Assembly: GCA_029978085.1 (NCBI GenBank)
Contig: JAPOJV010000013.1
Location: 1 to 42,188 of the forward strand
Direction: 5' to 3'
DNA from: a bacterium
GTDB lineage: Bacteria; Planctomycetota; Planctomycetia; Pirellulales; UBA1268
DNA length: 42,188 bases
Part shown: piece by piece, positions 1-42,188 of the stretch
Numbering within the stretch: the stretch's first letter is position 1
Layout: the number at the start of each line of letters is the position of its first letter
Made by a program: the position numbers and the translations under genes
The notes under the pieces: generated by a model
What the model saw: the letters and a program-made list of their open reading frames with translations, nothing else
Told to the model about the DNA's origin: nothing
Database searches by the model: none

Positions 1-1220
1 AGGGCGATGCCCTTGGGCCAGTGGACGATCCAGGGCGTGGCGATGCCCCCCTCGTGCACCCAGGTCTTGTGGCGACGAAACGGCGTGTTGGCGCAGCTCG
101 ACCAGCCCGGGCCGAGGCAGGGAAACGTGCCCGCCGAGCCCAACGCGACCGCCGCATCATGCCCTTTCCCCCGAATCAAGATCTCGGCCGACGCACCGTT
201 GTCGCTGAGAAACAGGATCAGCGTGTCGTCGAGCGCGTCCATCGCCTCGAGCTGCTCGACGATCCGGCCCACGGCCCGATCCATCAGCTCGACCATCGCG
301 GCATGAATCGCCATCTTCGTGGCCTGAAACTCCCGCTGCTCCGCCGTGAGATCGGCCCAGGGCACCGGCCGGTCGATCTCACCGGGTCCGAAGCGGGCAA
401 GGACGTCGGGCTTCGGCTGATAGGGCGGCCCGACCTGTGGCTCGAGCGGCGCACGCGCCGTGGTGACGATGCCCGCGGCGTTGAGCCGCTCGGCACGGGC
501 GGTGCGGACGGCATCCCAACCGGCTCGATAGCGATCCTTGTACTTCTCCACCACGTCCTGGGGGGCATGGAGCGGGAAGTGGGGTGACGTGAAGGCGACG
601 TAGCTGAAGAAGGGCACACCGGCGTGCGCGGCCGCATGGTGCCGGAGGCACTCGGCGGCGTGTGCGCCGATCGCCGTCGTCACGTAGTAGTCCGCGCCGG
701 CCTCGATCGGCGTGCCGTCGACGGTGACGCCGTCCGGATCGAAATAGTCGTTTTGCCCCCCTTCGACCTGCAGCGAGCGGACGAACCCCTGCCGCCGCGG
801 GTCGCCGTCGATGTGCCACTTGCCCGAGTGGTAGGAGCGATATCCCCCCGGGGCGAGAAGCTCTGGCAAGAGTCGGGCCCACGCGGGTCGCCGGCCACCG
901 GTTCCCCCCTTCCCGCCCGGCAGGGCATCGCGGTTGACAGCCTGGGCGTAATACCCGGTCAGGAGCGCGGCACGGGTCGGCCAGCAGCGGGCCGTGTTGG
1001 AGGCCTGTGTGAACCGGAGGCCGCCAGCCGCGAGCCCGTCGAGGTGTGGCGTGTCGATCTCGCCGCTGTAGCAGCCGAGATCGGAGAACCCGAGATCATC
1101 GGCGAGGATCACGACGATGTTCGGTGGCGCAGCAGTCGCGCGTCCGCAGCAGGCGATGCCGCCCCACGCCGCCATCACGGCCAGGGAGAACGCCACCCCC
1201 GGCGAATGCCTTTCGCGCAT
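1..1220 (-). CDS. Sulfatase (formylglycine type), 3' end cut by window edge
   Basis: A secreted sulfatase that would hydrolyse sulfate esters, probably on sulfated polysaccharides. About 406 residues are visible; the C-terminus lies outside the window. The N-terminus is a signal peptide (basic start, then a hydrophobic run to about residue 30). It is followed by NIVVILADDLG, whose two Asp bind the metal (41-42), and by the sulfatase signature CWPTR at 79-83, where Cys79 is the residue converted to formylglycine. Further on are KWH, LFLSDNGA (metal ligands) and a Lys-rich RRHKTWVHEGG segment, all in family order. The start at 1220 follows a good AGGAGG ribosome site. A 36-residue open frame with a signal-like sequence ends just upstream. 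The family is certain; the substrate cannot be read from the sequence. Confidence 0.93.
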   Translation of the reverse strand, partial: MRERHSPGVAFSLAVMAAWGGIACCGRATAAPPNIVVILADDLGFSDLGCYSGEIDTPHLDGLAAGGLRFTQASNTARCWPTRAALLTGYYAQAVNRDALPGGKGGTGGRRPAWARLLPELLAPGGYRSYHSGKWHIDGDPRRQGFVRSLQVEGGQNDYFDPDGVTVDGTPIEAGADYYVTTAIGAHAAECLRHHAAAHAGVPFFSYVAFTSPHFPLHAPQDVVEKYKDRYRAGWDAVRTARAERLNAAGIVTTARAPLEPQVGPPYQPKPDVLARFGPGEIDRPVPWADLTAEQREFQATKMAIHAAMVELMDRAVGRIVEQLEAMDALDDTLILFLSDNGASAEILIRGKGHDAAVALGSAGTFPCLGPGWSSCANTPFRRHKTWVHEGGIATPWIVHWPKGIA

Positions 1221-1237
1221 ACCCGTTCCTCCTGCCT

Positions 1238-1348
1238 TCAGGTCAATGGTCGGTCTCGCTTCGCCGGCTCGGCGGCCCGGGCGGCCTCACGGCCGTGCCC
1301 AGCCACGACGACGAGTGCGAGACACAAGCACGCGCGGAACGGTCGCAT
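1238..1348 (-). CDS. 36-residue signal-peptide-like ORF upstream of sulfatase
   Basis: The frame encodes a short peptide beginning MRPFRACLCLALVVVAG, which looks like a bacterial signal sequence, followed by about 18 charged residues and a stop 17 bases before the sulfatase start. It is not in the sulfatase frame and the sulfatase has its own signal peptide. No strong ribosome site precedes it. It could be a leader peptide translated ahead of the sulfatase, a remnant of a lost secreted protein, or chance. I do not recognise a family. Confidence 0.3.
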   Translation of the reverse strand: MRPFRACLCLALVVVAGHGREAARAAEPAKRDRPLT

Positions 1349-1535
1349 GGGAAAGCCGCTGCAGCGAGGGTGGGGCGCCGGCCGACACCGGACCCGCGGG
1401 CAGGGCGAGTCTACCCCACGCGGCAGACCGCTGCCCTTCGTTCCGCTGAGACCTGATTACAATGCCGCTGCATCCGCCTGACCGTTTTTTATTGACTCAC
1501 CAGTTCTCACCGAACCATCAGGAGCGCCCGCCGCC

Positions 1536-2741
1536 ATGGCCAAGAAGTCCGTCGCCGACATCGATCCCCGGGGCAAGACCGTTCTCATCCGCGTCGATTT
1601 CAACGTGCCGCAGGATGAGTCCGGGGCGATCACCGACGATCGGCGGATCCGGATGGCGCTTCCCACGATCCGGTCGATCCTCGACCGTGGCGGCAAGGCG
1701 GTGCTGATGTCCCACCTCGGACGGCCCGCCGGCAAGGGGCACGAGCCCGCCTTCTCGCTGGCTCCCGTGGCCAAGCGGCTCGGAGAGCTTCTGGCCGCCC
1801 CCGTCGCACTGGCGGCCGACACCGGTGGCCCCGACTCGCAGGCGAAGGCCGCCGCGCTCCCGGCCGGTGGCGTGCTCGTGCTGGAGAACGTGCGGTTCAA
1901 CAAGGGGGAGAAGAAAGGGGATGACGCGGCCTACGTCGCCGGCCTGGCCGCCCTCGCCGACGCCTACGTCAACGACGCCTTCGGCACCTGCCACCGCACC
2001 GAGGCGAGCATGCACGCCGTGCCCGTGGCCCTGAAGGCCGCCGGCAAGCCGGCCGTCTCCGGCTTCCTCGTCGAAAAGGAGATCCAGTACCTGTCCGACG
2101 CGATCGCGAAGCCCAAGCGGCCGTTCGTGGCGATCCTCGGCGGCAAGAAGGTGTCGGACAAGATCGCCGTGATCACGAACCTGCTCTCGATCTGCGATCA
2201 CGTGCTCATCGGCGGCGCGATGGCCTACACCTTCTCGCTGGCCCAAGGAGGCAAGACGGGCAAGTCGCTCGTCGAGCCCGACAAGGTGGATCTCGCCCGT
2301 GAACTCCTGGCGAAGGGGGGACCGAAGCTCGTGCTTCCCGTCGATACGCATTGCGCCGACGACTTTTCGGCCACGGCGAACAAGCAGGTGGTCAAGGCCG
2401 GCGAGATTCCTGACGGCTTCGAGGGGCTCGACATCGGCCCGGAAACGGCCCGCCGCTACGCCGACATCATCCGGGGCGCCGGCACCGTCGTCTGGAACGG
2501 ACCAATGGGCGTGTTCGAGCTGCCACCGTTCGACGCGGGCACGAAGGCCGTGGCCGATGCCGTCGCTGAGGCAACCGCCAAGGGTGCGATCACGATCATC
2601 GGCGGCGGTGACTCGGCGGCAGCCGTGGAGCAGCTTGGCTACTCCGACAAGGTGAGCCACGTCTCCACCGGCGGTGGCGCATCGCTCGAGATGCTCGAAG
2701 GCAAGGCCTTCGCGACCGTAGCCGTCCTCGACGACAAGTGA
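1536..2741 (+). CDS. pgk: Phosphoglycerate kinase
   Basis: Glycolytic kinase that transfers phosphate from 1,3-bisphosphoglycerate to ADP in the cytoplasm. The 401-residue length is normal for the family. Visible landmarks are [10 protein letters not shown] near residue 20, the substrate-binding SHLGRPAGK, the ENVRFNKGE segment, [11 protein letters not shown], the hinge region around [10 protein letters not shown], and the nucleotide-binding GGGDSAAAV near the end. The start ATG has AGGAG about 12 bases upstream. The gene stands alone on this strand and converges with the SHD1-domain gene, leaving three bases between the two stops, so no private terminator fits between them. Confidence 0.98.
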
Positions 2742-2744
2742 TCG

Positions 2745-3917
2745 CTACAGCCCGGCCGTGTCGCGGGTCGGCGGCGTCCGCTCCGCGGCCAGCCGCGACT
2801 CGGCGGCCGCGGCGTAGCCGCGGTCGTGCTCACTCAGCCGATCGAGCGGCACGATCACCGTCCGGCCATTGGCCTTACGGATCTCGACTCCGTCAGCCCG
2901 CACGTCCACGAGCGTGCCCACGGTCGCATAGCTGCCCGTGTCGTCCACCCAGCGCCGCAGCGGCTCGCGGCGGGCGTCGCTGAACGGATCCGTCTCGCCG
3001 GAGGCTGGCTCGCTGGCCGGCTCTTCCGCCGCCGGAGCGGGAGCGTCGTCAGCAGCCGGGTCGGCGACCGGCTCGGCAGCGGGCTCCGCGAACAAACTAT
3101 CTGCACTCGGCGCGGCTGCGGACTCGCTCGGGGCGACGGCCGCCTCAGGAGCCAGCCCAGCAGCCGGCTCGGTGGCCGCTGGATCGAGGATTGCGGCATC
3201 GGCAGCCGCTTCGACCTCTTCAAAGATGTTTGGCTCGCGCTGAGGAGCCGGCGGCTCGACCGCCGTCACCGCGGGTGCCGGCTCGGGCGTGGGCTCAACA
3301 GCCGGCTCAACCGGAGTTGCCTCGACCGCCTCAGGTTCGATGGCCGGAACTTCCGGGGCTGTCGCGGGCTCGGCTGCGGGCTCCGACGGCTTCGCCTCCG
3401 CAATCGATTCGGCGGGTGCGGGCTCGAGCGCGGCCACCGTCTCCACCGCCGGCTCGGCATCGGCCGCGGGCTTCAGCTCCGGCACGGCCGGCGCTACCGC
3501 GGCGACACCATCCTGCGGAGCCAGCGCGGGCTCAGCACTCGATTCCGCCGCTGCTGGCGTGGGCTCGCGTGTGGCGGTCGGCTCGCTCGGGGTCACCACC
3601 GATTCGGCCACCGTGACCGGCTCGGCCGCGCTCGCGACCAGCTCACCGACCACGACGTGCGACGCATCCCCACAGCAGACGTCATCCCGCCAGCCATCGA
3701 CGATCACAACCGAGCCACAGGCCGCTCCACCGCAGCAGGCCGAATCGCCAATCACCACCTCGTGACACGCCGGCCACACCGGCACCGGTGGGCATGCCGG
3801 CTGACGGTAGCCGCACGGTCCGTGGCCGTGGCGGAGATACCAGCAGGCCTTCGCCGTATCGACCGACAGCGAGCAGGTGAGCACACCGATCAGCAGGCAG
3901 TGAAACCAGCGACGCAC
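2745..3917 (-). CDS. Secreted SHD1-domain protein with Ala/Glu/Pro-rich linker
   Basis: A 390-residue exported protein of unknown role. It has a signal peptide (MRRWFHCLLIGVLTCSLSV), then a short Cys-rich segment to about residue 85 with several CC and CG pairs that could form disulfides. A roughly 230-residue low-complexity linker of Ala, Glu, Pro and Val follows. The C-terminal 70 residues are a recognisable SHD1 (SLA1 homology 1) domain: RRWVDDTGSYATVGTLVDV, then VEIRKANGRTVIVPLDRLSEHDRGY. In eukaryotes this fold binds short peptide signals; in planctomycetes it is common in secreted proteins, with unknown partners. The gene ends three bases from the pgk stop. The linker looks like a spacer that carries the SHD1 head away from an anchor, which is inference. 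Confidence 0.8.
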   Translation of the reverse strand: MRRWFHCLLIGVLTCSLSVDTAKACWYLRHGHGPCGYRQPACPPVPVWPACHEVVIGDSACCGGAACGSVVIVDGWRDDVCCGDASHVVVGELVASAAEPVTVAESVVTPSEPTATREPTPAAAESSAEPALAPQDGVAAVAPAVPELKPAADAEPAVETVAALEPAPAESIAEAKPSEPAAEPATAPEVPAIEPEAVEATPVEPAVEPTPEPAPAVTAVEPPAPQREPNIFEEVEAAADAAILDPAATEPAAGLAPEAAVAPSESAAAPSADSLFAEPAAEPVADPAADDAPAPAAEEPASEPASGETDPFSDARREPLRRWVDDTGSYATVGTLVDVRADGVEIRKANGRTVIVPLDRLSEHDRGYAAAAESRLAAERTPPTRDTAGL

Positions 3918-4040
3918 AAAGCACCTCGGGAGACGGGATCGAGCAACTCTGCCACGAAAAACCAGCGCAGGTGACCGTTCACGCTCTCAGATGCTACTTG
4001 CCGCAAAATGCCGCCGCAAACGCCGGTAGCCATGAAAAGA

Positions 4041-4075
4041 GCAGGGCCGCGGAAGCGTTGCTTCCGCGGCCCTGC
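4041..4075 (-). terminator. Perfect 16-bp hairpin, likely terminator of nrdJ transcript
   Basis: The arms GCAGGGCCGCGGAAGC and GCTTCCGCGGCCCTGC are perfect complements around a GTT loop. On the minus strand the stem is followed by TCTTTTC, a short pyrimidine tract. No gene end lies close on the plus strand, so the likely use is to end leftward transcription from nrdJ, whose stop is 385 bases upstream. The U-tract is weak, so a pause or processing role is possible. Confidence 0.5.
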
Positions 4076-4164
4076 CATGAATCGAACCTGTCAACCGCCT
4101 GCGAACGGGGTAGATCAAAGCGAGAATGATGCGGATCGGGCCGGAGACACGGGGTCTCGGGCTT

Positions 4165-4275
4165 TCAGGGGATCCGGATCAACGCAAAGGGGTTGGCACC
4201 TCCGACGGAACGCGGCGACAGGTCGAATGTGATGCCAGTAGCTTCGGCCACCACCCGGCACCGCCTCCATCCCAT
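4165..4275 (-). CDS. Possible 36-residue small protein downstream of nrdJ
   Basis: An open frame starting ATG with AGGAGG eleven bases upstream, closed by an in-frame TAA before the start. The product begins MGWRRCRVVAEATG and ends PFALIRIP. It reads like the tail of a globular domain rather than random GC-rich translation, but I recognise no family. It lies between a repeat element and a strong hairpin, in the same direction as nrdJ. It could be a real small protein, or a relic of a longer gene. Confidence 0.3.
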   Translation of the reverse strand: MGWRRCRVVAEATGITFDLSPRSVGGANPFALIRIP

Positions 4276-4349
4276 TCGCCGCGCCCTCCTACAACCGTCA
4301 CCTTCTCTTTATTCGTTCAGCAGGACGGCGTTGCCCACTTCCCTGCGAA

Positions 4350-4422
4350 GCCGGGATCAGCGGAAGCTCGAGGAGCCTTGGGCCGCCGCAGCCCACAGCG
4401 ACGAGACTTCTGCCGGCCCGGC
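4350..4422 (+). repeat. Structured repeat family R1, divergent copy D
   Basis: This stretch shares GCTCGAGGAGC, TTGG and GCGACGAGACTT with the three closer copies at 21302, 22419 and 26206, in the same order. The intervening hairpin is different in sequence (GGGC/GCCC instead of GGACC/GGTCC) but still pairs. The outer arms (GCCGGG, CGGAAG, CTCG) pair with CGAG, CTTC, CCG and CCCGGC. It sits 39 bases past the nrdJ stop. Confidence 0.5.
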
Positions 4423-4460
4423 GGCCCGGCCTCATTCGGCCAGCGCCGCTCCGCATGCGC

Positions 4461-7400
4461 TCACGAACACCCCATGCTGTTGCCACAGTTGTGGCAAAGG
4501 TAACAGTTGCCGTTGCGGACCGTGATCGACCCGCAGTTGTCGCAGGCCGGGGCGTCGATCTGGAACTTGGCGAACTGGGTCTGCCGATCGGCCACGCTTG
4601 CCGTGGGGTCGACCGCCATCTTGAGCCCGGCCCGCTCCAGGAGCGTCGCTGTCGCAGCCTTCGCCGCCACGCCCTTCGTCGCGGCGGCCGCAGCCTGGCC
4701 GTTCCCACCAGCCGGATGCCTGCCGCGGCTGCCCGTCACTTCGCCGTTCGCCTTGGCCTTTCCTTGGCCATCGGCCAGCCCGCTCGCCGTCGTGGCGGCG
4801 GGCTTGCGCTCTGTTTCCGTGTCGCCCCCGGCAGCGGCCTCCCCGCCGCTGCTCTCACCACCGTAGCCGCCGGGCCGGTTGGCCTCGCGGTAGCCGGGAA
4901 TGAACTCGGTGCCCATCCACCGGAAGAGATAGTCCACAAGGCTCTTCGCGACCGGGATGTCCGGGTTCTTCGTGTAGCCCCAGGGCTCGAAGCGGGTATG
5001 CGAGAACTTCTTCACATACACCTCGAGCGGCACGCCGTACTGCAGGCTCATCGACACGGCCGTGCCGAAGGCGTCCATCAGGCCACCGATCGTGCTCCCT
5101 TCCTTCGCCATCGTGATGAAGAGCTCGCCCGGTCGGCCGTCGTCGTAGAGGCCCACGGTGATGTAACCCTCGTGGCCGCCCACGTTGAACTTGTGGGTCA
5201 CGCTGCGCCGGGTGTCGGGCAGCCGTTCCCGCCGCGGTGCCGCCGTCACCTTCGCGGCCGCCTTGTCGCTCTCCGTGCTCGTGTTGAGCGGCTGGCTTTC
5301 CTTCGAGCCGTCGCGATAGATGGCAAGGGCCTTGAGGCCCAGCCGCCAGCCCTCGCTGTAGGCGCCGGCGATATCCTCGGGCGTGGTCTCCCGCGGCATA
5401 TTCACGGTCTTGGAAATCGCACCGGAGATGAACGGCTGGGCCGCCGCCATCATCTTCACATGCGCCTCCCAGGCGATGCTCCGCTTGCCGAGCCGGGGCT
5501 TGAAGGCACAGTCGAAGACCGACAGGTGCTGATCTTTGAGTCCCGGCGCGCCTTCAACCGTGTCGTTCTTGTCGATGAAGGACAGGATGCCCTCCACCGT
5601 CGGCTCGTCATAGCCGAGCGTCCGCAGCGCGAGCGGCACCGTCTGGTTGACGATCTTGAGCATGCCGCCACCGGCGAGCTGCTTGTACTTCACGAGGGCG
5701 ATATCGGGCTCGATGCCGGTCGTGTCGCAGTCCATCAGGAAGCTGATCGTGCCGGTCGGGGCGAGCACCGTCGCCTGGGCGTTGCGATACCCGTGCCGCC
5801 GCCCGCCGGCGAGCACGTCGTCCCAAATCTTCCGCGCCGCATTGTGCAGATAGGCCGGGCACGAGGGATGGATCTTTTCCACCGCGTCGCGGTGCATCTG
5901 CATCACGTTGAGCATCGGCTCGCGATTGATGGCAAAGCCCTCGAAGGCCCCCACCGCCCCGGCCATCTCGGCGCTGGTGCGGTTGGCGGTGCCGTGGAGG
6001 ATCGCGGTGAGCGCCCCGCAGAGCCCGCGGCCCTCGTCGCTGTCGTAGGCGAGGCCGTCGGCCATCAGCAGGCTGCCGAGGTTCGAGTAGCCGAGGCCCA
6101 GCGGCCGGAACAGGTGGCTGTTGCGGGCGATCTTGGCCGTCGGATAGCTGGCATGGTCGACCAGAATCTCCTGGGCGATGAAGAAGATTCGGCAGGCTGC
6201 CGCGAACCGCTCGACGTCGAAGGCGCCGTCGGGCTTGCGGAACTTCATCAGGTTGATGCTGGCGAGGTTGCAGGCCGTGTCGTCGAGGAACATGTACTCG
6301 GAGCACGGATTCGACGCGTTGATCCGCCCGGAGTTGGGGCAGGTGTGCCAGCGGTTGATCGTCGTGTCGTATTGCACGCCCGGATCGCCACACTGCCAGG
6401 CGCACTCCGCCATGCGGTGCATCACCTCGCGGGCCTTGTAGCTCGGGCCAGCCTTCGTCGAGTCGGTCACCCACCGCGTGGTCCAGGTGTCGTCACGATC
6501 CACCGCCTCCATGAAGTCGTCGGTCAGGCGGACGGACAGGTTGGCATTCTGGAACAGGATCGAGCTATAGGCCTCGCCGTTGAAGTTGGAGTCGTAGCCC
6601 CCCTTCTCGATGAGGATCCGGGCCTTCTTCTCTTCCTTACTCTTGCACTCGATGAACTCCATGATGTCCGGGTGAAACACCTTGAGTGACTGCATCTTGG
6701 CGGCCCGCCGGGTCTTGCCGCCACTCTTCACCACGGCCGCCACCTGGTCATACACCCGCATGAAGGAGAGCGGGCCGGACGGCTTGCCGCCGCCGGCCAG
6801 CTTTTCCCGCTGGCTGCGGAGCGTGGACAGATCGGTGCCGGTGCCGGAGCCGAACTTGAAGAGCATGGCCTCGCTACGGGCGAGGTCCATGATGTCTTCC
6901 ATCGTGTCCTTCACGCTCTGGATGAAGCAGGCGCTGCCCTGCGGAAACTCGTAGGGGTTGTCGGGCATGACGACGTCACGCTTCGCCTCGTCCCAGCGCC
7001 AGTTGCACGGCGCGCCCTTCACCCCGTATTGGTTGTAGAGGCCCACGTTGAACCAGACCGGCGAATTGAAGGCGCCGTGCTGATGGACGCAGAGCCAGGC
7101 GAGGTCGCGGTAGAAGTTCTCGCCGTCCTGCTTCGACTTGAAGTAGCCGTCCTTGATGCCCCAGTCGGCGATCGTGCGGGCGACGCGGTGCACGAGCTGC
7201 TTCACCGAGTGCTCCCGCTCGGGCGTATGGATTTCGCCGTAGAAGTACTTGCTCACGACCACGTTGGTCGCCAGCTGGCTCCAGGCAGCGGGAATCTCAC
7301 AGGCCGGCTGCTCGAAGAGCACCTTGCCATCTTCCCCCTTGATAGCGGCGGTGCGCAGCTCCCATTCCGTGGTGTCGAACGGGCTGTCGACGTCGGTCGG

Positions 7401-7520
7401 ACAAAATGTCGGGTGAACTTCGAGGGCGTTCCGCGGGGCGGAGGGGGTCGCCGCCCGGGTGGATTCGGTCGCTGCGGCGGTCGTGCCGGCGAGCGTCGCG
7501 GACGTTTCGAAATTCGCCAT
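4461..7520 (-). CDS. nrdJ: Class II (adenosylcobalamin-dependent) ribonucleoside-diphosphate reductase
   Basis: Reduces ribonucleotides to deoxyribonucleotides with a cobalamin-generated thiyl radical, so works with or without oxygen. Product 1019 residues. The active-site set is complete: Cys198 (GSACFIQ) and Cys417 (DTACNLAS) are the redox pair, and NPCSEY carries Asn404, radical Cys406 and Glu408. LAPTGTISFLMDCDTTGIEP and the GLGYSNLGSLLM helix also fit NrdJ. After residue 850 comes a Gly/Ala/Lys linker, then a C-terminal zinc ribbon CDNCG...CYLCHNCG ending in GCS, which probably recycles the active-site disulfide. The start ATG of MANFETSA has AAGGAG nine bases upstream; an upstream in-frame ATG at 7586 lies inside the apparent promoter and is less likely. 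No cobalamin riboswitch was seen ahead of it. Confidence 0.96.
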   Translation of the reverse strand: MANFETSATLAGTTAAATESTRAATPSAPRNALEVHPTFCPTDVDSPFDTTEWELRTAAIKGEDGKVLFEQPACEIPAAWSQLATNVVVSKYFYGEIHTPEREHSVKQLVHRVARTIADWGIKDGYFKSKQDGENFYRDLAWLCVHQHGAFNSPVWFNVGLYNQYGVKGAPCNWRWDEAKRDVVMPDNPYEFPQGSACFIQSVKDTMEDIMDLARSEAMLFKFGSGTGTDLSTLRSQREKLAGGGKPSGPLSFMRVYDQVAAVVKSGGKTRRAAKMQSLKVFHPDIMEFIECKSKEEKKARILIEKGGYDSNFNGEAYSSILFQNANLSVRLTDDFMEAVDRDDTWTTRWVTDSTKAGPSYKAREVMHRMAECAWQCGDPGVQYDTTINRWHTCPNSGRINASNPCSEYMFLDDTACNLASINLMKFRKPDGAFDVERFAAACRIFFIAQEILVDHASYPTAKIARNSHLFRPLGLGYSNLGSLLMADGLAYDSDEGRGLCGALTAILHGTANRTSAEMAGAVGAFEGFAINREPMLNVMQMHRDAVEKIHPSCPAYLHNAARKIWDDVLAGGRRHGYRNAQATVLAPTGTISFLMDCDTTGIEPDIALVKYKQLAGGGMLKIVNQTVPLALRTLGYDEPTVEGILSFIDKNDTVEGAPGLKDQHLSVFDCAFKPRLGKRSIAWEAHVKMMAAAQPFISGAISKTVNMPRETTPEDIAGAYSEGWRLGLKALAIYRDGSKESQPLNTSTESDKAAAKVTAAPRRERLPDTRRSVTHKFNVGGHEGYITVGLYDDGRPGELFITMAKEGSTIGGLMDAFGTAVSMSLQYGVPLEVYVKKFSHTRFEPWGYTKNPDIPVAKSLVDYLFRWMGTEFIPGYREANRPGGYGGESSGGEAAAGGDTETERKPAATTASGLADGQGKAKANGEVTGSRGRHPAGGNGQAAAAATKGVAAKAATATLLERAGLKMAVDPTASVADRQTQFAKFQIDAPACDNCGSITVRNGNCYLCHNCGNSMGCS

Positions 7521-7586
7521 CTTTTTCTGCTCCTTGCTGGTGGGGCTTGTGTGAGCGGTCCCCGGGGGGCATGGGACGACCATCAA

Positions 7587-7614
7587 AGTATACTTGCGTA
7601 TAGCTCCGACTCAA
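7587..7614 (-). promoter_or_regulatory. Candidate sigma-70 promoter of nrdJ with overlapping palindrome
   Basis: On the minus strand TTGAGT (7614-7609) is separated by 16 bases from TATACT (7592-7587), near consensus for a housekeeping promoter. The -10 is overlapped by a perfect inverted repeat, TATAC-TTGC-GTATA at 7589-7602, placed where a repressor would block RNA polymerase. The leader to the chosen nrdJ start would be about 60 bases. Confidence 0.5.
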
Positions 7615-8032
7615 CTCTCATCGGGTCGGCGAGGGGCTGGCGATGAATCGTTCAGCCGACCGCGACCGGGAATCAAACGCGAAGTCGAGAAGCAGTTCCG
7701 TCTGCGAGCTATCGCAAGATATTGTGGCCGGCCGCTGCCGGACCCCTTCCTATGGGCCGGGGCGTGAATGTAGCTCGGCCGGATCGGGCGTCAAGGGTCG
7801 CCAGAACCGACGTCACAAACGGCCGAAGAAACGCTGGAGCGAGTGCCGGCGAGAGCGGGCGAGGCCGATGGCGACACCAGCCCCACCGGGGGGGGCCAGG
7901 CGGCCACTCGCCCGGCGGCCGACAGCCTGCGACAATGCGAGTGGTCATCCTGACCGCCTCGCGGCGGCCAGGTTCGGCAAAGCGGACGCCGGCTTTGGTT
8001 TCCCCCCTGCTCTTTTTGAGGAGATGCACGCC
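7615..8032. other. Non-coding divergent region between nrdJ and the PfpI gene
   Basis: About 420 bases between divergent genes. It holds the NrdR-like box at 7712-7727 and a run of eight G near 7898. I see no convincing rightward promoter for the PfpI gene and no RNA gene. Open frames that run through it have no ribosome site and look like GC-rich chance frames. Confidence 0.5.
7712..7727. promoter_or_regulatory. NrdR-box-like sequence upstream of nrdJ
   Basis: The minus strand reads CCACAATATCTTGCGA, which matches 12 of 16 positions of an NrdR-type box (ACACAATATATTGTGT as I recall it). NrdR is the usual repressor of ribonucleotide reductase genes. Boxes normally come as a pair a few helical turns apart; I see no convincing second box at that spacing. 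An overlapping weaker repeat, TGCGA-TAGC-TCGCA, lies beside it. Confidence 0.25.
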
Positions 8033-8587
8033 ATGCCCCCGTCCTTTCCCCCGCGGCCACTCGATGGCATCCGGATCCTCGCCCTCGTGGGCGACGACTA
8101 CGAGGATCTCGAGCTCTGGTATCCGAAACTCAGGCTCGAAGAGGCGGGCGGCCACGTCACCGTTGCCGGCTCGATGCAGGGCCGCACGTATTCGGGCAAG
8201 CACGGCTATCCCTGCACGAGCGACGCGGCGATCGCCGACATGGAAGTCGCCGACTTCCATGGCATCCTGCTGCCCGGCGGCTGGATGCCCGACAAGCTGC
8301 GCCGCGACGAGAAGGTGCTCGATCTCGTCCGGGAGTTCGCGGCCCATGGCAAGCTGGTCGCCGCGATCTGCCACGGCGGCTGGATCCCGATCTCGGCGGG
8401 CGTCTATCGGGGCGTGCGGGTCACGGGCAGCCCCGGCATCAAGGACGACCTCATGAATGCCGGCGCGATCTGGGAAGACACACAGGTCGTCGTGGACCGA
8501 CATTTCGTGTCGAGCCGCAAGCCGGCCGACCTGCCGGCGTTCATGGCGGCGATCGTGGAGCTCCTGGCGGCCGTGCCCGTGCCGTGA
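8033..8587 (+). CDS. DJ-1/PfpI family protein (class I glutamine amidotransferase-like)
   Basis: A 184-residue cytoplasmic protein of the DJ-1/PfpI superfamily, whose members act as deglycases, chaperones or proteases under stress. The nucleophile elbow AAICHGGW places the reactive Cys at residue 113 followed by His114. The acidic residue that tunes this Cys is in DDYEDLELWYP (Glu24 or Glu27), and LLPGGWMPD plus VTGSPGIKDDL are typical of the PfpI branch. The start chosen has TGAGGAG upstream at a normal distance; the ATG three codons earlier touches that site and is less likely. The following Fur-type gene starts within or just after the stop codon, so the two are probably co-transcribed, which suggests an oxidative or metal stress setting. 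Confidence 0.88.
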   Translation: MPPSFPPRPLDGIRILALVGDDYEDLELWYPKLRLEEAGGHVTVAGSMQGRTYSGKHGYPCTSDAAIADMEVADFHGILLPGGWMPDKLRRDEKVLDLVREFAAHGKLVAAICHGGWIPISAGVYRGVRVTGSPGIKDDLMNAGAIWEDTQVVVDRHFVSSRKPADLPAFMAAIVELLAAVPVP

Positions 8588-8616
8588 CCCCAGGACGCGG
8601 TGCTAGACTCAGGATC

Positions 8617-9090
8617 GTGAGTACCAAACCGCTGCCGTCCCTCGACGCCGCCAAGGCCCGCCTCCGCGAGGCGGGCCTGCGGTGCACCGCCGCGCGACTG
8701 GCGGTACTCGTGCACCTGATGGAGGCAACCGGCCCGAAGACGCACGCGGAGGTTTCGGACGCGCTCACCGACCGGGGCTTCGACCGGGCCACGATCTATC
8801 GCAACCTCACCGAGCTCACCGAGTCACGAATCGTCTCGCGAGTGGAGCTGGGCGATCATGTCTGGCGGTTCGAGCTGCGGCGTGGGGGGGATCACGGCCA
8901 GGACCATCCCCACTTCCTCTGCACCACCTGCGGCGAGGTGTCGTGCCTCGACGACGTGCACGTGGCGATCACGCCCAAACCGGGCTCTGCCGCGGTCTCC
9001 ACGCCGAAGTCGAGGCCCGTGCGGGCCGCGTCGGGCATCGGCACGGTGACAGAAGTGCTCCTCAAGGGACGCTGCGACAACTGCGGGTGA
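8617..9090 (+). CDS. Fur/PerR/Zur family metalloregulator
   Basis: A DNA-binding repressor of the Fur superfamily, 157 residues from the GTG chosen here. The winged-helix region includes RLREAGLRCTAARLAVLVHLMEA and FDRATIYRNLTELTESRIVSRVE. The dimerisation half has HPHFLCTTCGEVSCLDD, with metal-binding His and the first Cys pair, and the protein ends in GRCDNCG, the second CxxC of the structural zinc site. Which metal or peroxide it senses cannot be decided. Two GTG starts are possible: 8584, overlapping the PfpI stop, or 8617. The extra eleven residues of the longer form are not family-like, so I prefer 8617, although its ribosome site (AGGA) is very close. Coupling with the PfpI gene points to stress control. 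Confidence 0.88.
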   Translation: MSTKPLPSLDAAKARLREAGLRCTAARLAVLVHLMEATGPKTHAEVSDALTDRGFDRATIYRNLTELTESRIVSRVELGDHVWRFELRRGGDHGQDHPHFLCTTCGEVSCLDDVHVAITPKPGSAAVSTPKSRPVRAASGIGTVTEVLLKGRCDNCG

Positions 9091-9097
9091 GGTGAGT

Positions 9098-9130
9098 CCG
9101 GTCACGGTAGCCCGGTCACGCCGTGACCGG
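9098..9130 (+). repeat. REP-like palindromic repeat, copy 1 (exact inverted copy at 16638)
   Basis: A 33-bp segment directly after the Fur-type gene. It contains GGTCACGCCGTGACC, a near-perfect palindrome, plus a second half-unit CCGGTCACGGTAGCC. Its exact reverse complement is found at 16638-16670. A further diverged unit (CCACGGCGTGAC) follows at about 9137-9148, so the element is a small cluster. Confidence 0.8.
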
Positions 9131-9188
9131 AACAAGCCACGGCGTGACAGGGCCACGCGGAGTGACGGGCCTCCGCCGGCGACCGACG

Positions 9189-10238
9189 TCAGTACCACAC
9201 TCCCGCCCGCACGAGGAACGTATCACTCGGGCGATAGTCGGCCGTGTCGGTCACGTAGTATTCGACGAGTCGTCCGGTCACCCAGCCGGCCTCGAACCGC
9301 CAGCTCACGCCGAGGTCCGCCGGCTTTCGCTCCCAGCCCGCGAGCAGCCGGTAGTCGTGATAGACGACGACATCGTCGATGCCGTTCTCGCGACGAACGG
9401 CCCATTGATTGCCGCCGAATTCACCGGCGAGATACAGCCACTGGGCCGCGCGGTCGTCGGCTGCGACCCGCCAGGCCAGCCGCGGCCGCGGGAAGATCAG
9501 CTCGAACCGGCGGTCGTCGGCAGGCGTCCAGAGGAGGCCGCCGGCGGGCAGCAGGTTGACGTCGTACCGGTCGAGATAGATGACGCCCGCGACGACGCGC
9601 AGATTCTCACTGGCCTCATAGGCGCCGAATCCATGGCCGGTGATCCGCAGCGCCTGCGCGGTGTCGTTGACCAAGTCGCTGTACCAGCCCGGCGCGACGG
9701 CAAGATCGACGCCGAACCGGTCGCCGACCTTCGTCAGCCACCGGGCCTGCAGCCAGGCGTCGTAGAGCTGCGCGGGCAGTCCGGGGTCGGTCGGCCCCGA
9801 CACCTCGTCGATGAAGCTCGTGCCGAAGCCAGGCGTGAGCAAGAGCGGCGAGTTCACCGTCGGCGCCGGCAGTCCGATCGTGAGGCTCGTGTCGAGCGTC
9901 AGGAGTCCCAGGCCGGCACTGCCCAGCCGCGGCAATTCGGTGACCGTGAAAATCGCCTGCTGGAGCGGGCCGGGCTTCGCCCCCGGCGGCAGCTTCCGGC
10001 CAGCCGGCGGCTCGAACTCCTGCCGCGGCTGCCCTGGGGGCGCCACGTCGTCGGGCAGAAGCGGCTCGGTGAGGTCCTGCGGATCGCCGAGCGCCGCCAG
10101 GCGAATCCGACTGAAGAAGTCGCGATCGACGGGAGGCAGGGACTGAACGGCCTCGTCGGCCGCAATGGCCGACACTGCCACCAGGCCGGCACACAGGAGG
10201 ACGACGAGCTTCAGAGCGTGGCGGAAACCGGGTTCCAT
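9189..10238 (-). CDS. Outer-membrane beta-barrel-type protein, paralog of upstream gene
   Basis: A 349-residue exported protein. After a signal peptide (ALKLVVLLCAGLVAVSAIAADE) comes a Pro-rich stretch, then from about residue 105 alternating hydrophobic strands rich in Trp, Tyr and Gly. It ends VRAGVWY, an aromatic C-terminus as used for outer-membrane barrel insertion. It shares the segments PLLLTPGFG, YDAWLQA, GVIYLDRYDVNLLPAGGLLWTPADDRRFELIFPRPRLA and a YLAGEFGG strand with the next protein, so the two are paralogs. They resemble planctomycete outer-membrane proteins of the DUF6268 kind. The start at 10238 (MEPGFRH) has GGGGGAA upstream; a GTG at 10256 would add six residues. It is 26 bases from the preceding gene and surely co-transcribed. 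Confidence 0.75.
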   Translation of the reverse strand: MEPGFRHALKLVVLLCAGLVAVSAIAADEAVQSLPPVDRDFFSRIRLAALGDPQDLTEPLLPDDVAPPGQPRQEFEPPAGRKLPPGAKPGPLQQAIFTVTELPRLGSAGLGLLTLDTSLTIGLPAPTVNSPLLLTPGFGTSFIDEVSGPTDPGLPAQLYDAWLQARWLTKVGDRFGVDLAVAPGWYSDLVNDTAQALRITGHGFGAYEASENLRVVAGVIYLDRYDVNLLPAGGLLWTPADDRRFELIFPRPRLAWRVAADDRAAQWLYLAGEFGGNQWAVRRENGIDDVVVYHDYRLLAGWERKPADLGVSWRFEAGWVTGRLVEYYVTDTADYRPSDTFLVRAGVWY

Positions 10239-10264
10239 GCCCAGGAATTCCCCCACGGGGCCGT

Positions 10265-11461
10265 TCAGTATCCCAGGCCCAGCCGCAGCATGAGCGTGTC
10301 GTCGAGATCCTGCCGCTGCGGCTTGCCGACGACGAAGAACAGCTGGCGTGCGAACACGTAGCCCACTTCAAAGCTGCCCGTGAGCCCCGTGGGCGTGTTG
10401 GGCACGGCCTCGACACCCAGCGCGATGCGGATGTCGTTGTAGTCGAATGGAGAGATCGCCCCGGTGTCGCGGCGGAACGTCCAGGCGCCGCCGCCATACT
10501 CGCCGTACAGATAGCCCCACCACGACCGTTTGGGCCGGGTGGCGAACTTCTTCGCCAACTTCGGCGCGGGAAAGAAGATGTCGTACCGCGAATCGGCGTC
10601 AGGGGTCCAGGTGAGGCCCACGGCAGGCAGGAGCTTGATGTCGTTGCGGTCGATGTAGACGATGCCCGCCTTGCCCTGCATCGTGGGCGTGAGCCGCAGC
10701 GTGCCGATGGCGCGGCCCATGATGCGCCAGCTGTCGGTGACGAACACGTTCCAGTTCGTGTAGATGCCGGTGCGGATGCCGAGCTCGGCGCCGAACAGCG
10801 GCGTGAACTGCGGGTTCCACGCAGCGTCGATGAACACGTCGTACGTGTTGGGGGGCAGGTCGGCGAGCATCGTGTCGGTGGTCTGAGGGCCGTCCCAGAG
10901 CTGCAGGCCGAAGCCGGGCGTGAGCAGGAGCGGTGCGTGGTTGAGGTTCGCCGGCGAGTTGTGGAAGAACGGCAGCGCGAACGTGGCGGTGGTGTCGAGC
11001 TCGTTCACGCCGACACTCGTGCCGTCGCCGTCACCAAAGAGATAGGCCCAGCTCCCGCGGGCTCCTTGATAGACGTGCATCGTCTGGGAGTAGGCCTGCT
11101 GAAACTGCGACGGCCCCTGCGGCGGCGGATACGGCGATGCCAACTGGCCCGTCCCCTGGGTCGGCACGAGCGAGGGCGCGGCGGTCGAGTAGCCCGGATA
11201 GCCCGGCTGGCCCGTGATCGCCGACGGCGCCCAGGTCGATGGCGGCGCCGCGTTCGCGGGAAAGAGCTGGGGCGCCTGGGCGGCGTATGGATCCCATGCT
11301 CCCGGAGGCGGGGGCAGTGACACGCCAGGGGGCGGCGCCTGGGCGATTCGGTCCAGCGACGAGGCGGCAGGCGGTGGGAGCGACACCGTCTGACCGACCG
11401 CCGGCCAGGCCGCGGCCAAGGCCGCGCTGAACGCCAGCATCGACACGAGCGGGGGCCGCAT
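10265..11461 (-). CDS. Outer-membrane beta-barrel-type protein with Pro-rich N-terminal region
   Basis: A 398-residue exported protein. A signal peptide (LVSMLAFSAALAAAWPAVGQ) is followed by about 120 residues rich in Pro, Ala and Gln with no predicted fold, then a C-terminal domain of about 250 residues with alternating strands. Landmarks shared with the downstream paralog are APLLLTPGFG, AGIVYIDRNDIKLLPAVGLTWTPDADSRYDIFFPAPKLA and WGYLYGEYGGGAW. The end, MLRLGLGY, has the terminal aromatic residue typical of outer-membrane barrels. The start at 11461 has GGAGCG about ten bases upstream. It is divergent from birA. The function is unknown; a porin-like or envelope-structural role is inference. 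Confidence 0.75.
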   Translation of the reverse strand: MRPPLVSMLAFSAALAAAWPAVGQTVSLPPPAASSLDRIAQAPPPGVSLPPPPGAWDPYAAQAPQLFPANAAPPSTWAPSAITGQPGYPGYSTAAPSLVPTQGTGQLASPYPPPQGPSQFQQAYSQTMHVYQGARGSWAYLFGDGDGTSVGVNELDTTATFALPFFHNSPANLNHAPLLLTPGFGLQLWDGPQTTDTMLADLPPNTYDVFIDAAWNPQFTPLFGAELGIRTGIYTNWNVFVTDSWRIMGRAIGTLRLTPTMQGKAGIVYIDRNDIKLLPAVGLTWTPDADSRYDIFFPAPKLAKKFATRPKRSWWGYLYGEYGGGAWTFRRDTGAISPFDYNDIRIALGVEAVPNTPTGLTGSFEVGYVFARQLFFVVGKPQRQDLDDTLMLRLGLGY

Positions 11462-11616
11462 ATCGGGCACGCTCCGACCGATCCGGTGAGGCCGGCCGGC
11501 GACCGTAGAAGGAAGGATGCTCCGCCGGCGCAGCCACCTGCGCCAAAAATCGGGCGGCGGGGGGTACCGCGCGGCGGCCGGCAGGGTCAAGATCGCAGCG
11601 TCGCACGGATCACAGC

Positions 11617-12438
11617 ATGCCAGCCCCTTCGCCGCAGCTTGCCTCGCACACCGAGCCTCTCGATGCCGCCGCACTCACCGCGGCGGGCTACGCGACGGTC
11701 GTGCACCTGCCCGAGGCCGAGTCGACGATGGTGGAGGCGCGGCGGCTGGCCGCCGCGCCGGCGGCCCGTCTCCCGGCGCTCGTGATCGCCGACCGGCAGA
11801 CGAGTGGCCGCGGCCGCCGCGGGGCCGGCTGGTGGCAGGCCGACGGCAGCCTGGCCGCGAGCATCGTGGCCGACGGCGAGATGGCGGGGCGGCCCGCCGC
11901 GGGCCCGCAGCCTGTCTGGTCGCTGGCCTGCGGAGTCGCGCTCGCCGAGACGATCCGCGATCTCGAGCCCGGGGTCGACGTGCGGATCAAATGGCCGAAC
12001 GACCTCGACGTGGCAGGCCGCAAGCTCGCCGGCATCATCGTCGAAGCCGACGCCGGCGGCCGCACCATCTTCGGCATCGGCGTCAACACGGCCGGCACGG
12101 CGCAGGCGGCGCCCGCCGGGCTTCGCGACCGGGTCGTCACGCTGCCCGACCTCGTGGGCCGCCCGCTCTCCCGCACGCGGCTTTTGGCTGCATGGCTGCC
12201 GCGGCTCTGCGAGCTGCTCCACGAGATGGATGCCGACCCCGGCACGCTGGCACGCCGCTATCGGCCCTTCTGCTGCCTTGCCGGACGACAGGTGACGCTC
12301 CACGTCGGCACGGAGCAGCACTCCGGCATTTGCCGCGGCATCGCCGCCGACGGCAGCATCCTGATCGACACGCCCAGCGGCCAGCGGATGTTCGCCTCCG
12401 GCAGCCTCACGCCGCCGGGCGGCGAATGGCGCTCATAA
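11617..12438 (+). CDS. birA: Biotin--[acetyl-CoA-carboxylase] ligase, monofunctional
   Basis: Attaches biotin to the carrier domain of acetyl-CoA carboxylase through biotinyl-AMP. The 273-residue product has the catalytic core motifs in order: ESTMVEARRL near residue 35, ADRQTSGRGRRG (the GRGRRG loop that holds biotinyl-AMP), IKWPNDL with the catalytic Lys, and RKLAGIIVEAD. A short C-terminal SH3-like domain follows (GRQVTLH...GIAADGSILIDTPSG). There is no N-terminal helix-turn-helix, so it should not act as a repressor as the E. coli protein does. No ribosome site is obvious at the ATG. The stop codon lies inside a short repeat shared with the convergent methyltransferase gene. Confidence 0.93.
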   Translation: MPAPSPQLASHTEPLDAAALTAAGYATVVHLPEAESTMVEARRLAAAPAARLPALVIADRQTSGRGRRGAGWWQADGSLAASIVADGEMAGRPAAGPQPVWSLACGVALAETIRDLEPGVDVRIKWPNDLDVAGRKLAGIIVEADAGGRTIFGIGVNTAGTAQAAPAGLRDRVVTLPDLVGRPLSRTRLLAAWLPRLCELLHEMDADPGTLARRYRPFCCLAGRQVTLHVGTEQHSGICRGIAADGSILIDTPSGQRMFASGSLTPPGGEWRS

Positions 12439-12487
12439 AAGCCCCCCAAGGCGCAAGTCCCCTCGCTTCCGCTCAGGGCTTGGATGG
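12434..12487 (-). repeat. Terminator-like repeat family R2, copy 1
   Basis: Read on the minus strand it starts CCATCCAAGCCCTGAGCGG, continues AAGCGAGGGGA and ends GGGGGGCTTTTATG. The same two blocks flank a longer hairpin at 23825-23916. AAGCCC pairs with GGGCTT and a T-run follows, as in a terminator. The element contains the stop codons of both convergent genes, birA and the methyltransferase. It is shorter than the other copies because the inner hairpin is missing. Confidence 0.7.
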
Positions 12488-13516
12488 GCGGGCCACGACG
12501 CAGACTTCGCGGCCACCGGTCGAGAGCTGCCGGGCCTGCGGCCGAAACCCCCACGCCCGAAACGCATCGAGCCATTCCGGTAACGCCGCAGCCCGCGACC
12601 ACTCGGGCAGCTTGAGCGTGGCGATGATCCCCATGAGCCGCACGCCGGGAGCGGTGGCGATCCGCCCCAGCGACTCCATCGTGCTCACTGGGTCGATGTT
12701 CATGTCGCAGACAAGCCAATCGAAACCGCGAAACTCGCGCAGCTTCACGTCGCGGGCCCGCTTTCGCCATTGCGTGAATCGCGGATGGGCGGCAACGACC
12801 GGATCGACGAGGGCGGGGTCGATGCCCACCACATCGAGCCCGGCTTCGAGAAGTCGCTGGCTGGCGCCCCCGGGCGCGGCGCCGAGTTCGACGGCCCGCT
12901 GGCCGCGTTCCAAACGCAGTTCGAACGTCGCCACCGCCTCGTCGAGCTTGAGCCAGGCGCGACTCACCGCTGTCGGGGCGAGCGTGCCTGGATAGATGCC
13001 GCCGGGCCAGCGGCTCGGGGGCGTCGCCGCGCGATGCCAGCCCACCCACCACCGCTCGGGCGAGTCGATGACGCAGTCGAGCACCTGATCGCCGGGTGCA
13101 GCGAGCCCCGACGCCGACGCCAGGCCGACGGCAGCGACGAGCCGGTCCCGGATCTCCTCGAGCGGTGCGGCGCAGGCAGGGTCCCGCGGCCAGACATGCA
13201 CGGCCTGCCATGGGCCAGTACCCGCCACGGCGATCGCGGCTGCCACCCGGGCTGCGTCGTCGTGCCCCGTCACTTGGCCGAGCGAGTGGATGCAGGCGCG
13301 GCCGAACACGAGATCGGGAAAAAAGTCGGCGGGTGGATCGAACGGCGGCTGGCCCGGCGGGTCGAGCCGAAACGTGACGACCCCGCGGCGCCAGGCCGCC
13401 TTGCGAATCTGCGGCAGGACTGCCTCCTGCCGACGAACGAGTTCCGCCTCCGCCCCGCCCCGACAGGCGACGAGCAGAAATCGACCAGCAGATGCAGCGA
13501 CGGGCGAGGATTCCAT
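12473..13516 (-). CDS. RlmM-like 23S rRNA 2'-O-ribose methyltransferase (FtsJ fold)
   Basis: A SAM-dependent RNA methyltransferase of the RlmM/FtsJ type, 347 residues. The N-terminal half (to about 190) is a THUMP-like RNA-binding region. The catalytic half starts at SRAWLKLDEA, the characteristic RlmM entry with the catalytic Lys, then VELGAAPGGASQRLLEAGLDVVGIDPA (SAM site), FDWLVCDMNIDP with the catalytic Asp, and IIATLKLPEW with a further catalytic Lys. In E. coli RlmM modifies C2498 of 23S rRNA; the exact site here is inferred. The start at 13516 is the first ATG downstream of the terminator at 13535-13579. The last residues, PSKP plus the stop, are supplied by the R2 repeat. Confidence 0.82.
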   Translation of the reverse strand: MESSPVAASAGRFLLVACRGGAEAELVRRQEAVLPQIRKAAWRRGVVTFRLDPPGQPPFDPPADFFPDLVFGRACIHSLGQVTGHDDAARVAAAIAVAGTGPWQAVHVWPRDPACAAPLEEIRDRLVAAVGLASASGLAAPGDQVLDCVIDSPERWWVGWHRAATPPSRWPGGIYPGTLAPTAVSRAWLKLDEAVATFELRLERGQRAVELGAAPGGASQRLLEAGLDVVGIDPALVDPVVAAHPRFTQWRKRARDVKLREFRGFDWLVCDMNIDPVSTMESLGRIATAPGVRLMGIIATLKLPEWSRAAALPEWLDAFRAWGFRPQARQLSTGGREVCVVARPSKP

Positions 13517-13534
13517 TCCCAGAATAGTACCCGC

Positions 13535-13579
13535 CAAAAAATCAGGCCGGCCCGGGCGCCCAAGGGCCCGGGCCGGCCT
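13535..13579 (-). terminator. Rho-independent terminator ahead of the RlmM-like gene
   Basis: Arms AGGCCGGCCCGGGC (13544-13557) and GCCCGGGCCGGCCT (13566-13579) are perfect over 14 bp with an 8-base loop. On the minus strand the stem is followed by GATTTTTT. It would end leftward transcripts coming from the lysine-rich peptide gene and insulate the methyltransferase gene, whose start is 19 bases beyond. Confidence 0.8.
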
Positions 13580-13774
13580 TTCTCGTCTGAACGCTGACTC
13601 CCCGGATTCACTTCCGTCCGCGGGCGAGCCCGGGAGGACGAAGGAACCGGAGACCAAGGACCGCGAGGCTCCTGAAGGAAACCTCGGGGGCAGAAGCGAC
13701 CGTGGCCGAAGCCACGAGACTCCCCTGCCGAGGCTGTGTCGAGTCACCCGTTGCCGGGCAACTCAACGGATGCC

Positions 13775-13837
13775 TCAGCCGTGGCCCTTCTTCTTCTTGG
13801 CGACCTTCTTGGCAGCCTTCTTCTTCTTCTTGGCCAT
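13775..13837 (-). CDS. 20-residue lysine-rich peptide
   Basis: The frame encodes MAKKKKKAAKKVAKKKKGHG, with 12 lysines in 20 residues. AGGAG lies nine bases upstream of the ATG, and the downstream region ends in a strong terminator 195 bases later, so it has the layout of a real gene. The sequence resembles the basic tail repeats of bacterial histone H1-like and HU-tail proteins, which bind nucleic acid through charge. It is too short for a fold. Nucleic-acid binding is inference. An upstream extension in the same frame has no ribosome site. Confidence 0.6.
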   Translation of the reverse strand: MAKKKKKAAKKVAKKKKGHG

Positions 13838-14204
13838 CGATCTGGCTCCTTCCAAACGAGCACCCGAACTAGGCTCACGTCCGCTCCCCGGGGCGCTCAC
13901 ACGACGGGAACGAACGACGTCATCGGCATGTGGAAGACCGCGATTGCTCGTGATCCCCGCACGTCGATGTGCACGTTGTGAAGGATTCTCAGGAAAACTG
14001 TCAAGAGAAATTCCCGAATTTTTTCCATTTTTTCTCGCTCCGAACCGGCGCGTGGCCTCACAACCCCACCACCTCACTCACCGCGATCGAGCGCGCGACC
14101 CGGTCAGCGACCCGAGATCGGCTTGGTATCATCGGTGATCGCGGCGCGCGTGATGCGACGCGAGTGGGCGACCGCCTTCCCGTTCTTCGTTCGATAGAAA
14201 CACG
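13838..14204. other. Non-coding divergent region with AT-rich island
   Basis: About 365 bases between divergent genes. On the minus strand a TTGACA (at 13999-14004) could be the -35 of the lysine-rich peptide gene, although no good -10 follows. Beside it is a perfect inverted repeat AAATTC-CC-GAATTT (14007-14020) that would suit an operator. For the aminotransferase only a weak TATCAT (14127-14132) is seen. No RNA gene was recognised. Confidence 0.4.
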
Positions 14205-15407
14205 ATGCAGAACTCATCCTGTTTGCGGCTCGCAGGCCGCATGAACGCCCTCGAGCCCTCGGCCACGTTGGCCATGGCGGCGCGGGCGCAGGCGCTCGCC
14301 GCCGCTGGCGCCGACGTGGTCGATCTCTCGGTCGGCGAGCCCGACTTCCCCACGCCGGCGCACATCTGCCGTGCCGCCGAGGCGGCCATCGCCGCCGGCA
14401 AGACGAAGTACACGCCGGCCGCCGGCATCCCCGACCTCCGCAAGGCGGTTGCCGCCGACTTCACCCGGCGCACCGGCCTGCCGGCCACCGCGGCCCAGGT
14501 CGTCGTGTCCAACGGAGCCAAGCACTCGCTGCACAACGCCTTCACGGCGCTCCTCGACGCCGGGGACGAGGTGATCGTGCCCACGCCCTACTGGGTGAGC
14601 TATGCGGAACTCATCAAGCTCGCCGGCGCGAAGCCCGTGCTGGTCGAGACGAAGATCGAGGACGACTTCAAACTCCGCCCCGAGGCGCTGCGGGCCGCCC
14701 TCTCGCCGCGCACCCGGATGCTGCTGCTCTGCTCGCCGAGCAATCCCACGGGGGTGGTCTACTCGGCGGCCGAACTGACCGCCCTGGCCGACATCGCCAT
14801 CGAGGCCGATATCGCCGTGGTGGCCGACGAGATCTACGACCAGCTGGTGTTCGACGGCCGCCCGTCGATCTCGTTCCCCACGCTCCGGCCCGGGCTCGCC
14901 GACCGCACGGTCGTCGTGGCCGGCGTGAGCAAGACCTATTCCATGACGGGCTGGCGCATCGGCTGGACGATCGCCCCCGAGCCGCTCTCCAAGGCGATCG
15001 CCAACCTCCAGAGCCAGGAGACCAGCAACCCGTGCAGCGTCAGCCAGCATGCGGCCCTGGCGGCCCTCACCGGTCCGCAGGAATGCGTGGCCGAGATGCG
15101 TCGTGAGTTCGAGCGGCGGCGCGACCTCGTGGCCGCCCGGCTGCGGGCGATGCCGGGCGTGCGGCTGCCGGAGATCGGCGGCGCCTTCTACGCGTTCTTC
15201 GACATCCGTGCGCCGCTCATGCGGTCGAGTGCCCGGGGCATCGCCACCAGCCTCCAGTGGTGCGAGGCCCTCCTCGAACAGCATCAGGTCGCGCTGGTCG
15301 CGGGCAGCGCCTTCGGCGCCGAGGGGCATGTGCGGATGTCGTTCGCCGCCTCGACGGAGAAGCTCACACAGGGGCTCGACCGGATCGAGCGGTTTCTCGC
15401 AGGCTGA
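14205..15407 (+). CDS. Aspartate-type aminotransferase (class I/II, PLP)
   Basis: A cytoplasmic PLP-dependent aminotransferase of the AspB/AspC type, 400 residues, probably interconverting aspartate and oxaloacetate with glutamate/2-oxoglutarate. Landmarks: VVDLSVGEPDFPTP near 40, KYTPAAGIPDLRKAV, the PLP-phosphate region SNGAKHSLHNAF, LCSPSNPTGVVYS with the conserved Asn, ADEIYDQLVFDG with the Asp and Tyr that hold the cofactor, SKTYSMTGWRIGW with the Schiff-base Lys at 243, and VRMSFAAS with the carboxylate-binding Arg. No ribosome site precedes either candidate ATG (14205 or 14241). The cysteine desulfurase gene begins one base after the stop, so the pair is an operon. Confidence 0.93.
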   Translation: MQNSSCLRLAGRMNALEPSATLAMAARAQALAAAGADVVDLSVGEPDFPTPAHICRAAEAAIAAGKTKYTPAAGIPDLRKAVAADFTRRTGLPATAAQVVVSNGAKHSLHNAFTALLDAGDEVIVPTPYWVSYAELIKLAGAKPVLVETKIEDDFKLRPEALRAALSPRTRMLLLCSPSNPTGVVYSAAELTALADIAIEADIAVVADEIYDQLVFDGRPSISFPTLRPGLADRTVVVAGVSKTYSMTGWRIGWTIAPEPLSKAIANLQSQETSNPCSVSQHAALAALTGPQECVAEMRREFERRRDLVAARLRAMPGVRLPEIGGAFYAFFDIRAPLMRSSARGIATSLQWCEALLEQHQVALVAGSAFGAEGHVRMSFAASTEKLTQGLDRIERFLAG

Positions 15408-15408
15408 C

Positions 15409-16593
15409 ATGACCGGCTCCACGGCCGCCGCGATCTACCTCGACCACGCCGCCACCACGCCCCTGCGGAACGAGGTGCGGGAGGCGATCGCCGCCGCCGA
15501 AACGGCCGGCTTCGCCAATCCGTCGAGTCCCCATGCGCTCGGCAGGCAGGCCCGACGGCTGCTCGACGAATCCCGCGAGCGGATCATCGCGGCGCTCGGC
15601 GGACGGACGACCGGCCGCGATCACGACCGGCTCGTCTTCACCAGCGGCGCCACCGAGGCCAACCGACTCGCCCTTCTCGGCATTGCCGGAGGTGGCCAGA
15701 CCGCCTGCCGCTGGTCCGCCCGCGACCACGGCAGCATCGCCGCGGCCGCACGGCAGCTTGGTGACCGCGGGGGCGATGTCGCCCTCCTCCCCCTCCTCTC
15801 CTCGGGCCGCCTCGACTGCGGCCCGCTCCATTGGCCGGCGACAGCCATCCGGCGGCTCCTCTGCACGACACTCGTCTGCGGCCAGACCGGCAGCGTCGAA
15901 GACGTGGCCGCCGTCCGCGCCGCTGCGGGTGATTGCCGCATCCACGTGGATGCAACGCAGGCAGTCGCCGTGGAGCCCGTCTCATTCGCGGCGCTGGATG
16001 CGACGACGCTCGCATTCGCGCCGCACAAGTTCGGTGGACCGCGGGGCATCGGCTGTCTCCTCGTGCGCGGCGATGCGGAACTCGCCGCCGTCACGCCCGG
16101 GCCGCAAGAGGCGGGGCTGCGTGGGGGCACGGAGGCCGTGCCGCTCGCCGTCGGCTGCGCCACGGCCGTCGAACTGGCTGTCGCCGCCCGCGACGGGGAG
16201 GCACGCCGACTCCGCGACCTCCGCGAGCGTCTGGAAACGGGCCTCCGGACTGCGGCTGCGGCGGTCGGACGCGCCGCCGTCGTGATCGCGGCCGATACCC
16301 CGCGGGCTGCCCACATCACGACGATCGCGTTCCCGGGCAGCGACCGGCAGGCATTCGTGATGGCCGCCGATCTTGAAGGCGTCTGCTGTGCCACCGGCAC
16401 GGCCTGTGCCAGCGGATCGAGCCTGCCTGCGCCCGCACTCGAGGCACTGGGGCTGCCGCCGCTCCTCACGGCTGCGGCGGTGCGATTCAGCCTGGGCTGG
16501 ACGACGACCGTGGACGATATCGATGCGGCGATCGCCCGGCTCAGCGGTATCCTGCAGCGGCGGCCTGGCACCAGTGGCCAAGTCGCGTCGTGA
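15409..16593 (+). CDS. Cysteine desulfurase (NifS/IscS type)
   Basis: A PLP enzyme that takes sulfur from cysteine as a persulfide for Fe-S clusters or thio-cofactors; 394 residues. It opens with YLDHAATTPLR, followed by NPSSPHALGRQAR, FTSGATEANRLAL, IHVDATQAVAVEP (PLP Asp) and FAPHKFGGPRGIG with Schiff-base Lys207. The catalytic Cys is Cys333 in CATGTACASGSSLP, within the mobile loop normally written GSACSSG. RFSLGWTTTVDDID near the end is also typical. No scaffold (IscU/SufU) gene is next to it. The start lies one base after the aminotransferase stop. Whether it serves general Fe-S assembly or tRNA thiolation cannot be told. Confidence 0.92.
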   Translation: MTGSTAAAIYLDHAATTPLRNEVREAIAAAETAGFANPSSPHALGRQARRLLDESRERIIAALGGRTTGRDHDRLVFTSGATEANRLALLGIAGGGQTACRWSARDHGSIAAAARQLGDRGGDVALLPLLSSGRLDCGPLHWPATAIRRLLCTTLVCGQTGSVEDVAAVRAAAGDCRIHVDATQAVAVEPVSFAALDATTLAFAPHKFGGPRGIGCLLVRGDAELAAVTPGPQEAGLRGGTEAVPLAVGCATAVELAVAARDGEARRLRDLRERLETGLRTAAAAVGRAAVVIAADTPRAAHITTIAFPGSDRQAFVMAADLEGVCCATGTACASGSSLPAPALEALGLPPLLTAAAVRFSLGWTTTVDDIDAAIARLSGILQRRPGTSGQVAS

Positions 16594-16610
16594 CGTGCAT
16601 TCCCGTGTGG

Positions 16611-16670
16611 GCGAGTCACGCCGTGACTCGCTTCTGTCCGGTCACGGCGTGACCGGGCTACCGTGACCGG
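16611..16670 (+). repeat. REP-like palindromic repeat, copy 2
   Basis: Directly after the cysteine desulfurase stop lie two adjacent palindromes: GCGAGTCACG-C-CGTGACTCGC (16611-16631, perfect 10-bp arms) and CCGGTCACG-G-CGTGACCGG (16638-16656), followed by the half-unit CCGTGACCGG. Bases 16638-16670 are the exact reverse complement of 9098-9130. The shared core is TCACGSCGTGA. Confidence 0.8.
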
Positions 16671-17202
16671 GCTACCAGTCGACGGACAGCCCGTCGGTTG
16701 CATGTCGATTCAGCTGCCGATTCCCCGCGCAGGGCGAGCCGACACCTCGGCCGACATCGGAGCCAGCATGGGCGGGCGACGAGCCGGCCCTCTTTCGGCC
16801 TGAGAAAAACGCATCCTCCTCTGCCTATCGGCAGCGGATGGACCGCAGACCGACAGGTTTTCAACATGGTTGCTGACAGGTTTTCCACCAGTCAGGCATG
16901 AGCCGTTGTGGCGATCACCTGCTGAAATCATGCCCTTTTCGCTGCGGTGGCCACCGTGATCTCGCTCCGAAGGCTCCATCGTGGTGCCCGGCGTTATTCC
17001 TCTTACTCATTCCTTCTTTTCTGATACTCCTTTTCTTTCACAAAGGAAGGAAAAGCCAGAAGTCCACGCTCTCAGGGACGCACCCGGACCGCTAAAAACG
17101 CCATCCGGAGGCCATTCAAGAGGCTCCCCAGAACGGGTAAACTCTCAGGTTCTCCCCGTGACGCCCCCCGTCGTCGCTCTCCGCGAGGAACACCATCGGC
17201 CC
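16671..17202. other. Origin-like non-coding region upstream of dnaN
   Basis: About 530 bases without a supportable gene, just ahead of dnaN-dciA-gyrB. It contains two DnaA-box-like repeats (16853-16889), a small hairpin CTGCC-TATC-GGCAG (16821-16834) and a pyrimidine-rich, relatively AT-rich island (about 16993-17060) that stands out in this GC-rich window and could be an unwinding element. Gene direction changes on either side agree with an origin. No dnaA gene is present. The dnaN promoter should also be here, but no strong match was found. Confidence 0.4.
16853..16889 (+). promoter_or_regulatory. Two DnaA-box-like direct repeats
   Basis: ACAGGTTTTCAAC and ACAGGTTTTCCAC recur with a 23-bp period, close to two helical turns. 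Inside each is a nonamer, TTTTCAACA and TTTTCCACC, one or two changes from the DnaA box consensus TTWTNCACA. This spacing and placement suit cooperative binding of an initiator. Confidence 0.4.
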
Positions 17203-18315
17203 ATGAATATCCGCTGCACCCGCGAACCGTTGTTGGCCGCCCTGCAGAGCGCCTCCGCGGTCGTTCCGGCTCGCTCACCCAAGCCCGTGCTGACGAACGT
17301 GAAGTTCGAGGCCAGCCGCGATGGCGCCGTCCTCTCGGCGACCGACCTGGAGGTGGGTATCCGCATCGAGGTCGAGGGCGTCGAGACCTCGGCGCCGGGC
17401 AGCGTGCTCTTGCCGAGCGGTCGGCTCATGGCGGTCGTGCGCGAGAGCAGCCCCGGCACGGTGTTCGACATTCACACCGACGGCACGGCCGCGGTCGTGA
17501 AGGCACCGCGGAGCGAGTTTCGCCTCCCCGCCGAGGATCCACTTGAATTCCCCTCCGTCGCCGCGTTTCCCGACGAGGCATGCTTCGAGGTCGCGACGCC
17601 GCTCGTTCGCGAGCTCGTCCGCCGCACGGTGTTCGCCACCGACAACGAATCGAGCCGTTACGCGCTCGGTGGTGTGCTCGTCGAACTCTCGCCGCAGGGC
17701 GTGATCGCCGTCGGCACCGATGGCCGGCGGCTGGCGAAGATGGAGGGGCCGGCTACCGGAGCCCAGGGCGCGGTCGCCGACGCCCAGCCGATCGTGCCTG
17801 CCCGGGCCATGCAACTCATCGAGCGGTGTCTCGGTGCTGCCGACGTGCCGGTGCGGATCGCGGCCCGCGCCAGCGAGATCATGGTCAAGAGCGGAGCCAC
17901 GACGATCTCGGCCCGGCTGGTGGATGGCCGGTTCCCCCGGTGGCGCGATGTGTTTCCCGAGCGGCCGGACGCGATTCGTGTGCCGCTCGTGGCTGGACCG
18001 TTTTTGGCTGCTGTGCGGCAGGCCGCGATCGTCACCAGCGAGCAGTCGAAGGGGGTCGATTTCTCGTTCGAGCCCGGCCAACTCGTGCTCTCGGGCCGGT
18101 CGGCCGAGAGCGGTGAAAGCCGCGTCGAACTTCCGATCGACCATGCGGGGGCCACCGTCCGTATCAAGCTCGATCCCCGGTTCGTCAGTGATTTTCTCCG
18201 TGTGCTCGACGGCGGCGCCGCCCTGACCGTGGAACTGACCGACCCCCAGAGTGCCTGCGTCTGCCGCACCGATGACGGCTATGCCTACGTCATCATGCCG
18301 CTGGCGGCCGACTGA
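17203..18315 (+). CDS. dnaN: DNA polymerase III beta subunit (sliding clamp)
   Basis: Forms the ring that tethers DNA polymerase to the template; 370 residues, normal for the family. The three clamp domains are visible in order: MNIRCTREPLLAALQSASAVVPARSPKPVLTNV at the start, LVRRTVFATDNESSRYALGGVLVEL in domain 2, and the C-terminal FVSDFLRVLDGGAALTVELTDPQSACVCRTDDGYAYVIMPLAAD, where the IMPL end lines part of the partner-binding pocket. GAGGAA lies twelve bases upstream of the start. It opens the dnaN-dciA-gyrB block; the usual recF between dnaN and gyrB is absent. Confidence 0.97.
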   Translation: MNIRCTREPLLAALQSASAVVPARSPKPVLTNVKFEASRDGAVLSATDLEVGIRIEVEGVETSAPGSVLLPSGRLMAVVRESSPGTVFDIHTDGTAAVVKAPRSEFRLPAEDPLEFPSVAAFPDEACFEVATPLVRELVRRTVFATDNESSRYALGGVLVELSPQGVIAVGTDGRRLAKMEGPATGAQGAVADAQPIVPARAMQLIERCLGAADVPVRIAARASEIMVKSGATTISARLVDGRFPRWRDVFPERPDAIRVPLVAGPFLAAVRQAAIVTSEQSKGVDFSFEPGQLVLSGRSAESGESRVELPIDHAGATVRIKLDPRFVSDFLRVLDGGAALTVELTDPQSACVCRTDDGYAYVIMPLAAD

Positions 18316-18332
18316 CGACCCTGGCTCGCGGC

Positions 18333-18728
18333 ATGGACTTCACCCCGATCGCATCTCCCCGGATCACCAGCAGAGGCTCGACTCGATCCATGGCTTTCTC
18401 GCCCCGACGAAATGCTGCCGCAGGTCCACTGTCGATCGGCAGCGTCATGTCGCGGCTCATGGCTCGGGCGGGCTATGACCGCGAGCAGGCATCAGCTGGG
18501 CTCGAGGCGGCGTGGCGGGATGCGGCTCCCGAGAGCCTGCGGACGGCCTCACGGCCGGGCCTCGTGCGTCGAGGCGTGCTCGAAGTGTTCGTCAGCCACT
18601 CGGCCCACGTGCAGGAACTCGCCTTCCAGAAACGGGCCGTGGTGGCGCGGCTGCAATCCCTCCTGCCCACTGAGGGCATCACCGACATCCGCTGCCGGCT
18701 CATGGCCGATGTCGGCGGCACCACCTGA
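18333..18728 (+). CDS. dciA: DciA (DUF721) replicative helicase loader/associated protein
   Basis: DciA proteins interact with the replicative helicase DnaB and are thought to be the older bacterial loading factor where DnaC is absent. The 131-residue product has the DUF721 pattern: a helical stretch with MSRLMARAGYDREQASAGLEAAWRDAAPESL, then RRGVLEVFVSHSAHVQELAFQKRAVVARLQSLLP and IRCRLM, the alternating strand-helix-strand of the KH-like core. Position between dnaN and gyrB fits strongly. The start is uncertain: ATG 18333 or 18390, neither with a ribosome site; residues before about 30 are not family-like. Confidence 0.82.
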   Translation: MDFTPIASPRITSRGSTRSMAFSPRRNAAAGPLSIGSVMSRLMARAGYDREQASAGLEAAWRDAAPESLRTASRPGLVRRGVLEVFVSHSAHVQELAFQKRAVVARLQSLLPTEGITDIRCRLMADVGGTT

Positions 18729-21251
<2,523 letters not shown>

Positions 21252-21301
21252 TCCGGCCCGCACGTGCATAGCCGGCTTGCATACCCGCTTTGGCAGTCGC
21301 C

Positions 21302-21387
21302 GCCGGCTCGGGGGCGGTGCAAGTCGCGTCGCGGGACCTCGAAGACTCGGTCCAAGGCTCCTAGAGCTTGCACCGACCCCCTCGCCT
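21302..21387 (-). repeat. Structured repeat family R1, copy A
   Basis: An 86-bp element between gyrB and the araC gene, in the orientation opposite to copies B and D. Outer arms GGTGCAAG and CTTGCACC pair perfectly and are extended by GGGGG/CCCCC. Inside are a short hairpin (GCTC-CTA-GAGC) and a longer one (GGACC-N10-GGTCC), giving a three-way junction on paper. It differs from copy B at about six positions. Confidence 0.8.
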
Positions 21388-21438
21388 ACCCGGTCGGCGG
21401 TGCCGAGCGCATGCGGCATGTAAGCCGGCTCGAGTTGC

Positions 21439-22353
21439 TCACCGACCCAGCAGCTGGCCGGGGGAAATGCCCGAGACGCGCTTGAAGGCGCGGGAGAATT
21501 GGTACTGGTCGGCGAAGCCGAGATGGGCCGCGACTTGTTTGACCAGGAGCCGGTCGTGCGTGAGCAGGTCGGCTGCCAGGCTCATCCGCTGCTGGAGCAG
21601 GTAGCGATAGGGGCTCACCGCGTCGAATCGCCGGAAGAGACGGCAGGCGTAGGCGGACGAGATGCCGAACTCCCGCGCGGCCTGATCCACGGACGTGAGC
21701 CGCTGCCGGTGGGCCGTGAGAAACTCCCGGAACCGTTCGTAGGTGGCGAAGGCCCGCGCGTCGCCGCCATCCGTCGGCAAGGCCCGCTCCGCGATCTTCG
21801 TCAGGAGCACACCCAGCAATTGCGTGCAGAGCAGCTGGCTGTGCTGGGACTGGGCGCGGCCGCACTGCTGAAGCAGATCGAAAACCTCCTCGATCTCCCG
21901 CGGCCGGCCGACCGTGAGGTGGACGCCCGGCGCGAGCCGCGCCGCCCGGAGCCGCGTTGCGGCGTCGCGGCCGACGAAGTCGATGTAATACTTCCGCAGC
22001 CGGCGGCGGCGATCGGTGCGGATCACGTGCGGCAGGCCCGGGCCGTAGGCAAACACGCTGCCAGGCCCGATCGGGAACTCGCGACCGCGGAGCGACACGG
22101 TGCCCCCTCCCGCCGCCACGAACTCGACGCAGAAATAAGGAAAGGCGTCTCTCGAGATTGTGTAATCGGACCGCACCCGCTCCATGCCGCCGCAGATGAC
22201 GGTGAGCGGCCCGTCGGCAGCCGGCCGCAGGTCGAGAAAGTAGCGATCGGCCGCCACCACCTGCCGGGACACGAATGCGGGCAGCGGGCGACAGCGACGT
22301 GACGGCGCGAGCATGAGGTCAAGAATAGCCATCCCGGGGTCAAGAATCATCAT
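21439..22353 (-). CDS. AraC family transcriptional regulator
   Basis: A ligand-responsive activator with an N-terminal cupin-like sensor (from about FVSRQVVAADRYFLDL, through FAYGPGLPHVI, to YYIDFVG) and a C-terminal pair of helix-turn-helices: SVDQAAREFGISSAYACRLFRRF and LLVKQVAAHLGFADQYQFSRAFKRVSGISPGQLLG. It is divergent from the sugar cluster beginning with the UxaE gene and is the likely regulator. The start is uncertain: ATGs at 22380, 22353, 22332 and 22314 are all in frame and none has a good ribosome site; 22314 would place a 21-bp-spaced direct repeat outside the coding region. An open extension further upstream runs into repeat copy B and is not real. Repeat copies A and B bracket the gene in inverted orientation. 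Confidence 0.88.
   Translation of the reverse strand: MMILDPGMAILDLMLAPSRRCRPLPAFVSRQVVAADRYFLDLRPAADGPLTVICGGMERVRSDYTISRDAFPYFCVEFVAAGGGTVSLRGREFPIGPGSVFAYGPGLPHVIRTDRRRRLRKYYIDFVGRDAATRLRAARLAPGVHLTVGRPREIEEVFDLLQQCGRAQSQHSQLLCTQLLGVLLTKIAERALPTDGGDARAFATYERFREFLTAHRQRLTSVDQAAREFGISSAYACRLFRRFDAVSPYRYLLQQRMSLAADLLTHDRLLVKQVAAHLGFADQYQFSRAFKRVSGISPGQLLGR
22317..22347 (-). promoter_or_regulatory. 21-bp-spaced direct repeats, candidate AraC-type operator
   Basis: GGTCAAGAAT occurs at 22317-22326 and again at 22338-22347, exactly 21 bp apart, on the side of the regulator start. AraC-type proteins typically bind two direct half-sites about 21 bp apart on one face of the helix. The site may be used for autoregulation or for control of the divergent sugar genes. 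Confidence 0.4.
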
Positions 22354-22418
22354 TCCGCGTTCACTCGGATAGCAGTACATTCGTGCAAAGCCCGAAAACC
22401 TGCCCCACCGATGCGTGG

Positions 22419-22504
22419 AGGCGAGGGGGTCGGTGCAAGCTCGAGGAGCATTGGACCGAGTCTTCGAGGTCCCGCGACGAGACTTGTACCGCCCACGAGC
22501 CGGC
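22419..22504 (+). repeat. Structured repeat family R1, copy B
   Basis: An 86-bp element between the araC gene and the UxaE gene, inverted with respect to copies A and C. Outer arms pair GGTGCAAG with CTTGTACC (one G-U type change), inner hairpins are GCTC-GAG-GAGC and GGACC-N10-GGTCC. It lies within the divergent promoter region of the sugar cluster. Confidence 0.8.
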
Positions 22505-22563
22505 GAACTCACTCTGTTCGTCGTCTGCAATAAAGAGCCACCGTGTCGCCCGGAGCGCCCCTG

Positions 22564-23817
22564 ATGAAAGCCCTACCCCGCCTCTCCTTCGGTGTCGGTG
22601 ACCGGTTCGCCCACGAGGCCGAGGCCCAATTGGCGGCGTTCGAGAAGCTGGCGGCGGCCGGCGTCGTGGTGGCGCCGGTCTGGAACAAGTCGAACCGCGA
22701 GCACTCGTTCATCGGCAGCGAGCCGGCGAGCGTCCGCGACGCGGCGGCCCGCGCGGTGGCCGCGCGGAACTGGCCGCACCCCTGGTTCGTCGACGCCGAC
22801 CACATCCGTCTCGAGACGGTCGATCGCTTTCTGGCGGCGAGCGACTTCTTCACGATCGACGTGGCCGACTCGATCGGTGCGGCCGCCGATGTCGCGGCCG
22901 TGGCGGCGTTCATCGCCCGACATCCGGAGCTCTCGAAGCCGCTGGCCATTCCGGGGATCGCCGCTCCGATCCAGCTCACGGCCGACGCCCTGGGGGCGAT
23001 CGTGCGGAAGTATCAGCCCGCCTGCCGCGAGGCGGGGGCCATCTGGCGACACATCCAAGCAGCCCGCGGCGACGACGTCGTCATCGAGGTGAGCATGGAC
23101 GAGACCGACGCACCGCAGACGCCGCCGGAACTCCTCGTGATCCTCGCCCTGCTCGCCGACGAGCGGGTGCCGCTGCAGACGATCGCCCCCAAGTTCACCG
23201 GCCGGTTCAACAAGGGCGTGGACTACGTGGGCGACCTCGCCCAGTTCGAGCGGGAGTTTCGTGACGACGTCGCCGTATGCGGGTTCGCGGCGCGGCAGTA
23301 CGGCCTGCCGTCGACGCTCAAGCTCTCGGTGCACTCGGGCAGCGATAAATTTTCGCTCTACCCCGTGATCCGCCGGACGCTCGCCAGCACGGGCGCCGGC
23401 ATCCACCTGAAGACGGCCGGCACGACCTGGCTGGAGGAACTGATCGGCCTGGCCGAGGCGGGGGGCGACGGCCTCGCCCTCACGAAGGAGATCTACGCCT
23501 ATGCCCTCGACCACGTGGACGAGTTCTGCGCCCCCTACGCCTCGGTGATCGACATCGACCGCCGCCGGCTCCCGCCGGCGGCAGAGGGGGACGCCTGGAG
23601 CGGCCCACGACTCGCCGCGGCGATCCGCCACGTGCCGAGCTGCCCGGAGTTCAACGCCGACATGCGACAGCTGCTCCACGTGTCGTTCAAGGTGGCGGCG
23701 AAGCACGGCCGCCGCTACACCGACCTGCTCGTGGCCAACCGCGAGATCGTGGCGCAACAGGTCACCGACAACCTCTTCGAGCGACACATGCGGCCGCTGT
23801 TTCTGGAGACGGCATGA
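22564..23817 (+). CDS. uxaE: Tagaturonate epimerase family protein (UxaE type)
   Basis: A 417-residue sugar-acid epimerase of the UxaE family, first known from Thermotoga, where it interconverts D-tagaturonate and D-fructuronate. Recognisable segments are APVWNKSNREHSFIGSEP, WFVDADHIRLETVDRF, IEVSMDETDAPQTP, IAPKFTGRFNKGVDYVGD, LSVHSGSDKFSLYPVI and GIHLKTAGTTWLEELIGLAEAGG; the His, Asp and Lys in these blocks probably hold the metal and substrate. Start chosen at 22564; CGGAG lies about 12 bases upstream, and a GTG at 22543 would add seven residues. It leads the sugar cluster and is divergent from araC. In this context the natural substrate may be another keto-sugar acid rather than tagaturonate. 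Confidence 0.78.
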   Translation: MKALPRLSFGVGDRFAHEAEAQLAAFEKLAAAGVVVAPVWNKSNREHSFIGSEPASVRDAAARAVAARNWPHPWFVDADHIRLETVDRFLAASDFFTIDVADSIGAAADVAAVAAFIARHPELSKPLAIPGIAAPIQLTADALGAIVRKYQPACREAGAIWRHIQAARGDDVVIEVSMDETDAPQTPPELLVILALLADERVPLQTIAPKFTGRFNKGVDYVGDLAQFEREFRDDVAVCGFAARQYGLPSTLKLSVHSGSDKFSLYPVIRRTLASTGAGIHLKTAGTTWLEELIGLAEAGGDGLALTKEIYAYALDHVDEFCAPYASVIDIDRRRLPPAAEGDAWSGPRLAAAIRHVPSCPEFNADMRQLLHVSFKVAAKHGRRYTDLLVANREIVAQQVTDNLFERHMRPLFLETA

Positions 23818-23824
23818 AGGGTCT

Positions 23825-23916
23825 CCATCCAAGCCCTGAGCGGGAGCGAGGGGATCGAGTGAGGGCGTCGTCCCACCACTCGCGATCCCCCGGCTTGCGC
23901 CTGGGGGCTTTTATGG
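23825..23916 (+). repeat. Terminator-like repeat family R2, copy 2
   Basis: Starts eight bases after the UxaE stop with CCATCCAAGCCCTGAGCGG and ends GGGGGCTTTTATGG, identical blocks to those at 12434-12487. AAGCCC pairs with GGGCTT, and the inner arms GGGGATCGAGTG and CACTCGCGATCCCC pair with a two-base bulge, giving a long hairpin followed by four T. It probably ends or attenuates the UxaE transcript before the next sugar genes. Confidence 0.75.
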
Positions 23917-23947
23917 AGAGCACCGCTTCGGCATGGAACGAGTGTTT

Positions 23948-24772
23948 ATGAAGTCAGCTGTCACGATCTGTCTCGTGCCCGAAGCCCGCCAAGGGCCGTT
24001 CGTGTTTCACGACGGGCTCGAGGCGGGCTGCCGAGCTGCCGCCGAACTTGGTTTCGATGCCGTGGAGGTGTTTCCCGAGTCGGCGGCAGGCCTGCCGACC
24101 GAGCAACTCCGCGGGCTGCTCGCGACGCACGGCCTCGCGCTGGCCGCCGTCGGTACCGGTGCCGGCTGGGTGAAGCACGGTCTCTCGCTCTGCCATGCCG
24201 ACGCCGCGATTCGCCGCCGGGCCTGGGACTTTATCGGTGAGATCGTGGATGTGGCCGGGGCGTTCGGCGCCACTGCGATTATCGGCTCGATGCAGGGGCG
24301 GAGCGACGCCGCCGTGTCGCGGGCCGCGGCGCTCGAGCACCTCGCGGAGGCGCTCCGCGAACTGGGCGGCCGGGCCGCCGCTCACGGGCAGGTGCTGCTC
24401 TACGAGCCACTCAATCGCTACGAGACGAACCTGTTCAACCGGCAGGCCGACGCGGCGGAATGGCTGCGGTCGCGGGGCATCCGGCACGTGAAGCTGCTCT
24501 GTGATCTCTTCCACATGAACATCGAAGAGGCCGATCTGGCCGCGGCCCTGGTCGCCTGCGGCGATCTCGTGGGTCACGTCCACTGGGCCGACTCTGACCG
24601 CCGCGCCGTCGGCCTCGGCCATACCGACGTCGCGCCTGTCGTCGCGGCGCTCGAGTCGATCGGCTACCGCGGCTTTCTCTCGGCCGAGGTGTTTCCGCTG
24701 CCCACGCCGCAGGACGCCGCCCGGCAGTCGCTCGCCAGCTTTCGCCACCACATCGCCCGCCTCGCTCCCTGA
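23948..24772 (+). CDS. Sugar phosphate isomerase/epimerase (TIM barrel, AP-endonuclease-2 type)
   Basis: A 274-residue member of the xylose-isomerase-like TIM barrel superfamily, cytoplasmic, acting on a sugar or keto-sugar acid. The metal ligands can be traced: Glu in LLYEPLNRYETNLFN, Asp and His in LLCDLFHMNIEE, His and Asp in HVHWADSDRR, and Glu in FLSAEVFPLP at the end of the barrel. GSMQGR and GTGAGW are also typical of hydroxypyruvate isomerase and tagatose-epimerase-like members. Two close ATGs exist (23933 and 23948); I took the second. The next gene starts 14 bases after the stop. The specific substrate is inferred from the cluster only. Confidence 0.8.
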   Translation: MKSAVTICLVPEARQGPFVFHDGLEAGCRAAAELGFDAVEVFPESAAGLPTEQLRGLLATHGLALAAVGTGAGWVKHGLSLCHADAAIRRRAWDFIGEIVDVAGAFGATAIIGSMQGRSDAAVSRAAALEHLAEALRELGGRAAAHGQVLLYEPLNRYETNLFNRQADAAEWLRSRGIRHVKLLCDLFHMNIEEADLAAALVACGDLVGHVHWADSDRRAVGLGHTDVAPVVAALESIGYRGFLSAEVFPLPTPQDAARQSLASFRHHIARLAP

Positions 24773-24786
24773 AGGTGTTTCGCGCC

Positions 24787-25239
24787 ATGCTCAACGGCCC
24801 CCTGCTCCATCCTGACATTCTCCGGATTCTCGCCCGCTCGGGGCATCACTCGAAGGTGCTGATCGCCGACGGCAACTACCCCGCGGCCAACAAGCGGGGC
24901 CCTCGGGCTGAACTCGTGTCGCTCCAGTTGATGCCCGGCGTGCCCACCGTCGCACAGGTGTTCGAGGCGATCCTCGGCGCCGTGCGGATCGACGAGGTGC
25001 ACACCATGGGCGTCGACCGCACCGACTCCTACGCCGCCGCCACGCCGGGCGACCCGGCCGTGTGGGCCGAATATCGCCGAATCCTCGCGGCCGCGGCCTC
25101 GCCCTGCGAGCTTCAGCCGATCGTGAAGTGGGACTTCTACGCCGCCGTCGCCTCCGACGACCACGTGCTCACGATCCAGACCGCCGACACTCAACCCTGG
25201 GCCAACCTCCTCCTCTCCCTCGGCTGCCGGACGTTTTGA
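24787..25239 (+). CDS. fucU: RbsD/FucU family sugar mutarotase
   Basis: Small enzyme (150 residues) that speeds interconversion of alpha and beta sugar anomers. Family marks are the N-terminal PLLHPDILRILARSGHHSKVLIADGNYPAAN, where the first His is catalytic, and the C-terminal IQTADTQPWANLLLSLG with the conserved Tyr/Trp pocket region. FucU handles L-fucose, RbsD handles D-ribose; this length and the neighbouring fucose-type enzymes favour FucU. GAAGGTG precedes the start at a normal distance. It overlaps nothing but is tightly packed, with 14 bases upstream and three bases downstream. Confidence 0.85.
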   Translation: MLNGPLLHPDILRILARSGHHSKVLIADGNYPAANKRGPRAELVSLQLMPGVPTVAQVFEAILGAVRIDEVHTMGVDRTDSYAAATPGDPAVWAEYRRILAAAASPCELQPIVKWDFYAAVASDDHVLTIQTADTQPWANLLLSLGCRTF

Positions 25240-25242
25240 ACC

Positions 25243-26175
25243 ATGCAGACACGCCCACTTGGCTCCACCGGCCTCCAGGTCCCGATCCTCGCCTTCGGCG
25301 CGAGCTCCCTCGGCGCCGAGTTTCGCTCGATCACGCTCGACGAGGCCGTCGCCAGCGTGCATGCGGCCGTCGACTGCGGCCTGAATCTCATCGACACGAG
25401 CCCGTTTTACGGCCGCGGCATGAGCGAGGTGTTGCTCGGCGTCGCGCTGACAGCCATACCACGGGATCAATACCTCTTGTGCACGAAGCTCGGCCGCTAT
25501 GACCTGGGCCACTTCGACTTCTCCGCCAGGCGAGTGGCCGAGAGCATCGACGTGTCGCTGCATCGGCTGCGAACCGACCATCTCGACATCGTGCTCTGCC
25601 ACGACATCGAGTTCGTGCCCATGCAGCAGATCGTGGACGAGACGCTGCCGGCGCTCGAGCGGGCCCGGCAGGCGGGCAAGCTGCGGTTCATCGGCTTCAG
25701 CGGCTATCCGCAGAAGATCTTCCGATTCATCTGCGATCAGGCCCAGGTCGACTGCGTGCTCAACTACAACCAGTACACGCTGCAGAACACGCGGTTCGCC
25801 GACGAGACGATTCCCTACCTGAAGGCCAAGGGCATCGGCGTGATGAATGCCGGGCCGTTCAGTGCGCGGCTCCTCACCGACGCCCCGCTGCCGGCCTGGC
25901 TCAAGGAGCCGGAAAGCGTGAAGCAGGCGGCGCGGCAGGCGGCGGACCTCTGCCGGACCCGCGGCAGCTCGATCGCGAAGCTGGCGCTGCAGTTTGCGAT
26001 CGCCAATCCCGACATCGCCACCACCGTGGCCGGCAGTGCGAATCCCGCCAACGTGCGGGCCTGGGCGGCCTGGGCCGCCGAGCCGCTCGACATGGATCTC
26101 GTTCGCGACGTGCAGGCGATCTTTGCTCCGGTCAGGAACGTTGGGCATGTGGAGGGTTTGGTGGAGAACAACTGA
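25243..26175 (+). CDS. Aldo/keto reductase, L-fucose/L-galactose dehydrogenase type
   Basis: An NAD(P)-dependent oxidoreductase of 310 residues. The aldo/keto reductase tetrad is visible: Asp in NLIDTSPFYGRG, Tyr in the same segment, Lys in LLCTKLGRYD and His in IVLCHDIEF. The length, the YGRGMSEVLLG block and FADETIPYLKAKGIGVMNAGPFSARLL match the D-threo-aldose 1-dehydrogenase / L-galactose dehydrogenase branch, which oxidises C1 of L-fucose or L-galactose to the lactone. It starts three bases after fucU and precedes a fuconolactonase-type hydrolase, so the lactone product would be used next door. Confidence 0.87.
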   Translation: MQTRPLGSTGLQVPILAFGASSLGAEFRSITLDEAVASVHAAVDCGLNLIDTSPFYGRGMSEVLLGVALTAIPRDQYLLCTKLGRYDLGHFDFSARRVAESIDVSLHRLRTDHLDIVLCHDIEFVPMQQIVDETLPALERARQAGKLRFIGFSGYPQKIFRFICDQAQVDCVLNYNQYTLQNTRFADETIPYLKAKGIGVMNAGPFSARLLTDAPLPAWLKEPESVKQAARQAADLCRTRGSSIAKLALQFAIANPDIATTVAGSANPANVRAWAAWAAEPLDMDLVRDVQAIFAPVRNVGHVEGLVENN

Positions 26176-26205
26176 GGAGAGCAGACGCAAGGCCTTCTCG
26201 CACGT

Positions 26206-26292
26206 GCCGGCTCGGGGGCGGCAACTGTCTCGTCGCGGGACCTCGAAGACTCGGTCCAAATGCTCCTCGAGCAGTCGCCGACCCCCTCGCCT
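26206..26292 (-). repeat. Structured repeat family R1, copy C
   Basis: An 87-bp element in the 135-bp gap between the aldo/keto reductase and the lactonase. The inner hairpins match copies A and B almost exactly, but the outer arms have changed on both sides: GGCAACTG pairs with CAGTCGCC instead of GGTGCAAG with CTTGCACC. The change of both strands keeps the stem. Confidence 0.8.
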
Positions 26293-26310
26293 CCCTGGAT
26301 GGGTAGATCG

Positions 26311-27159
26311 ATGCACATTGACTCACATCAGCACTTGTGGCGGTACTCATCGGCGGAGTATCCGTGGATTGGCGCCGGCATGGAGCGGATTGCGCGGGAT
26401 TTTCTGCCGGCTGATCTGGCGGCGGTGGCGAAGCCGCAGGGCATCGGCGGCAGCGTAGCCGTGCAGGCGAGGCAGTCGCTCGCGGAGAGCCGTTGGCTGC
26501 TCGAGCGTGCCGATGCTGATCCGTTCGTTCGCGGCGTGGTTGGCTGGGTGGACCTCCGCAGCCCAGATGTCGTCGCCCAACTCGAGCCTCTCGCGGCGCA
26601 TCCGCGGTTCCTGGGCGTGCGGCACGTCGTGCAAGACGAGCCCGACCCGCGGTTCCTGCTCGGCGAGGCGTTCGTCCGCGGGCTCATGCAGCTCCGACGG
26701 TTCGATCTCACCTACGATCTTCTGCTCTATCCCGAGCAGCTGTCCGCGGCGGTCGAGCTTGTGGGCATGCTGCCGGAGCAGCCGTTCGTGCTCGATCACC
26801 TGGCGAAGCCGCGGATTGCGCAGGGGGCCGCGTGGGATGGCTTTGCGGACTGGCGGCGGGATATCGAAGCCCTCGCCGCACACGATAACGTGTGTTGCAA
26901 GGTATCGGGCATGGTGACGGAGGCGGCGTGGCGCCGCTGGAAACCGGCCGACTTCGTCCCCTATCTCGACGTCGTGCTCGCGGCCTTCGGCCCCGAGCGG
27001 CTGATGTTCGGCAGCGACTGGCCGGTCTGCCTCGTCGCGGCGGAGTACGCCGACGTGGTGGCGATCGTGCGCGACTTCTTCAGCCAGGTGTCCAGCGGCG
27101 AGCAGGCACGAATCTTCGGCGATACCGCCACGCAGTTCTACGGACTCACGGAGGAGTGA
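26311..27159 (+). CDS. Amidohydrolase family lactonase, L-fuconolactonase type
   Basis: A 282-residue TIM-barrel amidohydrolase (COG3618 type) that opens the lactone formed by the upstream dehydrogenase. It starts MHIDSHQHLWRY, the metal-binding HxH, and has VGWVDLRSPD, GVRHVVQDEPD, FVLDHLAKPRI with a metal-site His, and MFGSDWPVC with the catalytic Asp. These blocks are standard for fuconolactonase and rhamnonolactonase. The start at 26311 is right for the domain; open sequence upstream belongs to the repeat. It is followed after three bases by the zinc dehydrogenase. Confidence 0.88.
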   Translation: MHIDSHQHLWRYSSAEYPWIGAGMERIARDFLPADLAAVAKPQGIGGSVAVQARQSLAESRWLLERADADPFVRGVVGWVDLRSPDVVAQLEPLAAHPRFLGVRHVVQDEPDPRFLLGEAFVRGLMQLRRFDLTYDLLLYPEQLSAAVELVGMLPEQPFVLDHLAKPRIAQGAAWDGFADWRRDIEALAAHDNVCCKVSGMVTEAAWRRWKPADFVPYLDVVLAAFGPERLMFGSDWPVCLVAAEYADVVAIVRDFFSQVSSGEQARIFGDTATQFYGLTEE

Positions 27160-27162
27160 CCC

Positions 27163-28194
27163 ATGCAGGCGCTACTGCTTGAACAGCCCAAGGCGTTTCG
27201 GTTCATCGACATCCCCGAGCCGCCGGAGCCCAGGCCCGGCGAGGCCGTCGTGCGGGTGCACGCCGTGGGCATCTGCGGCACCGACTACGGTGGCTATCTC
27301 GGCAAGATGCCGTTCTTCAGCTACCCGCGGATTCCGGGGCACGAGCTCGGCGTCGAAGTGGTGGCCGTCGGGCCGGACGTGACGAATGTGAAGGCCGGTG
27401 ACCGCTGCTGCGTCGAGCCCTACATCAACTGCCAGCAATGCTCGTCGTGCCGCCGCGGACTCACCAACTGCTGCGAGCATCATCAGACGCTCGGTGTGCA
27501 CTGCGACGGCGGCCTGCGGCCGCTGTTCACGGTGCCGGCCCGCAAGCTGCACCCGTCGCCGCGGCTCTCGCATGCGCAGAACGCGCTGGTGGAGACGCTC
27601 GCGATCGGCTGCCATGCGGTCGACCGCGGCTCGCCCGGGCCGAGCGACACGGTGCTCGTGATCGGTGCCGGTCCGATCGGCCTCTCGGTCGTGGAGTTCG
27701 CAAAGCTCGCTGCTCAGCGCGTGATCGTGATGGATATGGCCGAGTCGCGGCTGGCGTTCGTCCGCGAGCGGATGGGCGTGGCCGACACGCTCGTGGCGAC
27801 CGGCACCCCCGCCGACGAGGAGGCCGTGGCCCGACTGACGGGGGGCCGGATGGCCGATGTGGTGGTCGATGCCACCGGGAGTGCCGCCAGCATGGCCAGG
27901 GCACTGGCGTTCTGCTCGTTCGGCGGCCGGCTCGTCTATGTGGGGATCACACAGGCCGACCTCGTGTTTCCGCATGCGCCGGTGATGCACCGCCGCGAAC
28001 TCACGCTCCTCGCCAGCCGCAACGCCCTCTCCCGCGATTTCGGGCGAATCATCGGCCTCATCGAGGCAGGCACGATCGACACAGGGCCGTGGATCACCCA
28101 CCACGTGCCGTTCGCCGACACGATCGCGGCGTTTCCGGGGTTTCTCGACCCGGCGGCGGGCGTGCTCAAGGCCGTGATCGAACTGCCGGCGTGA
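27163..28194 (+). CDS. Zinc-dependent medium-chain alcohol dehydrogenase
   Basis: A 343-residue NAD-dependent sugar or sugar-acid dehydrogenase. Catalytic zinc ligands are Cys in GICGTDYGG and His/Glu in IPGHELGVEV; the structural zinc loop is CQQCSSCRRGLTNCC. The Rossmann fold has VLVIGAGPIGLSVVEFAK and an acidic residue in VMDMAESR that fits NAD rather than NADP. In the cluster it may oxidise a later hydroxyl of the deoxy-keto acid, or be a second sugar dehydrogenase; both are inference. It is the last gene of the sugar cluster on this strand. Confidence 0.87.
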   Translation: MQALLLEQPKAFRFIDIPEPPEPRPGEAVVRVHAVGICGTDYGGYLGKMPFFSYPRIPGHELGVEVVAVGPDVTNVKAGDRCCVEPYINCQQCSSCRRGLTNCCEHHQTLGVHCDGGLRPLFTVPARKLHPSPRLSHAQNALVETLAIGCHAVDRGSPGPSDTVLVIGAGPIGLSVVEFAKLAAQRVIVMDMAESRLAFVRERMGVADTLVATGTPADEEAVARLTGGRMADVVVDATGSAASMARALAFCSFGGRLVYVGITQADLVFPHAPVMHRRELTLLASRNALSRDFGRIIGLIEAGTIDTGPWITHHVPFADTIAAFPGFLDPAAGVLKAVIELPA

Positions 28195-28239
28195 GGGACG
28201 GCCCGCACGGTCGCTCCGGCCCGCAGACTCGCGGCCGGA

Positions 28240-28283
28240 TTTCACGCAATTCTCACAGGGTCCTGATACGGGTCTAACGCGGC
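28240..28283 (+). promoter_or_regulatory. Array of 11-bp direct repeats (Pho-box-like), copy 1
   Basis: Four consecutive 11-mers: TTTCACGCAAT, TCTCACAGGGT, CCTGATACGGG, TCTAACGCGGC, with the core Y-T-N-A-Y at the same place in each. An 11-bp period is the classic layout for PhoB-type response regulators. The array lies about 55 bases before the small basic protein gene. A closely matching array is at 28555-28609. Confidence 0.4.
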
Positions 28284-28338
28284 CCGGCCATGCTTGCCGC
28301 CGAAGTCAGGTGTGAACTCCAACCCTGCGAGGTGCGCC

Positions 28339-28542
28339 ATGGAAAAGACCGGTATCAAGAAGTCAGTGACCCCCAAGTCGGCCGCGGAACAGACGGCGGT
28401 CGTCGAACGGGTCGGCATGAAGCGGTGGCTGCGGCTGACCGCCCGGAAGCACTCGGTCGGCAAGCTGCAGGCCAATCCGGCCGCTGACGCGGCTGCGGAC
28501 GCCCTGGCGAAGATGCTCGGGGAGTCGAAAAAGCTCGCGTGA
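28339..28542 (+). CDS. Small basic protein of unknown function
   Basis: A 67-residue protein, rich in Lys, Ala and Arg (MEKTGIKKSVTPKSAAEQ at the start, MKRWLRLTARKHSVGKLQ in the middle, a helical Ala-rich end). GCGAGG precedes the ATG at a normal distance. No signal peptide or membrane segment. I do not recognise a family. The gene lies between two arrays of 11-bp repeats and upstream of a pseudopilin-like gene, so it may be co-regulated with that gene. A nucleic-acid or phosphate-related role would be speculation. Confidence 0.6.
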   Translation: MEKTGIKKSVTPKSAAEQTAVVERVGMKRWLRLTARKHSVGKLQANPAADAAADALAKMLGESKKLA

Positions 28543-28554
28543 ACCACGCCCTTC

Positions 28555-28609
28555 CTCACGCGATCCTCACATTTGGCTCATCAACGCCTGACAGACGGCT
28601 TCTAAAACG
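28555..28609 (+). promoter_or_regulatory. Array of 11-bp direct repeats (Pho-box-like), copy 2
   Basis: Five consecutive 11-mers, each beginning CT: CTCACGCGATC, CTCACATTTGG, CTCATCAACGC, CTGACAGACGG, CTTCTAAAACG. The first two units match the first two of the array at 28240 over TCACGCRATYCTCACA. The last unit holds TCTAAA, a possible -10. It precedes the pseudopilin-like gene by about 90 bases. Confidence 0.45.
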
Positions 28610-28698
28610 TTGTTGTTGGGCAAGAACATTCGGTGCCGCAGGTGTCCTACGGCACGGCTTCGGGTTCGATTACTCATTCCTTCATAAGGAAACTCGTC

Positions 28699-29892
28699 AT
28701 GCGTCTCTCCCAGTCAACGCGACGGGGCTTCACGCTGGTGGAGCTGCTCGTCGTGATTGCGATCATCGGCTTGCTGGTGGCCATCCTGCTGCCGGCCCTG
28801 TCGTCGGCCCGTAATTCGGCTCAGGCCGCGGGCAGCGGTTCGAATCTCAGTTCGTTCGGCCGTGGCTTCATGATTCATTCGACCGAAGACAAGAACTCGA
28901 GGCTCTCGACGGGCGCGTTCGACCATCTTCGCGATGGCGACTGCCGCAAGGTCGGCTGGGTGGCCGACCTGATTCGGGTCAAGGTGTCGAATCCGGGCAA
29001 GGCTCTCGACCCGGCAAATCCTTCGCAGGTGAATGAGAAGGTCGCCGACTACATCGGCGCCCTCAATACGACGAAGGCCAATAAAATTCGCTGGAAGGGC
29101 GAGACAGAAAACGTCCACTTTGGCGGCGCGAACGGCCCGACCGATATGGCAAGTGCGAATGCTGCCAAGAAATTCAAGATCTGGGAGGACGGCTATAACA
29201 GCAACTACGCTACGACCTGGCACTTCAGCCGCGGCGACGTCAATGCCGATCCTGGCAGCAACCCGCCTACGTATAACAGCGACCTGAAGATGAACCCGGT
29301 TGCGACCGACCCGTCGAAGTGTCCGTTGGACGGCGACGGGCCGCTCACCGAGAAGAAGCTGACTGGCGGCGGCGTCAGCCGTGACCGCATTGCCCTTATG
29401 GGCGCGTCCCGCAATGGCGACGGTAATGATGCTCTTGTCACGGATGCCGTGTTCCAGAAGTTCGAGGAATTCTTCGGCACGGGCCAGAAGATCGTGACCA
29501 CCGGTGCGATCCTCGTGGAGTCGTTCACCGACGGCATGAACTGCCCGTTCGAGGATGCGGACCTCGGCGGCAAGTCGGGCGAGAAGATTCACGAGATCAA
29601 CGACATCGTGCCGATTCACGGTGCTCGAAAGACTCAGGTCGGCAGCAACACGCTGCTCACCAGCGGCTATGCCCAGGTCCTCTTCGCCGACGGCCATGTG
29701 GCCAAGGTCGTTGATGAGGGTGGCTATGACGACAATCCGGACAGCTGGATCGGCCCCTACAAAGCCGATGGCAATCCGACCGGCACGACGTTCGCCATCA
29801 ATAAGTCGGGCTACGACGAGACCCGCGAGCTGATTTGGCTCGAGCAGATCGGCAACGCGGCGGGCGGCGTCGGCGGCGGTGCGGTCGAATGA
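28699..29892 (+). CDS. Pseudopilin-like secreted protein (prepilin N-terminus, H-X9-DG domain)
   Basis: A 397-residue protein with a type IV prepilin leader: basic MRLSQSTRRG, cleavage before Phe, then FTLVELLVVIAIIGLLVAILLPAL with the conserved Glu5. The long C-terminal domain has the planctomycete processing-associated motif near the end, AQVLFADGHVAKV. The middle is rich in Asn, Asp and Lys and unusually poor in Arg for this window, as in an exposed extracellular domain. Such proteins are often present in many copies in planctomycetes and are thought to use a type II secretion or pilus machinery; their role is not known. AAGGA lies eight bases ahead of the ATG. A strong terminator follows. 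Confidence 0.85.
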   Translation: MRLSQSTRRGFTLVELLVVIAIIGLLVAILLPALSSARNSAQAAGSGSNLSSFGRGFMIHSTEDKNSRLSTGAFDHLRDGDCRKVGWVADLIRVKVSNPGKALDPANPSQVNEKVADYIGALNTTKANKIRWKGETENVHFGGANGPTDMASANAAKKFKIWEDGYNSNYATTWHFSRGDVNADPGSNPPTYNSDLKMNPVATDPSKCPLDGDGPLTEKKLTGGGVSRDRIALMGASRNGDGNDALVTDAVFQKFEEFFGTGQKIVTTGAILVESFTDGMNCPFEDADLGGKSGEKIHEINDIVPIHGARKTQVGSNTLLTSGYAQVLFADGHVAKVVDEGGYDDNPDSWIGPYKADGNPTGTTFAINKSGYDETRELIWLEQIGNAAGGVGGGAVE

Positions 29893-29925
29893 TTCGCCAG
29901 CCTTCGGCAGCGTAACGTGATTCGT

Positions 29926-29959
29926 GCTGCGGCCGCCTTCGGGCGGCCGCAGCTTTTTT
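29926..29959 (+). terminator. Rho-independent terminator after the pseudopilin-like gene
   Basis: A perfect 12-bp stem, GCTGCGGCCGCC and GGCGGCCGCAGC, closed by a TTCG tetraloop and followed by six T. It starts 33 bases after the stop codon. This is the clearest intrinsic terminator in the window. Confidence 0.93.
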
Positions 29960-30040
29960 GCCGGCTCAACGCCGGCAGCTGCGCCTCCTGCTGCTGGACT
30001 CCGGCATTGCGAAACAGCATCATGACGACATGCCATGACG

Positions 30041-30130
30041 CATCCTTGGAAGCCCGAGGCGCGAGCCGAGGGAATACGAGTTGTGTGTGGGAGGCTTCCC
30101 CGCATTCCCTTAGCTTGCGCTGCGGGCTTT
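30041..30130 (+). repeat. Terminator-like repeat family R2, diverged copy 3
   Basis: AAGCCCGAGGCGCGAGCCGA at one end and TTAGCTTGCGCTGCGGGCTT at the other follow the plan of the copies at 12434 and 23825. AAGCCCG pairs with CGGGCTT, GCGC with GCGC, and GAGGGAAT with ATTCCCTT; the inner loop is different in sequence. It fills most of the gap between the terminator at 29926 and the P-type ATPase. Confidence 0.6.
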
Positions 30131-30202
30131 CACGGAGGACGGTGGAAGCACGAAGCCGTCCGAGACGTGTTCTGATTCCCAAGAGCAAGGATTGCATGCA
30201 AC

Positions 30203-32230
30203 GTGTCCACTGCTGCGCTGATCGAGACTGACGTCGTGCCCGGTGCCGACCCTCGGCCTGTAGCTGCCGTCGCGGCCGCCGCCCCGCGGCTGAGTTGGGC
30301 GTTCAAGGCGCAGATCGCAGCCACGCTCGTCGGTGGCACGCTGTTGATCTGCTCGCTCATCGCCGGCCGGCTTTGGCAGCAGCCGTTCTTTGCGGCCGTG
30401 CCGGCCGTGGCCGCGGTGCTCCTGCTCGGGACGCCCCTCGTGGCGGAGGCGGCCCGCGATTTGTTTCAGGGGAAAGCGGGGATGAACGCACTGGTGGCGC
30501 TCGCCGTGATCGGTGCGCTCTCCACCGGCAAGTATCTCGAAAGCGCGGCGGTTGCGTTCTTCATGATCGTGTCGTCGCTGATCGAAAAGCGGACGGCCGC
30601 CGGGGCCGAGGCGAGCATCGAGTCGCTCATCCGGCTGGCCCCCACGAAGGCAAGCCGCCTGGTGCGGCCGACAGTCGGCGCCGACCGCCACGCGGGCGAT
30701 GAAGAACTGGTCGAGGCCACGAGCCTGCGGCCGGGAGACGTCGTGCGGGTGCGGCCGGGCGACACGATCCCGGCAGACGGCCGTGTCGCGCACGGAGCCA
30801 GCACGGTCAACCAGGCGAGCGTGACGGGCGAATCGGTGCCCGCGGAGAAGGCGGCAAACGACGACGTCTACGGCGGCACGATCAACCTCACCGGCGTGCT
30901 CGACATCGAGGTCACGAAGGCCGGTGCCGACACGCTCCTCGGCCGGGTGAAGGATCTGATCCTGGAGGCCGAGCGGACCCGCACGCCGATCATGCGGCTC
31001 ATCGACCAGTATGCGGCCTGGTATACGCCGACGATCCTCATGATCGTGGGAGTAGTGCTCTTCTTCGCACTCAAGAACCAGCCCGACACCGCGTTCAATC
31101 GGGCGATCGCGATGCTCGTGATCGCCTGTCCCAGCGCCCTGATCCTGGCCACGCCCACGGCGATGGTGGCGGGGCTGTCGGCGGCGGCTCGGCTCGGCGT
31201 GCTGATCAAGAGCGTGGCGACGCTCGAGGCGGCCCGGGGCCTCTCCGCGATCGTGTTCGACAAGACGGGCACGCTCACGACCGGCGTGCTGGCCGTCACG
31301 CGGCTGGCGCCGGCCGACGGCGTAGAGTCGGCGGAGTTGCTCGCGGCAGCGGCGTCGGCCGAGCAGAACAGCCGGCATCCCGTGGCCCGGGCGGTCACCG
31401 AGATGGCCCGCCGGGCCCGGGTGTCGCTCGAGCAGCCGGTGGAGTTCGAGGAAGTGGCCGGCCGCGGCGTCGTGGCCCGCACCTCCGACGGGAGCGTGGT
31501 GATGGTGGGCCGGGCCTCGTGGCTGGCGGAGGCCGTCGCTCCGCCGCATGGAATCGACGTCGCGGCACTCGAGGCGATCGATCGTTCGCCCGAGGCCGAG
31601 GGACTGTCGGTGCTGCACGTCGTCCGCGATGGCCGCCCGATCGGCTGGATCGGCCTCGAGGACAATGCCCGCCCCGAGGCGGCCGGCGCCGTCGATCGGC
31701 TCCGCAGCATGGGCATCGGCCGGCTCGTGCTGCTCACGGGCGACCGAACGAGCGTGGCCCGCCGCGTCGCCGGACAGATGCACTTCGACGAGTTCAAGGC
31801 GGAAGTGCTGCCCCACGAGAAGCTCGAGATGGTCGATGCGCTCAAACAGGCCGGCCACCGCGTCGCAGTGATTGGCGACGGCGTCAACGACGCGCCGGCT
31901 CTCGCGGCGGGCGACGTGTCGATCGCGATGGGCGCGGCCGGGAGTGACGTGGCGATCCACTCCGCCAGCATCGCGCTCTTGAACAGCAACCTCGATCGGA
32001 TTCCGTTTCTCGTCGATCTCTCGCGGCGGACGATCGCCGTGATCCGCCAGAATATGGCGATCGGCGGACTCTTCATCGTCGTGTTCATGGCGTTGGCCGG
32101 CGCCGGGCTCGTGTCGCCCGTGTTCGCGGCGCTCCTGCACGTCGTGAGCGGCCTGGCCGTCGTGTTCAACTCGGCCCGCCTCGTGCGCTGCGGCGAGGAC
32201 ATCGAGCAGGCAGAGGCGATTCGCGAATAG
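30203..32230 (+). CDS. P1B-type heavy-metal ATPase with CPS metal motif
   Basis: An inner-membrane metal pump of 675 residues. The phosphorylation site is Asp353 in FDKTGTLTTG; the actuator has VTGESVP, the nucleotide domain has the P1B-specific NSRHPVARA, and the hinge is VIGDGVNDAPAL. Membrane helices surround IACPSALILATPTAM, where Cys309-Pro310-Ser311 replaces the usual CPC of copper and zinc exporters. There is no N-terminal heavy-metal-associated domain; the first 30 residues are Ala/Pro-rich. The GTG start has AAGGA eleven bases upstream. It ends six bases before the stop of the opposite-strand ABC permease. The metal is not certain: the CPS motif does not fit the standard Cu, Zn/Cd or Co classes. 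Confidence 0.88.
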   Translation: MSTAALIETDVVPGADPRPVAAVAAAAPRLSWAFKAQIAATLVGGTLLICSLIAGRLWQQPFFAAVPAVAAVLLLGTPLVAEAARDLFQGKAGMNALVALAVIGALSTGKYLESAAVAFFMIVSSLIEKRTAAGAEASIESLIRLAPTKASRLVRPTVGADRHAGDEELVEATSLRPGDVVRVRPGDTIPADGRVAHGASTVNQASVTGESVPAEKAANDDVYGGTINLTGVLDIEVTKAGADTLLGRVKDLILEAERTRTPIMRLIDQYAAWYTPTILMIVGVVLFFALKNQPDTAFNRAIAMLVIACPSALILATPTAMVAGLSAAARLGVLIKSVATLEAARGLSAIVFDKTGTLTTGVLAVTRLAPADGVESAELLAAAASAEQNSRHPVARAVTEMARRARVSLEQPVEFEEVAGRGVVARTSDGSVVMVGRASWLAEAVAPPHGIDVAALEAIDRSPEAEGLSVLHVVRDGRPIGWIGLEDNARPEAAGAVDRLRSMGIGRLVLLTGDRTSVARRVAGQMHFDEFKAEVLPHEKLEMVDALKQAGHRVAVIGDGVNDAPALAAGDVSIAMGAAGSDVAIHSASIALLNSNLDRIPFLVDLSRRTIAVIRQNMAIGGLFIVVFMALAGAGLVSPVFAALLHVVSGLAVVFNSARLVRCGEDIEQAEAIRE

Positions 32231-32236
32231 CCGGCG

Positions 32237-33202
32237 TCAGCCGACGTCGCGGGACTGGAACAGGATCACGGCGAGCGCCAGGGCGGCGGCCGTGAGGCTG
32301 GCCGCGTAGAGCGTCACGAAGCCGACGTGTGTCAGTGGGATCGGATGCCCCTGCGTGAGGGCGTCGGCGGGCCAGAAGAACTGGAAGTTGGGTACCACGG
32401 CTGAGAAGGGTGCGACCAGGCTGCCGCCGGTGCCGGAGGCCGACAGGAAATACTCGCCCACGAGGCCGAGCAGAAACACACCGATGCAGACGAGCAGCGT
32501 GGGCATCCGGCCCAGGCGGGTCGAGGCGGCCAGTGCGATCGCCGTGAGCACCATGATCGCCTCGAACACCATCACGAGACCGAGGCCGAGCTGTGGATCG
32601 AAGTCGGTGGCCGGGCTCTGCAGCGTCCATGACCGACTCACGCAGGAGATGATGCCCCAGGCGGCGAGGGCCGCGGCGGCCGCGACGACGGCGAATGTCG
32701 AGGGGAACGGCCGGCGGTAGAGGTAGTTCGCCAGACCCGCGATCACGAACGTCAGCCCGAGCGCGAGAATGCCGAAGGTGAGCACCGGCCCGTCGTAGGT
32801 GTCTTCCACCCGCACCGTCGTCTGCACGCGGTGCCGCACGGTGATCAGGAACACCACCGCGAGCAGCCAGTAGGCGATGGCGATGGCGCCTGCGACGCCC
32901 AGGAACTTGCCCGCCACCACCGTCCAGCGGCTCACCGGCTTGCTCACGACCGTGACGACCGTCTTGTTCTCGATCTCTCGCGAGAGGCTGCTCGTGGCCG
33001 TGAAGGCGGCCAAGAGCAGGCCGGTGAGAAAGAGCGTGCTCAATCCGAGGTCCACAAGCAGCTTGTTGTCGTCCTCGAGCGTGTAGGCGGCGACGTTGAC
33101 GTTGAGCACGAGGGCCAGGAGCGCCGCGCAGATCAGCACGGCGTGCACCGGCTGGCGAATCGACTCGAGAAAGGCGTTGCGGGCGATGGAAAAGAACGGC
33201 AT
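32237..33202 (-). CDS. ABC-2 type transporter permease
   Basis: A 321-residue inner-membrane protein with about six hydrophobic helices, e.g. AVLICAALLALVLNVNVAAYTL near the start, FLTGLLLAAFTATSSLS, and GFVTLYAASLTAAALALAVILF at the end. The cytoplasmic signature SREIENKTVVTVVSKPVSRWTVVAGKFLGV, and a large loop around VRHRVQTTVRVEDTYDGP, are typical of ABC-2 export permeases without their own ATPase. The large permease at 38696-40393 has the matching phrase SQRIHMTLVKPIQRWQYLFGKWLGIV, so the two are distant relatives. It is divergent from the SPFH operon, which encodes an ABC ATPase that could drive it. Confidence 0.8.
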   Translation of the reverse strand: MPFFSIARNAFLESIRQPVHAVLICAALLALVLNVNVAAYTLEDDNKLLVDLGLSTLFLTGLLLAAFTATSSLSREIENKTVVTVVSKPVSRWTVVAGKFLGVAGAIAIAYWLLAVVFLITVRHRVQTTVRVEDTYDGPVLTFGILALGLTFVIAGLANYLYRRPFPSTFAVVAAAAALAAWGIISCVSRSWTLQSPATDFDPQLGLGLVMVFEAIMVLTAIALAASTRLGRMPTLLVCIGVFLLGLVGEYFLSASGTGGSLVAPFSAVVPNFQFFWPADALTQGHPIPLTHVGFVTLYAASLTAAALALAVILFQSRDVG

Positions 33203-33347
33203 TTCGCCGATGGTACCGCACGGATTATGAAAATCCCGTGAGCGGGAGCGGCGGCCGCGTCTGCGGCTAAAATCGGGTCAACGGGCCTTCGGGCTCCCTC
33301 CGGGTTCGCGCCCGGGGCAATTGGTTCCCTCTCGCACGGTCGCGTCG

Positions 33348-35375
33348 ATGCCCTCGGCTTCACTTCCCACCTCGTCATCCAGCGATCCGCTCGTCTATCG
33401 GCGGGCGACGACGGCTGCGTGCGTGGGGCTCGGCATTCAGCTCGTGCTGCTCGTGGCCACGGGACTGGCCGCACTCTGGGCCGACAGCCAGGCGATCTAC
33501 GCCGCCACCTGGCACATGCTCGGCGGCTTGCCGATCTGGATCATTCTCGCACTCCTCTATCATCAGCATGAGCGGGAGCGGGCCCAGCGGCTGGCCGCCG
33601 AGAAACTGGCGGCTGAGCCGCATGCCACGGCCGCGATCTTCGCCGACCTCACCGACGACCTGGATGCGGCCCGTACCCGACTCGAGCGGCTCTATCGCTA
33701 CGGCCTGCAGATCGTGAGCCTGCTCGTCGCGGTCTACCTGCTGGCTGCCGGCTGCGGGCTCGTCTACACGCACGTCTCGGCCCCCGATACCGCTGCCGGT
33801 GCGTCCCTGCAGGCCAATCCCGTCGGCCTGCTCTTCGTGATGGCGGCGATTGCCTTCGTCGCCTTCATCAGCGGCCGCTGGCTCAGCGGCTATGCCAGGC
33901 AGCGCGACTGGCAGCTGCTTCGCGGCGGCGCCAGCTACCTCATGAGCTGCTTCGTCGTGGCGGCCTTGCTCTTCGTAGGAGCCGTGGCGGTGGCGCTCAC
34001 CAACGACACTCGCTTCTTCGGCTGGATGGCCCTCGTCATCCCGGCCGTGATGATTCTGGTGGGGATCGAGATCCTGCTCACGTCGCTCTTGGAGTCGTAC
34101 CGACCGCGGGTGCCCGGGGCGATGCCCCGCCCGGCCTTCGACAGCCGGATGCTCGGTCTGCTCACGGCGCCGGGATCGCTCGGAAGCGTGGTGGCCGACC
34201 TCATCAGCTACCAGTTCGGCGTGGAGGTATCGGGCAGCTGGCTGTATCAGCTCCTGGGAAGTGCCGTGACACCGCTCACCCTCTTCGGGGCTGCCATGCT
34301 CCTGGGGCTGAGCTGCGTCACGATCGTCGCGCCCGACGAGCGGGGGGTCGTGCTGCGGTGGGGTGAAATGCGGGGCGAGCCGCTGGTGCCAGGCATGCAC
34401 CTCAAGTGGCCGTGGCCGGTCGAGGCGGTCGAGATGCATCCGGTCGGTCAGGTGCAGGAGATCGTGGTGTCGAGCGACCTCACCGGGAAGTCCCGCGACG
34501 CGCAGGCGATCCTCTGGACGAACGACAGCGACCGGGACTCGATGCTGGGCCAGGAGGACTTTCTGGCGGCGCCGGCCGAGACGGGCGAAGGTGTGGCCCT
34601 CGTCTCGGCAGACGTGATCGTGCAATACACCGTGGCCGACTTGAAGCGGTTTTTGATCGGCTCGGCCGATCCACGGCGGGCGCTGTCGCTCATCGCCCAG
34701 CGGGAGGCGTCGCGATTCTTCGCGACGCACGACCTCGACACGCTCCTCGGCCGGGGCCGCACCACAGGCGGGCCGCTGCTCGCGCAGGCGATCCAGGCCG
34801 AGGCCGACCGCATGGGGCTGGGCGTGCACGTCACGGGCGCGGCGATCACGTCGCTTCACCCACCCATCGGCAGCGTTTCACGGGCCTTTCATGCGCAGAT
34901 TGGAGCCGTGCAGGATCGAGAGACGCGAATCCAGGCTGCCCGCCGCGAGGCGGTCGAGCAGCTCGCCAGCGTGGCCGGATCGGTCGAGCTCGCCCGCCGA
35001 CTCGACAGTGTCATTCGCGGGCTCGACGGCCTGCGGGGCGGTGACCCGGCCAAGATCGCCGCGGCCGAGGTGGAGATCGACACGCTGCTCACTGAGGCCC
35101 GGGGCGAGGCGGCGGAGCTCTTGCATGCGGCCCGTGCCTACCGCTGGAGCCGTGCGGTGGGCGAGCGGGCCGACGGTGAACGGTTTGCGGGCGAACTGCT
35201 CGCCTTCGAGGCCTCGCCCGACTACTACCGCAGCCGGCGGTTCCTCGAGGTGCTCGCCGCCGGACTCGCCGACCGCCGTAAGTTCGTGATCGCCGGCGAC
35301 GCCGGCGACACGCCCGTCTTCCGCATGGATTTCAGCGACCCAGCCTCGGCCATCGACACCCTCCTCACCGAATAG
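33348..35375 (+). CDS. Polytopic membrane protein with C-terminal SPFH (HflK-like) domain
   Basis: A 675-residue protein. The first 325 residues carry about seven hydrophobic helices, including ACVGLGIQLVLLVATGLAAL, LPIWIILALLY, IVSLLVAVYLLAAGCGLVY, VMAAIAFVAFISG, FVVAALLFVGAVAVAL, LVIPAVMILVGIEILL and FGAAMLLGLSCVTIV. The SPFH/Band 7 domain begins right after the last one: APDERGVVLRWGE, PGMHLKWPWPVEAVEMHPV, then ALVSADVIVQYTVADLKRFL. A charged helical tail follows (IQAARREAVEQLASVAGSVELAR). Ordinary HflK has one helix, so this N-terminal part is an addition. SPFH proteins form large membrane rings that corral proteases or transporters. No ribosome site is seen. It is the first gene of a six-gene operon; the next starts 35 bases on. 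Confidence 0.83.
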   Translation: MPSASLPTSSSSDPLVYRRATTAACVGLGIQLVLLVATGLAALWADSQAIYAATWHMLGGLPIWIILALLYHQHERERAQRLAAEKLAAEPHATAAIFADLTDDLDAARTRLERLYRYGLQIVSLLVAVYLLAAGCGLVYTHVSAPDTAAGASLQANPVGLLFVMAAIAFVAFISGRWLSGYARQRDWQLLRGGASYLMSCFVVAALLFVGAVAVALTNDTRFFGWMALVIPAVMILVGIEILLTSLLESYRPRVPGAMPRPAFDSRMLGLLTAPGSLGSVVADLISYQFGVEVSGSWLYQLLGSAVTPLTLFGAAMLLGLSCVTIVAPDERGVVLRWGEMRGEPLVPGMHLKWPWPVEAVEMHPVGQVQEIVVSSDLTGKSRDAQAILWTNDSDRDSMLGQEDFLAAPAETGEGVALVSADVIVQYTVADLKRFLIGSADPRRALSLIAQREASRFFATHDLDTLLGRGRTTGGPLLAQAIQAEADRMGLGVHVTGAAITSLHPPIGSVSRAFHAQIGAVQDRETRIQAARREAVEQLASVAGSVELARRLDSVIRGLDGLRGGDPAKIAAAEVEIDTLLTEARGEAAELLHAARAYRWSRAVGERADGERFAGELLAFEASPDYYRSRRFLEVLAAGLADRRKFVIAGDAGDTPVFRMDFSDPASAIDTLLTE

Positions 35376-35410
35376 CCAGTGGCGGTTCCCGGGAACCCCC
35401 TCGCACACCC

Positions 35411-36343
35411 ATGAAAAACTCGTTCATCGTGCTCGCCGGCCTCGTGATCGTCGGCGTCCTGCTCTCCAACATGTTTCTCTACCAGGTCCGCTATGACCAG
35501 GTAGCGGTGCGGACCACGTTCGACAAGGCCGACGAATCGAGTATCCAGGATGCCCCCGGCCTCAAGTGGCGGTGGCCGTGGCCGGTCAACAAGGTGACGC
35601 TCTACCCGCGGCGGCTGCAGCTGCTCGAGGACAAGATCGAGGAACTGCAGACGGCCGATGGCAAGAGCGTGATCGTGCGGACGTACCTGACCTGGCGGAT
35701 CGTCGATCCGCTCAAGTTCTACGTCACGCTCAAGGATCCCTCCGAGGCGGGCCGCCAGCTCTCCTCACGGCTTCGCGAAGTTCGCGGCCTGATCAGCACC
35801 CGCCGCTTCGACGAGCTGGTCAACGTGGATCGCTCGAAGCTCAAGCTCGCGGAGATCGAGACGGAGGCCACGCGGATGCTCGATGCGGCGCTCGAGCAAT
35901 CCGGCTATGGGATCCAGGTGGAGAGCGTAGGGATCCACAAGATCATCCTCCCGGAGTCGACCACAGAGAAGGTGTTCGAGACGATGATCGCCTCCCGCGA
36001 ACGACTCGCCGAGAATGCGCTCCAGGAGGGGCAGGCGCAGGCCTCGGCGATCAAGAGCGAGGCAGCCAGCGCCCGTGACCGGATTCTGGCCTTCGCCGAG
36101 CGGCGGGCCCAGGCGATCAAGGCGCAGGGGGATCGCGAGGCCTCCGTGCAGTACCAGAGCTTCGCCAAGAACGAGGACTTCGCGATTTTTCTGCGGAAGG
36201 TCGATGCGCTGAAGAAGATGCTCGACCACAACACGACGTTCGTCCTTTCCGCCGACAGCCTCGGCATCCTCGACTGGTTCAACAAGGCACCCGGGCAGCA
36301 AAGCCCGGGCCAAGCCCGTCCCGCGCCGGCGCCAGGCCGTTGA
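35411..36343 (+). CDS. SPFH domain protein, HflC-like
   Basis: A 310-residue inner-membrane protein with one N-terminal helix (FIVLAGLVIVGVLLSNMFLY) and an SPFH domain directly after it: QVRYDQVAVRTTFDKAD, APGLKWRWPWPVNKVTLYPRR, VIVRTYLTWRIVDPLKFYVTL. The C-terminal third is a long charged helix, ASRERLAENALQEGQAQASAIKSEA, with the ARDRILAFAERRAQAIKAQGDREA repeat typical of HflC, followed by LRKVDALKKML. In E. coli HflKC surrounds the FtsH protease; no ftsH gene is nearby here. A Pro-rich end is not part of the family. It follows the first SPFH gene by 35 bases and precedes the third by 13. Confidence 0.87.
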   Translation: MKNSFIVLAGLVIVGVLLSNMFLYQVRYDQVAVRTTFDKADESSIQDAPGLKWRWPWPVNKVTLYPRRLQLLEDKIEELQTADGKSVIVRTYLTWRIVDPLKFYVTLKDPSEAGRQLSSRLREVRGLISTRRFDELVNVDRSKLKLAEIETEATRMLDAALEQSGYGIQVESVGIHKIILPESTTEKVFETMIASRERLAENALQEGQAQASAIKSEAASARDRILAFAERRAQAIKAQGDREASVQYQSFAKNEDFAIFLRKVDALKKMLDHNTTFVLSADSLGILDWFNKAPGQQSPGQARPAPAPGR

Positions 36344-36356
36344 GCCCTGACATCCC

Positions 36357-37640
36357 ATGCACGATCCGCTGACAGACGCCTCCCCGCTTCCGCCCGACCG
36401 CAGCCGCCCGCCGGCTGCCGGCGATGCCGCGCAGCAGTCGCTCGCCGAGGCGCTGAAGGTGAGCTTCACGATCCTGAAACTCGCGATGGCGGCCCTGCTC
36501 GTGGCCTATGCCTTCAGCGGTACCTTCAGCGTCGGCTCCAACGAAGTCGCCCTGCGGCTGCGATTCGGTGACTATGTCGGCACGCCCGGAGCCCGCGTCT
36601 TGGAACGGGGCACCTATCTGGCGGCGCCGTTTCCGATCGAGGAGATCGTGAAGGTCGATACGCGGCCGACGACGCTCGTGCTCGACCGCGAGTTCTGGTT
36701 CGAGACATCAGCCCAGGAGAGCGGCCTGTCCCGTAGCCAGATGCAGTCGCGGAAGGCGCTGCCGCTGAATCCACTCCGCGATGGGTCGCTGATCACCGGT
36801 GACTCCAACATCGTGCACGCCCAGTGGACGATCACGTGGCGGATCGCCGACCCGGAGGCCTATCTGACGAACGTGGGCAGCCCGACGCTCGCGGCCGACC
36901 TCGTGCGGCTGGTGGCCCAGCAGGGCATCGTGCAGACGGCAGCCCAGCTTTCCGCCGACGAGTTGCTGCGGGGCGTGGTCGATCGCCAGGTGGCGGTGGG
37001 AGCGATGCAGCGGCGGCTCGACGACATGCGCAGCGGCCTCGTCGTCGATCAGCTGGCGCTCGACAAGGTATCGGCGCCGATGCGGGTGGCCCGCAGCTTC
37101 GACGCCGTGACCAGCGCCGAGAGCGACCGAGCCGGGCGGATCGTGGCGGCGCAGCAGGAGCGGGCGCGGATTCTGGGCGAGACGGCGGGTGAGGCGAGCG
37201 TTGGGCTCATGGCCCTGATCACGGCGTTCGAGCAGGCCATGGAGCGGAGCGACGCTGCCGCCGCGGCGGCCACCGAACAGCGGATCGAACAGGCGCTCAC
37301 GGCGCTCGAGGTCGATGGCACCCGAATCGGTGGCGAGGTGGCGCAGGTCATCAATGCCGCCGAGACCTACCGCACGCGGATCGTCGAGCAGGTGGCGACG
37401 GAGGCCCAGACGTTCGAGCAGCTGCTTCCGCAGTATCAGCAGAACCCTCGGCTCGTGCTCTCGAAGCTTTGGGAGGATGCCCGCGAGATCATTCTCACCG
37501 GTGATGACGTGGAAACTTTTTACACGGTGCCCGGCCAGCTCGAACTGCAGCTCAACCGCGATCCGGCCCTGCAGAAGGAGCGGCAGAAGGAACAGCTGCG
37601 GGCGCGGCAGCAGGACCAGAAGGCCCGCTCGGGGCGGTAG
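36357..37640 (+). CDS. SPFH domain protein, HflK-like
   Basis: A 427-residue inner-membrane protein. After a Pro-rich start comes one helix (ILKLAMAALLVAYAFSGTF), then the SPFH domain: VGSNEVALRLRFGDYVGTPGARVLERGTYLAAPFPIEEIVKVDTRP, and ITGDSNIVHAQWTITWRIADPEAYL, which are standard HflK phrases. The second half is a long helix rich in Ala, Glu, Gln and Arg (SAESDRAGRIVAAQQERARI and further), ending in a highly charged QKERQKEQLRARQQDQKARSG tail. With the two preceding genes it would form a mixed SPFH ring. It ends 18 bases before the ABC ATPase gene. Confidence 0.85.
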   Translation: MHDPLTDASPLPPDRSRPPAAGDAAQQSLAEALKVSFTILKLAMAALLVAYAFSGTFSVGSNEVALRLRFGDYVGTPGARVLERGTYLAAPFPIEEIVKVDTRPTTLVLDREFWFETSAQESGLSRSQMQSRKALPLNPLRDGSLITGDSNIVHAQWTITWRIADPEAYLTNVGSPTLAADLVRLVAQQGIVQTAAQLSADELLRGVVDRQVAVGAMQRRLDDMRSGLVVDQLALDKVSAPMRVARSFDAVTSAESDRAGRIVAAQQERARILGETAGEASVGLMALITAFEQAMERSDAAAAAATEQRIEQALTALEVDGTRIGGEVAQVINAAETYRTRIVEQVATEAQTFEQLLPQYQQNPRLVLSKLWEDAREIILTGDDVETFYTVPGQLELQLNRDPALQKERQKEQLRARQQDQKARSGR

Positions 37641-37658
37641 CGGAAGCAGGGAGGAGCG

Positions 37659-38666
37659 ATGGTGGCGCGAGGCGGCGGCGGTGACGTGATCGACATCGCC
37701 TGTGTAGGCGTCACGAAGACGTTTCGTGACTTTTGGATGCGGCCGCGGGTGCGGGCCGTGGAGAACGTCGATCTGGAGGTGCGCCGCGGCCAGGTCTACG
37801 GCCTCCTTGGCCCCAACGGCTCCGGAAAAAGCACGACGATCAAGATGCTCCTGGGCCTGCTCCAGCCGACGGCCGGCCGGATCGCCGTGCTCGGCAAACG
37901 CCCGAAGGACGTCGCCGTCAAGCGGATGATCGGCTACCTGCCCGAGGAGTCGTATCTCTACCGGTTCCTCACGGGCCGTGAGACGCTCGACTACTACGGC
38001 CGGCTCTTTCGGCTCGACCGCCGCGCCCGCCGGGAGCGGATCGACATGCTCCTGGAGATGGTGGGGCTCGAAGCCGTGCAGGATCGGCCGGTGGGGGAAT
38101 ACTCCAAGGGGATGCAGCGCCGTATCGGCCTGGCCCAGAGCCTGATCAATGACCCGCAACTGTTGATCCTCGACGAGCCGACCAGCGGGATGGATCCCGT
38201 GGGCGCCCGACAGATCAAGGATCTGATCGCGACGCTCGCCCGTCGTGGCAAGACGGTGCTGCTCTGCTCGCATCTCTTGGGCGACGTGGAGGATCTCTGC
38301 GACCGGGTGGCGATCATGTATGGCGGTAAGGTGCGGGCCGAGGGCACGTGTGCCGAGCTCCTCACGCAGGAGCATGCCACGATCCTCGAGACGTCCGACC
38401 TGCCCCCGGCCGTCGTCGACGAGATCCGAGGCGTGCTGGCGAAGCATGATCTGGCCGTGAAGCGGGTCGAGCATCCGCGGCGGTCATTGGAGAGCCTGTT
38501 TCTCGACATCGTGGCGCAGGCCCGTGCCGAGGGTGTGCGGACGAGCGGCGCAGCGGCCGGTGGTCCGGTCGCCGACTTCCTCGCCGCCGGCGCTACGGCC
38601 GCTGGGCAGGAATCTGATACGGCCGGTGTCGATGCCGGGTTGCTCGACAGCCTCACCCGCCGGTAG
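37659..38666 (+). CDS. ABC transporter ATP-binding protein (exporter type)
   Basis: A 335-residue ATPase of the CcmA/NatA-like group that drives ABC-2 permeases. Walker A is GLLGPNGSGKSTTIKML near residue 50, the Q-loop lies near MIGYLPEE, the signature is YSKGMQRRIGLAQSL, Walker B is LLILDEPTSGMDPVG and the switch His is in LLCSHLLGD. About 100 residues follow the ATPase core, ending in an Ala/Gly-rich segment of unknown use. GGAGGAG is well placed before the ATG, one of few strong ribosome sites in the operon. The permease gene follows after 29 bases, and the SPFH genes precede it. Confidence 0.92.
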   Translation: MVARGGGGDVIDIACVGVTKTFRDFWMRPRVRAVENVDLEVRRGQVYGLLGPNGSGKSTTIKMLLGLLQPTAGRIAVLGKRPKDVAVKRMIGYLPEESYLYRFLTGRETLDYYGRLFRLDRRARRERIDMLLEMVGLEAVQDRPVGEYSKGMQRRIGLAQSLINDPQLLILDEPTSGMDPVGARQIKDLIATLARRGKTVLLCSHLLGDVEDLCDRVAIMYGGKVRAEGTCAELLTQEHATILETSDLPPAVVDEIRGVLAKHDLAVKRVEHPRRSLESLFLDIVAQARAEGVRTSGAAAGGPVADFLAAGATAAGQESDTAGVDAGLLDSLTRR

Positions 38667-38695
38667 CCCCGTTCAATCAGCTGCATGGCATCGTG

Positions 38696-40393
38696 ATGCT
38701 CCCCTCGACATCCTCCCTCACGTCGCTCGATCCCGAGACGCTCGCGGCGGCGCCCTGGCGCCGGTGGGCGTGGCCGTTCGCGGTGGTCACCGTGGCCGGA
38801 GTCGCCGGCGGCCTGTGGTGGGCCGGCCGGACTGCCCCGGCGGCGGCCATTGCCGGAGCCGTGGTGCTCGGCCTGGCGCTCGGCGTCGGGATCGCGGCGC
38901 TTCGGCTCGTGCTCTCCGGCAGTCATGGCGTCATCGGCGTCGCCCGGGCGGTCGTCGAGGAGGCGGTCGGCAGTCGCACGCCGGTGCTGCTCGTGCTGGC
39001 ACTCGTGCTGGCGTTGCCTGTCCTGCCGCTCGTGCTGGATCCCTCGGAGCGACTGGAGTATCGACTGCAGTTCTTCCTCAATTGGGCGCTCTCGGGGGCG
39101 AGTTTCCTCTTGGCGATGGTCACGATCGTGCTCGCCGTGGGGAGTGTCTGCGGCGACATCGACAGCCAGCGGATCCACATGACGCTCGTCAAGCCGATCC
39201 AGCGGTGGCAGTACCTCTTCGGCAAGTGGCTGGGCATCGTGCTGCTCGACGTCGTGCTCGTGGGGATCGTCGGCGTCGGCGTCTTCCTCGGAGCGGTGGC
39301 GATCGGCCGCCTGCCGGCCGCCGATGCAAGCGACCGGCGGGCGGTGGACGAGCAGGTGTTCACCGCCCGGCAGACGGCCCGGCCGGAGCATCCTCGCGGG
39401 GCGGAGTTCGACGCCGCCGTCGATGCGTCGATCGAGCAGATGCAGAAGGATGATCCTGCCAGCTTCGCCCTCGATCCGGCCGGCGCTCGCCGGCGGATCA
39501 AGGCCCAGCGGGTGCTCGAATGGCACACGGTCTCGGCCGACGTGATGGCCAGCTACCTGTTCACGCTGCCCGCGGCCGCACGCCAGCAGGCCAGCGTCGT
39601 CCAGTTGCGACTCAAGCCGTTCGCCGACAATGTCGGCATCGACCGGGCACCGGTGCGGTTCGCCCTCTGGCTGAACGACCGGGCGTATCCGGTCAAGAAC
39701 GGCGTGCATGAGGAATACACGCTCACCAGCGGCCGATTTCACACGATCGACATTCCGGCCTCGGTGATCGACGAATCGGGACGGCTCCGGGTGGCGATCG
39801 CGAATCGCAACATCGTGCCCCCGGGCGAGACGCGGCCGACCGCCATCTCGTTCTCACCGGGCAAAGGGCTCGAGGTGCTCTATCGGGCCGGCTCGTTCGG
39901 TGGCAATTTTGTCCGTGGGCTCGTGGTGATGCTCGCCAAGCTGGCGATGCTGGCCGCGGCCGGGCTGGCGGCGGCCAGCTGGCTCGGGTTTCCCATCGCC
40001 GTGCTCGCAAGCCTCATGGTCTATGTGGTGGCGGTCGCACGAGGGTTTCTTGCCGATGCGATCGACATCTACACCGGCCTGGATCGGCCCGACAGCACGT
40101 TCGTGGCGATGGTGCGGCTCCGGGCCTCGCTCCTGTTCGAGCGGCTCGACAAGCTCGAGCTCTGGGATGCCTTCAAGACGCTCACGTCGATCGTGGCCGA
40201 CGGCTTTCTCGCGCTCGTGCCCTCCTTCGGATCGCATGATGGCGTCACGGAGGTCGCCACGGGCCGGCTGCTCTCGCTGTCGCAGATGCTCGCCTCCTGC
40301 GGCGAACTGGCGGTTCTCTATCCGTTCCTGCTCCTGGCGGTCGGCTGGCTTCTGCTCGAGCGCCGCGATCTCGTCAACGTGTCGGGCTCCTGA
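38696..40393 (+). CDS. Large ABC-2 type permease with periplasmic domain
   Basis: A 565-residue membrane protein. The first 220 residues have about five helices (WPFAVVTVAGVAGGLWWAG, AAAIAGAVVLGLALGVGIAAL, TPVLLVLALVLALPVLPLVL, FLLAMVTIVLAVGSV, IVLLDVVLVGIVGVGVFLGAVAIG) and the ABC-2 phrase QRIHMTLVKPIQRWQYLFGKWLG. Residues from about 220 to 400 are hydrophilic and contain beta-rich phrases such as VVQLRLKPFADNVGIDRAPV and TSGRFHTIDIPASVIDESGRLRVAI, probably an outside domain that binds substrate. Four more helices follow to the end. It is the natural partner of the ABC ATPase just upstream. The start is taken as ATG 38696; a GTG at 38693 is equally open. The substrate is unknown. Confidence 0.82.
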   Translation: MLPSTSSLTSLDPETLAAAPWRRWAWPFAVVTVAGVAGGLWWAGRTAPAAAIAGAVVLGLALGVGIAALRLVLSGSHGVIGVARAVVEEAVGSRTPVLLVLALVLALPVLPLVLDPSERLEYRLQFFLNWALSGASFLLAMVTIVLAVGSVCGDIDSQRIHMTLVKPIQRWQYLFGKWLGIVLLDVVLVGIVGVGVFLGAVAIGRLPAADASDRRAVDEQVFTARQTARPEHPRGAEFDAAVDASIEQMQKDDPASFALDPAGARRRIKAQRVLEWHTVSADVMASYLFTLPAAARQQASVVQLRLKPFADNVGIDRAPVRFALWLNDRAYPVKNGVHEEYTLTSGRFHTIDIPASVIDESGRLRVAIANRNIVPPGETRPTAISFSPGKGLEVLYRAGSFGGNFVRGLVVMLAKLAMLAAAGLAAASWLGFPIAVLASLMVYVVAVARGFLADAIDIYTGLDRPDSTFVAMVRLRASLLFERLDKLELWDAFKTLTSIVADGFLALVPSFGSHDGVTEVATGRLLSLSQMLASCGELAVLYPFLLLAVGWLLLERRDLVNVSGS

Positions 40394-40416
40394 TTTCTTC
40401 CCCAGGCCATGCGTTC

Positions 40417-42188
40417 ATGAATTCCGACCGGGTTGTGATCGCGATCGCCGCCGGCGTGCTCGTTGCGGGCACGGTGGCGGCGGGCTGGCTTGCGGCCGGT
40501 ATCCAGCGGGAGCGGCGCGACCTGGAACTGGTCGTCTCGCGGGCCGGCGCCGAAGGCATGCCGCCCCACGTGGCGATCGCGACGGCGGCGCTCGGCACGT
40601 TTCGCGGGCTTGCCGTCGATGTGCTCTGGGCACGGGCAGATCACCTGCAGACCGAAGGGGAGTTTTTCGAGGCCCAGACATTGAGCCAGTGGATCACCGC
40701 CCTGCAGCCGCGGTTCCAGAAGGTGTGGGGCTTCCAGGCCTGGAATCTCGCCTACAACATCGCGGCGGCGACGCAGGTGCCCGAGGAGCGCTGGGGCTGG
40801 GTGAGCCGGGGGATCGCGCTGTTGCGAGATCAGGGCATCCCGCTCAACCCCAAGGCTCCGCAGCTGCAGATGGAACTCGGCTGGCTGTATCACAACAAGA
40901 TTGCCGGCAAGTCGGACAAGGAGCACTGGTATTACAAGGCCCGGCTCGCCCGCGAGATGCAGGAGTTTCTGGGCGACATGACGTCGGGCCTCACGACGGC
41001 CGAGGCCATCGACCGGTTTCGCCGCGTCGCCGAGGCTCCGGTGACGCTCGCCGAACTCGAGTCCCGGGTGCCGGCGGTCAAAGAGGCCATCGCGACGCTC
41101 ACCGAACATGGCCAGAAGCCCGACGAGGCCTTCATGCGGATGCTGGGACGCGCGCTCATGTATGCCCGTTCCACCGACGCCAAGCTCCTCGGTGGCGATG
41201 CGCTGCCGGCCGACGTCGATCGCAAGCTGCTGGCCGTGATTCGCGGCAACCGCGAGCTGGCAACGACGATCCTCGACCACCTCGTGCCCCATCTCCAGCA
41301 CCGCATCCTCGAGGACCGGTACCGGATGGATCCGGCGGCCATGCTCGCCGTGATGGAGCGGTATGGCCCGCTCGACTGGCGGCATCCGGAGGCCCACGGC
41401 ATCTACTGGACGGAGCAGGGCATCGCGATCGGCCGCACGCTCAAGCGACGGGAAGACACCAACGAACTGCTCATCATCCGCAGCCGGCTGCACATGCTTG
41501 CGGATCTCATGCGAACCGGCCGGGTGGACTTCGACCCGGTGACCAGTCGCGTCGACCTGCTCCCCGATCCTCGCTACATCGCCAGCTACGAGCGGGCCCT
41601 CGAGGAGGCGCTCGCGGTGATCGCGTCGGACGAAGGAGTGTCGGCCGGGGACTTCGGCCAGGCCGAGGAGAAGGATCTGCTCGACGGCTACGAGACCTTC
41701 CTCAACCTGGCCGTGATCCTGGAATACCTGTACGGCGACCGCGCCGCCGCCCAGACGCACTTCGTGAAGCTCCGCACGTTGGCCGAGCGGCTGGGACGCG
41801 GCGACGAGCCGCTCTACACCGACACGGTGGAGTCTTTCATTGCCCAGCGAATCGGCGAGGTGCTGGCGATCGACGTCTCGAACCTGCGGCAGTTTCTCGA
41901 TGCCATGATCCGGCGGGCGATCATGGAGGGACTGGCCAAGGGCAATCTCGACGCCTTCAACCGCTATCTGACTGTGGCCAATACCGTCTACGACCGCCGC
42001 TTCTCGGCCTCGAACCCGCAGGCGAAATTCGTGCTGGAGGAATCGAAGCTGCTCGAGTTTCCGAAGCTCGTCGAGAACTCGTTTGTGGGCGTGATGAAGC
42101 AGTCGACGCTGCCGGTGCTGGAACGTGCCCGAATCTGGGCCTGGGCGCCCGAACGCCTGCGGGAACTGGCCTATCCGCAGCTCGCCGA
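40417..42188 (+). CDS. Membrane-anchored helical-repeat protein, cut by right edge
   Basis: At least 590 residues, with the C-terminus outside the window. One N-terminal helix (VVIAIAAGVLVAGTVAAGWLAAGI) anchors it, and the rest is outside or cytoplasmic and mostly helical. Segments such as FRGLAVDVLWARADHLQTEGEFFEAQTLSQWITALQPRFQKVWGFQAWNLAYNIAAAT and AWGWVSRGIALLRDQGIPLNP look like TPR-type pairs of helices. I know similar planctomycete membrane proteins but no assigned function. It follows the permease by 23 bases, so it is the sixth gene of the SPFH/ABC operon and may be a scaffold or substrate adaptor for the exporter, which is inference. Confidence 0.65.
   Translation, partial: MNSDRVVIAIAAGVLVAGTVAAGWLAAGIQRERRDLELVVSRAGAEGMPPHVAIATAALGTFRGLAVDVLWARADHLQTEGEFFEAQTLSQWITALQPRFQKVWGFQAWNLAYNIAAATQVPEERWGWVSRGIALLRDQGIPLNPKAPQLQMELGWLYHNKIAGKSDKEHWYYKARLAREMQEFLGDMTSGLTTAEAIDRFRRVAEAPVTLAELESRVPAVKEAIATLTEHGQKPDEAFMRMLGRALMYARSTDAKLLGGDALPADVDRKLLAVIRGNRELATTILDHLVPHLQHRILEDRYRMDPAAMLAVMERYGPLDWRHPEAHGIYWTEQGIAIGRTLKRREDTNELLIIRSRLHMLADLMRTGRVDFDPVTSRVDLLPDPRYIASYERALEEALAVIASDEGVSAGDFGQAEEKDLLDGYETFLNLAVILEYLYGDRAAAQTHFVKLRTLAERLGRGDEPLYTDTVESFIAQRIGEVLAIDVSNLRQFLDAMIRRAIMEGLAKGNLDAFNRYLTVANTVYDRRFSASNPQAKFVLEESKLLEFPKLVENSFVGVMKQSTLPVLERARIWAWAPERLRELAYPQLA

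Follow-up and report, generated by a model that had tools for sequence, protein, structure and literature searches.

Coding potential of the lysine-rich reading frame

The locus raises the question of whether a short run of lysine codons in the window (the whole stretch of 42,188 nt analyzed here) is a gene and, if so, what its product and its RNA might do. A sequence-only reading of this DNA had claimed a complete gene for a 20-residue, 60-percent-lysine peptide. The coding region and its neighbors are as follows.

13775..13837, minus strand: ORF for MAKKKKKAAKKVAKKKKGHG including the TGA stop (sequence, conservation, third-position change)
13846..13851, minus strand: ribosome-binding site AAGGAG, eight bases before the ATG; AGGAG invariant in 51/51 distinct leaders
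12473..13516, minus strand: RlmM-like methyltransferase gene, downstream neighbor, probably separately transcribed (profile match, synteny)
14205..15407, plus strand: class I/II aminotransferase gene, divergent upstream neighbor (synteny)

Read from 13837 to 13775 on the minus strand, the codons are ATG GCC AAG AAG AAG AAG AAG GCT GCC AAG AAG GTC GCC AAG AAG AAG AAG GGC CAC GGC TGA. The peptide MAKKKKKAAKKVAKKKKGHG thus has the 20 residues first claimed for it, with lysine at 11 of 20 positions (55%) rather than 60 percent, and it lacks an SPKK motif. A single copy of the gene was found in its own genome. A second pattern match there (L255) proved to be a 192-aa protein, which we take to resemble formaldehyde-activating enzyme, and not a lysine peptide. 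When the 20-mer was used as a protein query, 15 of 40 genomes (own included) matched at E up to 10, a result which is uninformative alone because the query is too short and of low complexity.

Conservation was assessed by DNA search using the 705-nt intergenic stretch. Of the 40 genomes searched, among them the window's own, 36 gave a match; beyond the window's family (f1), what matched was mostly the lysine-codon tract alone. The sequence-only reading had named loss of the frame or its ribosome site in related genomes as evidence against a gene; in 20 of the 21 relatives' loci examined, the window's own included, the ORF was present with ribosome site and start in place, and the exception (L020) is cut by a contig end. 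The 26-nt core of the downstream hairpin was then scanned over GTDB contigs and returned 63 stretches. In 58 of these a lysine ORF was found upstream (one, L111, with an N gap), so that AAGGAG, ATG, frame, stop and downstream hairpin recur jointly, as the proposed gene layout would have it. Of the remaining five, four (L060, L083, L087, L109) break off no more than 300 nt upstream of the hairpin, and the fifth, L075, is unrelated. L075 lies on a contig labelled Bacillota and carries the hairpin core without any of the surroundings, by chance or as an unrelated hairpin. The 58 stretches together with the window's own locus are referred to below as the 59 related loci, their membership in f1 being inferred from the shared locus. 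Several MAGs with this locus are labelled Candidatus Kuenenia stuttgartiensis or Planctomicrobium piriforme, labels which are probably wrong.

The complete ORFs of the related loci, 58 in all, encode 25 different proteins in 37 different DNA sequences. Lengths are 18-27 aa in 48 of them and 48-67 aa in the other 10, lysine makes up 47-63%, and the stop codon is TGA in 24, TAA in 19 and TAG in 15. Among 13 distinct ORFs of 63 nt, differences per codon position were 0.057, 0.083 and, at the third, 0.168; 169 codon differences were synonymous and 123 were not, a non-synonymous share which is not small because lysine blocks shift. In-frame indels alone are weak evidence of coding, since AAG tracts slip in threes. 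As judged from these alignments, the stronger signs are the fixed ribosome site, start and stop, the switching between stop codons and the excess of third-position change. Comparison therefore gives good support to an ORF far beyond chance and to a real, conserved gene.

With respect to synteny, 55 of the 59 related loci have the RlmM-like gene as the next one downstream, in the same orientation, a linkage which the sequence-only reading had suggested looking for; the other four stretches end no more than 280 nt on. The RlmM-like product is 46-72% identical across the related loci, the window's own excepted. That of the window scored 67.7 bits against an RlmM cut-off of 176, and is thus a divergent relative. 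The TACTAT box that stands 7 nt ahead of its start codon suggests a leaderless mRNA for this gene. The aminotransferase gene stands upstream in the opposite orientation in 51 of 59 loci, and all eight others have less than 1,600 nt of upstream DNA.

Predicted promoter, transcript and terminator

The predicted signals at the two ends of the transcript are as follows.

13999..14004, minus strand: -35-like TTGACA, predicted promoter; TTGAC[AG] kept in relatives
13975..13980, minus strand: CACAAC, putative -10 box by its placement 18 nt after TTGACA
13588..13774, minus strand: 3' UTR without sequence conservation; better fold than in mononucleotide shuffles (z -4.3 at this locus)
13575..13587, minus strand: hyperconserved GACGAGAAAGGCC, foot of the hairpin; 99% mean identity in 55 distinct rows
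13544..13579, minus strand: 14-bp perfect hairpin, predicted intrinsic terminator (fold; one genome copy at up to 3 mismatches)
13536..13541, minus strand: T6 run following the hairpin, of differing length in relatives

Three of the 59 related loci have too little upstream DNA to be scored. In 50 of the other 56, TTGAC[AG] stands among the first 300 nt upstream, compared with 3 of 56 on the reverse strand, and 46 of the 50 copies are 155-197 nt from the ATG. The loci without it are L069, L091, L092 and L101, which encode long proteins, and L078 and L081. CACAAC followed 18 nt past TTGAC[AG] in 39 of 50 loci; as a -10 box it is a weak match, far from the sigma-70 consensus, and a scan with that consensus found no promoter. 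From the spacing of these elements, transcription would start near 13968 and give a transcript of about 430 nt.

The claim of a perfect terminator held, in that the stem has 14 bp with 100% complementarity; it lies about 195 nt past the stop codon and so leaves a long 3' UTR. The hairpin is followed by GATTTTTTGG, and stem and tail (GATTTTTT) have the form of an intrinsic terminator, with a U run that is short in some relatives. A terminator scan alone was not significant (1 found versus a mean of 0.9 in shuffles), and on the alignments it is conservation, not the scan, that makes the terminator significant. GACGAGAAAGGCC and the hairpin were 99-100% identical in 55 distinct rows compared with 43-46% for the 40 nt at -60 to -21, of which only the flanks are independent evidence because the 26-nt core had been the search key. 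Within the 3' UTR hyperconservation is confined to the 3' end, which, like the wide spread of the gene, had escaped the sequence-only reading. No conserved sequence was seen in alignments of the 3' UTR body, and its folding z-scores ranged from -1.6 to -6.2 in 14 chosen loci against mononucleotide shuffles, a lenient control. Allowing up to one mismatch, GACGAGAAAGGCC occurs at 15 places in the window's own genome and its reversed control at 7; of the 15, only the one in the window precedes a terminator-type hairpin, as judged from the folds by eye. In one relative (L005, genome G018), tandem copies of CCCGGCCTGATTTTTG stand directly past the terminator, as if the 3' foot had been amplified.

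A pseudoknot in the 5' leader

The main new result concerns the 5' leader, which lies outside the coordinates of the sequence-only reading and is predicted to form an H-type pseudoknot. Its strands, all assigned by covariation, are as follows.

13906..13916, minus strand: stem S1, 5' strand (CGTTCGTTCCC)
13891..13898, minus strand: stem S2, 5' strand (GAGCGCCC)
13878..13888, minus strand: stem S1, 3' strand (GGGAGCGGACG)
13858..13865, minus strand: stem S2, 3' strand (GGGTGCTC); ends 6 nt before AAGGAG

Alignment of 51 distinct leaders (A1) gave two crossing helices, S1 with 12 pairs and S2 with 8. Standard pairs occupied 95.4% of the cells compared with 86.4% after shuffling, and none of 500 shuffles was as high. 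Both sides had changed in 15 of the 20 pairs (8.1 in shuffles), and cells with a double change numbered 112, compared with 38.6 when shuffled and 7-18 when slid. The count of further pair types, a less extreme measure of covariation, was 34 versus 29.5 in shuffles, with 6 of 500 as high. Two crossing helices, compensatory changes and an adjoining ribosome site, which characterize an H-type pseudoknot leader, were thus all found.

A search of single sequences was made in 25 chosen leaders, 11 from related loci and 14 from other families (two of the latter identical). In 24 of these the pseudoknot was equalled by at most 6 of 300 dinucleotide shuffles; for the remaining leader, that of L336, the search gave no pseudoknot within the set limits. 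The nested minimum-energy fold of the window's leader was ordinary (z +0.73), which is expected if the signal sits in the crossing pairs and gives no support of its own. It is the crossing pairs of the aligned leaders that carry the case for a pseudoknot. Loop letters were poorly conserved, and stems as well as loops differed widely between families; a second, cross-family alignment (A2) was left uncounted, the stems being poorly aligned there.

Rfam scans at gathering score returned no matches in the whole window or in 11 related loci, and under permissive settings neither the window's leader nor that of L299, a locus from another family, was matched. Between 13400 and 14250 the permissive scan did return five hits, all outside the leader; with E 0.63 at best and scores that fell far short of gathering, they were treated as chance.

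The leader and the lysine-rich genes in other families

A covariance model of S1 only (R1) was run against 196 genomes of the order at E up to 0.01. It matched 49 of them, 33 of the 36 sampled from f1 and, more weakly, 16 of the 160 others. The 16 non-f1 genomes list 20 places, of which 15 were examined. Ten of these (L331-L337, L339, L340, L343; families f2, f7, f15 and f16) precede lysine-rich ORFs (27-53% lysine) with AGGAGCCA, and five (L338, L341, L342, L344, L345) have no lysine-rich ORF. Leaders were also found at L050 (f15), L053 (f13), L054 (f11) and L299 (f2), all four left out by the stricter filters, so that the genome-wide count is a lower bound; L053 scored just E 0.71 with R1. 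At L299 both stems are perfect while the letters are very different. In total the pseudoknot leader was found before lysine-rich ORFs in seven of 20 sampled families, the window's and six others. The proteins behind it in the other families are 41-112 aa long (13 loci; the ORF of L054 is cut by the contig end), some have as little as 27-34% lysine, and several, among them L334, L335 and L336, contain SPKK or RSPKK.

A lysine-rich gene of a second type, with a GTG start and a GGAGG site, is widespread in the order. The pattern GGAG-N7-10-RTGGCNAARAARAAR, which also picks up some unrelated MAKKK proteins, occurred in 156 of 196 genomes and its reversed control in one. All 60 places examined, taken from 60 genomes of the pattern list, were lysine-rich ORFs; start and site are partly a matter of choice, since the places had been selected for both. 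With 15 earlier loci added, 73 of 75 gave an ORF by the scripted pattern, and L150 and L158 were missed by it though lysine ORFs are present. Lysine made up 42-65% in 72 of the 73, the other (L040) being gapped by N, and L040 apart the ORFs were 21-110 aa long. Both gene types occur in at least eight genomes (G036, G039, G056, G094, G136, G173, G182, G198). One GTG-type locus, L200, matched R1 at E 0.0016, the model consisting of S1 only. The pattern was also run phylum-wide and matched 114 of 294 genomes; the 13 loci examined are a small part of the places listed. They showed the GTG type in one family that lies outside the order but within its class (L287-L292, L296; 37-58% lysine), and L293, L294, L295, L297, L298 and L300 were unrelated proteins which merely start MAKKK. 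By eye, the leaders of the GTG-start genes with a GGAGG site (L195-L254, L287-L292, L296) look structured in a manner unlike the pseudoknot.

The 3' motif (GACGAGAAAG plus hairpin) is nearly invariant in the related loci and present in 42-46% of the loci examined elsewhere. Among GTG-type loci, 31 of 73 have AC[GA]AGANA within 250 nt after the stop (reverse strand, 3; shuffled mean, 0.8), and among pseudoknot-type loci 6 of 13 have it (reverse strand, 1; shuffled mean, 0.3); from these counts the motif is widespread but not universal. A looser pattern, ACGAGANAGNNCCG, gave 35 places in ten other genomes versus 56 for the reversed control, and so is not itself enriched. Of the 30 ACGAGANAGNNCCG loci examined, six stand before a hairpin with a T tail, each of them downstream of a lysine ORF; L135 has a hairpin too, but no T run and no lysine ORF. 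Five of the places had no locus assigned, among them G035:C17:35320, which is part of the lysine gene L046. When the 196 genomes were scanned for the 3' motif with a pattern of fixed length, nothing was found, because hairpin length varies.

Interpretation and alternative explanations

Comparison establishes the structure of the gene, its conservation, the pseudoknot and the association of this leader with lysine-rich ORFs in seven families. We consider it probable, though well short of certain, that this gene is monocistronic and encodes a minimal polycationic peptide of the H1-like kind, which binds DNA or RNA and whose output is set by the pseudoknot. A conserved promoter would give the mRNA of about 430 nt, with the pseudoknot leader beside the ribosome site and a hairpin terminator with a purine-rich foot at the other end. 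The peptide would most likely be abundant, its lysines binding DNA (or RNA) and helping to condense the nucleoid, and the pseudoknot would most likely set the level of translation. The sequence-only reading had suggested that such a peptide could compact DNA or bind RNA or the envelope. Expression, nucleic-acid binding, a role in the nucleoid, and the direction and trigger of leader regulation are thus what we infer for this gene. More speculatively, the peptide might bind the pseudoknot of its own leader and so exert feedback, which would be in keeping with a product rich in lysine and a leader whose loops keep few letters.

Some observations would accord with an RNA as the main product, its 3' end (GACGAGAAAG plus hairpin) acting as a 3'-UTR-derived small RNA or as a protein site and the ORF serving mainly to load ribosomes. 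Only the 3' end is near-invariant in the related loci (99-100% against 43-46% at -60 to -21), and in ten other genomes the six T-tailed-hairpin loci out of 30 all have the lysine-rich ORF upstream. Outside the family, however, the motif is found in just 31 of 73 and 6 of 13 loci while lysine richness is found throughout, the pattern is not enriched in the ten genomes (35 places versus 56), and a composition conserved over 18-112 aa indicates that the protein matters. We regard this explanation as unlikely. Slightly more doubtful still is that the pseudoknot is a metabolite riboswitch and not a control element based on protein or structure. The Downstream-peptide motif likewise precedes short ORFs, as its description in PMC2864571 has it. 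Against this, stems and loops differ greatly from family to family, few loop letters are kept, and the leader has no Rfam match; the poor conservation of the loops makes a classical small-molecule riboswitch less likely. The form seen here, an H-type pseudoknot adjoining a ribosome site, is nevertheless that of the SAM-II and preQ1-II riboswitches.

Much less probable than either is attenuation of the downstream RlmM-like gene through translation of the ORF as a leader peptide. That gene does follow in 55 of 59 loci with a strong terminator between, but the terminator is some 195 nt off across a 3' UTR of unconserved sequence, a TACTAT box is found 7 nt ahead of the RlmM-like start codon, and constant linkage is not seen, with no RlmM-like match in 75 other-family loci that span only 1.6-4 kb each. 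A chance reading of an AAG repeat has hardly any probability left: such repeats are simple and slip in threes, yet ribosome site, start and stop are conserved, third-position change is in excess and the ORF recurs widely, and as far as comparison goes this reading is refuted.

Returning to a gene for an H1-like peptide, the 20-aa product is apparently a shrunken relative of the bacterial histone-H1-like proteins. Because lysine-rich low complexity can converge, it is common architecture and not alignment that argues for homology between the longest and the shortest proteins. A broader reading is offered only tentatively: an order-wide class of pseudoknot leaders may control planctomycete H1-like proteins, plausibly by product feedback, with the window's family having mostly reduced the protein to a free H1 tail of about 20 residues.

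A 2012 tomography study on the condensed nucleoid of the planctomycete Gemmata reports that no histone homologues were found in planctomycetes and leaves the condensing factors open (PMC3440768). The lysine-rich gene, with its pattern in 156 of 196 genomes of the order, is a direct candidate for such a factor; Gemmata itself lies outside the sample. The gene is too small and repetitive for easy detection by similarity search, and its leader is a structured RNA with strong covariation and no Rfam match. A free polycation of 20 residues would, if true, be an extremely small architectural protein.

Comparison with known families and systems

The 20-mer matched no protein family in profile searches. 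Pfam HC2 (PF07382) was matched at E 0.02-0.03 by two of three long versions; the scores, 14.8 bits for the 65-aa and 15.2 bits for the 97-aa protein against a gathering cut-off of 40, place them outside the family, and neither the 20-mer nor an 80-aa relative matched HC2. An H1-like profile gave 12-13 bits for two long relatives against a cut-off of 80. The loose class of lysine-rich H1-like proteins comprises Lys/Ala-rich low-complexity chains, often with SPKK-type motifs. In this loose sense the proteins described here belong to it by composition and by the SPKK or RSPKK of several relatives. The likeness to a histone H1-like tail noted in the sequence-only reading thus fits a series running from about 20 aa to 41-112 aa, with the formal family matches below cut-off.

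H1-like lysine-rich bacterial proteins are already known, and the window's peptide fits none of their families. Chlamydial Hc2 (HctB, PF07382), the H1-like protein of Burkholderiales (NCBIfam NF038053) and AlgP share with the present proteins, by their descriptions, lysine-rich repeats and variation of length by repeat number; Hc2 is described as 165-237 aa with lysine-rich pentamers (PMC2848022). Unlike these, the window's peptide has 20 aa, and two long relatives score below the profile cut-offs. In literature searches of general aim, no pseudoknot leader came up for these known proteins.

With respect to the leader, neither a planctomycete pseudoknot leader nor a lysine-rich micropeptide was among the matches listed in the open-licence literature. 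The Downstream-peptide motif of cyanobacteria (RF01704) is alike in being a structured leader before ORFs, typically of 17-100 aa according to its entry in PMC2864571; it belongs to another lineage and other ORFs, and the window's leader has no Rfam match. The Rhodopirellula-1 candidate RNA is listed in the same paper, without a model, for Proteobacteria and Planctomycetes (PMC2864571). For control, the closest comparison is with chlamydia, where, according to PMC3469542, the small RNA IhtA represses translation of the H1-like hctA and expression of the protein is lethal in E. coli; an H1-like protein might therefore need tight control. At the RNA level, expression of an H1-like protein is limited there by a separate small RNA (PMC3469542) and would be limited here by a predicted pseudoknot in the mRNA's own leader.
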